Shown: positions 1-64,000 of the stretch, piece after piece | How positions within the stretch are numbered: the stretch's first letter is position 1 | Layout: each line of letters opens with the position of its first letter | Assembly: GCF_016817355.1 (NCBI RefSeq) | Contig: NZ_JADOTT010000006.1 | Coordinates: forward strand, 62,001-126,000 | DNA length: 64,000 nucleotides | Direction: 5' to 3' | From: Maricaulis parjimensis | GTDB taxonomy: Bacteria > Pseudomonadota > Alphaproteobacteria > Caulobacterales > Maricaulaceae | Position numbers and translations under genes: made by a program | The notes under the pieces: model-generated | The model's database searches: none | What the model saw: the letters and a program-made list of their open reading frames with translations, nothing else | What the model was told of the DNA's origin: nothing

Positions 1-696
1 CAGATATCCGCCGAAGCGTCGCGCCCCGCCGCGCTCACCGGCGCGCAGGACCGCGATCCGGTTGACGCCCTGGCTGCGCGCCAGCTCCAGCAAGGCCGTT
101 TCGTCCAGCTCAAGCGCCTGGCGCGCCGTGATGGCCGCCCGGGAGGGCACATACATGGGGGTCAGCGCGTTGGAGAAATTCTGCCGCCAGGCCGCCCGCC
201 AGGGATTGCTCTCGAACATCTGGAAGCCGGTCTCGCCTTCGAAAACCGGCAGGACGAGCATGGGACGCGACTGGCTTTCCACGAAGGGTACGCCATAGGC
301 GTCCATCACGCGCGCGACGGAGCGGCGGTGGAAGCTGACATCCAGCTCGGCCAGATAACGCGTTGCGGAGCGCTGTTCATTGCGGATTTCCAAGCCGGAA
401 ATCATCTCTGCAATGATCGCGTCGGACAGGGCGAAACCCGGCTGCATCTCGCCATACTCGTCCATGTGCGGCTGCAGATCGAGCGGCGTGTCGACCCGGT
501 CTTCTGCCAGGGTCAGCCGGCGCACCAGCCGGCGGGCCGCTTCTCGCTGCCCCTCGCGCAAGGCAAGCTGATAGGCTTCCAGCGCATTGGACGACGTCGC
601 ATCGATGTCCACGCCCGTGATCGTGTACGGGTCATCTGCATGCGCAGAAGACAGGGAAGCCAGGCTGAGGCATAACGCGGCGATAAATGAACGCAC
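1..696 (-). CDS. DUF2066-family secreted protein (3' end cut by window)
   Basis: The reading frame starts at GTG (694-696 complement) with AGGAG six bases upstream and runs open to base 1, so 232 codons are present and the C-terminus lies outside the window. The first ~20 residues form a signal peptide ending in SSAHA before DDPY. The mature part has the look of the DUF2066 family (COG3249), of unknown function and commonly found beside purM. It is divergent from purM across a 130 bp gap that must hold both promoters. The family call rests on context plus general sequence resemblance; the coding frame itself is clear. Confidence 0.72.
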   Translation of the reverse strand, partial: MRSFIAALCLSLASLSSAHADDPYTITGVDIDATSSNALEAYQLALREGQREAARRLVRRLTLAEDRVDTPLDLQPHMDEYGEMQPGFALSDAIIAEMISGLEIRNEQRSATRYLAELDVSFHRRSVARVMDAYGVPFVESQSRPMLVLPVFEGETGFQMFESNPWRAAWRQNFSNALTPMYVPSRAAITARQALELDETALLELARSQGVNRIAVLRAGERGGARRFGGYL

Positions 697-826
697 GGCG
701 GACTCCTGTGGGATTCTTGTCGGCGCCACTATACCCGGACGCAGTCCCGCGTGAAGCCCGTGGCTTGCTTCCAAAGCGGGTTTCGACTGTACTCCGCCGC
801 ACTTTTGACGAGACGAGGGAATCGGC

Positions 827-1867
827 ATGGCCGAAACCGGAAACACCCCGAAGAAAAACGGCCTGACCTATGCCGATAGCGGCGTCGATATCGATGCCGG
901 GGACGCGCTGGTCGACCGCATCAAACCTCTGGCCGCGGCCACCCGCCGGGCTGGCGCAGCTGCGGATCTGGGCGGTTTCGGAGGCGCTTTCGACCTGAAA
1001 GCGGCCGGCTATGAGGACCCGATCCTGATCTCCGGCACGGATGGCGTCGGCACCAAGCTGAAACTCGCCATCGCGACCGGCAAGGTGGATACGGTCGGCA
1101 TCGACCTGGTGGCCATGTGCGTCAATGACGTGCTGGCCCAGGGGGCCGAACCGCTGTTCTTTCTGGACTATCTGGCCTGTTCCAAGCTCGACCCGGCCCG
1201 CGGCGAAGCGATCGTGAAAGGTATTTCCGATGGCTGTCGCGAAAGCGGCTGCGCGCTGATTGGTGGCGAAACCGCGGAAATGCCGGGCATGTATGAGGGC
1301 GATGATTTCGACCTGGCCGGTTTCGTGGTCGGTGCGGCCGAACGCGGCCGCCTCCTGCCGGATCATGACGCCATGCAGGAAGGCGATGTGCTGATCGGCC
1401 TCGCCTCCTCCGGCGTGCACTCCAACGGATTTTCCCTCGTGCGCAAGGTGATGGAAGTGGCCGGGCTGGACTGGGCCGACCCGGCTCCCTTTGCCGAGGG
1501 CAAGACGCTGGGCGATGTCTTCCTGACGCCGACGCGGCTTTACGTGAAGTCCTGCATCCCGCTGATCAAGTCCGGACTGGTGAAGGGCCTGGCCCACATC
1601 ACCGGTGGCGGTCTCGTGGAAAACCCGCCGCGCATGATGCCGGACCATCTGGTCGCTACGATCGACTATGACAGTTTCACGCTGCCGCCCCTCTTCCAGT
1701 GGCTGGAATCCACCGGCGGGATTGCCCGCCATGAAATGCACCGGACCTTCAATTGCGGCATCGGCATGCTGCTCTGTGTCGCAGCCGACAAGGTCGATGC
1801 GGTCACCGACGCGCTTGCCTTGACCGGCGAGACCGCCATGATTGTCGGTCGTGTCGACAAGGCCTGA
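827..1867 (+). CDS. purM: Phosphoribosylformylglycinamidine cyclo-ligase (AIR synthetase)
   Basis: PurM converts FGAM to aminoimidazole ribonucleotide using ATP, the fifth step of de novo purine synthesis, in the cytoplasm. The 346-residue product has the family's usual length. Diagnostic segments are [10 protein letters not shown] (about residue 70), the [19 protein letters not shown] metal/substrate region and [11 protein letters not shown], then [13 protein letters not shown] near residue 260. The ATG at 827 opens the domain with only a short leader. purN follows 20 bp downstream on the same strand, so the two probably form one transcript with arfB. Confidence 0.97.
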
Positions 1868-1887
1868 TCCGGCTGGGAACAGAATAA

Positions 1888-2538
1888 ATGGCGAAGACCA
1901 AGATCGCCGTGCTCATCTCCGGGCGCGGTTCGAACATGCAGGCTTTGATCGAAGCCGCCAAGGACGAGGATTATCCGGCCGAGATCGTGCTGGTCGCCTC
2001 GAACAATCCCGATGCGCCGGGTCTGGAGGTCGCGCGCGCGGCCGGGATCGAGACGGATGTGGTCAATCACCGCGACTATGAGGATCGCGAGGCCTTCGAG
2101 GAAGCGCTGGACCAGACCATCAAGCTCTATGGCGCCCGCATCGTCTGCCTCGCCGGTTTCATGCGCATCCTGACGCCCTGGTTCACCGAGCGCTGGCGCG
2201 ACCTGCTGATCAATATCCACCCCTCCCTCCTGCCGGCCTTCAAGGGGCTGCACACGCATGAGCGGGCGCTGGAAGCCGGCGTGCGCATCCATGGCTGCAC
2301 AGTCCATTATGTGCGTCCGGAAATGGATGACGGCCCGATCATCGGCCAGGCCGCCGTGCCGGTCCTGCCCGGCGATACGCCGGATGTGCTGTCAAACCGG
2401 GTGCTGGAAGCGGAGCACAAGCTCTATCCGCAATGCGTGGCCCTGGCCTGTTCCGGCAAGGCGCGCGTCGCCGGCGAACGCGTGCGCCTGCAGGCCCGCG
2501 AATTCGGCGCCGAACTGCTGATGAACCCGCACGACTAG
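1888..2538 (+). CDS. purN: Phosphoribosylglycinamide formyltransferase (GAR transformylase)
   Basis: PurN transfers a formyl group from 10-formyl-tetrahydrofolate to GAR in purine synthesis. The 216-residue protein begins with the ISGRGSNMQALI nucleotide-binding segment. It carries the catalytic Asn-His-Asp set: NIHPSLLPAFKG supplies N and H, and the D lies in VRPEMDDGPIIGQ. The length is normal. It sits between purM and arfB, and the TAG stop is followed directly by the arfB ATG, suggesting translational coupling. Confidence 0.97.
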   Translation: MAKTKIAVLISGRGSNMQALIEAAKDEDYPAEIVLVASNNPDAPGLEVARAAGIETDVVNHRDYEDREAFEEALDQTIKLYGARIVCLAGFMRILTPWFTERWRDLLINIHPSLLPAFKGLHTHERALEAGVRIHGCTVHYVRPEMDDGPIIGQAAVPVLPGDTPDVLSNRVLEAEHKLYPQCVALACSGKARVAGERVRLQAREFGAELLMNPHD

Positions 2539-2958
2539 ATGCGTATCACCGACACGCTGGCCATTGATGAGGCCTGGATCGAGGAGAGCTTCATGCGCGC
2601 CTCCGGTCCGGGTGGTCAGCATGTCAACAAGACCGAGAGCGCGGTGCAGCTGCGCTTTGACCTGAAGGCGTGCACGGTACTGGATGGCGGGCAGGTCTCG
2701 CGACTGAAACGCTTGGCCGGATCCCGTCTCACCCTGGACGGGACCATCCTGATCCGCTGTGACAGCCACCGTATGCGCGAACGCAACCGGGCCGAGGCGC
2801 GCGAACGCCTGCGCGCCCTGATCGAGCGCTGCCTGGAAGCGCCCAAACCGCGCAAGAAGTCACGCCCTTCCCTCGCCTCGGTGAAACGCGCCAAGGCCGC
2901 CAAGACCCAGCGCTCCCAAACCAAGGCCCTGCGCCGCAAGCCAGCGCGCGACGACTAG
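2539..2958 (+). CDS. arfB: Peptidyl-tRNA hydrolase ArfB (YaeJ-type ribosome rescue factor)
   Basis: The 139-residue protein has the release-factor GGQ loop ([15 protein letters not shown], about residue 22) and a long basic C-terminal tail rich in Lys/Arg. That is the arrangement of ArfB, which enters the empty mRNA channel of stalled ribosomes and hydrolyses the stranded peptidyl-tRNA. No stop-codon recognition domain is present, which rules out RF1/RF2. The ATG abuts the purN stop codon without a gap. The 3' end overlaps the convergent adenine deaminase gene by 4 bp, with both stops inside one CTAG. Confidence 0.93.
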
Positions 2959-3974
2959 GTCGCGGCTTCCAGGACGGCGTCGATCTCAGCGAGACGGATG
3001 GCCTTGTCGGCCTCGGACAGGAAACTGCCTTTAAAGGAATTGCGGGCCAGGGTGATAATCTCGTCCGCTGTCAGGCCGATCGCCTCGGCTGTGCGAATGA
3101 AATTGTCATTCACATAGCCGCCGAAATAGGCCGGATCGTCCGAATTCACCGTGGCATGAAGGCCCGCAGCCAGCATGCGTTTAAGCGGATGATCTTCCAG
3201 GCGTTTGACGCCACACAGACGCAGATTGGAGAGCGGGCAGACGGTCAGCGTCATGCCGCTGTCGGCCAGGCGCTGGGTCAGGGCCGCATCTTCCAGCGAG
3301 CGATTGCCATGATCGAGCCGGTCGATCTTGAGCAGGTCGAGCGCCTCGATGACGTATTCCGGCGGCCCCTCCTCGCCAGCATGGGCCACGCGTTTCAGCC
3401 CCAGCGAGCCGGCCGCATCGAAGACGCGCTGGAATTTTGAGGGCGGATGCCCCAGTTCCGAACTGTCCAGCCCGACCCCGTCAATGCGGTCCAGCCAGGG
3501 CTTGGCCATGTCCAGCGTCTCGAAGGCCGCTTCCTCGGAGAGGTGACGCAGGAAGCAGAGGATGAGTTTGGACGTCATGCCCCATTCCGCCTGAGCTTGG
3601 TCGAGGGCGCGGGTGATGCCGGTCATCACCGTGTCGAAGGCAATGCCCCGGTCGGTATGCCCCTGGGGATCAAAGAAGACCTCCACATGACGCACATTGT
3701 CGGCACGAACGCGCTGCAGATAGGCCAAGGTGAGATCAAAGAAGTCCTGTTCCTGAACCAGAACATTCATGCCGACATAATAGATGTCGAGGAAGTCCTG
3801 GAGATTGGAAAAGTCGTAGGCGGCGCGGATTTCCTCGACGGATTTATAGGGGATTTCCAGACCATTGCGCTGGGCCAGGGCGAACATGAGTTCCGGTTCC
3901 AGCGAGCCTTCCAGATGCAGGTGGAGCTCGGCCTTGGGCAGGGTTTCGATCAGGCGGACAAGATCGGGCGACAT
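2955..3974 (-). CDS. Adenine deaminase (adenosine deaminase superfamily)
   Basis: The 339-residue protein belongs to the metal-dependent adenosine/adenine deaminase family. The metal-binding HLHLEG occurs near residue 17, with [16 protein letters not shown] and [11 protein letters not shown] downstream. The segment [13 protein letters not shown] and the [11 protein letters not shown] stretch match the bacterial adenine deaminase subgroup better than true adenosine deaminases, so the likely reaction is adenine to hypoxanthine (purine salvage). I chose the ATG at 3974 because AGAAGGAG lies just upstream and the domain begins immediately. A longer open frame to 4151 has no domain support. It is convergent with arfB. 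Confidence 0.9.
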
Positions 3975-4041
3975 GGCGTTCTCCTTCTGGCTGTCGCGCA
4001 GAATCCGCCGTTTGGGTCGCACTGGCAAGGCTTGGCCCTGC

Positions 4042-5262
4042 TCAACAGGTCTCGCCGGTCGCCTGTTCCAGGTCTGCGCAGAGGGCGGTGGCCTCACCCG
4101 TATCACCGGAGGCGGCCAGCAAGGTGGACAGGCCGCGCACAGCTTCGACATTGAGCGGGTCCAACGTCAGCACACGGCGATACCAGAGCTCGGCTTCCTC
4201 ATTGGCGCCGGCCTCCAGCTTGTCCTGTGCCACGGAGAGGCCGACCGCACTGTGCCAGGGGCGGATCAGGACGGGGTCGGTTGCATAGCGGCGCTCCATG
4301 GCAGCCCAGGCCTGTTCCAGATAGGGGGTGGAGCGGCCCGGCTCTCCCATCAGCGTGTAGAGTTCGGAGAGGTTGATCATCGTGCCCCAGTCGTCGGGAT
4401 CGATCACCAGCGCGCGTTCATAGGCGCGTTCGGCCTGGGCAAACTCACCTGCTGCCGACAGGGCCAGGCCTAGCGCGCGCCAAGCGCGGGTGTGGGAGGG
4501 ATCGATATCGGTGGCCCGGCGGGCCAGGGCGACAGCCCGTTCCAGCGCGGCAAGGGCGGTCTCGCTGTCCAGCCAGCCGGAGTCCAGGGCCTGGGTGAGC
4601 GTGGTCCGCCCCTGCCCTTGCGAGCCGGGCCCTTCATAGCGGATCTGTCGCTGGGTCAGCGCATTGGCCAGTCCGGCCAGGGCGGGCGCATTATCAGGAT
4701 CCAGATCCAGCGCATCGGAATAAAGGCGCAGGGCGGCTTCATTGTCGGCCCGGCCGTATTGGGCATAAAAGCCATCGGCCCGTTCCAGCATGCGAGCGAC
4801 GGCATCTTGTGGCGGATCGGCGGGTTCCGGGCGCTCCTGGAAAAGGCCGTAAAGCGACATGGCGAGAAAGAGCGCGACCAGAACGACCGTGCCAAGCAGG
4901 GCCTTGCGGTGCCAGGTTTCGGCCTTGGCTGCGAATTGTTCCGCCGGCGTGGTGACGTCTGCGACCAGGCGATATCCACGCTTGGGCACGGTGGCGACAT
5001 AGCGCGAATTGCGCGCCTCATCCCCCAGCGCCTTGCGCAGTTTGAACACGGTGCGGGTCAGGGCATCATCATTGACGTGGACCTCGCCCCATAGCGCGCG
5101 GGCGATCTCGTCCTTGGACATCACCTCACCGGGCTGGCCCGCCAGCAGGATGAGCAGATCCATGACGCGCGGTTCCAGCTCAACCGATCCGTCCGGACCG
5201 CTGATCTGGTTGGCGCGGGCATCCACGCTCCACTCACCGATGATGACACGCTGCAAGCCCAT
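4042..5262 (-). CDS. Membrane-anchored winged-helix regulator with TPR domain (CadC/ToxR-like)
   Basis: This 406-residue protein has an OmpR-type winged helix at residues ~8-105, with motifs [28 protein letters not shown] and [14 protein letters not shown] single transmembrane helix follows at about 122-142, then a periplasmic region with several TPR-like repeats (for example [27 protein letters not shown]). There is no receiver domain, so signalling is probably by direct membrane sensing as in CadC/ToxR. It ends 67 bp upstream of the adenine deaminase start on the same strand and is divergent from the S41 peptidase gene, a possible target. Confidence 0.87.
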
Positions 5263-5407
5263 GGGTTTCCGTCACTCCCGGGCCGAAAATAAAAAGGTCA
5301 GAGGATGAGGAGGCCCCGGTCATGGCTTTCCAGCACGCAGCGAGGCTTTCGTAAAGGCACACGCCGCGCTGGCGGTGGATTATCCCCTGACGATACAAAG
5401 GCCTTCC

Positions 5408-6868
5408 ATGTTGCCCCTTCCCCAATTCCTGCGCCCCGCCCTCACCGGCCTGGCTCTCATCACCAGCCTTTCCACCGCCTGTGCCCAGTCCGGCCTGATC
5501 CCGGCGGACGAGGCCCGCGCCGATCTTGAAACCCTCTATTCCGGCCTGATCGAAGCGGAGGCGGATCTTTTCCAGGCCACGCCGCGCGCCGTGTTCGACG
5601 CCCGTTATGCCGAACTCCATGACCGTCTGGATGACGCACAGACACCGGCGCAGCTTCACGCCGAATTCCAGCGCTTTGCCGCCCTGGCCCGCCACGCCCA
5701 TACGCGCATCGAGGGGCTGAACCCGATCTGGGCGGACCATGCCGGTGCGGACGGCCTGCTGTTTCCGCTTCGCTTCATCGTGGAGAATGGCGAGGTGATC
5801 ATCACCGCGGCCCCCGCAGGCTCTGATGTGTCGCCGGGCGACCGCATCCTGGCGCTGGAGGGCGAACCCAACCCGATCTGGCTGGCGCGCCTGACCCGCA
5901 ATATCTCCGCAGAGACGCCGGAATTTGCCTATGCCCAACTGGCCAATGGCGAGTTCTACTACATGCTGCTGGAATATGGCGCGCGTGAGCAATTCACCGT
6001 GACGGTGGACCAGGATGGCGTTTCTCGCTCTCTGACCCTGGACGCCATTCCCCTCTCCCGGCTGGGCGAGCTGGAAGGCACAAGTCCGCGTTTCAACCTC
6101 GAGGGGCGTGAAGCCGGCATGCTGACACAGCGGATCGCCTATATACGCCCCGGTCCGTTCTGGGATATCGAAGCGGAAGATCCGGCCTTGCACTATGCGC
6201 CGGACGGTCTGGCCCGCTATCAGGACTGGCTGGATACCGCCTTCGAGGATTTCATCGCGGCGGGGGCCACGGATCTCATTCTCGACCTGCGTGACAATCC
6301 GGGCGGGGATAATTCCTGGTCCGATCCGGTGATCGCCTGGTTTGCCGACCGGCCCTTCCGCTTTGCCGCCGATTTCCAGATCCGTGTCAGCGAACAGAGC
6401 ACGGCCTCCAACCAGGCGCGGCTGGACGCGACCGGTGCGGATGAAGCCTCCTCCTCGGCGCGCCTTGCCGCGCTTTATGCCGACGCCAGCAATGGAACGC
6501 TTGTGTCCTTCGACTTCCCTCATGCCCAGCCCCGGGAGGGTGAACGCTTCGCTGGCCGCGTCCATGTCCTGGTCAACCGCCATTCCTATTCCAACGCGGT
6601 CACCACGGGGGCGCTGATCCAGGACTACGGGTTCGGGACTGTCTATGGCGAGCCGACGCGCGACATGGCAACCACGTTCGGCGCGATGGAGCATTTCACC
6701 CTGCCGCACAGTGGACTGGTGGTCGGCTATCCCAAGGCCCGGATCATCCGGCCCAATGGTGAGGCCGAACCGCACCCGCTGACCCCGGACGTGCTCCTAC
6801 CCGCCCCGGCCATTCGCGGGGAGCGGGATGTGAGACTGGAAGCGTTGGTGGCGCGTCTGTCCGACTAA
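5408..6868 (+). CDS. S41-family (tail-specific-like) serine peptidase, secreted
   Basis: The ATG at 5408 gives a 486-residue protein whose first ~26 residues form a signal peptide (hydrophobic run ending STACAQSG; STAC is a poor lipobox, so signal peptidase I is likelier). An N-terminal helical region and PDZ-like stretch (VSPGDRILALEGEPN) precede the S41 core: LILDLRDNPGGDNSW, then VNRHSYSNAVTT with the presumed nucleophile Ser, then YGEPTRDMATTFG. The usual catalytic Lys position reads Arg, so it may use a different triad, as in tricorn-like members. It overlaps the convergent LysE gene by 4 bp (CTAA). Confidence 0.86.
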   Translation: MLPLPQFLRPALTGLALITSLSTACAQSGLIPADEARADLETLYSGLIEAEADLFQATPRAVFDARYAELHDRLDDAQTPAQLHAEFQRFAALARHAHTRIEGLNPIWADHAGADGLLFPLRFIVENGEVIITAAPAGSDVSPGDRILALEGEPNPIWLARLTRNISAETPEFAYAQLANGEFYYMLLEYGAREQFTVTVDQDGVSRSLTLDAIPLSRLGELEGTSPRFNLEGREAGMLTQRIAYIRPGPFWDIEAEDPALHYAPDGLARYQDWLDTAFEDFIAAGATDLILDLRDNPGGDNSWSDPVIAWFADRPFRFAADFQIRVSEQSTASNQARLDATGADEASSSARLAALYADASNGTLVSFDFPHAQPREGERFAGRVHVLVNRHSYSNAVTTGALIQDYGFGTVYGEPTRDMATTFGAMEHFTLPHSGLVVGYPKARIIRPNGEAEPHPLTPDVLLPAPAIRGERDVRLEALVARLSD

Positions 6869-7485
6869 CCCGCCAGGATCATCAGGATCGTCGCGGCAAT
6901 GGTCGCGGCGATCCCGGCATTGAGGATACGGGCCCAGCGCGGATCGGTCATGAAGCGCTTGATCGTACCGCCGGCCAGCATCCAGGTCAGACCGCCCGGT
7001 GAGCCGAAAGCGATGAAGGTGAGCACCATGATCAGCGCACGCTGCGGTGCCGTCTCGGCGAGGGCGACATAGGCGCCGGCCGCGGAGACGCACATCATCA
7101 GGGCTTTCGGATTGACGATCTGGAACAGGGCCGCCTCATAGGTGCGGAAAGGCCGCGTCCGGGTCTTGCCCTCGGCACGCTGGGCGGCTGGCAGCGGATT
7201 GATCGCGGCGGAGGCGAACTTCCACGCCATCCAGGCGAGCCAGAGCGCGCCGCCCAGCTTCACCACCGTGAGCGAGACCGGATAGCGCGTGACCAGCTCC
7301 CCCAGTCCGAAGACGGAGGCGACCAGCATCAGATTGAAGCCGATATTCACGCCCAGCCAGTGCGGCAGGGTCCGCTTGAAGCCGAACAGGGCGCTCGACG
7401 ACATCACCATGAGATTGTTCGGACCGGGCGTGAAGGACATGGCCAGCACAAAACCCACAAGACCGAACCAGAGCGCCATATCCAT
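6865..7485 (-). CDS. LysE/RhtB-family amino acid exporter
   Basis: A 206-residue inner-membrane protein with about six hydrophobic helices. The family signature SFTPGPNNLMVMSSSALFG lies near residue 20, and GGALWLAWMAWKF in the middle. LysE/RhtB members export amino acids or related small molecules; the substrate cannot be told. The frame can also start at TTG (7491), but GAGGA is correctly spaced for the ATG at 7485, so I use that. It is convergent with the S41 peptidase gene. Confidence 0.9.
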   Translation of the reverse strand: MDMALWFGLVGFVLAMSFTPGPNNLMVMSSSALFGFKRTLPHWLGVNIGFNLMLVASVFGLGELVTRYPVSLTVVKLGGALWLAWMAWKFASAAINPLPAAQRAEGKTRTRPFRTYEAALFQIVNPKALMMCVSAAGAYVALAETAPQRALIMVLTFIAFGSPGGLTWMLAGGTIKRFMTDPRWARILNAGIAATIAATILMILAG

Positions 7486-7542
7486 CGGCAATTCCTCGAA
7501 AACAAGAGCCGACAGTTAGGGAGCGCCGCGCCGGATCACAAT

Positions 7543-7580
7543 CCGCTTCTTGCGGCGTCCTGACACAAGCGTGTCAGGAC
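7543..7580. repeat. Two adjacent hairpins, one a perfect 10-bp stem
   Basis: GTCCTGACAC (7557-7566), loop AAGC, then its exact reverse complement (7571-7580). A smaller CCGC-TTCTT-GCGG hairpin lies at 7543-7555. They lie between the ChaN-like gene and the LysE gene, both on the minus strand. No T-run follows on either strand, so this is either a terminator lacking the U-tract, an operator or a mobile palindrome. Confidence 0.6.
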
Positions 7581-7586
7581 ACACGC

Positions 7587-8459
7587 CTATTCAAGGTCCT
7601 CGAATGCCCGATAGGCCGGCAGAGAGCCGCTGGACGGGCCCAGATAGACGAAGCTGTCATAGTCATCCACGCGGGCGGCCAGATAGGAATTCGCTGCAAT
7701 CTCATCGGCGTTCAAGACGCGGGGGGCGCCGGTTGTCTCAGACCGGGTGGGATGGACGTCGCAGGTTGGCTGGCCATCTTCACCGAGCTGGCAGTTCCAA
7801 GACTCCCCGGACCCCGCGACCAGATTGATTGCGTGGAAGGCCTCGCGCGGGGTGAGACTTCCGGTGGTTTCCAGCACACGGTCACCAAAGCGGGCCTGAT
7901 TGCGTTGGGCATGGACATTGCCAACGATCAGGATGACGCGGTCAGCGTCTGCCGCCAATGCCTGAAGGCGCCGTGACATGGCTTGGTCCCGGGGTTGGGG
8001 CAGATCATCCAGATCCGCATCCGGCTCACCGCGGTCCACGGCACGCAGGCTGAGCGCGGCTCCGTCCGCGATCCGCTGGCGCGTGCGCTCGATCATGTCG
8101 AGCATGGCCGTACTGCTGCGCCCGTCCTGGAACGGCGTCATCCAGCGCTCGCTGGCCACGATCATGCGCTGGGCTGCTTCTCCGCCATCCGAGGCGATAT
8201 AGGCGTCATAGAGCGGTTGCTCATCGACGGTCCGTTCCAGCGCGAGCACCACGGTCTCGCCGCGGGCCAGGGCCAAACAGACAAAGGCATCGGCCGCGGC
8301 CGGTGCTTCATTCGTGCCGTGCAATTCTCCCAGCAGGAGGATGGGCGCCGGCGTATTGGCAAGGAGCTCTGCCGCGCCCGCCGGGGCGTTGCAGGCTTCA
8401 TCGGAAACGGCAGGGCTGGCTGCCGCCACGAACAGGGCAAGACTCGTCAGATACAACAT
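7587..8459 (-). CDS. ChaN/EreA-fold secreted protein with GELHGT motif
   Basis: A 290-residue protein with an N-terminal signal peptide (residues ~1-19, ending in AAASPAVSD). The mature region opens with ILLLGELHGTNEAPA and later has VLALERTVDEQPLYD and VILIVGNVHAQRNQARFGD. The GE-x-HG plus downstream ER and NxHA pattern is shared by the ChaN haem-binding lipoproteins (PF04187) and erythromycin-esterase-like proteins. It has no lipobox, so the protein is probably periplasmic. A second gene with the same opening motif starts at 9231. Substrate unknown. Confidence 0.68.
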   Translation of the reverse strand: MLYLTSLALFVAAASPAVSDEACNAPAGAAELLANTPAPILLLGELHGTNEAPAAADAFVCLALARGETVVLALERTVDEQPLYDAYIASDGGEAAQRMIVASERWMTPFQDGRSSTAMLDMIERTRQRIADGAALSLRAVDRGEPDADLDDLPQPRDQAMSRRLQALAADADRVILIVGNVHAQRNQARFGDRVLETTGSLTPREAFHAINLVAGSGESWNCQLGEDGQPTCDVHPTRSETTGAPRVLNADEIAANSYLAARVDDYDSFVYLGPSSGSLPAYRAFEDLE

Positions 8460-8544
8460 GGGGTAGAAGTTACCTGCACTGACAAGCCGGTCAAATTAAA
8501 CTCAATCAACGCACCGCCAGATGTCACGAACGCCCTTTCGGCCA

Positions 8545-8573
8545 CAAAAAAGGCCCGGCGTTGCCGCCGGGCC
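8545..8573 (-). terminator. Rho-independent terminator of ndk
   Basis: Reading the minus strand, a perfect 9-bp GC stem (GGCCCGGCG / CGCCGGGCC, loop GCAA) is followed by a run of T (A-run at 8545-8551 on the plus strand). It lies 26 bp after the ndk stop codon. Confidence 0.93.
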
Positions 8574-8598
8574 CTTCAAACTCGAAAAGGCGTGTGCC

Positions 8599-9021
8599 TT
8601 AGCCGACGATTTCGGCGTCCGTGAAGAAGAATTTGATCTCTTCAGCGGCGGTTTCCGGAGCGTCGGAACCGTGCACGGAGTTTTCGCCGATCGACAGGGC
8701 GAATTCCTTGCGGATCGTACCGTCAGCGGCTTCGGCCGGGTTGGTGGCGCCCATGACTTCGCGGTTCTTCGCGATGGCGTCTTCACCTTCCAGGACCTGA
8801 ACCACGACCGGCTCGGAGATCATGAAGTCGACCAGTTCGCCGAAGAAGGGGCGTTCCTTGTGGACCGCGTAGAAGCCTTCGGCCTGTTCGCGGGTCATGT
8901 GGATACGCTTGGAGGCGACGATGCGCAGACCGGCATCCTCGAACTTGGCGATGATTTTGCCGGTGAGGTTACGCTTGGTCGCGTCGGGCTTGATGATGGA
9001 GAAGGTGCGCTGGATCGCCAT
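8599..9021 (-). CDS. ndk: Nucleoside diphosphate kinase
   Basis: Ndk passes the gamma phosphate of ATP to other NDPs through a phosphohistidine. The 140-residue length is standard. Motifs seen are [14 protein letters not shown] at the N-terminus, [15 protein letters not shown], and the active-site segment [13 protein letters not shown] containing the catalytic His. The ATG at 9021 has AAGGA upstream and the usual MAIQRTFS start; an in-frame extension to 9078 is not supported. A strong terminator follows, so the gene is probably transcribed alone. Confidence 0.97.
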
Positions 9022-9230
9022 GGGAGACTTCCTTGAAACGTGACTGTGTGATCGGGGTTGCCCGGAGGGACCGGCCAATGAATTCGCGCGGCTTATAGCG
9101 GGGGAAGACGGGAATGGGAAGGCAGACCGTCAAGCCTTGACACCTCCACTGCAAATCGGCCTCTCATCCTGTATTCAGCCCGCGCTCAGCACAGATCTTG
9201 AGACGCAGACCATCCTTGGGGGGACGGCAT

Positions 9231-10493
9231 ATGTTGAAACTGGTACGAAACATCATTCTGGGCGCCATTCTTCTGGCGATCGCCCTACCCTGGACCGGCG
9301 TGATCCAGGACGCCTTCACCGGTGGACGCTATCGCGACTATCTGGAAGAGCATCACCAATCTGTCGATCTGACTGTGGTGGGCGGAGACCTGCAGTTCGA
9401 TCCGGACTTCTACACCAACCGGCTGTTCATCATGGGCGAGATCCACGGGACACAAACCTCCCAGTTGCTCGACCTGCGCCTGATGCAGCATCTCAACGAG
9501 CAGATCGGTCTGCGATACATCATGGCGGAAATGGATCCGACCCAGGCGGACCGGATCAATGCCTATCTGGACACAGGCAATGAAAGCCTGATCCGGCCGG
9601 TCTTTCGGGCCTGGCTGGCCGAAGCCGCACAGTGGGGCAACCAGCAGCATTTCGAAAAGCTGCAGCAACTCTACGAGTACAATGCCAGCCTGCCGGCTGA
9701 TCGCCGTTTCCACTATGTCGGAGTCGACCAGATCCAAAGGCGTGAGATCGCTCTGGACTGGTTCAGCACACGTCTCGCCGACATCAGCCCGACCGGGGCA
9801 GCGGCCGCCCTTCTGGAAGCGCTGGAGCGCGAGGAGCGCCAAGATGACGCTCTGCCAAGCCTGTTCGATTCAGCCCTGCCCCAACTGGCAGCGGAGCCGG
9901 ACCCGGTTCTGGCCTATATGGCACAGGCCATTCGGGCCGATTTTGACAATCCGGGTCGCTACGAACGCGTCCTGTCGAATATCAACACCATGGTGGATGT
10001 ACTCGCCATTGGCGATGACGAACCTGTCTATGGTTTCTGGGGCCTGTTCCATTCGCTGGGCGTGACTGTGAATGACGGCGCGCGTCCCTTGGTCCTGCGA
10101 CTGCGCGAGAGCGATCTGCCCTTTGCCGGAGCCATCGCCAATCTCACCCAGTCCTATGCCAACAGCAGCCAGAACATGCCCTCGCACATCCTGCCCGAAC
10201 CCATCCGACCGGACGGGCCCTTCTTCGACGCGCTGGTGAGCCAGGACAATCCCTACCTGTCCTATCTCGACGGGATCGGAGACCTGAAGGCGGTGGCCAG
10301 CGATCAAAACGCGACCATCTTCCGGATCAATGCCCCCGGCTCGCCATACGAGAATGGTGGCCGGCTGATCGAGCAAAGCGGTTTATTGACCCATGTCTTC
10401 CGTTTCGAGATTGATCCGTTCGCGGGCTTTGCCACCGATTATGCGATTTTGATCCGGAACTCACCGGCACAGACACCGTACGAAGACGAATAG
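9231..10493 (+). CDS. Membrane-anchored ChaN/EreA-like protein with GEIHGT motif
   Basis: The 420-residue protein starts with a hydrophobic helix (residues ~6-22), an uncleaved anchor or signal peptide. The core begins with LFIMGEIHGTQTSQLLDLRLM and RYIMAEMDPTQADRIN, the same GE-x-HGT and acidic pattern as the protein encoded at 7587-8459. VYGFWGLFHSLGV in the middle supplies another conserved-looking His. The resemblance is to erythromycin-esterase-like/ChaN-fold proteins; the substrate is unknown. The start is supported by a G-rich Shine-Dalgarno at 9218-9223. It is divergent from ndk across 209 bp. Confidence 0.62.
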   Translation: MLKLVRNIILGAILLAIALPWTGVIQDAFTGGRYRDYLEEHHQSVDLTVVGGDLQFDPDFYTNRLFIMGEIHGTQTSQLLDLRLMQHLNEQIGLRYIMAEMDPTQADRINAYLDTGNESLIRPVFRAWLAEAAQWGNQQHFEKLQQLYEYNASLPADRRFHYVGVDQIQRREIALDWFSTRLADISPTGAAAALLEALEREERQDDALPSLFDSALPQLAAEPDPVLAYMAQAIRADFDNPGRYERVLSNINTMVDVLAIGDDEPVYGFWGLFHSLGVTVNDGARPLVLRLRESDLPFAGAIANLTQSYANSSQNMPSHILPEPIRPDGPFFDALVSQDNPYLSYLDGIGDLKAVASDQNATIFRINAPGSPYENGGRLIEQSGLLTHVFRFEIDPFAGFATDYAILIRNSPAQTPYEDE

Positions 10494-10494
10494 A

Positions 10495-10530
10495 AACAGG
10501 TCGGGGCGGAGAGTATCACCCCGGCCTGTT
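10495..10530. terminator. Possible bidirectional terminator between convergent genes
   Basis: AACAGGTCGGGG (10495-10506) pairs with CCCCGGCCTGTT (10519-10530) with one wobble and a 12-base loop. It lies directly after the stop of the gene ending at 10493 and 21 bp from the stop of the gene facing it. It has no good T-run. Confidence 0.55.
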
Positions 10531-10551
10531 ATCTCAGCCAGACAGCGGGCC

Positions 10552-11331
10552 CTAGTCCGCCAGCCTCGCCATCGCCCAGATTTCCTCCGGTGTGGCTTCG
10601 GTCAACGCGACCGCATCCTGGCCGCTATTCTCCATCGCCTGCTGGACGACATAGCGGCCCGTGCGATAGCCGACGCCTTCGCGGCCGTCGGGGTGGGCGA
10701 ACATCCATTGCATGTAGTCGGCATTGACCGGCAGGTCGCGGATTTCCAGGGCCCAGGATTCGGCGACATGATCCGCAGGCGGGGCATTGCCCGCATAGCG
10801 GCGACCGGTGAGCTGTTCGGAATAAGCCACGGCCAGGCCTTCATTGGCGGCGGCAATGGCGATGCCGGGGCCGAAGCGGTTTTCCATCATGGTCCAGCCG
10901 CGCACCAGATGGTGCAGCTCATGGGCGAAGGCCGGCTCAAGACCGTCAGCGATGGCGGCATCGGCACCCCCCGCTCCGCTGATACTGATCTCGATCAGGA
11001 TGCGCCCGGGCGCATCGGCACGGCCGGAGACACCACCGACGGAGGACAGGTCGCGGTCCACCGGGACAACCGTCACTTCGACCACTTCAGCCAGATCCGG
11101 GAAGTCCGCGCGGACCGCGGCATGGGTATTGTCGAGCACGGACTGGATGCGCGTGCGCTGTTCCGGAGAGAAGCTGAACGCACCTGCCGTTTCGAACCGG
11201 GTCTGCACACCGATCCGGTAATAGGTCACGGACTTGCTCGTCTGGAGGGCCGGCGATGCTGCGGCCAATCCTGCAATGGGCAGGCCCAGGGCCATAAGCG
11301 TGGCCCACGCGATCTGAGTGCGTTTCATCAT
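10552..11331 (-). CDS. Secreted predicted Zn-dependent protease (HExxH, DUF2268-like)
   Basis: The 259-residue protein has a signal peptide (hydrophobic stretch ending GLAAASPALQ). About residue 140 it has EPAFAHELHHLVRGW, a HExxH zinc motif, and downstream NEGLAVAYSEQL, whose Glu could be the third ligand. This resembles the DUF2268 family of predicted Zn-proteases. Three in-frame starts exist; the ATG at 11331 is best placed relative to AGGA. No operon partner is evident, as the ABC-F gene at 11519 is divergent. Proteolytic activity is an inference from the motif. Confidence 0.72.
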   Translation of the reverse strand: MMKRTQIAWATLMALGLPIAGLAAASPALQTSKSVTYYRIGVQTRFETAGAFSFSPEQRTRIQSVLDNTHAAVRADFPDLAEVVEVTVVPVDRDLSSVGGVSGRADAPGRILIEISISGAGGADAAIADGLEPAFAHELHHLVRGWTMMENRFGPGIAIAAANEGLAVAYSEQLTGRRYAGNAPPADHVAESWALEIRDLPVNADYMQWMFAHPDGREGVGYRTGRYVVQQAMENSGQDAVALTEATPEEIWAMARLAD

Positions 11332-11518
11332 CTTCATTCCTGGCACGGGCGGGCGATATCCCGCCTTGTGCCCCCAAGCGTTGGCAGCCTCCTATCAAGC
11401 GTCCTGCATTCGCGGGAACGGGATTGTGCCAGGGCCCGTCCCCTCCCCGTCCGAAGTGTCCGGCTTTCAGAGCCAATTGCTTGCACGGCCTCACGAGCCG
11501 CGCTAACCGCCTTGGCCC

Positions 11519-13402
11519 ATGTTGCACGTCAATGATCTCACCTATCGCATCGAAGGGCGGATGCTGTTCGACCAGGCGACCCTCTTCCTGCCCGCCAAGA
11601 CGCGGATGGGCCTGGTGGGGCGTAACGGGACGGGCAAGTCCACCCTCTTCCGCCTGATCCGCGGCGAGATCCAGCCGGAGACCGGCGATACCCGCGTGCA
11701 GAAAGGCGCCCGTATCGGCTGGGTCGCCCAGGAAGCACCGGGCGGCGATGAGAGCCTGATGGATGTGGTGCTGGCCGCCGATACCGAGCGTGCGGCCCTT
11801 CTGGTTGAGGCGGAAACCGCCACCGACCCCCACCGTATCGCCGAGATCCAGACCCGCCTGGCCGATATCGAAAGCCATACGGCGGAAGCGCGGGCCGGCT
11901 CCATCCTGTCGGGCCTGGGCTTTACCGGCGAGGAACAGCGTCGCCCCTGCCGGGAATTCTCCGGCGGCTGGCGCATGCGCGTGGCCTTGGCCGCCACCCT
12001 GTTTGCCCGGCCGGATCTCCTGCTGCTGGATGAGCCGACCAATTATCTCGACCTGGAAGGCGTGATGTGGCTGCAGTCCTATCTCAAATCCTTCCCCGGC
12101 GCCGTCCTGGTGATCTCGCACGACCGCGACCTGCTGAACGGGGCGATGCAGAAGATCGCTCATCTCAAGGATGGCAAGCTGACCGTGTTCGACGGCGGCT
12201 ATGATGATTTTGAAAAGGCGCTGGCCGAGAAGCAGCGCCTGCAGATGAAGCTGGTGGAGAAGCAGGAAGCCGAGCGCCGGCATCTGCAAAGCTTTGTCGA
12301 CCGGTTCAAGGCCAAGGCCTCCAAGGCGAAACAGGCCCAGTCACGCGTCAAACGGCTGGAGAAGATGCAGGTCATCGCCACCACGGTGGATGATCCGATC
12401 GCGCCTTTCGACTTTCCCAATCCGCAGCGCCGCATGGCCCCGCCGATTGTGCGCATGCTGGACATGGCGGTGGGCTATGAGCCGGACAAGCCGATCCTGA
12501 AGGGTGTTTCGCTCAATATCGACCCGGATGACCGGATCGGCATTCTCGGCCGCAATGGGGCAGGCAAATCGACCCTGGCCAAGCTTCTCAATGACAAGCT
12601 GGAACCGTGCGAAGGCTTCCTGCGCAAACACAAGAAGCTGCAGATCGCCTTCTTCGCCCAGCACCAGATCGAACACCTCTCCCCGGAAGTCTCCGCCTAT
12701 CAGCATGTCATCGAGCTGATGCCGGATGCGACCGAGGCCCAGCGCCGCGCGCGCCTGGCCCGGTTCGGCCTGCCCGGTGATCGCCAGGAAACCCCGGCCA
12801 AGCATCTCTCCGGCGGCGAGAAGGCGCGTCTCCTGTTCAATCTGATCACGTTTGAGGGTCCGCACCTGCTGATCCTCGACGAACCGACCAACCACCTCGA
12901 CATGGACAGCCGCGCCGCCCTGATCTCGGCGATCAACACCTATGAGGGCGCGGTCGTGCTGATCTCCCACGACCGGCACTTGATCGAGACCTGTGTCGAC
13001 CGACTCTGGGTGGTGGGCGACGGCACGGTCAAACAATATGACGATGATATCGAGACCTACCGGCAAAGCCTGCTGGGCCGGGTGCCGCGCGATCCCAATG
13101 CCAAGAAGAAGGCCAGCCCGCCGGACGAGAAGACCCAGCGCCGCCGCGACAAGGCCGTCCAGCGCGAAGCCCTCAAACCCATCAAGGCCGAGATCGCCCG
13201 CTGGGAAAAGGAAGCCGACCGCCTGCGCGGCATTATCGAAGTGATCGACAAGGGCCTGTCAGCCCCGGGCCTCTACGAAAAAGACCCCAAGACCGCGACA
13301 GACCTGCAGATCAAGCGCGCCAAGGCGGTGGATCTGCTCGACGCCGCGGAGATGAACTGGCTTGAGGCGGAGGAGCGGCTGGAAGCGGCGCAGGCCGAAT
13401 AG
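11519..13402 (+). CDS. ABC-F family ATPase (Uup/YheS-like)
   Basis: A 627-residue soluble protein with two ABC ATPase domains and no membrane helices. Domain 1 has Walker A GRNGTGKST, signature EFSGGW and Walker B LLLLDEPTNYLDLE. Domain 2 has GRNGAGKST, LSGGEKARLLF and LLILDEPTNHLDMD. A charged ~80-residue linker separates them, and a coiled-coil tail (residues ~545-627) ends the protein. ABC-F proteins act on the ribosome in translation control. The tail suggests Uup/YheS rather than EttA. The stop is one base from the stop of the convergent gene. Confidence 0.93.
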   Translation: MLHVNDLTYRIEGRMLFDQATLFLPAKTRMGLVGRNGTGKSTLFRLIRGEIQPETGDTRVQKGARIGWVAQEAPGGDESLMDVVLAADTERAALLVEAETATDPHRIAEIQTRLADIESHTAEARAGSILSGLGFTGEEQRRPCREFSGGWRMRVALAATLFARPDLLLLDEPTNYLDLEGVMWLQSYLKSFPGAVLVISHDRDLLNGAMQKIAHLKDGKLTVFDGGYDDFEKALAEKQRLQMKLVEKQEAERRHLQSFVDRFKAKASKAKQAQSRVKRLEKMQVIATTVDDPIAPFDFPNPQRRMAPPIVRMLDMAVGYEPDKPILKGVSLNIDPDDRIGILGRNGAGKSTLAKLLNDKLEPCEGFLRKHKKLQIAFFAQHQIEHLSPEVSAYQHVIELMPDATEAQRRARLARFGLPGDRQETPAKHLSGGEKARLLFNLITFEGPHLLILDEPTNHLDMDSRAALISAINTYEGAVVLISHDRHLIETCVDRLWVVGDGTVKQYDDDIETYRQSLLGRVPRDPNAKKKASPPDEKTQRRRDKAVQREALKPIKAEIARWEKEADRLRGIIEVIDKGLSAPGLYEKDPKTATDLQIKRAKAVDLLDAAEMNWLEAEERLEAAQAE

Positions 13403-13403
13403 C

Positions 13404-14381
13404 TCACACCACCTTCCGCGACGCATCATTGATGGGCGGGGCGACATAGGTCTCCAGGATCAGGCGGCGATTGTCGGGGTCGTCATAGCCGGCTTCGATG
13501 TTGAGGCGGCCGAGGCCGCGGCGGTCGAGATCGGCGGAGAGGATGCCGAGGGCCTTGGGCAGGTCGAGATCGTCGGACTTGTCGCGGAAGACCTGGAGGG
13601 CGTGCTCATCGGCGAAGGCATAGGCCTTCCACAGGATGGACAGGCGCATCGCCTCGCCCGTGACCGGGATGGAGACATCACCATCGCGGATGATCCAGTC
13701 CGTCTCGCCGGCGGTTTCCAGCACGGCCTGACGCGAGATCGAGCCCGGCGCCATATGATCGGCATCGTGCCCGACGCCGCCGACGCGGTGATACATATAC
13801 TCATTGTCCGATACGACGGCCTTGTTCCAGAGCGGGCTGGACAGGGTCTGGCGGGCACCGTCCGGCCCGTCCGGCCAATAGTCGAAATCCCCGCCGGGTC
13901 CGCGATAGAACCAGGCCAGGGTCGAGGCGATCGGAATGGCCCAGGGATGGAAGAGGCCGGAATAGCCCATCGCCACGAGCAGGTTGAAGGGAAAGCCCGA
14001 AGCGCCGCGGAAATGCGGCAGGTCGAGATGCGGTACGCCGCCAGCCATGGGCGCGTTGAGATTGTTCATCAGGGAGCTGGGCACGATCACTTTCGCGCCG
14101 AAGCTTTCCTTGGCCGCCTCGATGAAGCGTTCATTGTGAAAGACGAATTTCGCCGCCGGATCGATCAGCTTTTCGCCAGCCGCCCAGAAGACGCGGAACC
14201 AGGGTACATCCTTGCCCGTCTCATGGGTGCGATGGACGGCTGCCGCGAGGCGGTAGGGCGCAGAACTACGCACCAGATCGATGACCCGGTCTGGAGCCTC
14301 GAAAGCCGGATCGATCGGCACCGGCTTCGCCAGCATGGTTTGCGGGCGCAGGCTTTCGCGCGGCTCCAGTACATCGGCCAT
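13404..14381 (-). CDS. Conserved-looking soluble protein of unknown function
   Basis: A 325-residue protein without signal peptide or membrane helices. The ATG at 14381 is preceded by GGAGGATGCC; an open extension to 14561 lacks codon support. I do not recognise the family. A central PHLDLPHFRGASGFPF segment (HxD followed by H) and a later YMYHRVGGVGHDADH segment could form a metal site like that of 2-oxoglutarate/Fe oxygenases, but spacing alone does not prove it. It is Trp/Phe/Tyr-rich (for example ILWKAYAFAD) and has an ordered C-terminus. Confidence 0.75.
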   Translation of the reverse strand: MADVLEPRESLRPQTMLAKPVPIDPAFEAPDRVIDLVRSSAPYRLAAAVHRTHETGKDVPWFRVFWAAGEKLIDPAAKFVFHNERFIEAAKESFGAKVIVPSSLMNNLNAPMAGGVPHLDLPHFRGASGFPFNLLVAMGYSGLFHPWAIPIASTLAWFYRGPGGDFDYWPDGPDGARQTLSSPLWNKAVVSDNEYMYHRVGGVGHDADHMAPGSISRQAVLETAGETDWIIRDGDVSIPVTGEAMRLSILWKAYAFADEHALQVFRDKSDDLDLPKALGILSADLDRRGLGRLNIEAGYDDPDNRRLILETYVAPPINDASRKVV

Positions 14382-14581
14382 GGCATCCTCCAGCAGCTTT
14401 TTGAGTTTTGAGCATGCTGCCGCTGAAAGCATGTGACAAGCATCAAAGCAATCAAAACACCTGTTTGTTGCTCCAGTATGCCTGTCCGACGCCCGCAAGC
14501 CTGCCTCAGCACCACTCAGGCGCCGAAAACACATGGGCCCGGAGCGACCGTCCCGGACCAATCGGCCAACGGCCTGCGCAC

Positions 14582-14614
14582 AAAAAGAAACGGCGCAGGC
14601 AGTCCCTGCGCCGT
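14582..14614 (-). terminator. Rho-independent terminator
   Basis: On the minus strand a perfect 10-bp stem (ACGGCGCAGG / CCTGCGCCGT, 14590-14599 with 14605-14614, five-base loop) is followed by TTTCTTTTTG. It lies 22 bp after the stop of the EF-hand protein gene. Confidence 0.9.
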
Positions 14615-14636
14615 CTCATGATGGGTGTCCGTCAGA

Positions 14637-15038
14637 TCAGTCCTGGCATTGGCCGAGGAAGAAATCAGCCCAGGCCGCGCCACCCAGGGCAGCACCATTG
14701 CCCAAGGCGTGGTCGCCCGTATAGCCCAGAATGGCGACATCAATATCATTCATCGCCTGGGTGGTTTCCTCCTGGCTGGTGCAGCCATCCCCATTCAGGT
14801 CAAACAGGTCTTCCGGCTCTGTGAGCTCCTGGGTTTCGGTCGGAAGAGGAGGCCAGGTCGGATCCGGCGTTGGCGCAGGCCCCGGCCCCGGTGGCGTTTC
14901 CGGGTCTTGCTTGGCGAGCGCTGATCCCGCCTTGTCCGCGACGCCCTCGGCCAAGGCCGGAGACGAGACGAGCATGAATCCCGCCAGCAGCGCCGCCGCG
15001 CACGCAGACATGCGATTGTTTCTGGTTTGATTTGGCAT
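14637..15038 (-). CDS. Small secreted protein with one EF-hand loop
   Basis: The 133-residue product has a signal peptide (residues ~1-30, ending SSPALA before EGVAD), then a Pro-rich linker (TPPGPGPAPTPDPTWPPLP) and a single 12-residue EF-hand-type calcium loop, DLNGDGCTSQEE, with D, N, D, S and E in the ligand positions. The remaining C-terminal ~45 residues are Gly/Ala-rich with one further Cys. It is read alone, with GGGGG seven bases before the ATG and a strong terminator. Function unknown; a calcium-dependent extracellular or periplasmic role is inference. Confidence 0.78.
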   Translation of the reverse strand: MPNQTRNNRMSACAAALLAGFMLVSSPALAEGVADKAGSALAKQDPETPPGPGPAPTPDPTWPPLPTETQELTEPEDLFDLNGDGCTSQEETTQAMNDIDVAILGYTGDHALGNGAALGGAAWADFFLGQCQD

Positions 15039-15331
15039 GTGTAACCCCCGTTTGTTGTTGGAACTTTACACAATCAAGCCGTGCTCTTGGGGTCAAGGCG
15101 CCACGTGGTCTCGTTAACAAACCATTTGCATTTCACTCATACGATATGACCACGTTCAGAATGAAGGTGGATGGATCATGCGATCCACAGGTGCGCTGCC
15201 GGGCACCGTCCACGATTTGGGACGCCGCCCGGCGGCTGACATAACGGCGCAGAAGCGCTTACGGACAAGCAGCCTTGCCAGGCCCGCTATCCCCTTCCTT
15301 CACACTGCATTCCAGACAATTGGAGCCGGTC

Positions 15332-15631
15332 ATGAAGATTGACCGCCCGGCTCCCGTTGCGTCCAGCCCGCGGACGGGCGCACGCCCGCACGCACCGGGC
15401 GCCGCAGCGACACGGCATGACCATTCCTTCCACACATCGGATGATCTGCGGATCGATGTGGTGATCGGCGCCTTTCCCGATCCGGAGGATCCGCCGGAGT
15501 TCGACGGACCGGATCTGGACCCCGATCATGCGCGCGAAACCGCTCACCAGATCTCCGACTGGCTGGCCGCCCACGGCCTCTCCATTGCCAATGCACAGAG
15601 CCACCGGCTGCAGCACTTGTTCGCCGGCTAG
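15332..15631 (+). CDS. Small hypothetical protein
   Basis: A 99-codon plus-strand frame with a GGAG Shine-Dalgarno seven bases before the ATG and codon use like its neighbours. The N-terminal third is Pro/Ala/Arg-rich. The rest is acidic (PDPEDPPEFDGPDLDPD) and ends in a predicted helix (RETAHQISDWLAAHGLSI). There is no signal peptide or membrane helix. I do not recognise it. An overlapping minus-strand frame (15287-15616) lacks a comparable ribosome site. Confidence 0.55.
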   Translation: MKIDRPAPVASSPRTGARPHAPGAAATRHDHSFHTSDDLRIDVVIGAFPDPEDPPEFDGPDLDPDHARETAHQISDWLAAHGLSIANAQSHRLQHLFAG

Positions 15632-15646
15632 ACGAAAGCCTGGCGC

Positions 15647-16552
15647 CTAGTCGGCATCCGCTGTCGTGCGGGTGAGATTCCGCATGCCGCTGCCATCTTC
15701 GGCCATCAGATAGATTTCGCTATCGCCCCACCGATAGGTGGAAAAGCTGATCTGATGACCATCCGGCGACCAGAAAGGCGCATGATCCGACGCCTCATGC
15801 CGGGTCAGGACAACCACCTCGCCCGTGTCCGGATCGAAGCGGGCGATATTGCGATTGCCTGCGGTATTCCGGTAGGTCAGCAGAACATCTCCCGCCGCAT
15901 TCAGACGGGGCGACGCCGCCTGACCGCCCAGATTCAGCCGTTCGCGCACCAGGCCGGTTTCCAGGTCGAGCGAGGCGAGAACAGCGGCTCCCGTCGCACG
16001 ATCGGCACCCGCCTCGCCCACGGACATCCAGACGTTCTGGCCGTCAGGACCGAAAGACGGATTGCGCTCGTCAAGTTCAGCGCTGCGGGTCAGGTTTTCC
16101 GGTTCACCACCGTGAAAACCGACCCGCCAGATATCATTCGCCCCACCTTCTCCGGTGGCCGGAAAGACGATGCTCTCACCGTCAGGGGAAACACTGAGCC
16201 CCAGCTTCATGGCGCCGTCATGGGTGACCCGGCGTTCCTCGCCCGTGGCCCGGTCCAGCACGTAAATGTCCGATCCCTCAAAGGGGCCATAGTCGCGGTC
16301 CGAGACAAAGACGATATAGCGTCCGTCCCGTGTGACATCCGGGAACCAGTCATTGCCCTCATTGTCCGTGATCAGTTCAACCGTCCCGGTTTCGACGGAT
16401 ATCCGCACCAGTTCGGCATCCCCGAAACGATAGGTATAGCCAATCAGCGCCTGGCCATCCCGGTCCCAAACGCCCCAGGTGTCATAGGTGCTGACATCCT
16501 CCTCCAGAGCCAGACCCAGAGCCATGGCGGCCAGTCCAAACCCAGTCCACAT
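15647..16552 (-). CDS. TolB-like beta-propeller (PD40 repeats), secreted
   Basis: A 301-residue protein with a short signal-like N-terminus (WTGFGLAAMALGLA) and repeated blades of the TolB/PD40 type: DGRYIVFVSDRDYG with SDIYVLDRATGEERRVTHDG, SPDGESIVFPATGEGGANDIW, SPDGHQISFSTYRWGDSEIYLM. Such propellers usually bind protein partners in the periplasm. The second ATG (16552) is better spaced from AAGGGAG than the first (16558). It is divergent, across ~180 bp, from a winged-helix/TPR regulator at 16734 that may control it. Confidence 0.82.
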   Translation of the reverse strand: MWTGFGLAAMALGLALEEDVSTYDTWGVWDRDGQALIGYTYRFGDAELVRISVETGTVELITDNEGNDWFPDVTRDGRYIVFVSDRDYGPFEGSDIYVLDRATGEERRVTHDGAMKLGLSVSPDGESIVFPATGEGGANDIWRVGFHGGEPENLTRSAELDERNPSFGPDGQNVWMSVGEAGADRATGAAVLASLDLETGLVRERLNLGGQAASPRLNAAGDVLLTYRNTAGNRNIARFDPDTGEVVVLTRHEASDHAPFWSPDGHQISFSTYRWGDSEIYLMAEDGSGMRNLTRTTADAD

Positions 16553-16733
16553 ACGCATCTCCCTTCAACGCAATTGACGGAAGCCTGATCGCACCATGCT
16601 GTTCGGACACGCGATCTTTGGTGATATTGGGTGATATTTCAGGCCCTACCCTGTCCGCGCACCGCAAAGCGCAGGATGAGTTACCCCTTCGATTCCGCCA
16701 GCTTTCCGGCTGGCCCAAGCCCGAGACATCTGG

Positions 16734-17951
16734 ATGCCCCCGACCCTTTGCGCCGCCGAACTCCGCCTCGACACAACGCGTCGCCAGGCCTGGCTGGGCG
16801 AGCAGGACATCACACTGTCCGATCTGTCCTTCCGGGTTCTGGCCTGCCTCGCCGGGGCGGCCCCCGAAGCGGTCAGCCTGGCAGAGCTGAAACGCGTCGC
16901 ATGGGGATTGGAGGTCAGTGATGACGCGGTCAAACAGCGCATCAAACTTCTGCGTCGCGCCCTGGAAGAGGCGGGCGCGAACGGATTGCTGGCGACAGAT
17001 CGCGGACGAGGCTATCGGCTGACACAGCCGGCGATCTTCGCGGACACGCCTGCGCCGGCAAGTCCAAAGGAAATTCGGACCCCGCGCAGGCATGGCGCCG
17101 CCATCGCGGCGGGACTGGTCATCAGCCTGCTGGTGATCGCCCTGGCGGGCTGGCGGCTCTGGCCCGAAGCCGATGATGGCCTTTCCCGTGTCGCGGTCAT
17201 GCCCTTCTCGTCCGGATCGGATGAGGCAGACTGGCTCGCCTCCGGCCTGGAACTGGAACTGGCCTCCGCAATTGCCCGGATAGACGGTTTTGAAGCGGTC
17301 TCCCGGACCTCCAGCCATGCTCTGGCCGAGCGTCGGGCCCGCACGCTGCACCGTGAATTGGGTGCCGATGTCTTGCTGGACGGGCATATCAGCCAGGATG
17401 AGACCGGCTATCGCGTCCGCGTCCAACTGGTCGACACGCGGGATGAAACCCAGATCTGGTCGAGCCAGTACAGCCTGCCGGAAACCGGACTCAATACGGT
17501 GCTGGCTGATATCGCCACCCATATCGCCCTGATCGTCCACGGCACACGCGGTTCCGGCCTGTATGAGCGCATGCTGGCCGGTCCCACCGGCAATATCGAT
17601 GCCTATGAGGAATACATCATGGCGCGGGCCTATCTGGACCGGGCCTCACCGGCCCATCTGGAGATTGCGGAAGCCCATTTCAGGGCCGCCATTGCCCAGG
17701 ACCCGGAATTTGCCATGGCCCGGGCCTGGCTTGCCTATACATTGACGCGGCAAGAGGGCGCAGAGCGGGGCCCAGCCGCGCTCGACGAGGCCAACCGGGC
17801 GCTGCAGCTACAGCCGGGCCTGGAAGAAGCCGTGCTGGCACGGGCTGAAGCCCTGGCGATGACCGGTGATACGCGCCAGGCCGACAGATTGCGGCGTGAA
17901 GTGCGCCAGACCATGCCTTATCTGGCGGATTTCATGTCGGTTCGCCGCTAG
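16734..17951 (+). CDS. Membrane-anchored winged-helix regulator with TPR-like periplasmic domain
   Basis: The 405-residue protein has an OmpR-type winged helix (residues ~10-100, including SDDAVKQRIKLLRRALEEAG and GRGYRLTQP), one transmembrane helix (~120-142), a TolB-N/FlgO-like segment (VAVMPFSSGSDEADWLASGL ... GADVLLDGHI) and C-terminal TPR-like helices. It resembles the regulator at 4042-5262 in plan, without a receiver domain. The start codon has only a weak ribosome site. Its stop overlaps the convergent I78 lipoprotein gene within one CTAG. Confidence 0.85.
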   Translation: MPPTLCAAELRLDTTRRQAWLGEQDITLSDLSFRVLACLAGAAPEAVSLAELKRVAWGLEVSDDAVKQRIKLLRRALEEAGANGLLATDRGRGYRLTQPAIFADTPAPASPKEIRTPRRHGAAIAAGLVISLLVIALAGWRLWPEADDGLSRVAVMPFSSGSDEADWLASGLELELASAIARIDGFEAVSRTSSHALAERRARTLHRELGADVLLDGHISQDETGYRVRVQLVDTRDETQIWSSQYSLPETGLNTVLADIATHIALIVHGTRGSGLYERMLAGPTGNIDAYEEYIMARAYLDRASPAHLEIAEAHFRAAIAQDPEFAMARAWLAYTLTRQEGAERGPAALDEANRALQLQPGLEEAVLARAEALAMTGDTRQADRLRREVRQTMPYLADFMSVRR

Positions 17952-18301
17952 CCGCAGGCCATGCTTTCCACGACATCCTGCTCATTGACGCGAATGGTCA
18001 GCCGGTTGGCCCGGTAATCCATCGTCACAGGCGTGTTGGGACCGACAACGCGGTAGAGATCCGGCATGGCGCTGCGCGGCACGCTGGTGCGCGGCTGGCC
18101 GACATAGTGCTGCAGGCTTTCCATGCCGCAATTGCCGGTGATCGGCGGCGTGACATCCCCGCCTCCGACATCCTCGGCTTCCCCCAGGGGCGGCAGGGCG
18201 TCGGCCATTTGCGGCGCGTCCGAAGGCGTGTTGGACGCCTGCGTGGTGACCGCGCATCCGGCGAGAAAACAACCGATCAGCAGGGCCAGACGCTTATTCA
18301 T
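17948..18301 (-). CDS. I78-family peptidase inhibitor lipoprotein (copy 1)
   Basis: A 117-residue lipoprotein precursor: MNKRLALLIGCFLAGC gives a lipobox (LAGC). The C-terminal half (CGMESLQHYVGQPRTSVPRS ... TPVTMDYRANRLTIRVNEQDVVESMACG) matches the I78 inhibitor pattern, with the paired Cys and the VTMDYR...RLTI core. I78 proteins inhibit serine proteases. It lies 25 bp downstream of a second I78 lipoprotein gene on the same strand, so the two are probably co-transcribed with holC. Confidence 0.86.
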   Translation of the reverse strand: MNKRLALLIGCFLAGCAVTTQASNTPSDAPQMADALPPLGEAEDVGGGDVTPPITGNCGMESLQHYVGQPRTSVPRSAMPDLYRVVGPNTPVTMDYRANRLTIRVNEQDVVESMACG

Positions 18302-18326
18302 GGAACACACTCGCTATTTGGGTTGA

Positions 18327-18644
18327 TCAACCACACCAGGGACGCAGGATGACGTCATCCGCGTCGAGGTCAAGATTCAACCGGTCCGGGCGGTGATCCA
18401 TCGTGACCGCATCGCCGGGGCGGATCACCCGGATATTGCCGGCCAGCGAGTCCAGATCGACTTCGCCGATGGCCTGGCCAATGAGGTAGGCACGCGCCTG
18501 GGCGCCACAGTGATCCCCATCAAGGGCATCACCGTCAAACACCGGCTGGTCCAGTGCATTGCCCGTGTCCGGAATGCCATTGCCGGTCGCGGAACAGGCC
18601 GCCAGGCCCAGCAGGGCCAGCGGGAGGATCCAGGCGTGTTTCAT
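18327..18644 (-). CDS. I78-family peptidase inhibitor lipoprotein (copy 2)
   Basis: A 105-residue lipoprotein precursor with lipobox LAAC after a hydrophobic stretch, then a spacer and the I78 core (HCGAQARAYLIGQAIGEVDLD ... DAVTMDHRPDRLNLDLD ... VILRPWCG). The ATG at 18644 overlaps the holC stop (ATGA) and has GGAG eight bases upstream. It differs clearly in sequence from copy 1, so the duplication is not recent. Confidence 0.86.
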   Translation of the reverse strand: MKHAWILPLALLGLAACSATGNGIPDTGNALDQPVFDGDALDGDHCGAQARAYLIGQAIGEVDLDSLAGNIRVIRPGDAVTMDHRPDRLNLDLDADDVILRPWCG

Positions 18645-19093
18645 GCTTTCTTCTCCCAGCGCCCCTCGGGCGATTGGCGCCAATAGGACACGGTGATGCC
18701 CTGCCCCGACGCGGTCTTCCACAGGCTGCGCGCATCCTGCACGGCGATTTCATCCTGACCGTCAAACATGACAATCATACGTTCGAAGGCCGACGGGTTT
18801 ACCGGCTCGGCCCCGTCAAGCAGGAACAGGCATTGCGCCTGGTTGGGATTGGCCTCGTCCTCGGCGATCAGGACAGGCTGGCGGGCATCCTCATTCTCTC
18901 CGGCCTGGGCATGCGGGATGAAGCTCTCATCCTTCCAGGTCCACAAGAGCTGGTCGATCGCTTCGCGGCGGCGGTCATCTGGCGAACGCACCAGCGCGCG
19001 CCAGCCCCGCGCCAGCGTCTTCTCGAGCAATTCCGGCAGGACCTCGTCCAGCGAGGAGCGCTCGAGATGATAGAACCAGAGTTCGCCGCTCAT
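18641..19093 (-). CDS. holC: DNA polymerase III chi subunit
   Basis: The 150-residue protein matches HolC, which links the clamp loader to single-stranded-DNA-binding protein. Seen are LWFYHLERSSLDEVLPELLEK at the start, RGWRALVRSPDDRRREAIDQLLWTW in the middle and PVLIAEDEANPN, then the Rossmann-like LFLLDGAEP and FERMIVMFDGQDE segments. It follows pepA, an association common in proteobacteria. A hairpin with a T-run lies only five bases upstream of its ATG, so expression may depend on read-through. Confidence 0.93.
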   Translation of the reverse strand: MSGELWFYHLERSSLDEVLPELLEKTLARGWRALVRSPDDRRREAIDQLLWTWKDESFIPHAQAGENEDARQPVLIAEDEANPNQAQCLFLLDGAEPVNPSAFERMIVMFDGQDEIAVQDARSLWKTASGQGITVSYWRQSPEGRWEKKA

Positions 19094-19098
19094 TCATG

Positions 19099-19124
19099 AA
19101 AAAGGGCGACCGGCCGGCCGCCCT
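19099..19124 (-). terminator. Hairpin with T-run between pepA and holC
   Basis: On the minus strand, AGGGCG pairs with CGCCCT (19119-19124 with 19103-19108) around a partly paired GC core, followed by TTTTT (19099-19103). It fits a pepA terminator or attenuator, and it separates AAGGAG (about 19126-19131) from the holC ATG. Confidence 0.7.
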
Positions 19125-19144
19125 CTCCTTGTTCAGAAAGCCGA

Positions 19145-20623
19145 TCAGGCCTCGTAATTATTGCGGACCAGACGGTCCAGGATGCGCACACCCCAGCCCG
19201 TGCCCCAGCTCGGCTGGCGCGGGTCGTCCTTCATGCCGCCCATGGCGGTGCCCGCGATGTCGATATGGCACCAGGGACGGTCATTGACGAAACATTTGAG
19301 GAATTCCGCGGCCGAGATCGAGCCGGCCAGACGGCCCTCACCGACATTCTTGATGTCGGCATTTTTGGTCTCGATATGCTTCTCGTAATCGGCACCCAGC
19401 GGCATGCGCCAGACCGGCTCGTCGCTGTCATTGCCGGCGGCGAACAATTTGTCGGCCAGTTCGTCATTGTTCGAGAAAATGCCGGCGCGGCTATTGCCCA
19501 GCGCGATCAGCATGGCGCCGGTGAGCGTGGCGAGGTCGATGATCAGCTTGGGCTCGAAACGGTCCTGCGCATACCAGAGCACGTCAGCCAGGACGAGACG
19601 GCCCTCGGCATCCGTGTTGTGGATCTCGATCGTCGTGCCATTCATGGCGGTGACAATGTCACCCGGGCGCTGGGCCTTGCCGTCCGGCATGTTCTCCACC
19701 AGGCCGACAATACCGATCGCATTGACCTTGGCCTTGCGGCCGGACAGGGCACGCATCAGACCGACCACGGCGGCCGAACCGCCCATATCGCCGCGCATCT
19801 CGTCCATGCCGGCACCCGGCTTCAGCGAGATACCGCCACTGTCGAAGGTCAGGCCCTTGCCGACGAAAAGAAGCGGTGCTTCGCCGTCGGGACCACCGGA
19901 CCATTTCATGATCGCGATCTTGGCTTCGAACTCGGAGCCCTGGCTGACGCCGAGCAGGGAGCCCATGCCCAGTTCGCGCATCTTGTCTTCGCCGATGATC
20001 TCGATTTCCAGACCATGTTCGGCCAGGCCTTCGATCTTCTCGGCATAGCTGGCCGGGTAGAGCACGTTCGGCGGCAGATTGGTGACATCGCGGGCCAGAT
20101 CGACCCCGTCGGCAACAGCGCCCCAGCCAGCCCATTCGGCCTCAGCGGCCGCAACATCGCTGGCGGTGATGGTGACCGTGGCGAGCGAGGGCTTCTGCTC
20201 GTCCTTCAGCTTGGTGCGGAACTGGTCATAACGGTAGGCGGCCAGGCGGGCGCCCAGACCCGTACGGGCTGCACCCTCGGCATCGGTTTCGCCGGCCAGG
20301 GCAATCGTGAGCCGGGTCTCGCCACCGGTCAGCAGGAGTTTGGCAACGGCCGCACCGGCTTTTTCCAGCGTGGACGCGGTGCGCTTGTCTTTCTCACCGA
20401 GGCCGAACAGCACGATGCGGGACGCCTCGACACCGGCCGGCGCCACGATTTCCAGCGTCTGGGCCGGCTTGCCGGTGAAGCGGGACGCCGCAATGGCGCG
20501 CTTGACCGCACCGGAGGTCGCCGCATCCAGTTCAGCAGCCACATCCGACAGGGTGGACTCAGCATAAACCGGAACAGCGATCGCTCCGGCATGGGTCCCG
20601 GCGGCGGCAAATTCGATTTTCAT
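19145..20623 (-). CDS. pepA: Leucyl aminopeptidase (M17)
   Basis: The 492-residue protein has the length of bacterial PepA. It carries the M17 signature NTDAEGRLVLADVL (about residue 340) and the metal/lysine segment FVGKGLTFDSGGISLKPG near residue 255, so it should be an active dinuclear zinc/manganese aminopeptidase. The ATG has AGAAGGAT upstream. PepA homologues can also bind DNA as regulators; nothing here tests that. It is divergent from lptF across 123 bp. Confidence 0.97.
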   Translation of the reverse strand: MKIEFAAAGTHAGAIAVPVYAESTLSDVAAELDAATSGAVKRAIAASRFTGKPAQTLEIVAPAGVEASRIVLFGLGEKDKRTASTLEKAGAAVAKLLLTGGETRLTIALAGETDAEGAARTGLGARLAAYRYDQFRTKLKDEQKPSLATVTITASDVAAAEAEWAGWGAVADGVDLARDVTNLPPNVLYPASYAEKIEGLAEHGLEIEIIGEDKMRELGMGSLLGVSQGSEFEAKIAIMKWSGGPDGEAPLLFVGKGLTFDSGGISLKPGAGMDEMRGDMGGSAAVVGLMRALSGRKAKVNAIGIVGLVENMPDGKAQRPGDIVTAMNGTTIEIHNTDAEGRLVLADVLWYAQDRFEPKLIIDLATLTGAMLIALGNSRAGIFSNNDELADKLFAAGNDSDEPVWRMPLGADYEKHIETKNADIKNVGEGRLAGSISAAEFLKCFVNDRPWCHIDIAGTAMGGMKDDPRQPSWGTGWGVRILDRLVRNNYEA

Positions 20624-20648
20624 GGCATCCTTCTCCGGTCTGTTACGG

Positions 20649-20670
20649 CCTCGAATCGTGCAATTCGAGG
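20649..20670. promoter_or_regulatory. Perfect 8-bp inverted repeat between pepA and lptF
   Basis: CCTCGAAT (20649-20656), six-base spacer, ATTCGAGG (20663-20670). No T-run follows in either direction. It sits in the 123 bp divergent region and could be an operator for either gene; no known regulator consensus is recognised. Confidence 0.45.
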
Positions 20671-20746
20671 AAAAATCCTGTGTCGTGAAAGTGGTATCCG
20701 ATCACGACGTGAGATAGAAGGCGGATCACGCAGCACAAGCCCGGCC

Positions 20747-21874
20747 ATGATTCTCGTACAGCGGTATTTCTTCAACCAGTTGCTCTGGCCCCTGCTTGTG
20801 GCCGTGGCGGCCTTTGCGGGTCTGGCCCTGCTGACGCAGTCGCTGTCGAATATCGACCTGATTTCCGGCTATTCGGAAACGACCTTCACCTTCCTGAAAG
20901 TCACGGTTCTGGCCCTGCCGCAGCTGACGGCCCTGCTGGTGCCGCTCGCGCTGTTTGTGGCGGTGCTGTCGACGCTGAACCGGCTGACGGGTGACAGTGA
21001 GACCGTGATCGCCTCGGCGGCCGGGATGAGCCGGTTCGGCCTGATTGCGCCAATCCTGCGCCTGGCCGTCTATGTCATGATCGCCAATCTGGTGATCAAT
21101 CTCTTCGTCCAGCCGATTGCCTATCGGGAAATGCGCCGCAGCCTGCATGCGTTGCGCTCGGATGTCGCGGCCAGCCTGGTGACGCCGGGGGCCTTCACCC
21201 AGCTGGGCTCAGGCGTGACTATGTATGCCCGCGAACGGGATCGCGATGGCCGCATGCACGACATCCTGATCCACGACACGCGCGACAATTCCCAGGCCAC
21301 CTTCACGGCGCGCGAAGGCTTTGTCGTGCGCAATGACGCCTCCTCCATCATGGTGCTGATCGATGCCAACCGGCAGGAGATCGATGAGGCCGGAGAGCTT
21401 TTCTACGGTACGTTCGACCGTACCGAGTTCGACCTGGGCGATTTCGTCGGCCCGGTCGATGCCATGTTCTTCAAGGAATCCGACCGTTTCCTGCACGAGC
21501 TGATCTGGCCGGATGCGGGCACGATTGCGCGCACGGGCGGACCGGAACGAGCCTGGGCCGAGGCGCACTATCGCCTCTCCGCCCCGCTCTACAATCTCGC
21601 TTTCGCCCTGATTGCCGCCGCTGTCTTCCTGGGCGGCGACCATTCCCGCATGGGGTATTCGCGCCGCGTCATGTTTGGCGTGGCAGCCGGCATGACGATG
21701 CGGCTGGTCGGGTTCGGCGTGCAATCGGCCAGCGCCGATGACGGTGCCATGAATATAGCCCAATACCTGGTGCCCCTGGCCGGGATTTTCGGCTCCATCC
21801 TGGTCATTTACTGGCCCGCCCGCCGGCGCCCCAAACGCCGGGCCAATGCCAAGATGGCAGAGGTGGCGGCATGA
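20747..21874 (+). CDS. lptF: LPS export ABC permease LptF
   Basis: LptF is one of two inner-membrane permeases that, with LptB, extract lipopolysaccharide for transport to the outer membrane. The 375-residue protein has three N-terminal helices (YFFNQLLWPLLVAVAAFAGL; TALLVPLALFVAVLSTL; LAVYVMIANLVINLFV), a periplasmic beta-jellyroll (~120-270) and three C-terminal helices. The ATG at 20747 is the start of the family alignment. The reading frame also stays open antisense through pepA, but that part is not coding. lptG overlaps by ATGA. Confidence 0.95.
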   Translation: MILVQRYFFNQLLWPLLVAVAAFAGLALLTQSLSNIDLISGYSETTFTFLKVTVLALPQLTALLVPLALFVAVLSTLNRLTGDSETVIASAAGMSRFGLIAPILRLAVYVMIANLVINLFVQPIAYREMRRSLHALRSDVAASLVTPGAFTQLGSGVTMYARERDRDGRMHDILIHDTRDNSQATFTAREGFVVRNDASSIMVLIDANRQEIDEAGELFYGTFDRTEFDLGDFVGPVDAMFFKESDRFLHELIWPDAGTIARTGGPERAWAEAHYRLSAPLYNLAFALIAAAVFLGGDHSRMGYSRRVMFGVAAGMTMRLVGFGVQSASADDGAMNIAQYLVPLAGIFGSILVIYWPARRRPKRRANAKMAEVAA

Positions 21875-22968
21875 TCGGGGGCCGTCTCAACCGCTATATG
21901 ATGACCCAGACCCTGACCGGTCTGGGCCTGGCTGCGTTGACCATTTCCACCGTGATCATCCTGGTGGATTTCGTGGAGCAATCGCGCGCCATCGGCACGC
22001 GGGTGGACGCGTCCACGCTGGACCTGTTGAGCCTGACCCTGCTCAAGACGCCGGCCCTGCTGGAAACCACCCTGCCCTTCATCTTCCTGTTCGGCATCCT
22101 GACCTCGCTGTTCCGGCTGAACCGCCGCAGCGAGCTGATCGTGATGCGGGCTTCGGGCATGTCAGCCTGGCGGATCCTGACCGCGCCCATGCTGCTGGCC
22201 ATTTGCGCCGGGATTGCCGGCGCCGTCGCGCTGAACCCGCTGGCCGCCATGGGCAGTGCGGAATTCCAGAACCGCCGCGACCAGTTGATGAATGTCCAGC
22301 GCGCCACGGGTGTGGAAGAACCGATCTGGCTGCGTGAGACCTCCGAAGACGGTTTCACCGTGATTGCGGCCACGGCCCTGCAGGAAAACCGGCAGGAATT
22401 GATGGACCCGACCTTCTATATTTTCACGCTCGACGAAAATGGCGTGCCCAATCTGGACCGCCGCATTGATGCCGCCCAGGCGCGGCTGAGCGACGGGTTT
22501 TGGCAGATCATTGACGCGGTCGAACGCTCACCGAATGCGCCGACGCGGACCTTGCAGGAGGAAACCCTGCCCACCCAGATCAACCGTCAGGCCCTGTTCG
22601 AACGCTCGCGCTCACCGGAAGGCGTGTCCTTCTGGGACCTGCCGCAATTGATCAGCTCGGCCCGTGAAGCCGGGCTGGCGACGGAACGCTATGAGCTGCG
22701 CTGGCACAGCCTTCTGGCCCTGCCGCTGACCCTGCTCGCAGCGACGCTGATTGCCGCGGCCGCCACTCTGCGCCTGCACCGGCTGGGCGGCGCGGCAGCC
22801 TTTGCGCTGGCGGGCGGGCTGGCCGGTTTCGTGATGTTCTTCCTGCAGGAATTGCTGGGCTCCATGGGAACCACGGGCGCCCTGCCGCCGCTCACGGCGG
22901 CCTGGGCCGCACCGGCGCTCACCGCGCTGATCGCGCTCACCTATATCGCCTCCACGGAAGACGGATGA
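21871..22968 (+). CDS. lptG: LPS export ABC permease LptG
   Basis: Partner of LptF in the LptB2FG complex. The 365-residue protein has the same plan: N-terminal helices (LTGLGLAALTISTVIILVDF ...), a central periplasmic domain and C-terminal helices (LLALPLTLLAATLIAAAATL). The segment RSELIVMRASGMS is the coupling helix typical of the family. The start overlaps the lptF stop, and its own stop overlaps a possible upstream start of lptD, so the three genes are tightly coupled. Confidence 0.95.
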   Translation: MIGGRLNRYMMTQTLTGLGLAALTISTVIILVDFVEQSRAIGTRVDASTLDLLSLTLLKTPALLETTLPFIFLFGILTSLFRLNRRSELIVMRASGMSAWRILTAPMLLAICAGIAGAVALNPLAAMGSAEFQNRRDQLMNVQRATGVEEPIWLRETSEDGFTVIAATALQENRQELMDPTFYIFTLDENGVPNLDRRIDAAQARLSDGFWQIIDAVERSPNAPTRTLQEETLPTQINRQALFERSRSPEGVSFWDLPQLISSAREAGLATERYELRWHSLLALPLTLLAATLIAAAATLRLHRLGGAAAFALAGGLAGFVMFFLQELLGSMGTTGALPPLTAAWAAPALTALIALTYIASTEDG

Positions 22969-23051
22969 CGTCGTGGACGCAGCCACCGGCATCGGCTAGT
23001 CAGGAAGAGGCGGTTCAGCCGGGGGCCGGACAAGATGAGGGAGTGACGCGC

Positions 23052-25253
23052 ATGGCGTCGCAGTTTCGCCGCTTTGCGGCTGCGTTGATGGGGTCAAGCG
23101 CGCTGGTGCTGACCGGTGCTGCCCTCGCCCAGGATGCTCCGTCCTCCAATGCACCCGTCTATCTGGAAGCGGACCATCTGGAAGACCTCAATGGTGGCGG
23201 TTATCTGGCAACCGGCAATGTGCGTGTGCGCCAGGACGGCCGCACCCTCATGGCGGACGAGCTGGAATACCATCCCGAACGCGACCGGGTGATTGCCCGC
23301 GGTCATGTCGTGATCACCGGTCAGACGCCCTATCCGCAATATGCCGACGAGGTCGAGCTCGATTCGGCGCTCGCATCCGGCGTGGCGCTGGGCTTTGCCT
23401 CCCTGCTGGAAAACAATGGCCGGCTTGCCGCAGCCGCGGCCATTCGCGATGCCGACCAGTCGCTGACCCTGCGCCAGGCCTATTACACGGCCTGTGAACT
23501 CTGCGAGGACGGCGAAGGCGAGCCGACCTGGCGCCTGCGCGCCCGGGAAGTGCGCCAGGATGCTGAAGAGCAGATGATCTATTACCGGGACGCCCGGTTC
23601 GAATTCATGGGTGTGCCCGTGCTGTATGCACCGGTCTTCTCCCATGCGGACCCGTCCTCGGAACGCCGCTCGGGCTTCCTGTTTCCCAAGGTCGGCGTGT
23701 CTTCCCGCCTCGGCTTCGTCTTCCAGCAGCCCTATCTCTGGTCGATCTCGCCCTCCCAGGACCTGGTGATCGCCCCGCGCTATATGGGGAATTTCAATCC
23801 GCTCCTGTACGGCGAATACCGCAAGCGTTTCTGGTCCGGCTTTGTCGATTTCGAAGCCAGCGTCACGCATGAAACCGATATCGACAGTGATGGCGAGCGC
23901 TTCGGCGAGGAAGCCTGGCGCTGGCATGTCTTCGGCGGCGGCCGGTTCCGGATCGCCGAGGACTGGCGATGGGGGTTCGGCATCCAGCGGATCCATGATT
24001 CCGAGGATGATCTCTATCTGCGCCGCTACGACTTCTCCGAAACGCTCAAGGATTACGGCCAGCCCATCGAGGCGTTGAGCCGCCAGCTGGTCAGCCAGCT
24101 CTATCTGGAGAACCGCACCGAGACGCGCTACGCCTCGGTCATCGCGGCCGGATACCAGTCTGTGCGGGCCAATGTGAATGACGACACGCTGCCGGTGATC
24201 GCGCCGCAGATGAGCGTGCGCCAGGTCTTCACCGCTCCGGAAGGCTGGGGCCGCGTCAATCTGGACGCGAATGCCACTGTGCTCACCCGGTCCGACGGTG
24301 TGGACTATACCCGCGCCAGCACGGCACTGGACTGGCGCACCCGCTGGATCGCGCCTGGCGGCCTTGTGGTGGAACCCTTCGCCCTCGGCCGTGTCGACTA
24401 CTACGAACTGGGCGACCTGCCCGTGGCCGGTGGCGCACCGGACAGCGATTCGTTCAGCCGGCAGCTTGGTCTGGTCGGGACGGAAGTCTCCTGGCCCTTC
24501 TATCGGGGTGGCGAGACGGTCGACACGATTATCGAACCCGTCGTCTCACTCGTGGCCGCCACGGATGATCCGGAAAGCAATCGCCTGGTCAATGAGGACA
24601 GCCTCACACTCGACCTGGATGAAAGCCTGCTCTTCCAGCCCGTCCGCGCCTCCGGCTATGACCTTTGGGAAGAAGGCGTGCGCGCCAATTATGGCCTGCG
24701 TGCCACGGCCTTCTGGGGTGACGGCGGTTTTGCCCGCGCCTTTGTCGGCCGCTCGGAACGTCTGGACGGTGATGCAGTCTTCTCCGCCACCAGTGGCCTG
24801 TTCGAGGAACAGTCGGACTATGTCGTGACCGGCGAAATCGATTGGGGTGCCTTTGCCCTCGAGATTGCCACCCGGCTCGACACCGAGGATTTCGACGTCA
24901 ACACGCTGCAGTTTGACGCCAGCTTTGACACAGAGCGCCTCAGTGTCACGCTTGGATACCTCGACTCTAGCGACGACGCAGCAGTCTCTCGGCGTGGCCC
25001 GCAACGCGAGTTGCGTTTTAATGCTTCGCTGCAGCTGACGTCATCCTGGAGCTTGCTGACAAACAATGTTCTCGACCTAGACGCCGAGACCACTCGACGC
25101 TCCCAGATCGGGTTCATGTATGAAGACGAATGCTCCCAATTTGAAATATTGTACCAACGCGAGGATACTGGAATTGCTGCCCTGGGACCGTCGGAATCCA
25201 TCCAATTCCGGATTACACTCCTGACGCTCGGCAGCGTCGATCCCGACAGCTAA
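23052..25253 (+). CDS. lptD: LPS-assembly outer-membrane protein LptD
   Basis: LptD inserts LPS in the outer leaflet of the outer membrane with LptE. The chosen start (ATG 23052) puts a signal peptide first (MASQFRRFAAALMGSSALVL, ending ALAQ), giving 733 residues. An OstA/LptA-like jellyroll follows (YLEADHLEDLNGGGYLATGN), then a long beta-barrel. GTG at 23043 and ATG at 22965 (overlapping lptG) are alternative starts. The last ~97 codons, from about 24960, use many codons rare in the rest of the gene (ATA, CTA, CGA, TTG, GGA). Confidence 0.93.
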   Translation: MASQFRRFAAALMGSSALVLTGAALAQDAPSSNAPVYLEADHLEDLNGGGYLATGNVRVRQDGRTLMADELEYHPERDRVIARGHVVITGQTPYPQYADEVELDSALASGVALGFASLLENNGRLAAAAAIRDADQSLTLRQAYYTACELCEDGEGEPTWRLRAREVRQDAEEQMIYYRDARFEFMGVPVLYAPVFSHADPSSERRSGFLFPKVGVSSRLGFVFQQPYLWSISPSQDLVIAPRYMGNFNPLLYGEYRKRFWSGFVDFEASVTHETDIDSDGERFGEEAWRWHVFGGGRFRIAEDWRWGFGIQRIHDSEDDLYLRRYDFSETLKDYGQPIEALSRQLVSQLYLENRTETRYASVIAAGYQSVRANVNDDTLPVIAPQMSVRQVFTAPEGWGRVNLDANATVLTRSDGVDYTRASTALDWRTRWIAPGGLVVEPFALGRVDYYELGDLPVAGGAPDSDSFSRQLGLVGTEVSWPFYRGGETVDTIIEPVVSLVAATDDPESNRLVNEDSLTLDLDESLLFQPVRASGYDLWEEGVRANYGLRATAFWGDGGFARAFVGRSERLDGDAVFSATSGLFEEQSDYVVTGEIDWGAFALEIATRLDTEDFDVNTLQFDASFDTERLSVTLGYLDSSDDAAVSRRGPQRELRFNASLQLTSSWSLLTNNVLDLDAETTRRSQIGFMYEDECSQFEILYQREDTGIAALGPSESIQFRITLLTLGSVDPDS

Positions 25254-25309
25254 CAGTGCCCGGCGATTGCGCCTGTGCCGAGTTTGAGTAATGTTCGCGC
25301 CGAACCGAT

Positions 25310-26590
25310 ATGCGATTGCTTATGACCTGCGCCAGAATTCTTGTTTCCGTCCTGTTTGCCGCGCTGGCCATGTCCGGCCCGGTGACGGCCCATGCCCAGT
25401 CGACCGAAGGCGTTGCTGCGCTGGTCAATGACGAGCCGATCACCACGGTGGATGTGCGCAACCGCATGCGCCTGATCATCGCCTCGACCGGCATGGCCCA
25501 GATCGATGAAGCTACCCTGGCCCGCATCCAGGACCAGGCCATTCGCGGCCTGGTGGACGAGCATTTGCAGCTGCAGGCCGCCCGCGATTTCGAGGTCCAG
25601 GTCGCGGACGAAGAAATCACCGCCTCCTTGCTCGACCTGGCCCAGCGCAACAATACGACGATCGACAATATCATCGCCGATCTGCAGAATTCCGGCGTCG
25701 ATGTGTCGACGCTGCGTCACCAGCTGGAGGCGGAAATCGCCTGGCAGATCCTGGTGAGCGGCCGCTACGGCTCGCGCGTGCGGATTTCCGAACAGCAGAT
25801 CGAGCTGGCCCTGGAACGCCTCGCCGCCAGCGCGTCCCAGCCGCAATATCGCATTTTCGAAATGTATTTTGAGGTTCCCGGCCCCGGTCAGGAACAGGCC
25901 ACGGTGCAGCGTGTTGTCGCCGTGATGAACCAGCTCCAGCAAGGCGCCGCCTTCCCGGAACTGGCCCGCCAGTTCTCCGACGCTCCGTCGGCTGCGTCCG
26001 GGGGTGATATCGGCTGGATCACGGCCTCGCAGCTGCAGCCGGAAGTCGCCTCCATCATGCCGATGATGCGCCGCCAGTTCGACCAGTCCGGTGGCCGCGG
26101 CGCCCTGTCCAACCCGGTCCAAGTACCCGGTGGTTTCATGGTGATCGCCCTCGTCTCCGTGCGCGATGGCACGACCACGCTGCAATACGACCTGGTCCAG
26201 CTCACCCTGCCCAACAGCGCCGTCAATGAAGACAGCCGCCGCGACCTGCAGCGCCTGCTGGATGATGAGCCGACCTGTACGATCGCCGAGCAGCGCTCCA
26301 GCGATATCGACGGCCTGATCTTCACCAATCTTGGCACGATCGGCGCCGATGCCGTCCTGCCGCAGATCCGTGAAGCGCTCGAGCCCCTGTCCCGTGATGG
26401 CAATACCGGCATTATCGAAAATCCGGCCGGCCTGCAGGCACTGATCGTCTGTGACCGCCAGATTGCTGGTCCGGGCGTGCCGTCGCGCGATGATCTGGAA
26501 AGCCAGCTGCGCAGCCAGCAGCTCTCCCTGCAAGCCCGTCGCTGGCTGCGGGATCTGCGCCGCGAATCGACCATCGAGATCCGCGAGTAA
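25310..26590 (+). CDS. surA: Periplasmic chaperone/peptidyl-prolyl isomerase SurA
   Basis: A 426-residue protein with a signal peptide (ending VTAHAQ), a SurA-N domain (VAALVNDEPITTVDVRNRMRL) and one parvulin-type domain (~185-290: RIFEMYFEVP ... FPELARQFSDAPSAASGGDIGW). SurA escorts outer-membrane proteins, including LptD, across the periplasm, which fits its place directly after lptD. Only one parvulin domain is evident, against two in enteric SurA. Its TAA stop shares a base with the pdxA ATG. Confidence 0.93.
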   Translation: MRLLMTCARILVSVLFAALAMSGPVTAHAQSTEGVAALVNDEPITTVDVRNRMRLIIASTGMAQIDEATLARIQDQAIRGLVDEHLQLQAARDFEVQVADEEITASLLDLAQRNNTTIDNIIADLQNSGVDVSTLRHQLEAEIAWQILVSGRYGSRVRISEQQIELALERLAASASQPQYRIFEMYFEVPGPGQEQATVQRVVAVMNQLQQGAAFPELARQFSDAPSAASGGDIGWITASQLQPEVASIMPMMRRQFDQSGGRGALSNPVQVPGGFMVIALVSVRDGTTTLQYDLVQLTLPNSAVNEDSRRDLQRLLDDEPTCTIAEQRSSDIDGLIFTNLGTIGADAVLPQIREALEPLSRDGNTGIIENPAGLQALIVCDRQIAGPGVPSRDDLESQLRSQQLSLQARRWLRDLRRESTIEIRE

Positions 26591-27606
26591 TGACGGCCCA
26601 GCCACCCATCGTCGTGTCGATGGGTGATCCGGCGGGTGTCGGTCCCGAGATCATCCTGAAAGCCTGGCAGCGCCTGCGCCATCATCCGATGGTGTTTGCT
26701 GCCATCGGTGATTTCGATCTCTTCTCCCGGACAGCCAGCACGCTGGGCCTGCCCGGTCCCATTCCGATCGACAGCCCGGCCCTTGCCAGTGCGCATTTCG
26801 CCGACTGTCTGCCCGTGCTGGGCACCGAGGCTGCCCTCTGCGAGCCGGTGATCCCGGGCCAGGCCAATCCGGCGCATGCGGCAGCCACAAAATCCGCGAT
26901 CGAAGCCGGTGTGCGCTATTGCCTGGACGGTGAAGCCAGTGCGCTGGTCACGGCGCCGATTGCCAAATCCGTCATGTATGCCGCCGGGTTCAGCTTTCCC
27001 GGCCATACCGAGTTTCTCGCCGGTCTGACGGCACAGGCGCCGCTGGAAGGCCCGCGCGGCCCCGCCATGATGCTGACCGGCGGCGGACTTCGCGTCGTGC
27101 TGGTGACGATCCACGAGCCGCTGCAGCGCGCCATCTCGCTGATCAGCGAAGCGCGTATCCAGCATATTGCCCGCCTCACCCATCACGCGCTCAAGCAGGA
27201 TTACGGTATTGCCCGTCCGCGCCTGGCTCTGGCGGGTCTCAACCCGCATGCGGGCGAAGGCGGTAGTTTGGGGGATGAGGAAATCCGCATTCTCAACCCG
27301 GCCGCTGAACAACTGCGCGCGGAAGGGATCGAGATCAGCGATGCCCGGCCGCCGGACACGCTCTTCCACGAGGAGGCGCGTAAAACGTATGACGCGGTGG
27401 TCTGCATGTATCACGACCAGGGCCTGATCCCGGTGAAGACACTGGACTTCCATGGCGGCGTGAATGTCACGCTGGGCCTGCCCATCATCCGCACCTCACC
27501 CGATCACGGCACGGCTTTCGACATCGCCGGTACGGGCGAGGCGCGCGCTGACAGCCTGCTGGCCGCGATCCGCGAGGCCAAAGCGATTGCGAGCCACCGG
27601 AGATGA
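26590..27606 (+). CDS. pdxA: 4-hydroxythreonine-4-phosphate dehydrogenase
   Basis: PdxA oxidises 4-phosphohydroxy-L-threonine in pyridoxal 5'-phosphate synthesis. The 338-residue length is normal. Motifs include VSMGDPAGVGPEI at the N-terminus, VTAPIAKSVMYAAGFSFPGH with the substrate and metal His, LNPHAGEGG, and CMYHDQGLIPVK. The surA-pdxA-rsmA order is shared with enteric and other proteobacteria. It overlaps surA by one base and rsmA by four. Confidence 0.97.
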   Translation: MTAQPPIVVSMGDPAGVGPEIILKAWQRLRHHPMVFAAIGDFDLFSRTASTLGLPGPIPIDSPALASAHFADCLPVLGTEAALCEPVIPGQANPAHAAATKSAIEAGVRYCLDGEASALVTAPIAKSVMYAAGFSFPGHTEFLAGLTAQAPLEGPRGPAMMLTGGGLRVVLVTIHEPLQRAISLISEARIQHIARLTHHALKQDYGIARPRLALAGLNPHAGEGGSLGDEEIRILNPAAEQLRAEGIEISDARPPDTLFHEEARKTYDAVVCMYHDQGLIPVKTLDFHGGVNVTLGLPIIRTSPDHGTAFDIAGTGEARADSLLAAIREAKAIASHRR

Positions 27607-28457
27607 GCCTGGATTCACTTCCCCCGCTGCGCGATGTCATCGCCCAGCATGATCTCGGCGCCAAGAAAGCCTTCGGCCAGCACTTCCTGCTGGACCTGAA
27701 CCTGACCGGCAAGATTGCCCGTTTGGCCGGCGATCTGAGCCAGGCCCACGCCATCGAGATCGGACCGGGCCCGGGTGGATTGACGCGCGGCATTCTGGAG
27801 GCCGGTGCCAAGAGCCTGACCGTGGTAGAAAAGGATCCGCGCTTTCTCGGCGCACTGGAGGATATCAACCAGGCCTCCGGCGGGCGCCTGACCGTGCACC
27901 AGGCGGATGCGCTGGACGTGGACGAGGACGCGCTACTGCCCACGGATGCACCGCGCGTCATCCTGTCCAACCTGCCCTATAATGTCGGCACGCTCTTGCT
28001 GATCAAATGGCTGGAGGCGGACCCGGCCTGGTGGACGCGGGCCGTGCTCATGTTCCAGCGCGAGGTCGCCGACCGCGTCGTCGCCCAGCCGGGCACGAAA
28101 GCCTATGGCCGCCTCGCCGTGATCTCGCAGTCGCGCTGTGATGTCCGCATGGGGCTGAAAGTCCCGGCCCGGGCCTTCACTCCGCCGCCCAAGGTGGAAA
28201 GCGCGGTCGTGGTTCTGGACCTGCTGCCGGAAGAGAAACGCTTCGCCGATGTCCAAGCGCTGGGCATCGTTACGGCCTCCGCCTTCGGACAGCGCCGCAA
28301 GACGCTGCGCCGCAGCCTGGCCCAGGCGGCCGGCCAGACGAAGGCCAGCGCCGAGGACCTGCTCAACGCCGCCGGGATTGATCCGGGTGCGCGGGCGGAA
28401 GTGATTGATGTGGAAGGTTTCCAGCGCCTCGCCACAGAATGGCGCAAGGCGCGCTGA
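27603..28457 (+). CDS. rsmA: 16S rRNA dimethyltransferase RsmA (KsgA)
   Basis: RsmA dimethylates two adjacent adenosines near the 3' end of 16S rRNA with S-adenosylmethionine. The 284-residue protein has KKAFGQHFLLDLNL at the start, the SAM motif EIGPGPGGLTRGIL, the catalytic NLPYN motif (SNLPYNVGTLL) and the C-terminal helical domain with AFGQRRKTLRRSL. The GTG/ATG overlap with pdxA (ATGA) shows coupling. It is convergent with gmk; a short AGGGC/GCCCT hairpin between them has no T-run. Confidence 0.97.
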   Translation: MSLDSLPPLRDVIAQHDLGAKKAFGQHFLLDLNLTGKIARLAGDLSQAHAIEIGPGPGGLTRGILEAGAKSLTVVEKDPRFLGALEDINQASGGRLTVHQADALDVDEDALLPTDAPRVILSNLPYNVGTLLLIKWLEADPAWWTRAVLMFQREVADRVVAQPGTKAYGRLAVISQSRCDVRMGLKVPARAFTPPPKVESAVVVLDLLPEEKRFADVQALGIVTASAFGQRRKTLRRSLAQAAGQTKASAEDLLNAAGIDPGARAEVIDVEGFQRLATEWRKAR

Positions 28458-28475
28458 TCACGCAGGGCTGAAGCC

Positions 28476-29132
28476 CTACTGCTCCATGATGGCGCCGACG
28501 AAGTCTTCCAGCCAGGGATGACGCATGCGCTTGAGGCGCTCGGCGTGGAGGATCTGGTTCAGCTTTTCCAGGGCCCGGGCGAAGTCGTCATTGACGATGA
28601 CATAGTCATATTCGTGCCAGTGCGAGATCTCGTCCTTGGCGCGGTCCATGCGGCCCTTGATGACATCGGCCGTGTCCTGACCCCGCTTGCGCAGACGGTC
28701 TTCCAGCAGTTCCAGCGAAGGCGGCAGGATGAAGATGCGGACTGTGTCTTCCGGTGCCTGTTCGGCCAGCGCCTGGGCGCCCTGCCAGTCGATATCGAAG
28801 ACCACGTCGCGGCCTTCCTCGACGGCTTCCATCACCGGGGTTTTCGGCGTGCCGTAATAGCGGCCGAACACTTCGGCCCATTCGAAGAACTCGCCCTCTT
28901 CGATCTTGTCCTTGAAGTCCTCGACCGAGAGGAAGTGATAATCCTGACCATCCACTTCGCCCGGACGCGGCTGGCGCGTGGTGGCGGAGACGGACAGGAC
29001 CACATCGGGATTCTGGCTCAGCAGGCGCTTGGACAGCGTCGTCTTGCCGGCACCGGACGGGCTGGACAGGGCCAGCAGGACGCCACGGCGGCGTCCACGA
29101 AAAATCGGTCCGGAATGGCCGTCACTCGACAT
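28476..29132 (-). CDS. gmk: Guanylate kinase
   Basis: Gmk phosphorylates GMP to GDP. The 218-residue product has the P-loop SSPSGAGKTTLSK near residue 21, then VSATTRQPRPGEVDGQDYHF and DIDWQGAQAL, all standard. The ATG at 29132 is chosen because the P-loop sits at the usual distance; the open frame continues to 29177. The first codons overlap the 3' end of yicC by 11 bp, the order yicC-gmk being widespread in bacteria. Confidence 0.96.
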   Translation of the reverse strand: MSSDGHSGPIFRGRRRGVLLALSSPSGAGKTTLSKRLLSQNPDVVLSVSATTRQPRPGEVDGQDYHFLSVEDFKDKIEEGEFFEWAEVFGRYYGTPKTPVMEAVEEGRDVVFDIDWQGAQALAEQAPEDTVRIFILPPSLELLEDRLRKRGQDTADVIKGRMDRAKDEISHWHEYDYVIVNDDFARALEKLNQILHAERLKRMRHPWLEDFVGAIMEQ

Positions 29133-29997
29133 TCTGTACCTGCTCCCTGAACTGGTCGATCGTGTTCTTGAGATCAAGACCGATCTGGGTGAGTGAAGAA
29201 TCGGAGGACTTCGAGCATAGAGTGTTCGCCTCGCGATTAAACTCCTGGCACAGGAAGTCCAGTTTGCGGCCCACAGGCGAGCCGCCGGAAAGCAGGTCGC
29301 GCGCCGATCCGATATGGGCGTTGAGCCGGTCCAGCTCTTCGCGGATATCCATCTTCACGGCCATCGCCGCCGCTTCCTGGGCCAGCCGTTCTTCCGGCAG
29401 ATCACCCTGGATGAGTTCGGCAAACTTGGCCCGGAAACGGTCGCGAATGCTGTCGATGCGCACGGCGGAGCATTCACCGGCCGCCACTGTCAGACGCTCG
29501 ATTTCGTTGACATGACCGGACAGGACCGGTGCCAGGGCCGCGCCCTCTTCCAGCCGTGCGGCCTTCAGCGCGGCCAGGGTGGCGTCCAGACCGTCCAGCA
29601 GGGCGCGGTCGAGCGCCGCATCCGGCGCTGTGATCTCTTCACTGCCCAGCACGCCCGGGATCTGCAGCAGATCGCCAAAGCTGGGGCGCGACACGCTACC
29701 GGCCTCGATATAGGGCTGGCTGGCCTTCAACAGCGCTGCAAGCTTGTCCTGATCAATCGTGACGGCCGAGGCGCTGCCTTCCCGCTTCAGCGTCAGGGAG
29801 GCCTGGAGATTGCCGCGATTGAAGTGCTGCTTGGCCAATTCACGGGCCTTGATGTCGAGCCGGTCGAAACCGGCCGGCAGGCGAAAACGGGCTTCCAGCC
29901 CCTTGCCGTTCACACTGCGCACTTCCCAGGCCCAGCGCCAATCACCCTGCGTGCCGTCCAGGCGCGCAAATCCGGTCATGCCGGACAGGGCCGCCAT
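29122..29997 (-). CDS. YicC-family endoribonuclease-like protein
   Basis: A 291-residue protein with the YicC features: N-terminal LSGMTGFARLDG, VRSVNGKGLEARFRLP, and the C-terminal REELDRLNAHIGSARDLLSGG and GRKLDFLCQEFNREANTLCSKS. YicC proteins are reported to be endoribonucleases involved in RNA turnover and stationary-phase fitness. The start shares a base with the mltG stop (TAATG) and the end overlaps gmk, so mltG, yicC and gmk are one translation unit. Confidence 0.94.
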   Translation of the reverse strand: MAALSGMTGFARLDGTQGDWRWAWEVRSVNGKGLEARFRLPAGFDRLDIKARELAKQHFNRGNLQASLTLKREGSASAVTIDQDKLAALLKASQPYIEAGSVSRPSFGDLLQIPGVLGSEEITAPDAALDRALLDGLDATLAALKAARLEEGAALAPVLSGHVNEIERLTVAAGECSAVRIDSIRDRFRAKFAELIQGDLPEERLAQEAAAMAVKMDIREELDRLNAHIGSARDLLSGGSPVGRKLDFLCQEFNREANTLCSKSSDSSLTQIGLDLKNTIDQFREQVQNVE

Positions 29998-31049
29998 TAT
30001 TGGCCACCTCCGGCGCGGCGCTGGCGTTCGATACGGCGCCATTGGGCGACATTGCGCTGATGCTCGGCATAGGTATCAGCAAAGACATGCCCGCCCGTGC
30101 CATCGGCCACGAAGAAGAGCGCGCTGCTTTCGGCCGGATTCAGCACGGCCGCCAGGGATTCGCGCCCCGGATTGGCAATCGGCGTCGGTGGCAGGCGCGG
30201 GATCTGATAGGTGTTCCAGGCATTGTCTTCATTGTCGATTTCCGACCGGCGCAGACCGCGGCCCAGCGGTTCGCCCTGGCTGATGCCATAGATGATGGTC
30301 GGATCGCTCTCCAGACGCATGCCGCGACGCAGGCGGTTGATGAAGACCGCCGCCACTTCGGGGCGTTCCGAGGCAACCCCCGTCTCCTTTTCCACGACCG
30401 AGGCCAGGATGATGGCTTCCTCACGGGTCTCGATCGGCAGGTTAGGCGCCCGGTTCGGCCAGAGCTCGTCCAGCAATTCACGCTGGTCCCGCGCCATGCG
30501 GTCCAGCAAGTCCTGGCGCGAGGCGCCACGGGTCACGTGATAGGTCTCTGGCAGGAGGGTGCCCTCGGCCGGGATTTCGGTGATCTCGCCGGTCAGCACG
30601 TCGGCCTCGTTGAGCACGGCCACGATCATCGCGCTGGTCAGGCCTTCCGCGAAGGTCACCGAGTGCTGGATGGTCTGGCCGGAGCGCAGCAGCTCATAAA
30701 CCTGGGCCATGGAGGAACCGGCGGGGATGCTGTACTCGCCAGCCCGCAGGGAGCGGTCGCCCTGGTCCAGCGTGACGGCAGCGCGGAAAATACGCTGGTC
30801 ACTGATCACGCCTTCGCTTTCCAGCTGGGCGGCAATGCGGATCAGGCCGGAGCCGCGGGGAAGAAGCACAATTGTGTCCTCGACCGTCGGACCCGGCGCG
30901 GCAAACTGCGCTTCCAGCCATTTGTAGCCGCCATAGAGCGTGCCGAGAGCGCCCAGGGCCAGCACGGCCAGGACAATCACGGATATCAGCAGGAATTTCG
31001 CCAGCCCGCCGGATTTCGGCTTGGGCTGCGGCGTCGACGCCTCACTCAT
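29997..31049 (-). CDS. mltG: Endolytic murein transglycosylase MltG
   Basis: MltG cuts nascent peptidoglycan glycan strands at the inner membrane. The 350-residue protein has a cytoplasmic N-terminus, one transmembrane helix (FLLISVIVLAVLALGALGTL), a LysM-like region, and the YceG/MltG catalytic core with ASVVEKETGVASERPEVAAV (catalytic Glu), then RLRRGMRLESDPTIIYG and NTYQIPRLPPTPIANPG. It lies 22 bp after fabF, a common arrangement. Confidence 0.95.
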   Translation of the reverse strand: MSEASTPQPKPKSGGLAKFLLISVIVLAVLALGALGTLYGGYKWLEAQFAAPGPTVEDTIVLLPRGSGLIRIAAQLESEGVISDQRIFRAAVTLDQGDRSLRAGEYSIPAGSSMAQVYELLRSGQTIQHSVTFAEGLTSAMIVAVLNEADVLTGEITEIPAEGTLLPETYHVTRGASRQDLLDRMARDQRELLDELWPNRAPNLPIETREEAIILASVVEKETGVASERPEVAAVFINRLRRGMRLESDPTIIYGISQGEPLGRGLRRSEIDNEDNAWNTYQIPRLPPTPIANPGRESLAAVLNPAESSALFFVADGTGGHVFADTYAEHQRNVAQWRRIERQRRAGGGQ

Positions 31050-31071
31050 ACCAGGCTTCCCCGATCAACAG

Positions 31072-32355
31072 CTATTCAGCCGCGACAAATACCACGGAGG
31101 CATTCGTCCCGCCGAATCCAAACGAGTTCGACAGGGCGGCTTTCACCGGCTTTTTCACAGCCGTTTTGGGCGCCAGATTGATGCTCGTTTCAACCGACGG
31201 ATTGTCCAGGTTCAGGGTCGGCGGACAGACCCCGTCGCGGATCGCCAAGATGGAGAAAATCCCCTCGATCGCGCCGGCAGCCCCGAGAAGGTGGCCGACA
31301 GCGGATTTGGTGGAGGACATGACCAGTCCGTCGGAATGATCCCCGAACAGGCGTTCCACGGCGCGCAGCTCGATCTCGTCACCCAGCGGGGTGGAGGTGC
31401 CGTGCGCATTCACATAATCGATATCGCCCGGCGTCAGCCCGGCATCCTTGAGCGCCGCGGACATGGAGCGGAACCCGCCATCGCCATCCTCGGCCGGAGC
31501 CGTGATGTGATAGGCGTCACCGGACAGGCCATAGCCCTTCACCTCGGCATAGATCTTCGCGCCACGCGCCTTGGCGTGCTCGTATTCTTCCAAAACGAGA
31601 ACCCCGGCGCCCTCGCCCATGACAAAACCGTCCCGGTCCTTGTCATAGGGCCGCGAGGCGGCTTCAGGCGTATCGTTGAAACCCGTGGAAAGCGCCTTGC
31701 AGGCAATGAAGCCGGCCACGCCCAGACGGCAGACCGTGGCTTCCGCTCCGCCGGCCACCATGATGTCGGCATCGCCACGCGCCACAAGGCGGGAGGCGTC
31801 ACCAATGGCATGCGCCCCGGTGGAACAGGCCGTCACCACAGCATGGTTCGGACCTTTCAGGCCATGACGGATCGAGACCTGGCCGGAGACCAGATTGATC
31901 AGCATGCCCGGAATGATGAAGGGAGAGAGGCGCCGCGGCCCCTTCTCGTGAAGCTCGATCGAATTGTTGTAGGTCGTTTCCAGACCGCCAATGCCGGAGC
32001 CGATCATGACGCCGGCACGGCATTTGTCTTCTTCGGTCTGGGGATCCCAGCCCGCATCGGCGAGAGCTTCGTCAGCCGCCGCGATTCCGTAGAGGATGAA
32101 ATCATCCACCCGGCGGCGGTCCCGGGCGCTCATCACGCTGTCAGGGTCAAACACCCCGGCATCGCCTTCGCGCCCGCCACCGCGTCCGTCGGTACGGGGA
32201 ACCATTCCGGCAATCTTGCAGGCAAGATCACCGGTTTCAAAATGCTCGATCTTCCCCAGCCCTGAACGGCCGGCGAGAAGGCGTTCCCAAACGACTTCCC
32301 GCCCGCAGCCCAATGGCGTGACGAGGCCGATTCCCGTGACGACGACGCGACGCAT
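31072..32355 (-). CDS. fabF: 3-oxoacyl-ACP synthase II
   Basis: FabF condenses malonyl-ACP with acyl-ACP in fatty-acid elongation. The 427-residue protein has the thiolase fold with catalytic Cys in VVTACSTGAHAIGDA, the two His in NAHGTSTPLGDEIE and STKSAVGHLLGAAG, and the C-terminal NSFGFGGTNASVVF. It lies 10 bp after acpP, so the acyl carrier protein and its synthase are co-transcribed. Confidence 0.97.
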   Translation of the reverse strand: MRRVVVTGIGLVTPLGCGREVVWERLLAGRSGLGKIEHFETGDLACKIAGMVPRTDGRGGGREGDAGVFDPDSVMSARDRRRVDDFILYGIAAADEALADAGWDPQTEEDKCRAGVMIGSGIGGLETTYNNSIELHEKGPRRLSPFIIPGMLINLVSGQVSIRHGLKGPNHAVVTACSTGAHAIGDASRLVARGDADIMVAGGAEATVCRLGVAGFIACKALSTGFNDTPEAASRPYDKDRDGFVMGEGAGVLVLEEYEHAKARGAKIYAEVKGYGLSGDAYHITAPAEDGDGGFRSMSAALKDAGLTPGDIDYVNAHGTSTPLGDEIELRAVERLFGDHSDGLVMSSTKSAVGHLLGAAGAIEGIFSILAIRDGVCPPTLNLDNPSVETSINLAPKTAVKKPVKAALSNSFGFGGTNASVVFVAAE

Positions 32356-32365
32356 GAAGGGGTCG

Positions 32366-32602
32366 TTAGCCCACCTTCTCGGAGATGAACTTCACGGCAT
32401 CACCAACCGTCTGGATGTGCTCGGCGGCATCATCCGGGATCTCGATGTCGAATTCTTCTTCGAACGCCATGACGAGTTCGACATTGTCCAGGCTGTCAGC
32501 GCCCAGATCATCAATGAAGGACGCCTTCTCGGTGACCTTTTCCGCATCCACATCGAGATGCTCGATAACAATTTTCGTAACGCGCTCGAGAACGTCAGAC
32601 AT
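32366..32602 (-). CDS. acpP: Acyl carrier protein
   Basis: A 78-residue acidic protein with the phosphopantetheine attachment site [18 protein letters not shown] (Ser of DSL). It carries growing acyl chains for FabD, FabG and FabF, encoded on either side. The start has GAGGG six bases upstream of the ATG. Unlike fabG, which lies 157 bp upstream on the same strand, acpP is preceded by a non-coding stretch that probably holds its own promoter. Confidence 0.98.
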
Positions 32603-32759
32603 TTCAGACCCTCATAATGATTCACCGCGGAACTATAGCGGCGCAGGAGAAGACGGGAAGGGCCCAAATACAACCCAAACCCAAGATGCGCGGGCAGTTA
32701 ACACACTTCATTCCGGTAGGCCAGAATGTCGCACAATGCCCGCAAACGAAATTATGCCA
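32603..32759 (-). promoter_or_regulatory. acpP: Intergenic region with likely acpP promoter
   Basis: A 157 bp stretch between the fabG stop and the acpP start. On the minus strand a -10-like TATAGT (complement of 32632-32637) lies about 30 bases before the acpP ATG; the -35 side is poor. No terminator hairpin is seen after fabG. Confidence 0.4.
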
Positions 32760-33497
32760 TCAGATCATGGCCATGCCGCCATTCACATGCAGTGTCTGGC
32801 CGGTCATGTAATTGGCTTCCTGGCTGGCGAGATAAACCACAGCAGCGGCGATATCATCGCCCGAGCCGAGATCACCCGCCGGAATTTTCGACAGGATGGC
32901 GGACTTCTGGTCGTCCGTGAGGACGTCCGTCATCGGCGAGGCAATAAAGCCCGGCGCGACGCAGTTCACGGTGACGCCACGCGCGGCCACTTCCTGGGCC
33001 AGCGATTTGGAGAAGCCGATCATACCGGCCTTGGAGGCGCAGTAATTGGTCTGACCCGGATTGCCTGTCACGCCCACCACGGAGGTGATGCCGATGATGC
33101 GGCCCCAACGGGCCTTCATCATGCCGCGCAGGGCGGCACGGGAGAGGCGGAAATAGCTTTCCAGATTGATGCGGATGACCTGATCCCAGTCCTCATCCTT
33201 CATGCGCATGAGGAGCTGGTCCTTGGTGATGCCGGCATTGGCAACCAGGATGTCCAGCGAGCCCATGGCTTCGGCCGCCTGCTTGGGCAGCGCGTCCACG
33301 GCTTCGGCGTCGGACAGATTGCAGGACAGGACGTGGGCGCGTTCGCCCAGCTCGTCGGCCAGTTCCTGCAGCACGTTCTCGCGCGTGCCGGACAGCGCCA
33401 CCGTGGCGCCCTGGGCGTGCAGCTTGCGCGCAATCGCATTGCCGAGGCCGCCGGTGGCACCGGTCACGAGGGCGTTCTTGCCAGTCAGGTCAAACAT
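32760..33497 (-). CDS. fabG: 3-oxoacyl-ACP reductase
   Basis: A 245-residue short-chain dehydrogenase placed in a fatty-acid cluster. It has the NADPH motif TGATGGLGNAIA, the NAG motif (VANAGITKDQLLMRM), catalytic Ser in GITSVVGVTGNPGQ and the YxxxK pair in NYCASKAGMIG, then the FabG-typical VAPGFIASPM. GGAGGGAATT lies upstream of the ATG. It follows fabD and a small membrane-protein gene. Confidence 0.96.
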   Translation of the reverse strand: MFDLTGKNALVTGATGGLGNAIARKLHAQGATVALSGTRENVLQELADELGERAHVLSCNLSDAEAVDALPKQAAEAMGSLDILVANAGITKDQLLMRMKDEDWDQVIRINLESYFRLSRAALRGMMKARWGRIIGITSVVGVTGNPGQTNYCASKAGMIGFSKSLAQEVAARGVTVNCVAPGFIASPMTDVLTDDQKSAILSKIPAGDLGSGDDIAAAVVYLASQEANYMTGQTLHVNGGMAMI

Positions 33498-33512
33498 TCC
33501 AATTCCCTCCAG

Positions 33513-33797
33513 TCAGGGCGAAGTAAACAGAACGAACAGCATGGGGACAGCGATAAAGGCGAACAGCGCCGCCATGAACCCCCAGCCGATCGGCGTTGGC
33601 ACCCGGGACGCGAAACGGGCACCGACGAAAACAAGTATGGCCGGGAGCGTCCATCCCAGCGCGATGAGGACCATGAGGGCGGCGGCATCCAGCAGCCAGG
33701 CCAGCCAGAGGATTTCCTTCTCGCGTTTCTTCCGCGCGGAACGAAACCGGTCAAGAACGGCAGCCTTGGAATAATCCCTCGTTTCCCCCTCGCTCAA
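33513..33797 (-). CDS. Small membrane protein between fabD and fabG
   Basis: A 94-codon frame that starts most plausibly at TTG (33795-33797 complement), five bases past the fabD stop, with AAAGG about nine bases before it. The cytoplasmic N-terminus is basic (RFRSARKKREKE). Two or three hydrophobic helices follow (WLAWLLDAAALMVLIALGW; AILVFVGARFA; GWGFMAALFAFIAVPMLFVL). I do not recognise a family. Tight packing between two fatty-acid genes suggests co-expression; the unusual start lowers certainty. Confidence 0.58.
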   Translation of the reverse strand: MSEGETRDYSKAAVLDRFRSARKKREKEILWLAWLLDAAALMVLIALGWTLPAILVFVGARFASRVPTPIGWGFMAALFAFIAVPMLFVLFTSP

Positions 33798-33802
33798 AAC
33801 AC

Positions 33803-34750
33803 CTAGCCTTTCAGGCTGGCCGCGAAGGCTTCCAGATCGGCCGCGCTGTTGAGCGCGACGCCGGAGGCGTCCTTCGTTGTGCGCTTGAGCATGGTGGTGA
33901 GCACCTTGCCGGAACCGGCTTCGGCCAGCGTGGTGATCCCCGCCTCCTCGACCATCCACAACACGCTCTCGCGCCAGCGGACGCGGCCGGTGACCTGCTC
34001 GACCAGCTGTTTGCGGATCGTCTCGACATCATCGGTCGGGCGCGCCGTGACATTGGCGACAACCGGGACGGCCGGGGCGTTGATGGTCGCTGCGGCCAGG
34101 GCTTCGGCCATGGCGTCGGCGGCGGCCTGCATCATCGGGCAGTGGAAGGGCGCGGAAACCGGCAGTTTCATCGCCTTCTTCAGACCTAGCTCGCCCGCCT
34201 TGGCGATCGCGGCATCAATCGCGGCGGTGGCGCCGGAGATCACGATCTGTCCCGGGGCATTGTCATTGGCGATGGCGCAGACGCCAGCTTCAGCGCCGGC
34301 AGCCACGGCCTGGGCGGCGAGATCCTCATCGGCCCCCAGCAAGGCAGCCATTGTCCCCTCACCCACCGGCACGGCCTTCTGCATGGCCTGGCCACGCAGC
34401 TTCAGCAGTTTGGCGGCATCGGTGATGGAGAGCGCGCCTGCGGCAGCCAGGGCTGAATACTCACCAAGACTGTGACCGGCGACGAATTGGGCGGCGTTGA
34501 CGTTTACGTCAAACTCGCTCTGGAGCACCTTCATCACAGCCAAGCTGGCGGCCATCAGGGCCGGCTGGGCATTCTCAGTCAGGGTGAGGTCTTCGATCGG
34601 GCCATTGGACATCAGACCGGACAGGTCCTGGCCCAGCGCCGCGTCCACTTCGTCAAAGACGGCCTTGGCGGCTGCAAAGTCCTTGGCCAAGTCCTGACCC
34701 ATACCCACGGCCTGGCTACCCTGACCGGGAAAGACAAAGGCGAATTTCAT
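33803..34750 (-). CDS. fabD: Malonyl-CoA:ACP transacylase
   Basis: FabD loads malonyl groups on acyl carrier protein. The 315-residue protein has FVFPGQGSQAVGMG at the N-terminus, the nucleophile Ser in AGHSLGEYSALAAAG, and the His segment LPVSAPFHCPMM. GGAGAG lies ahead of the ATG at 34750; an open extension upstream to 34822 is not supported. It is divergent from rpsF across 240 bp. Confidence 0.97.
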   Translation of the reverse strand: MKFAFVFPGQGSQAVGMGQDLAKDFAAAKAVFDEVDAALGQDLSGLMSNGPIEDLTLTENAQPALMAASLAVMKVLQSEFDVNVNAAQFVAGHSLGEYSALAAAGALSITDAAKLLKLRGQAMQKAVPVGEGTMAALLGADEDLAAQAVAAGAEAGVCAIANDNAPGQIVISGATAAIDAAIAKAGELGLKKAMKLPVSAPFHCPMMQAAADAMAEALAAATINAPAVPVVANVTARPTDDVETIRKQLVEQVTGRVRWRESVLWMVEEAGITTLAEAGSGKVLTTMLKRTTKDASGVALNSAADLEAFAASLKG

Positions 34751-34891
34751 TTGAGATTCTCTCCGGTGAATTTCGGCTGACCGCTCGATAGACCGTGACA
34801 GACGTTCTGCGCAAGGGCGCATGCGGCTTGCACTGCCGTGGCATTTCAGGTAATGGCCGCGCTTCGCTTGATTGCGGTCCTTCTTCCATCA

Positions 34892-34915
34892 GGTGTCGTA
34901 CAGGGTGTACGCGCC
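34892..34915 (+). promoter_or_regulatory. Hairpin in the rpsF 5' leader
   Basis: GGTG-T-CGTACA (34892-34902), loop GGG, TGTACG-CGCC (34906-34915): six perfect base pairs extended by four more past a bulged T. It lies about 75 bases before the rpsF ATG. Ribosomal operons beginning with rpsF often carry a leader bound by the S6:S18 pair; I cannot confirm that motif here. Confidence 0.4.
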
Positions 34916-34990
34916 GGGAGCGGGAGCCACCGCGGGCCTGCCCGACCCTTCGGCATGGTCTGCGCCGCGATCTACTTGAAGGGAGCCGAA

Positions 34991-35347
34991 ATGGCACTTT
35001 ACGAGCACATCTTCATCGCGCGTCCGGACATTTCCCCGGCGCAGATGGAATCTCTCATCGAAGAGACCAAAGCCCTGATCGAAGAAAAGGGCGGCAAGAC
35101 CGGCAAGACCGAATACTGGGGTCTGCGCAACCTGGCCTACCGCATCAACAAGTCGCGCAAGGGTCATTACGGCCTGATCGACATCGATGCCCCGGCTGAC
35201 GTTGTGGCCGAGCTGGACCGTCTCCAGCGCCTGTCCGAAGACGTGATCCGTCACATGACGGTCCGCGTCGAAGAGCACACCGAAGAGCCCACCGCGATCC
35301 TCACCAAAAAGGATGATCGTCGCGGCGGTCGTCGTGAGCGCAACTAG
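34991..35347 (+). CDS. rpsF: 30S ribosomal protein S6
   Basis: A 118-residue protein starting [18 protein letters not shown], with the S6 core ([22 protein letters not shown]) and a basic C-terminal tail. S6 pairs with S18 on the small subunit platform. The ATG at 34991 is preceded by GAAGGGAG; the upstream open frame is leader sequence. rpsR follows 14 bp downstream. Confidence 0.97.
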
Positions 35348-35361
35348 GAAAGGTCGCTAAG

Positions 35362-35616
35362 ATGTCTTCTGGAAACATCTCCAATCTGCCGGCACGCCGT
35401 CCGTTCATGCGTCGCCGCAAGGTCTGCCCGTTCTCCGGCGAAAATGCGCCGAAGATCGATTACAAGGACCCCAAGCTCCTGCTTCGCTACATGTCCGAGC
35501 GTGGCAAGATCGTTCCGTCCCGCATCACCGCGGTTTCGGCCAAGAAGCAGCGTGAACTGGCCCGTGCGATCAAGCGCGCCCGCCAGCTGGCCCTGCTGCC
35601 GTATGTGGTCGATTGA
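35362..35616 (+). CDS. rpsR: 30S ribosomal protein S18
   Basis: An 84-residue basic protein with the S18 pattern [36 protein letters not shown] and the ALARQL-like end ([19 protein letters not shown]). It lies between rpsF and rplI with gaps of 14 bp on each side, a conserved operon. Confidence 0.98.
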
Positions 35617-35630
35617 GGGAGGACTGAATA

Positions 35631-36263
35631 ATGAAACTGGTTCTCCTTGAACGCGTTGAAAATCTCGGTGTGATCGGCGACGTCGTCTCCGTCCGCCCGG
35701 GTTTCGCCCGCAACTTCCTGCTGCCGCAAGGCAAGGCCCTGCGCGCGACCGAAGCCAATATGGCGCGCTTTGAAGCCGAGCGTGAAGTGCTCGAAAAGCG
35801 TAATGCCGAGCGCGCTGCGGAAGCGGCTGAAGCCGGTCAGTCGATCGATGGCGAAAGCTTCGTCATGATCCGTCAGGCGGGTGAAAGCGGTCAGCTCTAC
35901 GGTTCTGTCACCTCCCGTGACATTGCCGAGATCGTGTCCGAAGGCGGCACCAAGGTCGTGCGTTCCCAGGTTGCCCTGAACGCACCGATCAAGACGCTGG
36001 GTCTGCACGAGCTGAAGATCAAGCTGCACGCCGACGTCTCCGTGACCGTGACGATCAACATCGCACGCTCCGAAGATGAAGCCGAACGCCAGGCTGCTGG
36101 TGAAGACGTGATCGCCTCCCAGGCGGACGAAGATCGCGCCATCGCCGAAGCCCAGGCAGCCGAACTGTTCGAAGCCAGCGAAGAAGGCCAGGAACTGGCC
36201 GCTCAGCAGGCGTCCGAAGAGGCTGCTGCCGAAGACGGCGAAGCGGAAGAGACCGAACAGTAA
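35631..36263 (+). CDS. rplI: 50S ribosomal protein L9 with extended acidic C-terminus
   Basis: L9 binds 23S rRNA at the base of the L1 stalk. The N-terminal domain ([35 protein letters not shown]) and the second domain ([14 protein letters not shown]) are standard. At 210 residues the protein is about 60 longer than typical L9 because of an acidic, Ala/Glu-rich tail from about residue 145. Longer L9 tails occur in alphaproteobacteria. GGGAGGA precedes the ATG, and a strong terminator follows. Confidence 0.97.
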
Positions 36264-36289
36264 GTCCGGTTTCTCAAGACGATTGCAGG

Positions 36290-36324
36290 AAAAGGGCAGC
36301 TCCTCGGGCTGCCCTTTTCTTTTT
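36290..36324 (+). terminator. Rho-independent terminator of rpsF-rpsR-rplI
   Basis: AAAAGGGCAGC (36290-36300) pairs perfectly with GCTGCCCTTTT (36308-36318) around a seven-base loop, followed by CTTTTTG. It lies 26 bp after the rplI stop. Confidence 0.95.
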
Positions 36325-36371
36325 GTTGGGAAATGCACAGATAGTGGTGAAGTGAAGCTGTTTGCCGCACT

Positions 36372-36821
36372 GTGAGAGCCGACGTGTCCGCTACCACCGA
36401 CCCAGAGAAGCGCCATGTTGAACGCTGGATCGCCTTCGCCATCTCGATCTTCCTGTCATTGGCCGCGAGTTATTTCGTCCTCGGCCTGATGTCCGCGCCG
36501 GTGGAAGAGTATGTGAACCTGCAGGACGATATCCATTTCGCGGACGTCCAGCCTGTCGTGGGCCCCTTCCTCTTCGGGGTATTGGCCGTGACGGCCATCT
36601 CTTGTGTGATCGGCACACTATTGCAGGCCTTCAATACGCGCTGGTCGCTGCCCGTCATGCTCTTCTATTTTCTGTCCGCCAAACTGTCCTGGATCCTGTC
36701 CTCTTTCCTGCCCAATTATGATGGTGGGGCGACAGGAGCGGTTCTGACACTGATCCAGCTGATCATGTTGTTTCTGGTATTCCGCACCCAGGGACACAAA
36801 TGGTTTCGCCTGCAAGCCTAA
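36372..36821 (+). CDS. Small integral membrane protein (paralogue A)
   Basis: A 149-residue protein with about four hydrophobic helices. It begins with a charged segment (TTDPEKRHVERWIAFAI) and ends RTQGHKWFRLQA. The protein encoded at 36956-37408 matches it along its length: xERWI near the start, then LQxxxxRWSxP, AKxxWIxxSFLxNYDG and RTQGxKWF. The start is GTG 36372 or GTG 36384; neither has a clear ribosome site. The family is not recognised. Confidence 0.72.
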   Translation: MRADVSATTDPEKRHVERWIAFAISIFLSLAASYFVLGLMSAPVEEYVNLQDDIHFADVQPVVGPFLFGVLAVTAISCVIGTLLQAFNTRWSLPVMLFYFLSAKLSWILSSFLPNYDGGATGAVLTLIQLIMLFLVFRTQGHKWFRLQA

Positions 36822-36910
36822 GCTGGCACGAGCCTGGCTCGCACAGTCAGGTCATAGTTAAATACAGGCCCAATGGCGGGTTTCGCTTTGCTTCTCTTCA
36901 TTGACGATGA

Positions 36911-36924
36911 TTAATTGCAGTTAA
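36911..36924. promoter_or_regulatory. TTAA-N6-TTAA pair upstream of paralogue B
   Basis: TTAA at 36911-36914 and 36921-36924, separated by six bases, about 32 bases before the ATG at 36956, preceded by TTGACG (36901-36906). The CtrA cell-cycle regulator of alphaproteobacteria prefers TTAA-N7-TTAA, so this is close but not exact. Confidence 0.3.
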
Positions 36925-36955
36925 GTTTCATGGACTAACACAACCCCTCAGAGCA

Positions 36956-37408
36956 ATGGAAACAACCGCCACTCCTCTTTCCGCGACACGCAAACGGCAG
37001 ATCGAACGCTGGATCGGGATTGCGATCATGATCACCCTGACCCCGGTGGCGAGCTATTACGCCCTGGGTGTGGCCGGATTTCCGATCGAGCGCTTTGTCG
37101 ATATTGATCCGACAACCCGGTTTGATGATGTGCGTTTCCTGATCGGCCCCCTGCACTATTGGGCCCTGATCGTGTCCGGCAGCTTCGCTGTCCTGTCCCT
37201 GGTCCTGCAGATCCTCGATTCCCGCTGGTCCATCCCGGCCCACATCATCTATTTCATCGGCGCCAAGATCGGCTGGATCATGGCCTCCTTCCTGGCCAAT
37301 TATGACGGCGTTCTGGTCGGCGCGACGACGACAATTTTCCAGATGACGGTTCTCGTTATCCTGGTCCGGACCCAAGGCCAGAAATGGTTCCCCCGCCGGC
37401 CCCGCTGA
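36956..37408 (+). CDS. Small integral membrane protein (paralogue B)
   Basis: A 150-residue protein with four hydrophobic helices (for example GIAIMITLTPVASYYALGV and AHIIYFIGAKIGWIMASFL), clearly related to the preceding gene: RQIERWIGIAI, ILDSRWSIP, AKIGWIMASFLANYDG and RTQGQKWF align with its partner. The two are separated by 134 bp with promoter-like features, so they may be regulated separately. Function unknown; the charged ends RK/KR suggest inner-membrane insertion. Confidence 0.75.
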   Translation: METTATPLSATRKRQIERWIGIAIMITLTPVASYYALGVAGFPIERFVDIDPTTRFDDVRFLIGPLHYWALIVSGSFAVLSLVLQILDSRWSIPAHIIYFIGAKIGWIMASFLANYDGVLVGATTTIFQMTVLVILVRTQGQKWFPRRPR

Positions 37409-37417
37409 GCACCGGGT

Positions 37418-37426
37418 TGTGGATAA
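37418..37426 (-). promoter_or_regulatory. DnaA box (perfect TTATCCACA, minus strand)
   Basis: TGTGGATAA on the plus strand, i.e. TTATCCACA read on the minus strand, the strongest DnaA-binding nine-mer. It lies 10 bp past the preceding stop and 233 bp before the dnaB ATG. Confidence 0.75.
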
Positions 37427-37513
37427 TATCAACGCTCCAAACACTTGATTTTACGGTGCTGACAGTATCCGGACAGTGGCATTAAGCGTTTGTACTTTCA
37501 GCGACAGAACGCG

Positions 37514-37522
37514 TTATCCACA
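37514..37522 (+). promoter_or_regulatory. DnaA box (perfect TTATCCACA, plus strand)
   Basis: A second perfect TTATCCACA, in the opposite orientation to the box at 37418-37426 and 137 bp before the dnaB ATG. Together they suggest DnaA control of dnaB. Confidence 0.75.
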
Positions 37523-37658
37523 GCGATCAACACAATTTCGCGAATGGCAGGAATCAACTGATTCTGTCCGGATTCGGGTGTGGCCATCGCCAGACCGTCC
37601 CGGTATTCAACCTGTCTTCTCCGCACCGGACGGACGCGGAGATCAGGGGACCAGATCA

Positions 37659-39146
37659 ATGACCACCGCGTTGCAGCCGTTCATCGAGGACGACTCTCAC
37701 ATTGCTGATGTCGAAACCGCGCCGCACAACCTGGATGCCGAGCAGGCCTTCCTGGGCGCGCTTCTGTACGACAATGAGCTGTTTCACCGGGTCGCCGACT
37801 GGCTGAAGCCGGAGCATTTCTATGACCCGGTGCATGGCCGCATCTATGACACGGCCTCCGACCTGATCGGCCGTGGCTCGCTGGCCGACGCCGTCGTGCT
37901 GAAAACCCAGTTCGACAAGGATGACGGGCTGCGCGAGATCGGCGGCACCACCTATCTCGCCGTTCTGATGGAAGGCGCCGTGTCCGGCAATGCCGCCATC
38001 GAATACGCCAAGATCATCTATGAACTGGCCCTGCGCCGCGAACTGATCCGCATCGGTAATGACCTGGCCAATGCCGCCAGCCAGGATGCGGAAATCCAGG
38101 CCCGCGCCCTGATCCAGGATATCGAGCAGCAACTCTATAATCTGGCTGAGGAAGGCTCCGCCTCGCGCGGTTTTGTGAGTTTCAAACAGGCCCTCGCCGA
38201 GTCCGTGGAATCCGCCTCTGCTGCCTATGAGCGCGATGGCGGTCTGGCCGGCATTTCCTCCGGCCTGAACGAGCTGGACCGCAAGCTGGGCGGACTGCAC
38301 CCATCGGACCTGATCATCCTCGCCGGCCGCCCGTCCATGGGTAAAACCTCGCTGGCGACCAATATCGCCTTCAACATTGCCAAGGCCTATCAGTTCGAGG
38401 AACAGCCCGACGGGACGAAAAAGACGACCAGTGGCGGCGTTGTGGGCTTCTACTCACTGGAAATGTCCGCCGAACAGCTCGCCACCCGTCTGATTGCCGA
38501 CCACACCTCCATCCCGGGCTACATGATCCGCCAGGGTACGATCGACGCGGCCCAGTATGAGGAGATCCGCGACGGTGTGCTGGAAATCCAGGCCCTGCCG
38601 CTCTTCATCGACGATACCGGTGGCCTGCCCATCTCCGCCCTCGCCGCCCGTGCGCGCCGCCTCAAGCGGACCCATGGCCTCGACATCATCATCGTCGACT
38701 ACCTGCAGCTGATCACCTCCTCGCGGGCCCGCGCCGGTGCCAGCCGTGTGGAAGAAGTCTCCGAGGTCACCCAGAACCTCAAGGCGCTGGCCAAGGAACT
38801 CAATGTTCCCATCATCGCCCTCTCCCAGCTCTCGCGTCAGGTGGAGAACCGCGAAGACAAGAAGCCCCAGCTCTCGGACCTGCGTGAATCCGGCTCGATT
38901 GAGCAGGATGCTGACGTGGTGCTGTTCGTCTATCGCGAGGCGTATTACAAGGAACGCGAGAAGCCGCGTGAGGACACGCCGGAATATCTCGCCTGGGAAG
39001 AAGAGTTCCGCCGGATTGAGAAAGTCGCTGAAGTCATCATCGGCAAACAGCGTCACGGCCCGATCGGATCGGCTAAGCTCGCCTTTGATGGCATGCTGAC
39101 CAAGTTCACCGATCTGGAAACCCGGTATGACGACGAGCCCAACTGA
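37659..39146 (+). CDS. dnaB: Replicative DNA helicase
   Basis: DnaB unwinds DNA at the replication fork as a hexamer. The 495-residue protein has the N-terminal helical domain (PHNLDAEQAFLGALLYDNELF), Walker A GRPSMGKTSLA near residue 227, Walker B IIIVDYLQLI and the arginine-finger region (SDLRESGSIEQDADVVLF). ATG 37659 has CAGGGGA upstream; the open frame to 37476 covers the regulatory region. Its end overlaps alr by 20 bp. Confidence 0.97.
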   Translation: MTTALQPFIEDDSHIADVETAPHNLDAEQAFLGALLYDNELFHRVADWLKPEHFYDPVHGRIYDTASDLIGRGSLADAVVLKTQFDKDDGLREIGGTTYLAVLMEGAVSGNAAIEYAKIIYELALRRELIRIGNDLANAASQDAEIQARALIQDIEQQLYNLAEEGSASRGFVSFKQALAESVESASAAYERDGGLAGISSGLNELDRKLGGLHPSDLIILAGRPSMGKTSLATNIAFNIAKAYQFEEQPDGTKKTTSGGVVGFYSLEMSAEQLATRLIADHTSIPGYMIRQGTIDAAQYEEIRDGVLEIQALPLFIDDTGGLPISALAARARRLKRTHGLDIIIVDYLQLITSSRARAGASRVEEVSEVTQNLKALAKELNVPIIALSQLSRQVENREDKKPQLSDLRESGSIEQDADVVLFVYREAYYKEREKPREDTPEYLAWEEEFRRIEKVAEVIIGKQRHGPIGSAKLAFDGMLTKFTDLETRYDDEPN

Positions 39147-40239
39147 CGCAACGGCCGAACCCGCTCCCCGCCTGATCATCGATCTGGCGATTATCCAGCA
39201 GAATTACGCCAAGGTGCGCGAACTTGCGCCCAATGCCGAAGCCGGAGCCGTGGTGAAAGCCAATGGCTATGGCCTGGGCGCAACCGAGATCATCCCTGCC
39301 CTGGCCGATGCCGGTTGCCGCAATTTCTACGTCGCCCACACGTCCGAAGGCCGCGAAGCGCGTCAGGCGCTCGGCGGACGTCCGGCCAATATCTTTGTGT
39401 TCAACGGGTTCTGGCCGTCCGAATTGCCAGCGCTGCGCGAAGCGGAACTCTTCCCGGTGATCAATGAACTCGCCCAGCTGGAAAATCTGCGCCGCCTGGC
39501 GCCGGACCTGCCCTGCGCCATCCATTTCGACACCGGCATGAACCGTCTCGGCCTCGGCGAGGAAGAGACGGAGGCGCTGATCAAGGATCCGTCGCGCCTG
39601 GATGCGATCGATGTGCGTCAGATCATGAGCCATCTGGCCTGCGCAGACGATCCGGAGCATCCGCTCAACGCGAAACAGCGCGACCGGTTTGCCCGTATCC
39701 GATTGGCCTTCCCGGGCATTCCCGCCAGCCTGTCCAATTCTGCCGGCATCCTGCTGGGGCCGGACTATCATTTTGACGTGGTCCGACCCGGCCTCGCCCT
39801 GTTCGGTGGTGTGCCCGCGCCCGGCCATCCCTCGCCCTTCGAGCCGGCGGTGGAAATTGACGCGCCCATCCTGCAGATCCGCGATCTCAAACCCGGTGAC
39901 ACGATCGGTTATGGCGCCACCTTCACGGCCAATGATCCGCGCCGGATCGCGACTGTCGCCGCCGGCTATGCGGACGGTCTGCTGCGCGCCTTCGGCAATG
40001 GTGGCTATGGCCGGATCCGGGAGCATCGCGTGCCGATCACCGGACGGGTCTCGATGGATCTGATCGGGGTGGATGTCACCGAAGCGGGCAATGTGAAACC
40101 GGGCGACCCGGTCTGTTTCCTCGGCCATGACATCGAGGACATGGCCGATAGTGCCGCGACGATTTCCTATGAATTCCTCGTGCGCCTGGGCCTGCGCTTC
40201 CACCGCATCTACAAGCCGGGCCGGCCGGCAAAGCGCTGA
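39127..40239 (+). CDS. alr: Alanine racemase
   Basis: Alr makes D-alanine for peptidoglycan with pyridoxal phosphate. The 370-residue protein carries the PLP-lysine motif AVVKANGYGLGA (about residue 44), HFDTGMNRLGL, SNSAGIL, and the C-terminal catalytic region with GYADGLLRAFGN and GRVSMDLIGVDV. The start codon lies inside the dnaB 3' end, so translation is probably coupled. It is convergent with a membrane-protein gene. Confidence 0.96.
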   Translation: MTTSPTDATAEPAPRLIIDLAIIQQNYAKVRELAPNAEAGAVVKANGYGLGATEIIPALADAGCRNFYVAHTSEGREARQALGGRPANIFVFNGFWPSELPALREAELFPVINELAQLENLRRLAPDLPCAIHFDTGMNRLGLGEEETEALIKDPSRLDAIDVRQIMSHLACADDPEHPLNAKQRDRFARIRLAFPGIPASLSNSAGILLGPDYHFDVVRPGLALFGGVPAPGHPSPFEPAVEIDAPILQIRDLKPGDTIGYGATFTANDPRRIATVAAGYADGLLRAFGNGGYGRIREHRVPITGRVSMDLIGVDVTEAGNVKPGDPVCFLGHDIEDMADSAATISYEFLVRLGLRFHRIYKPGRPAKR

Positions 40240-40243
40240 GCCG

Positions 40244-40696
40244 TCAGCGCAGCAGGCGCCGGTTGGCCAGCATGCTGAGCATGACCATGCAAATCACTTC
40301 CGACGTGAAAATGACCAGTCCCGGCCAGGCCGGAACATAGGGATTGAAGGACACGCGGACCCAGATCAGTACATGCAGGATCGCCGCGCCAAGCAGGACA
40401 TGCATGGCGCGTTTCCGCCGCGCCAGCAGGAGAATGAACACGGCCAGGATACAGGCCTGAAACGTGCCTGCGGCGAAGCCCATGGTGAAGGTCGGCATGG
40501 CATCGATCACCATGCGGGCATCGGTGCCGAAAATCTGGAACTCGTCATATCCCAGCACGACCAGCGCGCCGGCGACCTGCCAGGTGCTGGCCTGGCTGAA
40601 AATCAGGGCCAGACACAAGAACGCGACCCGGCGTGTCCATGTCTCGAACGGTCCGGGAACGTGCTTACGCTCTTTTGGTCCACTCACACTGCTCAT
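40244..40696 (-). CDS. Small four-helix membrane protein of unknown function
   Basis: A 150-residue protein with four predicted membrane helices (VAFLCLALIFSQASTWQVAG; FTMGFAAGTFQACILAVFIL; VLLGAAILHVLIWV; LVIFTSEVICMVMLSMLA) and a charged N-terminus. AAGGAC lies five bases before the ATG. It is convergent with alr and divergent from radA. I do not recognise the family. Confidence 0.78.
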   Translation of the reverse strand: MSSVSGPKERKHVPGPFETWTRRVAFLCLALIFSQASTWQVAGALVVLGYDEFQIFGTDARMVIDAMPTFTMGFAAGTFQACILAVFILLLARRKRAMHVLLGAAILHVLIWVRVSFNPYVPAWPGLVIFTSEVICMVMLSMLANRRLLR

Positions 40697-40916
40697 AGCG
40701 TCCTTGCCCAGAACCCCATGACATCATTCTTAGACCAGAAATTTTGTGCGGAAAATGCTGAGCGCCTCGCTGGCGAATATGGCGAGGACTGCCCGTTGAG
40801 GTCCCTGCCCGTATTTCGCTGTTCCGCCCCTGTCCCTGCAGCGCAACGCAGGCTAAGGACAGTTTCTGTCGCCCGCGTCTGGTCAACTCCTAGCGGAGTT
40901 GAAGGAGAATATCGAA

Positions 40917-42293
40917 ATGGCCCGTGCCGATAGTGTTTTTGTCTGCCAGTCCTGTGGCTCGACCCATTCCAAATGGGCCGGCAAGTGCGATGATTGCGGT
41001 GAGTGGAACACGCTGGTCGAAGAGGCCCCGTCCGCCCCGCTGGGCACACAGGCCAGCGCCGCCAAACGCCGCGGCAAGTCGGCCCGGCTGGAATTGGTGG
41101 ATCTGGGGGCCGAGACGCCGGAAACCCCGCGCCTGATCTCCGGCATTGCCGAACTGGATCGTGTCGCCGGCGGCGGGCTGGTCCCCGGTTCTGCAATCCT
41201 GGTCGGCGGCGATCCCGGCATCGGCAAGTCGACACTCCTGCTGCAGCTGATGGCCCGGGTCGCCAGCGACAATACCAAGGCGATCTATATTTCCGGCGAG
41301 GAAGCCATCGACCAGGTCCGTCGCCGCGCCAAACGCCTGGGCCTGGCGGACAGTCCGGTCGCCCTGGCCTCGGAAACCTCACTCAATGACATCCTGGACG
41401 GTCTGAAGGCGGAAAAGCCGGACATTGTCGTTATCGACTCCATCCAGACGCTCTGGTCGGATCAGCTCGCCGCCGCACCGGGCACGGTCGCCCAGGTCCG
41501 CGCCTGCGCCCAGGAACTCGTCCGCTTTGCCAAAAAGCGCAATTGCACGGTCATCCTGGTCGGCCATGTCACCAAGGATGGCCAGATTGCCGGCCCGCGC
41601 GTGGTCGAGCACATGGTCGATGCCGTGCTCTATTTCGAGGGCGAACGCTCGCACCAGTTTCGCATCCTGCGCGCCGTGAAGAACCGTTTCGGGCCGACCG
41701 ACGAGATCGGCGTGTTTGAAATGGGCGACAAGGGGCTGGGCGAAGTGGCCAATCCCTCCTCCCTCTTCCTGGACGGCCGCGGCGAAGCCAATCCGGGGGC
41801 CGTCGTCTTTGCCGGCATGGAGGGCACTCGCCCCGTGCTCAGCGAGATCCAGGCCCTGGTCGCTCCGGCCGCCTTCGGCACACCGCGCCGGGCGGTGGTG
41901 GGCTGGGATTCCGGCCGTCTCGCCATGGTGCTGGCCGTGCTGGAAGCGCGCTGCGGCTTCAACATCTCCAACCGGGACATCTTCCTCAATGTTGCCGGCG
42001 GGCTGAAAATCGCCGAACCGGCCGCCGATCTGGCCGTCGCGGCGGCCATTGTTTCCTCCGCCCTGGACGTCGCCCTGCCCGGCAAGGGGGTCGTTTACGG
42101 AGAAATCAGTCTTTCCGGCGATATTCGTCCGGTCGGCCGCAGTGATTCGCGGCTCAAGGAAGCGGCGAAGCTCGGTTTCATCGAAGCGATCGCCCCCACC
42201 GCCTCGGCCGACGACACCGCACCGATCAAGGTCAGGGGCTTGGCCACCGCCCTGGAATTGGTGCAGACTTTGAACGCCTTGGCTGGCGAGTAG
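40917..42293 (+). CDS. radA: DNA repair protein RadA
   Basis: RadA extends recombination intermediates by branch migration. The 458-residue protein has the N-terminal zinc finger (FVCQSCGSTHSKWAGKCDDC, four Cys), Walker A GGDPGIGKSTLL, the RadA-specific KNRFG motif (AVKNRFGPTDEIG) and a C-terminal Lon-like domain (LSGDIRPVGRSDSRLKEA). GAAGGAG is placed correctly for the ATG at 40917. cvpA follows 12 bp later. Confidence 0.97.
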   Translation: MARADSVFVCQSCGSTHSKWAGKCDDCGEWNTLVEEAPSAPLGTQASAAKRRGKSARLELVDLGAETPETPRLISGIAELDRVAGGGLVPGSAILVGGDPGIGKSTLLLQLMARVASDNTKAIYISGEEAIDQVRRRAKRLGLADSPVALASETSLNDILDGLKAEKPDIVVIDSIQTLWSDQLAAAPGTVAQVRACAQELVRFAKKRNCTVILVGHVTKDGQIAGPRVVEHMVDAVLYFEGERSHQFRILRAVKNRFGPTDEIGVFEMGDKGLGEVANPSSLFLDGRGEANPGAVVFAGMEGTRPVLSEIQALVAPAAFGTPRRAVVGWDSGRLAMVLAVLEARCGFNISNRDIFLNVAGGLKIAEPAADLAVAAAIVSSALDVALPGKGVVYGEISLSGDIRPVGRSDSRLKEAAKLGFIEAIAPTASADDTAPIKVRGLATALELVQTLNALAGE

Positions 42294-42305
42294 GGAGCGA
42301 CACCC

Positions 42306-42950
42306 ATGGATGGGACGCTGAGTGCTTTTGACGGTATCGGGCTGGCAATCCTGCTGGCATCCGGATTGCTCGCCCTGGTGCGGGGTTTTGTCCGCGAGGC
42401 GCTCTCTGTCACCGCCTTTGTCGCCGCCTCCCTGGCGACGCTCTGGGCCCTGCCGGTTTTCATCGCCCCGGCCCGCGACATGATCGATCCAGACTGGCTG
42501 GCCCCGCTGGCCATTGGCGGTTTCGTCTTCATCATCATCTATCTCGCCGTCACCTTCGTGACGTCCTCCCTGTCCAAGGGACTGGCCAAGGGCGAGGATG
42601 TGAATGTGGTCGACCGGACGCTGGGCTTTGCCTTCGGCCTGGTGCGCGGCCTGGTCCTGCTGGGTCTGGGCGTGATCTTCCTGGCCGCGACGCTGGGCGA
42701 GAATGGCCGGCCGCCGGCCTGGGTCTCGCAGGCACGCATCTATCCGCTGGTGAATGCGACCGCCCGGGCGTTGCAAACCCTGGCGCCTGAAACCTCACGT
42801 CTGGCGGAAACCGCGCCCCTGCCCGGTGGCACGGATGACCCGATTGCAGAAACAATAAGAAATAATGACAGCTCCTATGGCCGTCGCGATCGAAACCGAC
42901 TAGATGACCTCATCGGTTCGACCACGGATGACCAGGACGACGACGGATGA
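42306..42950 (+). CDS. cvpA: CvpA-family membrane protein
   Basis: A 214-residue inner-membrane protein with four hydrophobic segments, beginning LSAFDGIGLAILLASGLLALVRGFVREALSV, the typical CvpA opening. CvpA was named for colicin V production and is almost always encoded just upstream of purF, as here (ATGA overlap). A role in cell-envelope integrity has been proposed for the family. The soluble C-terminal ~60 residues vary. Confidence 0.92.
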   Translation: MDGTLSAFDGIGLAILLASGLLALVRGFVREALSVTAFVAASLATLWALPVFIAPARDMIDPDWLAPLAIGGFVFIIIYLAVTFVTSSLSKGLAKGEDVNVVDRTLGFAFGLVRGLVLLGLGVIFLAATLGENGRPPAWVSQARIYPLVNATARALQTLAPETSRLAETAPLPGGTDDPIAETIRNNDSSYGRRDRNRLDDLIGSTTDDQDDDG

Positions 42951-44428
42951 GCTCCACACCCGCCTTTCCTGCCACGCTCACCTATGATCCGGCTACGGAT
43001 CGCCCCCAGGAAGAATGCGGCGTTTTCGCCGTCTACGGCACCAAGGATGCCGGCATCCTGACCGCGCTCGGGCTTCACGCCCTGCAGCATCGCGGACAGG
43101 AAGCCTGCGGAATCGCGACCCATGACGGGTCGCGTTTTCACATTGAACGCTATCTCGGCCTGGTGGGGGAGAACTTCACCTCGCCGGACATGCCGGAACG
43201 CCTGCCCGGCAGTGTGGCCATCGGCCATGCGCGCTATTCCACCCAGGGCGCCTCGGTGCTGCGCAATGTCCAGCCGCTCTATTGTGATGTGCGCGGCGGC
43301 GGTATCGCCCTCGCCCATAACGGCAATCTGACCAATGCCCGCGTCCTGCGCGAGGAATTGGTCAATCAGGGCGCCATCTTCCAATCGACATCCGACAGTG
43401 AGGTCGTGCTTCACCTGGCGGCCCAGTCGAAGAAGACCAAGCTGACCAATCGCGTCCTGCAGGCCCTCAAACAGGTCCAGGGCGCGTTTGCTTTTGTAGC
43501 CCTGGTCAATGACCGCCTGATCGCGGCCCGCGACCCGTTCGGCATCCGCCCGCTCGTCATGGGCAAGCTGGGTGATGCCTATATCTTTGCCTCCGAAACC
43601 TGTGCCCTGGACATGGTCGGTGCCACATTCGAGCGCGAGATCGAGCCGGGTGAAGCGGTGGTGGTGAATGAGGACGGCATCCGCTCGGAGCGTTTCGCGC
43701 CGGAACACAAGGCCAAGGTCTGCGCCTTCGAATACATCTATTTCGCGCGTCCCGACTCGGTGATCGGCGGTCGCAGCGTCTATGAAGCCCGCAAGGAAAT
43801 GGGCCGTCAGCTGGCGCTGGAAACCCCGGCCGAAGTCGATGTGGTGATCCCGGTGCCGGACAGCGGCGTACCGGCCGCGATCGGCTATTCGGAAGCCGCT
43901 GGCATCCCGTTCGAGCTGGGCATTATCCGTTCGCACTTCGTCGGCCGGACCTTCATCCAGCCGACCCAGGACCGGCGCGACCTTTCGGTCCGCCGCAAGC
44001 ACTCGGCCAATGCGGCCGCCGTGCGCGGCAAGCGCGTCCTGCTGATCGATGACAGTATTGTGCGCGGCACGACCTCGCTGAAGATCGTGCGCATGATGCG
44101 CGAAGCCGGCGCCAAGGAAGTCCATTTCCGCTCCGCCTGCCCGCCGATCAAATTCCCGGACTTCTACGGGATCGACATGGCCGGTCAGAAGGAACTCATC
44201 GCGGCCTGCATGGACCTGACCGAGATGACCGACAAGCTGGAAGCCGACAGCCTGGCCTTCCTGACTGTGGACGGTCTCTACAAGGCAGTCATCGGCGAAG
44301 CGCGCAATGATGCGGACCCGCAACTGTCCGACCACTACTTCACCGGCGAGTATCCGACGCGCCTTGTTGACCATGACCGGGACCTCTCGGCCAAGGAATT
44401 CCAGCTCTCTCTCCTGGTAGACGCATGA
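42947..44428 (+). CDS. purF: Amidophosphoribosyltransferase
   Basis: PurF makes phosphoribosylamine from PRPP and glutamine, the first step of purine synthesis. The 493-residue protein has a short N-terminal propeptide before the catalytic Cys of EECGVFAVYG (the mature N-terminus), ALQHRGQEACGIA, and the PRPP-binding LLIDDSIVRGTTSLK in the transferase domain. The second purine locus of the window, with purM/purN at 827-2538, is separate. Confidence 0.97.
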   Translation: MSSTPAFPATLTYDPATDRPQEECGVFAVYGTKDAGILTALGLHALQHRGQEACGIATHDGSRFHIERYLGLVGENFTSPDMPERLPGSVAIGHARYSTQGASVLRNVQPLYCDVRGGGIALAHNGNLTNARVLREELVNQGAIFQSTSDSEVVLHLAAQSKKTKLTNRVLQALKQVQGAFAFVALVNDRLIAARDPFGIRPLVMGKLGDAYIFASETCALDMVGATFEREIEPGEAVVVNEDGIRSERFAPEHKAKVCAFEYIYFARPDSVIGGRSVYEARKEMGRQLALETPAEVDVVIPVPDSGVPAAIGYSEAAGIPFELGIIRSHFVGRTFIQPTQDRRDLSVRRKHSANAAAVRGKRVLLIDDSIVRGTTSLKIVRMMREAGAKEVHFRSACPPIKFPDFYGIDMAGQKELIAACMDLTEMTDKLEADSLAFLTVDGLYKAVIGEARNDADPQLSDHYFTGEYPTRLVDHDRDLSAKEFQLSLLVDA

Positions 44429-45141
44429 CCGACATTGATCTGAACGGCCGCCTCGCTCTCGTCAGCGGGGCTTCGCGGGGTATTGGCTATGCCATGGCGC
44501 TGGAACTGGCCAAGGCCGGCGCCCACGTCATCGCCACGGCCCGCACTCAGGGCGGACTGGAAGAGCTGGACGACAAGATCAAGGCGGCTGGCGGCACCGC
44601 CACACTGGTACCGATGGACCTCCTGTCGGAGGACGGGATCGAGCAGCTGGGCCAGATCGTGATGGACCGGTGGGGCAAGCTGGACATCCTGCTGGCCAAT
44701 GCGGGCGCGCTGGGTGAATTGACGCCAGCCGCCCAGGTCAAGGCCAAGCAATGGCAGACCGTGGTCGGTGTGAACCTGATCGCCCCGGCCCGCATGATCC
44801 GCGCCTTTGAGCCGGCCCTGCTGGCCTCAGACGCCGGTCGCGCGGTTTTCATCTCCTCCGGTGCCGCTGAGAGCCGCCGCGCCTTCTGGGCGCCCTATGC
44901 GGCTTCCAAGGCCGGTCTGGACGCTCTGGTCCAGTCCTGGGCCAAGGAACACGAGACCGAGGGCAAGCTGAAGGCGAATATCGTCTATCCCGGCGTGATG
45001 CGGACCATCATGCGCGCCAAGGCCTTCCCGGGCGAAGATCCCAAAAGCCTGCCGCACCCGTCCGTGCTCTGGCCGATGATTTCCGAACTCGTCAGCCCGG
45101 CCTGCACGCGCCATGGCGAAATCGTGAAATACGAGAACTAG
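44425..45141 (+). CDS. Short-chain dehydrogenase/reductase
   Basis: A 238-residue SDR with the cofactor motif VSGASRGIGYAMAL, the LLANAGAL (NAG) motif, catalytic Ser in VFISSGAAESRR and the Tyr-Lys pair in PYAASKAGLDALV. It overlaps purF by ATGA and is probably co-transcribed with radA-cvpA-purF. The substrate cannot be told from sequence. Confidence 0.9.
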   Translation: MTDIDLNGRLALVSGASRGIGYAMALELAKAGAHVIATARTQGGLEELDDKIKAAGGTATLVPMDLLSEDGIEQLGQIVMDRWGKLDILLANAGALGELTPAAQVKAKQWQTVVGVNLIAPARMIRAFEPALLASDAGRAVFISSGAAESRRAFWAPYAASKAGLDALVQSWAKEHETEGKLKANIVYPGVMRTIMRAKAFPGEDPKSLPHPSVLWPMISELVSPACTRHGEIVKYEN

Positions 45142-45179
45142 GCTTCACTGCCCGCTGACGCAGGTGTGAGAGGACGTCC

Positions 45180-45692
45180 GTGCAACCCGGTGCTAGCTAT
45201 CGGGCCATGAACTCCACACCGCGTCTGCGTTTCACCCGTCTTACCGAGGTCCCGTTGGAAGCGATCAGGGCGCATATGCGTCATCCGCGTCTGGCTGAGC
45301 ACATGCCCCTTCTCAAGGGCGCTTGGGATCTGACCCAGTGCCAGGCCCTGGTCGACACCAAGGAAGCCCATTGGAAGCGGGATGGTCTGGGTCACTGGGC
45401 CTTTCTGGCCAATGGCCACTATGCCGGCTGGGGCGGTTTCCAGAAAGAAGGCGAGGACTGGGATTTCGGACTGGTCCTGCATCCCGATCATTTCGGTCTC
45501 GGACTGCCGATCACCCGCAAGGCGCTGACCTTCGCCCGGCAGACCGCCAAGCTGGACGCCATCACTTTCCTGCTGCCGCCCTCGCGCCAGCACCTCAAAG
45601 CGCTCCTGCGTCTGGGCGCACAGGAATTGGCCGCCACGCATTATGACGGCCATGAGTTCCGCAAATTCCGGCTGGACCTAGCCCCGGCCTGA
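45180..45692 (+). CDS. GNAT-family N-acetyltransferase
   Basis: A 170-residue protein of the RimJ/RimL-like GNAT type. FLANGHYAGWGGFQKEG forms the beta strands before the acetyl-CoA site, followed by LGLPITRKALTFARQTAK. A GTG at 45180 has AGAGGA five bases upstream; ATG 45207 is an alternative with no good ribosome site. Its last 15 bp overlap the der gene on the other strand. The acceptor is unknown. Confidence 0.75.
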   Translation: MQPGASYRAMNSTPRLRFTRLTEVPLEAIRAHMRHPRLAEHMPLLKGAWDLTQCQALVDTKEAHWKRDGLGHWAFLANGHYAGWGGFQKEGEDWDFGLVLHPDHFGLGLPITRKALTFARQTAKLDAITFLLPPSRQHLKALLRLGAQELAATHYDGHEFRKFRLDLAPA

Positions 45693-47174
45693 CGGCTTCA
45701 TCCGGGCGGGTTTCTTGGATGCGGCCTTGCCCGCCGTGGCTTTCTTCGGTGCGGCCTTGCGCGGCACGGGACGCTTGCCGGCGCCCGGCTTCTTGGCATC
45801 CGCACCGGAACCGCCGCGATCACCTTCGGCATAGGGGTTCTTGCCCGCCTTCACGATCAGACGGATCGGCACACCCGGAAGCTCGAAGGCCTCGCGCAGA
45901 CCATTGACCAGATAGCGCTTATAGCTCTCGGGCAGTTCAGAGGCGCGCGAACACATCATGACGAAGGTCGGCGGACGCCCCTTGGTCTGGGTGATGTAGC
46001 GCGGCTTGACCCGGCGGCCATTGATGGAGGGCGGCGGATGCCGCTCGATCATCTCGTGCAGCCAGTCATTGAGATCGCGGGTCTTCACCTTCGCGTCCCA
46101 GTCGGCATGCAGCTTGGCCAGGGTCGGCATGATCTTGTCGAGCCCTTTATTCTTCACCGCAGAAATCGGAATGATCGGCGCCCCGCTCATCTGCGGCAGA
46201 AGACGTTCAAACTCGATCTGGATTTCCTTGATGAAGGCCTCGCGGTTTTGCACGAGGTCCATCTTGGACACGGCAATCGCGACGGCGCGGCCTTCCTTGT
46301 AGGCCATGTCGGCCAGGGTCAGGTCCTGCTTTTCCAGCGGGTGGCCGGCATCCATCATCAACAAGACGACTTCGGCGAATTTCACGGCCCGCAGCGTGTC
46401 GGCGGCGGACATGCGTTCCAGCCGGTCATTCACCTTGCCGCGTTTTCGCAGCCCGGCCGTGTCGTGCAGGCGGACGCGGTGGCCATCCCACATCCAGTCG
46501 ACCGCAATCGCGTCCCGCGTAATCCCGGCTTCCGGGCCAGTGATCAGGCGTTCCTCGCCGATCAGCGCATTGATCAGCGTGGACTTGCCGGCATTGGGAC
46601 GGCCGATCACGGCGATGCGCAGCGGCGGGCTGTCCTCGGCGGACTGGCGTTTGCGCGCCTGTTTGGCCAGCGGGCCGAGCCCGGCTTCCACGGCGTCATA
46701 CAGCTCACCGATACCGCCGCCATGGGCAGCAGACACGGGAACCGGTTCACCCAGGCCCAGTTCGAACGCATCGATCAGCCCGCTCTCGCCGAACCGGCCT
46801 TCGCACTTGTTGGCGACCAGCACGACCGGACGGCCGGAGCGGCGGATGACATCGGCAAAGCTCTGGTCCAGCGGCGTCACGCCGGCGCGGGCATCGATCA
46901 TGAACAGGCAGAGATCGGCATGCTCCAGCGCCATTTCGGTCTGGGTGCGCATCTCGAAGTCCAGACCGTCCTTCTCGCTATCATCATAGCCAGCAGTGTC
47001 GATCAGGAGGAGATTCATGTCGCCCAACCGGCCACGCGCCTCACGCCGGTCGCGTGTCACGCCCGGGCGGTCGTCGACAATGGCCAGCGGTTTGCCGGCC
47101 AGCCGGTTGAACAAGGTGGATTTTCCCACATTGGGCCGTCCCACGACGGCGATGCGGGGCAGATGTGCAGTCAT
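45678..47174 (-). CDS. der: Ribosome-associated GTPase Der (EngA)
   Basis: Der is an essential GTPase for 50S assembly. The 498-residue protein has two tandem G domains (GRPNVGKSTLFNR at residue 10; GRPNAGKSTLINA near 192), each with DTAGYDD / DTAGLRK switch motifs and NKCE / SKMD specificity motifs, and a C-terminal KH-like domain (MIERHPPPSINGRRVKPRY). A basic Lys/Ala-rich tail of ~40 residues is added at the end. bamB lies 84 bp upstream on the same strand. Confidence 0.96.
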   Translation of the reverse strand: MTAHLPRIAVVGRPNVGKSTLFNRLAGKPLAIVDDRPGVTRDRREARGRLGDMNLLLIDTAGYDDSEKDGLDFEMRTQTEMALEHADLCLFMIDARAGVTPLDQSFADVIRRSGRPVVLVANKCEGRFGESGLIDAFELGLGEPVPVSAAHGGGIGELYDAVEAGLGPLAKQARKRQSAEDSPPLRIAVIGRPNAGKSTLINALIGEERLITGPEAGITRDAIAVDWMWDGHRVRLHDTAGLRKRGKVNDRLERMSAADTLRAVKFAEVVLLMMDAGHPLEKQDLTLADMAYKEGRAVAIAVSKMDLVQNREAFIKEIQIEFERLLPQMSGAPIIPISAVKNKGLDKIMPTLAKLHADWDAKVKTRDLNDWLHEMIERHPPPSINGRRVKPRYITQTKGRPPTFVMMCSRASELPESYKRYLVNGLREAFELPGVPIRLIVKAGKNPYAEGDRGGSGADAKKPGAGKRPVPRKAAPKKATAGKAASKKPARMKPSGRG

Positions 47175-47193
47175 GCGTTTGCGCCTTGGAGCC

Positions 47194-47225
47194 CTCCCGG
47201 CGTGATTACCAAATCACGCGGGGAG
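47194..47225. repeat. Long inverted repeat between bamB and der
   Basis: CTCCC-g-GCGTGATT (47194-47207), loop ACCA, AATCACGC-g-GGGAG (47212-47225): 13 pairs with one mismatch. It lies about 20 bases upstream of the der ATG and lacks a T-run on the minus strand, so it may be an attenuator or an operator rather than a simple terminator. Confidence 0.55.
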
Positions 47226-47258
47226 GTCAAAATTTTCTCGTTCAGGCGCCGGCATTCT

Positions 47259-48626
47259 CTAGCGGAGAGCGATCAGCCGCGCCTCGTCGGTGAGCACATA
47301 CACGGTTTCATTGGCAATGACAGGACCAATAAACACATCATCGCGCAAATTCATTTCACGGATGAGTTCACCATCATAGGCATTGAGGATGGTCGCACGG
47401 CCGTCACTGGCGGCCACAAACACACGGCCACCGGCCAGAAGCGGGCCCGTCCAGGCTATCCGGTCGCGGCGCTTGTTCGGGTCCTCGAACAGGTCAAGCT
47501 GGGTGATCCACAGCACGGTCCCGTCGCGCCGGTCGATACAGGCCACTTCGGCCTCATTGGTCGTGATGAAGAGATAATTCCCGGCCACCCAGGGTGCGTG
47601 GGCGCCGCCGGCCGGCTGCGTCCACAGACGTTCACCGGTACGCAGGGAGATCGCGGCCAGCAGGCCGGAATGGCTCATCGCATAGACGGTATCATCCATG
47701 ATGACCGGGCTGCCCGCGACATCATTGATGTCGGACAGAGCTGTCAGGCCGGTCGAACCGCTCAGACTGTCGGACCAGACCGGGTTTCCGTTCTGCACGC
47801 GCAGGGCAATCAGTTCGCCAGAAGCGAACGGCGCCACGACGAGATCACCCAGTACAGCCGGGCTCGGCGCGGTCAGCAGGCGGGCATTCTCGACAATGCC
47901 CTGATAGGTCCACATCACCGTGCCGCTCTCGGCCTCGATGGCGATGAGTTCATTGTCGTCAGAGGTCACGAAGACGCGGCCTTCGGCGACCGTCGGCGCG
48001 CCATGGAAGGGCACCAGCGTTTCGGTGCGCCAGAGTTCGGCACCGGTATCGGCGTCCAGGGCGACAAAATAGTTGAAGCCGGAATGGGCAAAAATGCGTC
48101 CATTCTCATAGGCCACGGCCCCGCCAAAAGACATGCGGTCGCGACGGGTCGGGCCTTCCAGGCGGGTCGACCAGATCCGGTCACCGCCATCGGCGGAATG
48201 CGCGAACACGGTGCCATTGGCATCAATCGAGAAGATGCGGCCATCAGCGATCACCGGACGCCCGATCAGGCGGCGGTTATTGTCCGAACCCTGACCGAAG
48301 CTCTGGCGCCAGGCCACGTCCAGCGGACCGCTGGCCTGGGTGTGCTGCAGGGCGTGGGTGGGATAGCCACCGGGCTGCGACCAGACCGGATTGGTGTAGG
48401 CGGTCGGCAGATCGACCGGCGCGACATTGCTGTCCAGCTGCAGGCCCTGCTCGAAACTCATGATGGAGATCCGGCCATCATCCGGCGCCGTACCGTTCAG
48501 ATCATCCTGATTGCGCCCGCCAAACCCCGGGATCGCGTCGATCGGATTGGGGATGGAGGAACAAGCCGCCAGCGGTGCCAGGGCGGCAGCGAGCAGGATG
48601 GAGCGGATACGCGTTACATCAATCAT
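47259..48626 (-). CDS. bamB: Outer-membrane assembly lipoprotein BamB
   Basis: BamB is a lipoprotein of the BAM complex that inserts beta-barrel proteins. The 455-residue protein has a lipobox (LAAC) after the signal helix, then eight PQQ-like propeller blades (for example GRIFSIDANGTVFAHSADGGDRIWST; GELIALRVQNGNPVW; SGLLAAISLRTGERLWTQ). ATG 48626 gives the signal sequence; the open extension to 48809 overlaps yfgM and is not real. Order yfgM-bamB-der is the usual one. Confidence 0.94.
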   Translation of the reverse strand: MIDVTRIRSILLAAALAPLAACSSIPNPIDAIPGFGGRNQDDLNGTAPDDGRISIMSFEQGLQLDSNVAPVDLPTAYTNPVWSQPGGYPTHALQHTQASGPLDVAWRQSFGQGSDNNRRLIGRPVIADGRIFSIDANGTVFAHSADGGDRIWSTRLEGPTRRDRMSFGGAVAYENGRIFAHSGFNYFVALDADTGAELWRTETLVPFHGAPTVAEGRVFVTSDDNELIAIEAESGTVMWTYQGIVENARLLTAPSPAVLGDLVVAPFASGELIALRVQNGNPVWSDSLSGSTGLTALSDINDVAGSPVIMDDTVYAMSHSGLLAAISLRTGERLWTQPAGGAHAPWVAGNYLFITTNEAEVACIDRRDGTVLWITQLDLFEDPNKRRDRIAWTGPLLAGGRVFVAASDGRATILNAYDGELIREMNLRDDVFIGPVIANETVYVLTDEARLIALR

Positions 48627-49383
48627 CGCCTTGATCCCCGGCGCTGGTGTCCTCGGATGTGGCGTCCGGCTGGGCCGGGGCCTCGTCAGTCTGGGTGTCT
48701 TCAGCCGGTGCCGCCTCGCTCGCCGGAGCCGCCAGGGCTTCGTCACGCTCGATGATGGCCAGCGCTTCCTGGGCCCGGCGGCGTACGCCTTCCGGAGCCT
48801 CGAAGGCAAAGCTGATGAATTGATAGGCGGAACGGGCGCGCGTCAGGTCACCGTCGCGCAGGGCTGCCGCGCCGATGGTCTCGCGGGCCAGGAAACGATA
48901 AGGCGCAGTGTCCTGGGTCAACGGCGTCAGGCGAATCTCGACATCGGCGGCGCTCAGCATGTCCCAACGGGCCCACACAGCGCGGATTTCAGCCAGATCA
49001 CTGACCAGCGGTTCCGATGTCGCGGCAGCCGCCTGCTCGAAGAAGTCTGCGGCCGCAGCCGTGTCGCCTTCGTTCAGCGCAACATTGGCGCGCTGCATCA
49101 GGGCGAGCGCGGGATAACCGGCCGCGCCGGTCTCGGCCAGGGTCTCGAATCCGGTTGCAGCCAGGGCGAGCTGGTTTTCCTCGCTGGCACGGATGGCAGA
49201 GATAAAGGCTTCGGAAGAGGCTTCCCGCTCGCCCAGACGATAGGCCTGCCAGGCTTGATAACCGGCTGCCACGGCAATGATACCGATGGCGCCACCAAGC
49301 GCCCACGGACCATATTTCCTCAGCAGTTCCTGATACTTGTCCTTGCGAAGTTCTTCGTCGACTTCTTCGAAAATATCGACCAC
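48619..49383 (-). CDS. YfgM-like membrane-anchored TPR protein
   Basis: The 254-residue protein has a short cytoplasmic N-terminus (FEEVDEELRKDKYQELLRKY), one membrane helix (GPWALGGAIGIIAVAAGYQAW) and periplasmic TPR-like helices (residues ~50-205), then an acidic, Ala/Glu/Asp-rich tail. This is the YfgM/TPR_21 (PF09976) pattern; YfgM acts with periplasmic chaperones at the Sec translocon. The start is GTG with GGAG ten bases upstream. It overlaps bamB by 8 bp. Confidence 0.9.
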   Translation of the reverse strand: MVDIFEEVDEELRKDKYQELLRKYGPWALGGAIGIIAVAAGYQAWQAYRLGEREASSEAFISAIRASEENQLALAATGFETLAETGAAGYPALALMQRANVALNEGDTAAAADFFEQAAAATSEPLVSDLAEIRAVWARWDMLSAADVEIRLTPLTQDTAPYRFLARETIGAAALRDGDLTRARSAYQFISFAFEAPEGVRRRAQEALAIIERDEALAAPASEAAPAEDTQTDEAPAQPDATSEDTSAGDQGDD

Positions 49384-49407
49384 GTCGATGCGGCTCCGTG
49401 TCTTAAA

Positions 49408-49432
49408 CGCAAATGCCCAATGGGTGTTTGCG
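49408..49432 (-). terminator. Possible terminator between panB and yfgM
   Basis: CGCAAATGCC / GGTGTTTGCG arms (two wobble pairs) around a five-base loop, followed on the minus strand by TTTAAG. Weak T-run; may only attenuate read-through from panB. Confidence 0.4.
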
Positions 49433-49469
49433 GGACCCTAGCCTTGAAGGCGCGCAGCGGCAACCAAGC

Positions 49470-50297
49470 TCAACCGTCGATACGCCGCAGCGTGTAGACC
49501 TCGTCATCCGACGGGAAGGCCCGGCTGCGCACATCGGCGGCATATTGGGCGACAGCTGCGTCGGTGCGCTCGGCCATATTGTCATAGCGTTTGACGAATT
49601 TCGGCGTCCAGTCGAACACGCCCAGCATGTCCTGGGTGACCAGAATCTGCCCATCACAGGCGGCCGAAGCGCCAATGCCGATGGTCGGAACTTTTACCTG
49701 GGCGGTGATCTCTCGGGCCAGATCCTCGGCCACACCCTCGATCACGATGGCGAAAGCCCCGGCCTGGGCGGTGGCAACCGCTTCCTCAATGACGCGATGG
49801 CGTTCGATGTCATTGCGTCCCTTGGCCTTGAACCCGCCATCGGCGAGCGCGGCCTGCGGGCGCAGACCGATATGGCCGATCACCGGAATGGAGCGCTGCG
49901 CCATGAAGTCGATCGTCTCGGCGGCATAGGTACCGCTTTCGATCTTGATCGCCTGACAGCCCGTCTCCGACATGATGCGCGAGGCATTCTCGAAGGCCTG
50001 CTGCGGTGAGCTTTCATAACTGCCGAAGGGCATGTCCACGGCAACCAGGGCCTTCCTGGAGCCCCGCATCACCGCCTTGCCGTGCAGGATCATCATGTCG
50101 AGCGTGACGCCGATCGTTGAGTCCAGCCCGTGCACCACCATGCCGACACTGTCGCCCACCAGAAGCAGGTCGCAATGCGGATCCAGGATGCGCGCCATCG
50201 GGGCGTCATAGGCCGTCAGGCAAACAAGCGGCTCCCCGCCCTTGCGGGCACGGATATCGGGCGCGGTGATACGGCGGGTCTGGGACTGGGCAGACAT
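49470..50297 (-). CDS. panB: 3-methyl-2-oxobutanoate hydroxymethyltransferase
   Basis: PanB makes ketopantoate from alpha-ketoisovalerate and methylene-tetrahydrofolate in pantothenate synthesis. The 275-residue protein shows LTAYDAPMARILD, the metal site LLVGDSVGMVVHGLDST, GGFKAKGR and VPTIGIGASAACDGQ. GGAG is eight bases before the ATG at 50297; the GTG at 50306 is less well placed. Length is normal. Confidence 0.96.
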   Translation of the reverse strand: MSAQSQTRRITAPDIRARKGGEPLVCLTAYDAPMARILDPHCDLLLVGDSVGMVVHGLDSTIGVTLDMMILHGKAVMRGSRKALVAVDMPFGSYESSPQQAFENASRIMSETGCQAIKIESGTYAAETIDFMAQRSIPVIGHIGLRPQAALADGGFKAKGRNDIERHRVIEEAVATAQAGAFAIVIEGVAEDLAREITAQVKVPTIGIGASAACDGQILVTQDMLGVFDWTPKFVKRYDNMAERTDAAVAQYAADVRSRAFPSDDEVYTLRRIDG

Positions 50298-50741
50298 GGT
50301 ACTCACTCCGGTTGGGTTCGCGGACCCTAGCTCACCATGCTGCAGCGCAAAAGCGCTTTGGTGAATGGCGTGTATTCGGGACTGGGATGCGCGTTCAGCG
50401 CCACGGCGCTTCCGCCTGGCGGTATGAGAGGTGTGCGGGAGGCCGGCGGCTGTCTGCCGGCGAATTTTCTAGTGTGTGTGACAGGCGTCTGCCTCCCGCA
50501 CGCGGAGATTTCCCGAACGCTCTCGCCCCCGTTTCCAATCCGGCCGGTACTCGGGTCGGGCGTTTAGTGCCGTCAGACCGGTCCGGACGCCCTGCCGGAG
50601 CTCAGGATGTCACCCCCTCGCGCGGACAGGCTCCGCAAACCCCCGGGCACAAGGGACTGAGCTCGCGCCTCTCTTCCCGGAAGTCGCCTGTATTGTGCCT
50701 GAGGTTTCCGGGGTGGGGATAAGTTGGGCTCGATCAGCACT

Positions 50742-50873
50742 CCCTCTCCCTGGGGAGAGGGTGGCGCGCATGCGCCGGGAGCGGGGGAAATCCCGGTGCG
50801 GGCAGATAATCGCGAAGACCTCGCCGATCCCCCTCATCCGCCCCTGCGGGGCACCTTCTCCCCGGGGAGAAGG
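50742..50873. repeat. Palindromic mosaic element (RIME-like)
   Basis: Consecutive palindromes: CCCTCTCC-CTGG-GGAGAGGG (50742-50761), GGCGCGCATGCGCC (50763-50776), GCCCC-TGC-GGGGC (50840-50852) and a perfect 20-bp palindrome, CCTTCTCCCCGGGGAGAAGG (50854-50873). The CCCTCATCCG...GGCACCTTCTCCCC wording is like intergenic mosaic repeats of rhizobia and relatives. Copy number cannot be judged from one window. Confidence 0.72.
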
Positions 50874-50902
50874 GGGGCGTTGTGCCTGAAAACTGAGCGC
50901 CC

Positions 50903-50939
50903 AAAAGAAAAACACCCCCTCTCCCAAAGGAGACGGGGT
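50903..50939 (-). terminator. Rho-independent terminator of the ECF module
   Basis: On the minus strand ACCCCGTCTCC (50929-50939) pairs with GGAGAGGGGGT (50914-50924) with one mismatch and a four-base loop, followed by GTTTTTCTTTT. It lies 29 bp past the stop of the gene at 50968-51309. Confidence 0.88.
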
Positions 50940-50967
50940 GCCAAAATCGGGGATTGAAAGAAAAGCC

Positions 50968-51309
50968 CTAGGCGAGACGCCGCGGGAGGATGGCCGCGAC
51001 TGCGGCGACCGCGATGGCCATGGCACCGGCCGCCATCACTTCCGGAGACATCAGGAAGGTGGCATTGGCCATCAGGCCCTCGGCCGGCAAATTGATATTG
51101 CCGAACAAGCCTTCCAGCTGCGTGCCGGCAATCGCCGAACCGGTGGAACCGGCACCGCCCAGGATCAGGACGCGCTTGCGGTCCGGATTGGACAGGCGGT
51201 CCATGACGCGCTTGGTGAAGCGGTCTGCCTCGCTCTCGCGCGCCATCGGGGCTGCGGCGTCGGCAAAGGCCGCCTTCAGCCTCTGATCGAATGCATCATC
51301 CATAGTCAT
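50968..51309 (-). CDS. Short membrane protein, putative anti-sigma factor (module 2)
   Basis: A 113-residue protein. The cytoplasmic N-terminus (FDQRLKAAFADAAAPMARES ... FTKRVMDRLSNPDRKRV) is followed by a weak hydrophobic segment and a clear C-terminal helix (MAAGAMAIAVAAVAAILP). Its ATG overlaps the stop of the ECF sigma gene (ATGA), the usual place of an anti-sigma factor. It has no Cys or His at all, so no ZAS zinc motif. A similarly built protein sits at 52956-53312. The anti-sigma role is inference from position and topology. Confidence 0.7.
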   Translation of the reverse strand: MTMDDAFDQRLKAAFADAAAPMARESEADRFTKRVMDRLSNPDRKRVLILGGAGSTGSAIAGTQLEGLFGNINLPAEGLMANATFLMSPEVMAAGAMAIAVAAVAAILPRRLA

Positions 51310-51848
51310 GACGCCATTACCTCTGCTTCCTGGAAGAAGGCCTGCAATTTGGCCCTTCCGCGGTTCACATGCGATTTCACGGTCCCCAGCGGCATGCCTG
51401 TGGCTTCAGCCGCTTCGGAGTGTGACATTCCACAAGAGTAACACATCACAACCAGCGTGCGTTCCTCTTCTTTCAATGTGGCCAGTCCGCGATCCAGATC
51501 AACCACACTCCCCATGTCGCGGGGCGCTTCGGTGTCTTCAACACCGCTCTGGAACTTCTCCATCACCCGTTCGGTCGATTTGCGCTTGCGCGCCGACTTC
51601 AGGAACTCGGTATAGGCGATGGAACACATCCAGGACTTGAAGGAGCCGGTCCCTTTAAAGCTCCCGATTTTCTCATAGGCCCGGATGAAGGTGTCCTGGG
51701 CCAGATCGTCGGCGAGGGCGTGGTTGCGGCACATGCGGTGCAGCATTCCCCGCACGATGCCTTGGTGGCGCCGGACAAGCTCTCCGAAGGCCGCCGGATT
51801 CTTCGTGGCGACAACCAGAGCAACCAATTCTTCGTCCGGCGCCTGCAT
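51306..51848 (-). CDS. ECF-type RNA polymerase sigma factor (module 2)
   Basis: A 180-residue sigma-70-family protein with region 2 (LVRRHQGIVRGMLHRMCRNH, ADDLAQDTFIRAYEKIGSF) and region 4 (LATLKEEERTLVVMCYSCGMSH, GMPLGTVKSHVNRGRAKL). ATG 51848 has GGAGGGGATT upstream; an open extension to 51983 runs into the neighbouring gene. It lies 25 bp after a small membrane-protein gene and overlaps a putative anti-sigma gene. Confidence 0.93.
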   Translation of the reverse strand: MQAPDEELVALVVATKNPAAFGELVRRHQGIVRGMLHRMCRNHALADDLAQDTFIRAYEKIGSFKGTGSFKSWMCSIAYTEFLKSARKRKSTERVMEKFQSGVEDTEAPRDMGSVVDLDRGLATLKEEERTLVVMCYSCGMSHSEAAEATGMPLGTVKSHVNRGRAKLQAFFQEAEVMAS

Positions 51849-51873
51849 CGGCAAATCCCCTCCCCGGCTCTGC

Positions 51874-52251
51874 CTAGCTGGACTTCTTGTTGCCCAGCAG
51901 GCCGAAGCCCAGCAGGACGATACCAATGAAGCCCGGGAAGGACGACATGCCCAGGAAGACCTGGAAGGCTTCGTCTTCGCCACCCATCATGCCGATGGTC
52001 GCACCGAAGACGATCATGGCCAGAGCGACCGCGATCAGGATGCCACCCCATTTCAGGTCGGCATTGGAATTCTTTTGCGGCATGCCCAGCGCCTGGATCG
52101 TTTCCGGCGTCATTTGCTGGCCTGCCCGGATCGCTTCCTGAACCGTGGCCAGGATGGCCTTGCGCTTTTGGGTCCCGCCATTCACCGCGATGAAGACAAT
52201 CAGCACGACCATCGCAAACAGGCCCGTCGGGACGAGAACTTCAACTCCCAT
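51874..52251 (-). CDS. Small three-helix membrane protein preceding ECF sigma (module 2)
   Basis: A 125-residue protein with an N-terminal helix (LVPTGLFAMVVLIVFIAV), a cytoplasmic loop (KRKAILATVQEAIRAGQQMTPETIQALG), and two C-terminal helices (GGILIAVALAMIVFGATIGM; FPGFIGIVLLGFGLLG). It may belong to a DUF6249-like group, which I cannot confirm. The protein at 53841-54257 has the same plan, including a charged loop with AG....P.E.I..L. ATG 52251 follows GGAGGTTGAA. Confidence 0.75.
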   Translation of the reverse strand: MGVEVLVPTGLFAMVVLIVFIAVNGGTQKRKAILATVQEAIRAGQQMTPETIQALGMPQKNSNADLKWGGILIAVALAMIVFGATIGMMGGEDEAFQVFLGMSSFPGFIGIVLLGFGLLGNKKSS

Positions 52252-52329
52252 TTCAACCTCCGTTACCGGCCACACCATGCGGCCTTTGTCCCCTAGATGC
52301 ACGGGGTTCAGGATTTGGATGCAGACGGA

Positions 52330-52887
52330 TTACCCGATAATGGCAACGCCGAACAGATACATGTGCAAATTCATGAGGATAAGGGCCGCCAAAATTCCCA
52401 GAACAATGGCAGTCAGATCCCCGCCCCAGCCTTTCACGACAGGCGGTGGCGTCTCGCGCAGGCAAGCTGCAACGAATGTGATCGCGGACCAGACCAGGAA
52501 ACTGCCGAACAGGACCAAGGCCGCCAGCTCGCCATTCGCCAGAGCGTGAGCACCGGCCCACAGGACGACACCGGCCAGCATGGGATGCTGAACCCAGCGG
52601 CGGATATGTCCCGGCGCATAAGAGGACACGATGAGGATCAATGCGATCGGCACCAGGGTGAAGGCCAGGTGACGCGTCCAGGCGGGTGGCACCCAGACCG
52701 GCTCACTGGGATGGGCCAGAATCTTGCCATAGATGATGAGGCCGAAACCGATCAGGGACAGCGCGGTATAGGCCAGCTTGTAGGGCATTTCGCCGAGCCG
52801 GGCCTGAAGCGTCCCTCGAGCGCCCGGGATCACGCGCAGGAAATGTACGCCGAGAAACAGGACCAAGCCTGCGATCAGGACCGCCAT
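52330..52887 (-). CDS. NnrU-family membrane protein
   Basis: A 185-residue protein with about five or six hydrophobic helices. The NnrU pattern includes GVHFLRVIPGARGTLQARLGE near the start, YTALSLIGFGLIIYG, and RRWVQHPMLAGVVLWAGAHALANGELAALVLFGSF. NnrU was linked to nitric-oxide metabolism in denitrifiers, but homologues are widespread and the role here is unknown. ATG 52887 follows GGAGG. It sits between the two ECF modules on the same strand. Confidence 0.9.
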   Translation of the reverse strand: MAVLIAGLVLFLGVHFLRVIPGARGTLQARLGEMPYKLAYTALSLIGFGLIIYGKILAHPSEPVWVPPAWTRHLAFTLVPIALILIVSSYAPGHIRRWVQHPMLAGVVLWAGAHALANGELAALVLFGSFLVWSAITFVAACLRETPPPVVKGWGGDLTAIVLGILAALILMNLHMYLFGVAIIG

Positions 52888-52955
52888 GGCAGCCTCCCCC
52901 TCCATTTTGTGGTGACTATAGACGATTCACATCCACATCACCGGCAAAAGCACGT

Positions 52956-53312
52956 CTAGCGCAAACGCAGACGCCCCAGCTTCAGGCGTGGCAGGTCAGG
53001 ATGGCGCTGCAGCCAGGCCTGGGCGGCAAAGGCCCCGAGCACGGCCAGCAGGACCAGAACCAGGATTTCCAGCAAGGGTGCCCCCAGCGCCGTGGCCAAT
53101 TGGTCGACCACCGGGATGAGCAGTCCGGCCAGAATGACGAGAAGGGCCAGCACGCCTGTCCGGATCGCCAGACCGAGGCGGAAACGCCGCCGCGCGACGG
53201 CTTCCATCACGGCGATGCGGAAACCGGGATCGACCGGCGCAACCTCTCCAGCCTCGAAAAAGGCCGACAGGGCATCCGTCCTGCTTTCCATGTTTTCGGG
53301 CTCGCGTGTCAT
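52956..53312 (-). CDS. Short membrane protein, putative anti-sigma factor (module 1)
   Basis: A 118-residue protein: cytoplasmic N-terminus (ESRTDALSAFFEAGEVAPVDPGFRIAVMEAVARRRFRLG) then two strong membrane helices (GVLALLVILAGLLIPVVDQL; LEILVLVLLAVLGAFAAQAW) and a basic tail. The ATG overlaps the ECF sigma stop (ATGA). As in the module 2 copy there is an AF...F...VM...R pattern in the cytoplasmic part, and no zinc-binding Cys/His cluster. Function inferred from position. Confidence 0.72.
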   Translation of the reverse strand: MTREPENMESRTDALSAFFEAGEVAPVDPGFRIAVMEAVARRRFRLGLAIRTGVLALLVILAGLLIPVVDQLATALGAPLLEILVLVLLAVLGAFAAQAWLQRHPDLPRLKLGRLRLR

Positions 53313-53839
53313 CCGCTCACTCCCAGAATCTCCTCCAGCCGGGCACGGCCACGGCTGACATGTGATTTTACCGTACCCAACGGCATTTCCAAGACGTCTG
53401 ACGCGTCCTGGTGGGTCCAGCCGCCTGCCAGGCAGAGAGCGACAGCGGCGCGCTGGTCCTCCGGCAGCTGGGCCAGGGCCTGTTGCATGGCCAGATGCAT
53501 TTCGCGGTTCGGCGTCTCGGCCTGCGGCTGATGCGCGTGCCAGGCCTGGTCGCGATTGCGGCTGCGCGCCATGGAGCGAGCCGTCATCTTGGCCTGCCGC
53601 CAGGCAATCCCGAACAACCAGGATTTCAGCCGTTCGCCCGTGTCGAGCAGGCGCAGCCTTGTCCAGGCCGCCAGGAAAACCTCCTGGGCGATGTCGTCGG
53701 CATCGGACTCATAGACACAGACCCGCCGCAAGAAGCTGCGGACCGGCGCCTGGTAGCGATCGACGATCCGCGCGAAGGCTGCGTCAGAGCCCGACCGGGC
53801 CGCTGCGACCAGCGCAGCGTCCGTCGGCTCGGTGGTCAT
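53309..53839 (-). CDS. ECF-type RNA polymerase sigma factor (module 1)
   Basis: A 176-residue protein with region 2 (FARIVDRYQAPVRSFLRRV, ADDIAQEVFLAAWTRL, LKSWLFGIAWRQAKM) and region 4 (QALAQLPEDQRAAVALCLAGGW, EMPLGTVKSHVSRGRARLEE). The ATG (53839) is one base past the stop of the upstream membrane-protein gene; the frame is open to a GTG at 53863 that is less likely. It differs clearly in sequence from the ECF factor at 51306-51848. Confidence 0.93.
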   Translation of the reverse strand: MTTEPTDAALVAAARSGSDAAFARIVDRYQAPVRSFLRRVCVYESDADDIAQEVFLAAWTRLRLLDTGERLKSWLFGIAWRQAKMTARSMARSRNRDQAWHAHQPQAETPNREMHLAMQQALAQLPEDQRAAVALCLAGGWTHQDASDVLEMPLGTVKSHVSRGRARLEEILGVSG

Positions 53840-53840
53840 G

Positions 53841-54257
53841 TCAGTCGCGCCGGCGTCCGCCACGGAACAGGCCGCCGACCAGGAAGGCCAGGCAGAGCAC
53901 GCCCATGATCATCGCGACGAAATACATTTCCTCCCGGATGTCACCGAGCAGGCCGGCATAGCCGGTATAGGCGAAGACACCGGCCAGGCCGGCAAACAGG
54001 ATCACCAGGAAGGCATTGGACGAGCTGGCATGGCCGCTGCTGCCCTTCTCTGTGTCATGCCACTCATTGTGGTCATCCTCACTTTTGTCGAGGGAGGCAA
54101 TCAGCTCGGCCGGCGGTTCGCGGCCCGCCGCCGTATAGGTCTTCAAGAGGTCGATCTTCGCCTGGTGCCGCTTGTAGCGCATGAAGCTGCCCCAACCCGC
54201 GGCGATGAACCAACCCAGCGGAAACAACAGCCACCAATAGTGAAACAGGAAATCCAT
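53841..54257 (-). CDS. Small three-helix membrane protein preceding ECF sigma (module 1)
   Basis: A 138-residue protein with an N-terminal helix (FHYWWLLFPLGWFIAAGWGS), a charged cytoplasmic loop (KIDLLKTYTAAGREPPAELIASLDKSEDDHNEW) and two C-terminal helices (FLVILFAGLAGVFAYTGYAG; MYFVAMIMGVLCLAFLVGGL) ending in a basic tail. Same topology as the 51874-52251 protein. It is the first gene of the probable seven-gene minus-strand unit that runs to 50968. Confidence 0.8.
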   Translation of the reverse strand: MDFLFHYWWLLFPLGWFIAAGWGSFMRYKRHQAKIDLLKTYTAAGREPPAELIASLDKSEDDHNEWHDTEKGSSGHASSSNAFLVILFAGLAGVFAYTGYAGLLGDIREEMYFVAMIMGVLCLAFLVGGLFRGGRRRD

Positions 54258-54363
54258 ATCATCCTCGCAATTCTCTACGGAGCGCGATTGCGCCTTTCAT
54301 GACTGTGTTGCCGCCCAAGCGACGTCTGGATGCAGGCCGATGCAGATTCTCTTCCGTCGGGCG

Positions 54364-54993
54364 TCAGTCATTCTGAACCGGCGTGCGGCAACAGCCTTCC
54401 ATCAGGCGGGCCCCCTCACCATCGCGCGCATCGACCACGGCCTGCCAGCCATAGTCCCGGTCGCTCATCCCGTCGGAACAACGCCCCGGCCGGATCAGGG
54501 CCATGCCCTCAATCTCGCCGGTGAAATAATAGATGAAGGGCTCGAAACGGCTGCGGGCGGTTCGAGCGTCTGTGATGGTCACCACCCGCTCCTCCCCCAG
54601 CGTCATCATGTCATGATAGATCGCGCTGCCATCCGGCCGGATCGAGAGGCCCCAGAAGGGTTCGGTGCCCGAGCATTGCAGTCCGGCCGGCGCGTCCATG
54701 CCCGCCACACCGGGGCGCGGCATTTCGCTGAGATAGGCCAGGCTGACCCAGCCGGACCCTTCATCCTGCAGGATGCGTCCCCAGCCATGGCGGACCTCCA
54801 GCACCTCAACCGCGCTCGCTGTGGGCTGCAACGTTCCGATAATCGCCGATGTCGTGCTGGGCGTCGCGCGGATCACCAGCGTGTCATGGGCATCGACATT
54901 GACCACGCGATAGAGCGTCGGTTGGGCCAGCAGCTTGCCGGCCGGGACCAGGGCCAGCATGAGTGCAACAGCCAGAATGCGTGTGATCGTCAT
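54364..54993 (-). CDS. Secreted SH3-like plus COG3650-like protein
   Basis: A 209-residue protein with a signal peptide (ILAVALMLALVPAGKLLAQ). Residues ~25-85 look like a bacterial SH3 domain (YRVVNVDAHDTLVIRATPS ... GWGRILQDEGSGWVSLAYLS). The remainder (CSGTEPFWGLSIRPDGSAIY ... RCSDGMSDRDYGWQAVV) resembles COG3650 proteins, with paired Cys. The ATG at 54993 follows GGGGG. It may bind cell wall, but no enzyme motif is visible. Confidence 0.76.
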   Translation of the reverse strand: MTITRILAVALMLALVPAGKLLAQPTLYRVVNVDAHDTLVIRATPSTTSAIIGTLQPTASAVEVLEVRHGWGRILQDEGSGWVSLAYLSEMPRPGVAGMDAPAGLQCSGTEPFWGLSIRPDGSAIYHDMMTLGEERVVTITDARTARSRFEPFIYYFTGEIEGMALIRPGRCSDGMSDRDYGWQAVVDARDGEGARLMEGCCRTPVQND

Positions 54994-55054
54994 GGGCCCC
55001 CCGATTTGGGGACACGCTAGCCCCTCGCCCGGACGGCCGCCAGACATTCCTGCG

Positions 55055-56584
55055 TCAGGCCGCGGCCAGGGCTGTGCGGACTTTCGGCATGATGCGGCGG
55101 CTGACCGGAACATCGCTGCCATTGCTCATCATCAAGCGCCCCACCCCGCTGGCATCCCGTTCAAGCGCGCTGACGAAAGCGGTGTTGACGATGTGAGAGC
55201 GGTGGACTCGCAGGAAGGTCGCCGGCAGTTCGGTTTCCAGCCCGGCGAGCGAGCCATTGTACAGCGCCGTGCGGCCATCATCGTGGTGGACCTCAACATA
55301 GTCTCCCGCGCCCTTGAGCTGCACGATCGTGTCAGTCGGCACATAATCCACCCGCCCCGAACTGACGAGTTGGAGCTGGGCCGGTGCAGAGCGCTGCCGG
55401 GCCTCGGCCAGCGCCGTTTCCAGTCGCTGCGCCCGCTCGCGCTCGATCTGCCGGTCCTGGCGGGCACGGACCAGGTTCTGGGCCTGCCGGTAGAACAGGA
55501 AGAGCAGGATGCCGGCGCTGGCGACATAGAGATAGATGTCCAGGAAACGCCCACCGAACAGCGGGATGAGCAGCGCCATGCCGGCGAAGACCGCCATATG
55601 GCTGAGCGCCCCCGGCGTCCGGCGCCAGGCGCGATAGGCGCACCAGGCTGCACCGTGCAGCAGGGCCGCCAGCAGGGAAAACCCGGTCTTGCCGTCAAAC
55701 CCGCTGACCAACAGCACGATGGCCAGCATCACGGCGGCCAGTCCGCCCAGGATGGTGTATCGCCAGCGCGCCGGCAGGTCGGACAGGGTCTTGAGCACAT
55801 AGGCGTTCAGGCACAAGCCAAACCCGAAGGCGAAGACGACAATGCCGATCAGGCGGATATCGTGGACGGGGTAGTCATAGGCGAACAGGCCGCGTGACAC
55901 TTCCCAGAGCAATTGCCCGCCGGCGAAGAAAGAGGCCAGGGCGAGGATAGCGGAACTTTCCCGTGCCGCGCTGCGCCAGGCCATCACGCCGAAGAAGACA
56001 AAGCCCAGCGCAAAGAATCCGAACGTCACCAGGGCGGGTCCGTAATGCGCCGCAATCCGCTCGACCGGCCGTCCATAGGGCATCAGGAAAAGACCATGCA
56101 TGGGCGAGGACAGACGCAAATGGCTGTGCATGCCGGACAGATGAAGCACCAGCTCATTCTCGCCCGGCTGCAATCGCGCCCGCGGAACATAGAAGACCGC
56201 ATCCATCCGGCCCGGAATCTCATGGGCCCGGTCAGGCCCCGGCTGACCATTGCGCCCCAGGGACTCGCCATTCAGCCAGACTTCCGAGGCCGCCTTTCCT
56301 GAAATCAGCAGGCCCAGCGGCCAGTCGGCTTCACGATCCGTCTCGGGCACAATGATCCGGGCCTCGACCCAGATCTCCCGGAATTGGGGGTCGATCTGGA
56401 ACAGGGTCGTGTCCTGGCAGTCCGGACCGTCAAACCGGTCTGGCCGTCCGCCATCCGGCGCTGGCGGGCAGACGCGCAGGACCGGCATGTCGATCAGGCT
56501 GAGCGACTGGCCGGCCGCTGGCGCGGCCGGGAGAAGACAAAGCAAGAGGCAAAGGAGGGCAGAGCCAGGGAACAGGGTTTTCAT
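55055..56584 (-). CDS. Seven-helix receptor fused to LytTR DNA-binding domain
   Basis: A 509-residue protein with a signal peptide, an extracytoplasmic domain resembling a carbohydrate-binding jellyroll (GKAASEVWLNGESLGRNGQ, ENELVLHLSGMHSH), seven membrane helices (~185-375; 7TMR-DISM-like), a coiled-coil linker (RARQDRQIERERAQRLETAL) and a C-terminal LytTR domain (VDYVPTDTIVQLKGAGDYVE, FLRVHRSHIVN). It would sense a ligand outside and bind DNA directly, with no phosphorelay. It is divergent from the secreted hydrolase at 56722. Confidence 0.88.
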   Translation of the reverse strand: MKTLFPGSALLCLLLCLLPAAPAAGQSLSLIDMPVLRVCPPAPDGGRPDRFDGPDCQDTTLFQIDPQFREIWVEARIIVPETDREADWPLGLLISGKAASEVWLNGESLGRNGQPGPDRAHEIPGRMDAVFYVPRARLQPGENELVLHLSGMHSHLRLSSPMHGLFLMPYGRPVERIAAHYGPALVTFGFFALGFVFFGVMAWRSAARESSAILALASFFAGGQLLWEVSRGLFAYDYPVHDIRLIGIVVFAFGFGLCLNAYVLKTLSDLPARWRYTILGGLAAVMLAIVLLVSGFDGKTGFSLLAALLHGAAWCAYRAWRRTPGALSHMAVFAGMALLIPLFGGRFLDIYLYVASAGILLFLFYRQAQNLVRARQDRQIERERAQRLETALAEARQRSAPAQLQLVSSGRVDYVPTDTIVQLKGAGDYVEVHHDDGRTALYNGSLAGLETELPATFLRVHRSHIVNTAFVSALERDASGVGRLMMSNGSDVPVSRRIMPKVRTALAAA

Positions 56585-56721
56585 TCACCCAGACTAACGC
56601 GCCGTTCGCCGAACGCCGATGCCGCTCAACGGTTCGACGCTGCCGCTGACAGATCACACCGTGCCCTGCAAGGCCCGGACGGCAATTCTGGGTATCCCGA
56701 TAGTCAAGCGATGAGTCCCTG

Positions 56722-58173
56722 ATGACCGTGTTCAAACCCCTTTGCCTTGCCCTTGGACTGGCAACCGCCGGCCTGACACTGCCCCTCGCCCACGCCGAGG
56801 AAACCCCGATCGAATTCACCGCACAGTCCGGCGAAACGGTTGCGGCCTTCCAGGGCCATGTCGAGGTTCCGGAGAACCGGGCCGATCCCGACAGCCGCCT
56901 GATCCGGCTGAGCTATGTCCGGTTCCCGGCCACCACGGACACACCGGGCAATCCGATCGTCTACCTGGCCGGCGGGCCTGGCGGGTCGGGCAGCGGGACA
57001 GCCCGGGCCCAGCGTTTTCCGCTTTTCATGCAGATGCGCCAGCATGGCGATGTGATTGCCTTCGACCAGCGCGGCACCGGCGACAGCACGCCCCTGCCCG
57101 GCTGTGCCTCTTCGGTCCTGATCCCGGACACGCAACCCGTCACGGATGCAGAACTCGCCAGCGCCTATCGTGAGGCCGTCGAGGAATGCGGCGCCTTCTG
57201 GCGCGAACAGGGCATCGCGCTTGAGGGCTATACCACCCGGGACAGTGTCGCCGACCTGTCGGACTTGCGGGCGCATCTGGGTGCCAGCCGGATCGATCTC
57301 TGGGGCATTTCCTATGGCAGTCACCTGGCGCTGGCCGCGCTCAATGAGATGCCGAACGAGATCGGCCGCGTCGTCATTGCCAGTGCGGAGGGCCTTGACC
57401 AGACGGTGAAATTCCCGGCCCGCACCGACGCCTATATTGCCCGCCTCCAGGCCGCCGTGGACAGCCAGCCCGCCGCCCGTGCCGCCTATCCGGACATTGC
57501 CGGCCTGATGCGCCGCGTCCATGCCCGTCTGGAGGCCGAACCGCTTCTGCTGGACATCCCGCAACAGGACGGGACCAGCGCGCCCTATCTGTTGCAGCGG
57601 CATAATCTGCAGCAATTCGCCTCCGGCATGATTTCCGATCCCGGTTGGGCGCGGATCATGCTGGCCCTCTATGCCAGCCTGGATGCCGGTGACCCGCAGC
57701 TCGCCATCGCCCTGCTGCAGCGTTTCCATACGCCAGGCGAGCCCATCACACTGCGCGCCATGCCGACCGCGATGGACCTGGCCTCGGGGATCAGTGACGC
57801 GCGACTGGCCGAGGTGGAACGCCAGGCGCAAACCAGTCTTCTGGGCGCCTATCTCAACTTCCCCATGCCGCAAATCCGCGGCGCCTGGGACGGGTTCGAT
57901 CTGGGTGAGGATTTCCGCACGGGCCCGACGGGCGACACGCCTGTCCTTCTCCTCACGGGAACGCTGGATGGCCGCACCTATCCGCAAGCCCAGGCGGAGG
58001 CTGTTGCCGGTCTCAGCCATGTGACCCAGATCATCGTGCGCAATGCCGGGCATAATCTCTTCATGAGCTCACCGGCCGTCCACGATGCCATGCACGCCTT
58101 CATGCGCGGCGAGACCGTGACGACAAGCGAGATCGAAGTGGAGCTGCCGGACTTCACAGAACTCCCCTTCTGA
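56722..58173 (+). CDS. Secreted alpha/beta hydrolase (proline-iminopeptidase/TAP-like)
   Basis: A 483-residue protein with a signal peptide (ending PLAHA). It has the oxyanion motif VYLAGGPGGSGSGTA, FDQRGTGDST, the nucleophile elbow WGISYGSHLAL and late NAGHNLFMSSP with the catalytic His. LLLTGTLDGRTYP supplies the acid. This is the pattern of exported tripeptidyl/proline aminopeptidase-like hydrolases. It is divergent from the LytTR receptor gene across 137 bp. Confidence 0.88.
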   Translation: MTVFKPLCLALGLATAGLTLPLAHAEETPIEFTAQSGETVAAFQGHVEVPENRADPDSRLIRLSYVRFPATTDTPGNPIVYLAGGPGGSGSGTARAQRFPLFMQMRQHGDVIAFDQRGTGDSTPLPGCASSVLIPDTQPVTDAELASAYREAVEECGAFWREQGIALEGYTTRDSVADLSDLRAHLGASRIDLWGISYGSHLALAALNEMPNEIGRVVIASAEGLDQTVKFPARTDAYIARLQAAVDSQPAARAAYPDIAGLMRRVHARLEAEPLLLDIPQQDGTSAPYLLQRHNLQQFASGMISDPGWARIMLALYASLDAGDPQLAIALLQRFHTPGEPITLRAMPTAMDLASGISDARLAEVERQAQTSLLGAYLNFPMPQIRGAWDGFDLGEDFRTGPTGDTPVLLLTGTLDGRTYPQAQAEAVAGLSHVTQIIVRNAGHNLFMSSPAVHDAMHAFMRGETVTTSEIEVELPDFTELPF

Positions 58174-58255
58174 CCGCAAAGCGAGCAAGAGCGGGAACGT
58201 CAGGCGGGCGCGGTTGGGGTGAAATGGTCTAGACTGGACAACAGGAGGACCGTTC

Positions 58256-59098
58256 ATGAGACCCGACAACCGCGCCCGCTATGCCGACCGTATCGACCGT
58301 GTCCTGGCGCATATCGAGGCCGCCGACGCCCCGGAAAGCCTCGACCTCTCCACCCTGGCGGGGATCGCCGCGCTTTCCCCCTTTCACTTCCACCGTGTCT
58401 TCCGGCTCATGACTGGCGAGACACCGGCGGAGACCCTGCGCCGGGTCCGTCTGGCGCGGTCCCTGCCGGAACTGGCCAGCGAAAGCGTCTCGATCACTCA
58501 AGCGGCGGGCGCTGCGGGCTATTCCACTTCACAGAGTTTCGCCCGGGCCGTCCGCGCCAGCACGGGCGGTACCGCCAGCGAGGTGCGCGCCGATCCGTCC
58601 CGGATCAAGCGCCTGCTCAAACCGCTGGAAACCGGCGCGGCCATGCCGATCGAGATTGTCTCCACCGATCCGCTCCGCCTGCTCGCCATCCGCAATGTCG
58701 GAGCCTATGCAGAACTCAACCAGACCTATGAAGCCCTGTTCGGCCGGGTCTTCGCGACCGCCCCGATGGAGGCCCTGCGCGGCATTTGGGGTGTCTGGCA
58801 CGAGGATCCGCGCTATGCCGATCCCGACACGCTGGAATTCGACTGTGCGATCGATGTCGGCGATCTGCCCGCGCCGAACGGGATCGAGATTCTGGATGTG
58901 GAAGCCGGCCGTCATGCGCGCCTGCGCCATGTCGGGGATTATGACAGCCTGCACGACAGTATCGACCGGCTCTATGCCAGCATGATCGACGCCGGCGAGG
59001 AATTGGCCGACCGGCAGCTCATCGTGAACTATGTCGATGATCCGGAATCACGTCCGGCCGAGGAATGGCGCTCCGACATCTATTTGCCCCTCGCCTGA
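58256..59098 (+). CDS. AraC-family regulator with GyrI-like effector domain
   Basis: A 280-residue protein: two AraC helix-turn-helix motifs in residues ~1-110 (LDLSTLAGIAALSPFHFHRVFR; VSITQAAGAAGYSTSQSFARA), then a GyrI/SoxR-effector-like domain (~130-280; MPIEIVSTDPLRLLAIRNVGAY). Such proteins often respond to small hydrophobic compounds. AGGAGG lies before the ATG. The target is unknown. Confidence 0.93.
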   Translation: MRPDNRARYADRIDRVLAHIEAADAPESLDLSTLAGIAALSPFHFHRVFRLMTGETPAETLRRVRLARSLPELASESVSITQAAGAAGYSTSQSFARAVRASTGGTASEVRADPSRIKRLLKPLETGAAMPIEIVSTDPLRLLAIRNVGAYAELNQTYEALFGRVFATAPMEALRGIWGVWHEDPRYADPDTLEFDCAIDVGDLPAPNGIEILDVEAGRHARLRHVGDYDSLHDSIDRLYASMIDAGEELADRQLIVNYVDDPESRPAEEWRSDIYLPLA

Positions 59099-59168
59099 CG
59101 CCTGCCACCGCGCCCTTGCCAGTCCCGCCGCACCGGCCAAGACTGGCGGGGCAATCGGGAGCCGGCAC

Positions 59169-59864
59169 ATGTGCGGACGTTTCACACAGCTTTGGACCTG
59201 GGCGGAACTGCAGGGCTATTTCTCCATGTTCATGCCCGGCGCCTCCAACTTCCAGCCGGAATACAATCTTGCGCCGACGCGGGAGATCTGGGCGCTGATG
59301 CCGGAAGGCGAGGGTCTGAAACTGACCCGCGCCCGGTGGGGTCTGGTGCCGGCCTGGTGGAAGAAGCCCTTCAAAGACCTCCCCAGCGCCTTCAATGCCC
59401 GCAGCGAAAGCGCCGCCGAGAAACCCTTCTTCCGCACCGCCTTCAAACAGCGCCGCTGCATCATCCCGGTCAGTGGTTTCTATGAATGGACGGGTGAGAA
59501 GGGTGCCCGCAAACCGCATTATTTCACCCGGCGCGATGGCAAGCCCATGTTCCTGGCCGGTCTCTATGAGGGGCATACCGACCCTGAAACCGGCGAGATG
59601 ACAACCAGTACCGTCGTGCTGACCTGCGCCGCCAATGGCTTCATGTCGCATTTCCACGACCGCATGCCGGTCATCCTGGAACCCGAGACGGTCCAGGCCT
59701 GGGTGGAAAAGGGCGATACCGCCCTGCTCTCGCCGGCGGATGAGACGGTTCTGCAGGAATGGGCGGTCGACCCGAAGGTCAATTCCAGCCGCTATCAGGG
59801 CGAGGATGCCATCGATCCCTGGGAGGAAATGCCGACACTGGGACTGGCACAACCCAAGGGCTGA
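59169..59864 (+). CDS. SRAP-family protein (abasic-site DNA crosslinking, YedK/HMCES)
   Basis: A 231-residue protein whose second residue is the catalytic Cys (MCGRFTQLW); it becomes N-terminal after Met removal and forms a covalent link to abasic sites in single-stranded DNA. Other family residues are in FNARSESAAEKPFFRTAF (Asn, Glu), CIIPVSGFYEW (Glu) and SHFHDRMPVIL (His). Length is standard. The start must be ATG 59169 because the Cys has to be residue 2. Confidence 0.95.
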   Translation: MCGRFTQLWTWAELQGYFSMFMPGASNFQPEYNLAPTREIWALMPEGEGLKLTRARWGLVPAWWKKPFKDLPSAFNARSESAAEKPFFRTAFKQRRCIIPVSGFYEWTGEKGARKPHYFTRRDGKPMFLAGLYEGHTDPETGEMTTSTVVLTCAANGFMSHFHDRMPVILEPETVQAWVEKGDTALLSPADETVLQEWAVDPKVNSSRYQGEDAIDPWEEMPTLGLAQPKG

Positions 59865-59873
59865 ACGCCGGGA

Positions 59874-60083
59874 TCAATAGTGCGGCGGCTTGTGGGCTTC
59901 CGGTCCCGGTGCCAGGTCTTCCAGCGTATCGACGCGGCCCATCAGCTTGTCCAAACGGCGCGTGATGCGGGTGATTTCCTCGCGCTGGATCAGCACGACC
60001 TGGTTCATGTCCTCGATTTCCTTTTCGGTGTGCGCGAGGTGCGCTTCCAGGGCTTCGATACGCTCAAGCGTCTTTTCGGACAT
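59874..60083 (-). CDS. slyX: SlyX-family coiled-coil protein
   Basis: A 69-residue protein made almost wholly of a coiled coil (LERIEALEAHLAHTEKEIED), ending HKPPHY, as in SlyX. The cellular role of SlyX is unknown. ATG 60083 is the start that gives the usual length; it lies 10 bp from the convergent SRAP stop. Confidence 0.9.
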   Translation of the reverse strand: MSEKTLERIEALEAHLAHTEKEIEDMNQVVLIQREEITRITRRLDKLMGRVDTLEDLAPGPEAHKPPHY

Positions 60084-60275
60084 GCGGGTCTCCAGCGGTG
60101 CAGGTCGGGGCATGTAAAACAGGACAGGCCTGCGGAAAAGAGAGGCGCGTCAGCCCGCCCAGACACAGGTGCAGTTAATAAAGGATGACCCTGGAGGCAA
60201 GCATACGGACCGGTTCGAGTTTGATCAGCGCCTTGTTTGCGCGTCTAATATCGCAAAACACAGGGTGAGGAATTG

Positions 60276-62201
60276 ATGGACCTGGAACGCCTGATCTCCA
60301 GCGCGCCGGCCTTGTTCGGCTCCGCCTCGATGGAGGGGCGCTTTGTTTCGCTGAGCCCGCAATGGCAAGACGTGTTGGGCTTCGAACTGAAAACCCTGAT
60401 CGGCGCCGAATTCCTCGACTATGTCCACCCCGATGACCGTGCACAGACCGAGGCCGCCCTGGCCGAACAGGAAGACGGCACCAGCGTTCTGGGCTTCATT
60501 AACCGGTATCGCTGCAAGGATGGCAGCTACCGGCATATCGAGTGGCGCTCCAAACGGAGTGATGACGGTCTGGTCTACTTCATCGCCCTGGATGTCACCG
60601 AGCGCGTGACGACCCAGGAATCGCTGAAAGTCTCACTGGAACGCCTTCAGCAAGTGTCCGAGATCGGCGGCATGGGCGGCTGGGAGCTGGATGTCGAGAC
60701 CTCGGCTCTGCATTGGGACAAGCGGACCAAGGAAATCCATGAAGTCCCGGCCGATTTTCAGCCAGAACTCAGCAAGGCGATCGAATTCTATGCGCCCGAA
60801 GCGCGCGACATGGTCGCCCAGGCTGTGGACCAGGCCCTGGCAAAGGGCGAGAGATGGAATTTCGAGGCACCGCTGATTACAGCGACCGGCAAACGGATCT
60901 GGGTGCATGCCAGCGGAGCCCCGACCTATCAGAATGGCCGTCTGGTGCGCCTCAGCGGCATTTTCCAGGACATCACCGCGGAGAAGACCCACGCGCTGGA
61001 GCTGGAGGACGCCCTCAAACAGGCTGAAGACATGCAAGCGCTGGCCGAAGAAGCCTCAAAGGCGGCGGAAGCGGCCAGCCGGGCCAAATCGCAATTCCTA
61101 GCCAATATGAGCCATGAAATCCGCACGCCGCTCAACGGGCTGATGGGGATCACCCAATTGCTCAAAAGAACGGAATTGTCGGGCAAACAGGTCAAATTCG
61201 TCGAAACCCTTGAGGCCACAGGTCAGACCCTGCGCAGCCTGATCGAGAATATTCTCGACTTCTCCCGCATCGAGGCCGGCTATATCGCGCTGGAAAACGC
61301 ACCGCTTCGTCTGGACGAACTGGTGACGGCGACCTGTCAGGTCGCCTCCGTGGAAGCCTCACAGAAAGGCCTGGAACTGGGTTGTGCCATTGATCCCGGC
61401 GTCGAGCCGGGCCGGCTGGGTGACCGCAAACGCATGGCGCAGGTCCTGCTCAACCTGGTCGCCAATGCGGTGAAATTCACGGATAGCGGGTCCGTCCGGG
61501 TGCAGGTGACCGAGCCACGGGACGGTGTCATCCGTTTCGCCGTCACCGATACCGGTCCCGGGGTCACAAAAGAGGCCCAAGCCATCATTTTCGACCGTTT
61601 CGCCCAAGCGGATTCCTCCTCCCGGCGCTTTCATGACGGCGCCGGTCTTGGCCTGGCCATCAGCAAGGAGCTGGTCGATCTGGCCGGCGGCTCGATCGGC
61701 CTGGAGTCCACGCCCGGTAAAGGCTCGACCTTCTGGTTTGACTGGCCGCTTCCGGTTGATGAGAGAGCTGAAACCCCGCAGACGGCCGAGCCAGACGAAA
61801 GCGCCGCCCTGCGCCGGAAGCTGCAGGGCCGGATTCTGGTTGCCGAAGACAAGGAGACCAATTTCCTGGTGCTCAAGGCGGCACTGGAGCGGGACGGGCT
61901 TGACGTCCTGCATGCCCGAACCGGGGTCGAGGCGGTTGAACTCAACGCCCAGCATGCGCCCCAGCTCATCCTGATGGACCTCCACATGCCGGGCATGACC
62001 GGTGATGAAGCCATCGACATCATCCGCAAGGATTCGCGCTCCAGGCCGAGCATTTTCGTGGTCACAGCCGACGCCACCCCCGGCGCACGGGCGCGCCTGC
62101 AGGAGCTCGATATTGCGGGCGTCTTCATCAAACCCTTCGACCTCGACCAGATCCTGTCAGCCGTTGGCGACGCTCTGGCGGCCCATGCCATTGAAGGGTA
62201 A
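60276..62201 (+). CDS. Cytoplasmic PAS-PAS hybrid histidine kinase
   Basis: A 641-residue protein with no membrane helix. Two PAS domains (~5-115, with YRCKDGSYRHIEWR; ~125-245) precede a coiled coil, a HisKA domain with the phospho-His motif FLANMSHEIRTPLNG, an HATPase (NLVANAVKF, DTGPGV, GAGLGLAIS) and a receiver with the acidic pair (VAEDKETN), phospho-Asp (LMDLHMPGM) and Lys-Pro (FIKPFD). ATG 60276 is two codons in from the TTG, with GAGGA upstream. An atypical single receiver follows at 62234. Confidence 0.94.
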   Translation: MDLERLISSAPALFGSASMEGRFVSLSPQWQDVLGFELKTLIGAEFLDYVHPDDRAQTEAALAEQEDGTSVLGFINRYRCKDGSYRHIEWRSKRSDDGLVYFIALDVTERVTTQESLKVSLERLQQVSEIGGMGGWELDVETSALHWDKRTKEIHEVPADFQPELSKAIEFYAPEARDMVAQAVDQALAKGERWNFEAPLITATGKRIWVHASGAPTYQNGRLVRLSGIFQDITAEKTHALELEDALKQAEDMQALAEEASKAAEAASRAKSQFLANMSHEIRTPLNGLMGITQLLKRTELSGKQVKFVETLEATGQTLRSLIENILDFSRIEAGYIALENAPLRLDELVTATCQVASVEASQKGLELGCAIDPGVEPGRLGDRKRMAQVLLNLVANAVKFTDSGSVRVQVTEPRDGVIRFAVTDTGPGVTKEAQAIIFDRFAQADSSSRRFHDGAGLGLAISKELVDLAGGSIGLESTPGKGSTFWFDWPLPVDERAETPQTAEPDESAALRRKLQGRILVAEDKETNFLVLKAALERDGLDVLHARTGVEAVELNAQHAPQLILMDLHMPGMTGDEAIDIIRKDSRSRPSIFVVTADATPGARARLQELDIAGVFIKPFDLDQILSAVGDALAAHAIEG

Positions 62202-62233
62202 AATCCCCGCTCAGCAGGCATGAAGGTTCGGGA

Positions 62234-62617
62234 ATGGCGAAGATCGCGGTGATTGATGACGACCCGGTCGAATACATGCTGCTGACCGAATTCGCCGCGC
62301 TGGGCACGCGGAAGGATGACTGGCAGCACATCCAGACACTGGACGCCTTCGCCGCGGCCCATGCCGAAACCGGTTTTGACCTGGTCTTCCTCGACCGCCG
62401 CGTTCCGCCAGTCGGGCGTTTTGCCGAAAGCCTGCCCCTGATCCAGGCGGCTGGCTATGCCGGACCTGTCGTCCTGATGAGCGCCTCCTATGACGGCAAG
62501 CCGACAGCGCCCGATGGCATCCTCCTGCTCGGACCGGTGGAGAAATCGGACATCCAGTCGGAGACCGCCCTGGACGCGATGGTGGCCCGGGCCCTGGAAC
62601 AAGGCTTGGCCCACTGA
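62234..62617 (+). CDS. Stand-alone receiver-domain protein (atypical)
   Basis: A 127-residue CheY-like receiver: acidic cluster VIDDDPVEYM, putative phospho-Asp in LVFLDRRVPPVG and Ser switch in VLMSASYD. The usual Lys-Pro of beta-strand 5 appears as Gly-Pro (LLLGPVEKSD), so phosphorylation chemistry may be altered. It lies 32 bp after the hybrid kinase and is its probable partner, though the missing Lys makes a plain phosphorelay uncertain. Confidence 0.85.
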   Translation: MAKIAVIDDDPVEYMLLTEFAALGTRKDDWQHIQTLDAFAAAHAETGFDLVFLDRRVPPVGRFAESLPLIQAAGYAGPVVLMSASYDGKPTAPDGILLLGPVEKSDIQSETALDAMVARALEQGLAH

Positions 62618-62631
62618 CCCGTTTGCCGCCC

Positions 62632-62664
62632 AAAAGAAAACGCGCGGACCGTGAGGCCCGCGCG
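62632..62664 (-). terminator. Rho-independent terminator of katG
   Basis: CGCGCGGGCC pairs with GGTCCGCGCG (one wobble) around a TCAC loop on the minus strand (62641-62664), followed by TTTTCTTTT (A-rich 62632-62640). It lies 31 bp past the katG stop; it may also stop the convergent receiver gene. Confidence 0.9.
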
Positions 62665-62695
62665 CTTGATTTTGGATGCAGTCCGTAGCGGTTGA

Positions 62696-64000
<1,305 letters not shown>

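Follow-up and report, generated by a model that had tools for sequence, protein, structure and literature searches.

The window, the whole 64-kb stretch of Maricaulis parjimensis DNA that was analysed, harbours two three-gene modules on the minus strand, at 54257-52956 (module 2) and 52251-50968 (module 1). Both have the gene order U-S-D, in which U codes for a DUF6249-like membrane protein, S for an ECF sigma factor and D for a protein of ~115 residues. The features of the locus are as follows.

54304..54334, minus strand: P2, the promoter predicted for module 2, of ECF type (TGCATCC-N16-GCAACA), aligned with sites before U2 in relatives
53841..54257, minus strand: U2, membrane protein of 138 aa that resembles DUF6249 (match weak, E 0.11; homologous to U1 at 98.2% by profile comparison)
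53309..53839, minus strand: S2, ECF sigma, 176 aa (Sigma70_r2 4.3e-13, Sigma70_r4_2 8.5e-16; S2 clade in the tree)
52956..53312, minus strand: D2, presumed anti-sigma of 118 aa, whose gene shares an ATGA with S2 (96.8% in the profile comparison with D1)
52330..52887, minus strand: gene of the NnrU family that separates the modules and is probably no part of them (PF07298, E 6e-52; neighbourhoods)
52294..52323, minus strand: P1, the promoter predicted for module 1, of ECF type (TGCATCC-N16-GCATCTA), aligned with sites before U1 in relatives
51874..52251, minus strand: U1, DUF6249-like membrane protein, 125 aa (DUF6249 E 2.2e-7, 31.2 bits, cut-off 33)
51306..51848, minus strand: S1, ECF sigma, 180 aa (Sigma70_r2 2.6e-16, Sigma70_r4_2 3.6e-14)
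50968..51309, minus strand: D1, presumed anti-sigma, 113 aa, ATGA overlap with S1 (Phe31 identical in 49/49 aligned D proteins)
50913..50935, minus strand: terminator-like hairpin and T run directly 3' of D1 (scan for terminator-like sites)

All six genes of the modules lie where the initial annotation had placed them, on the minus strand. The products of its two ECF sigma genes each match both Sigma70_r2 and Sigma70_r4_2, its ATGA overlap is present at both S/D junctions, and the gene that it assigned to the NnrU family matches PF07298. The start of U1 is most likely at 52251, after a GGAGG and downstream of P1. An Rfam search of positions 50000-56000 at the gathering threshold gave no match. 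S1 and S2 have the domain composition of ECF (group 4) sigma factors (sigma2 and sigma4 alone), with no region 1 or 3 among the matches listed, and their lengths lie within the ~170-200 aa usual for this group. In the PDB, S1 finds the ECF sigma CnrH (E 3.5e-12).

The same annotation described the three-part architecture as duplicated yet diverged, and the HMM-HMM comparison that it proposed bears this out for the upstream and the downstream pair alike. U1 and U2 are homologous (hhalign 98.2% / 3.4e-14), as are D1 and D2 (96.8% / 2.2e-10); control pairs, in which U or D was aligned with NnrU, a LytTR protein, S1 or each other, gave at most 1.6%. Where the modules occur apart in relatives, the types of neighbouring gene stay the same: module 1 stands alone in many stretches, and lone module 2 copies are found in loci L099, L109 and L111. 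Among the eight Sigma70_r4_2 matches at E <=0.001 in the window's genome, S1 and S2 alone have a U or a D next to them; beside the other six, no U or D score is better than E 0.079. Thus, the pairing of these sigma factors with U and D is more than chance. In the sigma tree, the S2 sigmas form one clade spanning three families, which indicates that the duplication is old. This clade is the sole result used from that tree, as its deep branches are poorly resolved; three short S1-labelled sequences and one S2-labelled sequence (<160 aa) were left out, and three control rows (L139-L141) are meaningless.

We surveyed the neighbourhoods of the best 80 of 563 sigma relatives, which belong to several phyla. 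Among these, U lies upstream of the sigma gene in 78/78 testable loci and D downstream in 77/79. The U-S-D module is also present in Bacteroides genomes. It is not universal, with 40 of 150 genomes of the order having no S1 match at E 1e-25. U-S-D would be a widespread, previously unstudied three-gene bacterial switch. The SigV/CaBP locus of Caulobacter (cf. PMC13171946) was considered as the same locus and rejected; in several stretches of f3 and a single one of f4, the product of the gene nearby is, judged by eye, arsenate-reductase-like and not an EF-hand protein.

U1 falls just below the gathering cut-off of DUF6249 (PF19762) and U2 far below it, at 13 bits; some relatives, in 8/200 genomes of the phylum, pass it. 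We treat U1 and U2 as DUF6249 homologues and do not file them as members. A charged cytoplasmic loop with the pattern AG....P.E.I..L had been proposed for U. The conserved loop is there, with the positions one off, and the pattern truly shared is AG-x5-E-x-I-x2-L (AGQQMTPETIQAL / AGREPPAELIASL). The helix number is less certain than the three proposed for the upstream proteins, since a simple hydropathy count returns three for U1 and two for U2. Around the loop, G44 and D65 are nearly invariant in 36 sequences, and a mini-U of 58-64 aa that carries the loop precedes U2 in five Caulobacteraceae stretches. By eye, neither U1 nor U2 has a sizeable periplasmic domain. The longer U proteins of other phyla have an N-terminal extension. 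PDB profile searches with U gave nothing useful, and the literature searched yielded no function for DUF6249, whose name occurs there only in an unrelated plant context.

The D proteins combine a short cytosolic N-terminal part with hydrophobic helices (hydropathy count 1 for D1 and 3 for D2). The cytosolic part comprises ~45 residues, in two short helices by appearance. It includes Phe31 of D1, invariant in the D proteins aligned (the window's and 48 of 65 candidates), with a Val four residues further on in most of them. The presumed anti-sigma protein of module 2 had been described as devoid of Cys and His, which is wrong for His: D2 has no Cys and one His, and D1 has neither residue. Nevertheless, the absence of a zinc motif holds, as Hx3Cx2C is missing from D1 and D2, and we therefore rejected their identity as zinc class I anti-sigmas (ZAS). 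D1 and D2 have no Pfam match, DUF5056 (PF16479) included. Their profiles find D equivalents in other phyla, in the same U-S-D order; two of the four scanned pass the DUF5056 cut-off (Bacteroides, E 8.5e-36; a Verrucomicrobia locus, 8.5e-7) and the other two fall just below. Sequence-based searches of the PDB with the D profiles found neither CnrY nor another anti-sigma, and the literature searched does not mention DUF5056 and gave no function for it.

Each module has its own conserved, predicted ECF-type promoter, a new observation. The two share the -35 element TGCATCC and a 16-nt spacer and differ in the -10 element, which is GCATCT before U1 and GC(A/G)AC before U2. These conserved motifs stand before the sigma factors' own operons, and S1 and S2 are predicted to read them. 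Among sites scoring at least 11, the fourth -10 letter is T in 50/50 U1 sites and A in 22/23 U2 sites. The P1 pattern reaches at least 12 of 13 before 41 of 53 U1 genes (below 12 before the other 12), and the P2 pattern does so before 18 of 34 U2 genes (below 12 before 16); an intervening mini-U gene explains some of the low-scoring U2 cases and not others. As background, 6/579 other genes, with S and D genes left out, score at least 12, and all six are, or directly precede, U-type genes. The two patterns are one scored letter apart, and P2 also reaches 12 before 26/53 U1 genes and P1 before 3/34 U2 genes. When the 79 named loci were scanned, 51 reached 12.5 of 13.5 and 14 stayed below 11, against 7 loci in which the best of 20 shuffles reached 12.5. 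Nothing relevant on TGCATCC in connection with ECF sigma factors was found in the literature searched.

Candidate targets of sigma 1 came from four motif matches with a 16-nt spacer, P1 being one of them. For two others we examined the orthologues, and the fourth, L161, which lies antisense to a reading frame, was set aside. At a score of at least 12, the module 1 motif precedes an S41-like peptidase gene in all nine of nine close orthologues. It also precedes an outer-membrane efflux gene, in 5 of 12 orthologues, and is absent or weak in the other seven; background windows reach this score in 0/392 and 2/288 cases. The start of the S41-like product looks like an export signal, and among 53 genomes of the family outside the genus a single one matched it at E 1e-40, with 33% identity. 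The best reading of these sites is that sigma 1 would have envelope targets.

Based on the architecture, the homologies and the conserved promoter motifs, we infer that D binds sigma, that U senses, that these sigmas read the motifs and that the output concerns the envelope. Each module would be a self-contained, membrane-linked ECF switch, with D as anti-sigma, U as sensor or co-regulator and a sigma factor that drives its own operon, sigma 1 having envelope targets in addition, a reading to which we give a probability of roughly two in three (0.68). The ~45-residue cytosolic part of D would hold sigma near the membrane, and U, the other membrane protein, whose cytosolic loop is conserved, would sense the state of the envelope or relay it to the D-sigma complex. 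Once released, sigma would transcribe its own operon from P1 or P2, in a positive feedback, and further genes besides. Sigma 1 and sigma 2 would be old paralogues whose circuits are kept apart by different -10 elements behind the same -35. In this genus, sigma 1 would act on the S41-like peptidase gene and in some species also on the outer-membrane efflux gene, with envelope maintenance as the probable output.

The roles of the two membrane proteins might be exchanged, with U as the main sigma-binding protein through its charged cytosolic loop and D as an accessory or stabiliser. We compared the divergence of the partners as partial r after removing the signal of PanB and of a TPR protein, with 500 permutations. 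S and D co-diverge in module 1 (0.45, 36 loci) and in module 2 (0.39, 26 loci), neither value being reached by any of the 500 permutations. For S and U, the value in module 1 is 0.46 (0/500), as strong as that of S and D, and thus U may also touch sigma; the near-invariant G44 and D65 and the loop-bearing mini-U also fit this exchange of roles. However, the S-U signal is lost in module 2 (0.07, reached by 78/500) while that of S and D holds in both modules. Furthermore, D has the invariant short motif, and its gene overlaps that of sigma, an arrangement frequent among anti-sigma genes. We thus find it unlikely that U is the main binder and retain D as the presumed anti-sigma.

Another reading concerns the relation between the modules. 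Both could belong to one transcription unit in which sigma 2, acting at P2, drives transcription through NnrU into module 1, so that module 2 governs. On the minus strand between D2 and U1 there is only one weak terminator-like site, inside NnrU, with a better one after D1 (positions 50300-54700 contain 7 such sites, where shuffled sequence gives 3.1 on average, sd 1.7), and read-through from module 2 to module 1 may therefore occur. Other families, in whose examined neighbourhoods no NnrU gene was seen, keep the same order and close spacing of the modules. Nevertheless, a separate conserved P1 with a different -10 directly precedes U1, 22/61 stretches have module 1 and no labelled module 2, and the module order is reversed in locus L227. 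Such a cascade is thus improbable in our estimation, and the separate promoters with their different -10 elements argue for separate control of the two switches. NnrU itself is probably a bystander with no part in the module pair; we rejected it as a member because NnrU genes in the window's family stand before module 1 even where module 2 was not found. The overall interpretation of the initial annotation thus stands for a diverged, duplicated module with presumed zinc-less anti-sigmas, and the evidence on coordination is mixed.

It is far less probable that U and D are small membrane effectors, for instance in lipid or envelope remodelling, co-transcribed as sigma targets. For U2 there is a PAP2 match, weak and below threshold (E 0.0017, 18.5 bits, cut-off 27.2), but inspection by eye showed no catalytic motif, and the fixed U-S-D order across phyla and the S-D co-divergence fit regulators better. 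Lastly, although U and D are short, Ala- and Leu-rich membrane proteins that might look alike by chance or composition, the hhalign values against their controls and the order kept across families and phyla already refute this explanation, unless the controls are unfair.

Extending the switch reading, we consider it an even bet that U-S-D modules form an undescribed, phylum-crossing three-component ECF class, with DUF5056-type minimal anti-sigmas and DUF6249-type membrane sensors. The tandem pair in the window's order, with one -35 and a -10 split at its middle, would then mediate two insulated or hierarchical envelope responses, with the S41-like peptidase and efflux outer-membrane genes as sigma 1 targets. 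Two unnamed families would thereby become predicted parts of one regulatory switch, from Caulobacterales to Bacteroides, for which our analysis offers promoters and an anti-sigma motif that can be tested, together with the first predicted target genes. The tandem copy offers a natural experiment on how paralogous sigmas with the same -35 and different -10 elements avoid cross-talk. A model organism may be available for this, as Caulobacter vibrioides carries a DUF6249 match above the cut-off.

Among known systems, CnrY-CnrX-CnrH of Cupriavidus metallidurans likewise combines one ECF sigma, one short anti-sigma and one further membrane protein. Its anti-sigma, CnrY, is of class II, in which the first of two helices lies on sigma4 and the second on sigma2. 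Its gene order differs from U-S-D, CnrY has one membrane helix, and CnrX is a membrane sensor of its own, with a sensing domain in the periplasm. In contrast, two membrane helices seem likely for D (the hydropathy count ranges from 1 to 3), D has no detected sequence match to CnrY, and U1 and U2 lack, by eye, the sizeable periplasmic domain of such a sensor. In PMC7406223, CnrY is described as two helices wrapping sigma. The class I anti-sigmas of the ChrR, RseA, RskA and RsiW type resemble D in being encoded beside an ECF sigma and in being membrane-bound in most cases (PMC7406223). D differs from them by its shorter cytosolic part, the missing Pfam match and the missing Hx3Cx2C, a zinc motif that some class I members also lack (ibid.). 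In Bacteroides, EcfO-Reo and Das-Dma are also membrane-linked ECF/anti-sigma switches. According to PMC13088901 and PMC13114119, Dma-type anti-sigmas have a beta barrel, span both membranes and pair with ECF21 sigmas, and Reo also reaches the cell surface; with such membrane-spanning anti-sigmas, we rejected them as the same system. SigW-1/BT1817 of Bacteroides belongs to ECF251 and has a transmembrane partner, BT1816 (PMC12596196). As for the DUF6249 and DUF5056 families, they are found here beside ECF sigma genes, in the order U-S-D.

The locus reads on the minus strand of a 3.35 Mb genome in the order P2, U2, S2, D2, NnrU, P1, U1, S1, D1 and a terminator-like hairpin. S1 and S2 are ECF sigma factors, the U are DUF6249-like membrane proteins, the D are presumed anti-sigma proteins and P1 and P2 are the predicted promoters of modules 1 and 2.

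50640-50940, between the D1 terminator and panB: short G+C-rich repeats of the CTCTCCCC.GGGAGAGG and CCCCGCAGGGGCGGATGAGGGG types, seen by eye, which look like interspersed intergenic repeats
About 50913-54334, minus strand: module 2, the NnrU-family gene and module 1
55055-56584, upstream of module 2: membrane protein ending in a LytTR DNA-binding domain (PF04397); in several relatives a related gene lies near the locus on the opposite strand

U1 scored just below the Pfam cut-off for DUF6249, the match of U2 was far weaker, and neither D1 nor D2 matched any Pfam family. A simple hydropathy count gave three helices for U1, two for U2, one for D1 and three for D2. Among relatives, U1 has three in 52/53, D2 two in 23/35 and D1 one or two in 51/53. 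As the counts vary among D1 and D2 copies, assigning two helices to D is a reading and not a measurement.

The initial annotation had proposed that the three-part architecture is duplicated, and HMM-HMM alignment bore this out for both the upstream and the downstream pair. Profiles were built from 53 U1, 34 U2, 53 D1 and 35 D2 proteins of 60 relative stretches and the window, chosen by position beside the sigma genes (adjacent, same strand, <170 aa). Their comparison with hhalign gave 98.2% for U1-U2 and 96.8% for D1-D2, with control pairs at 1.6% or less. In the sigma tree, 34 S2 proteins and L236 form a single clade (support 99/99). Because this clade spans families f1 (that of the window), f3 and f4, the second copy is old. 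Sigma labels in 61 stretches identified both modules in 31, S1 only in 22, S2 only in 4 (one of which, L107, carries a truncated S1 call) and no usable sigma call in 4; as these stretches were picked around sigma hits, the counts are not order-wide frequencies. An S1 match at E 1e-25 was found in 110/150 sampled genomes of the order, leaving 40/150 without. Seven genomes of genus g13 (G003, G013, G023, G048, G062, G072 and G082) appear to carry an S2-like sigma factor alone, as S2 outscores S1 at the same site. In L176, an additional partial U lies between U1 and S1.

The unit extends well beyond the order. We scanned one genome per species for S1 relatives and used the best 80 of 563, which span Alpha- and Gammaproteobacteria, Verrucomicrobiota, Bacteroides, Polyangia and others. 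The nearest named ones among these 80 are from Maricaulis (84-86% identity) and then Hyphobacterium (71%), although records very close to the window's genome may be absent from the scan. Six-frame profile searches around these best 80 detected U upstream of the sigma gene in each of the 78 loci where sufficient DNA was available, and D downstream in 77/79 (E <1e-3), the exceptions being L215 and L246. The window's genome has eight Sigma70_r4_2 matches, with U or D neighbours at S1 and S2 only. Two of four D proteins scanned, one from Bacteroides and one from Verrucomicrobia, passed the DUF5056 cut-off. An exported-looking N-terminal extension of U (by eye, very roughly 80-165 residues) is frequent in Bacteroides, Verrucomicrobia and some Gammaproteobacteria, which suggests that U may be the sensing part of the module.

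Recurrent motifs precede the U genes: TGCATCC-N16-GCATCT for U1 and TGCATCC-N16-GC(A/G)AC(T/A) for U2. Scores of at least 12 of 13 were reached by P1 before 41/53 U1 and by P2 before 18/34 U2, and at 6/579 of the remaining genes in these stretches, not counting S and D. These six are three mini-U genes, two U1 genes with unlabelled sigma and an 83-aa frame 12 nt 5' of U2. Since the two patterns are a single scored letter apart, the P2 pattern also scores at least 12 before 26/53 U1; the P1 pattern does so before 3/34 U2. The difference is visible in the best-fitting sites, where the fourth letter of the -10 element is T in 50/50 U1 and A in 22/23 U2 sites scoring at least 11, under a scoring that rewarded T or A without favouring either for U1 or U2. 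The almost identical sigma4 recognition helices of S1 and S2 (PLGTVKSHVNRGRAKL / PLGTVKSHVSRGRARL) are in keeping with a common -35. Mini-U genes (58-64 aa, first helix and loop) lie directly 5' of U2 in five Caulobacteraceae-like stretches, all preceded by a P2-type site (score 12 in L087, L093 and L097; pattern hits in L094 and L095). Among the 79 upstream regions of the named loci, 51 reached 12.5 of 13.5, 24 reached 13.5 and 14 stayed below 11; shuffled controls (best of 20 per locus) reached 12.5 in 7 of the 79 and 13.5 in none. The exact P1 form also occurs 5' of U in Gammaproteobacteria (L180, L185, L250), and Verrucomicrobia have TGAATCC as a variant (e.g. L212); nothing P1-like was found upstream in L191, L213, L233 and L246.

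Each module having its own promoter with a different -10 speaks for separate control. Read-through from module 2 into module 1 would be possible, as no strong terminator lies between D2 and U1, where NnrU contains a single weak site, and the better site follows D1. In L227, a Caulobacteraceae MAG, the modules stand in reversed order (U1-S1-D1, then U2-S2-D2), and module 1 frequently occurs alone. NnrU lies immediately 5' of module 1 in 19/22 f1 stretches with a labelled S1 (exceptions L077, L084 and L085), including stretches where module 2 was not found; it was not seen there in the neighbourhoods examined from other families. Two stretches harbour a small toxin-antitoxin-like gene pair between D2 and NnrU, of ParD/RelE type by eye in L071 and, in L072, two genes that match those of L071 in size.

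In the window's genome, GCATCC-N(2-30)-GCATCT matches 30 times, with a 16-nt spacer in four: P1, about 70 nt 5' of an S41-like peptidase gene, about 260 nt 5' of a gene for outer-membrane efflux (OEP match at E 7.4e-41) and L161, antisense to a reading frame. The S41-like gene (Pfam score 23.9 bits, cut-off 24) lies downstream of a TetR gene, and the start of its product resembles an export signal by eye. It is almost genus-restricted: 10/13 genomes of the genus have a match at E 1e-20, nine of them close (at least 57% identity), and 53 other genomes of the family yielded one match (33% identity). The L257 copy has one internal stop. Sites scoring at least 12 precede 9/9 close orthologues, that of the window's genome included, with a spacer of 16 in eight and 15 in L254; among three more distant copies, a site lies 500 nt off in one and is absent from the other two. 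Efflux orthologues, 12 of 13 examined, scored 13 in five and 11 in two, with no site in five. In background 660-nt windows, scores of at least 12 occurred in 0/392 (S41-like) and 2/288 (efflux), and of at least 11 in 32/392 and 24/288, so no weight is placed on the two efflux sites that score 11. Between the site and the S41-like gene, several orthologues (L150 / L252-L260) have a palindrome like TTGGACTnnnGTCCA, which by eye may be the operator of the adjacent upstream TetR gene.

Co-divergence was assessed by partial correlations, with PanB and a TPR protein as proxy of species distance and 500 permutations. S-D values were 0.45 in module 1 (36 loci) and 0.39 in module 2 (26 loci), with 0/500 permutations as high in each. 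The S-U value was 0.46 in module 1 (0/500), which would fit U itself binding the sigma factor, and 0.07 in module 2 (78/500); U-D values were 0.20 (0/500) and 0.14 (26/500). As the S-D correlation stands in both modules and S-U in module 1 only, D appears the more consistent sigma partner, U being a possible one. Phe31 of D1 is the one invariant residue of the D alignment (49/49), and F-x3-(V/L/I) occurs within the first 60 residues of 53/53 D1 and 34/35 D2.

ECF/anti-sigma switches are of an already known kind, and three-part ECF systems are known (CnrYXH). No link of DUF5056 or DUF6249 to sigma factors was found in the literature searched, which covered few of the subscription papers and not the principal classification of ECF sigma factors, so an ECF group number for this sigma factor may already exist. 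The explanation as a whole, in which each module is a self-contained membrane-linked ECF switch with D as anti-sigma factor and U as sensor or relay, is given a probability of roughly two in three (0.68), set after weaker promoter sites were recounted in distant loci. Class II CnrY is described as a pair of helices, of which one sits on sigma4 and the other on sigma2 (PMC7406223). A profile search of the PDB with D gave no match; by its appearance, D nevertheless looks like a minimal sigma clamp of the CnrY kind.
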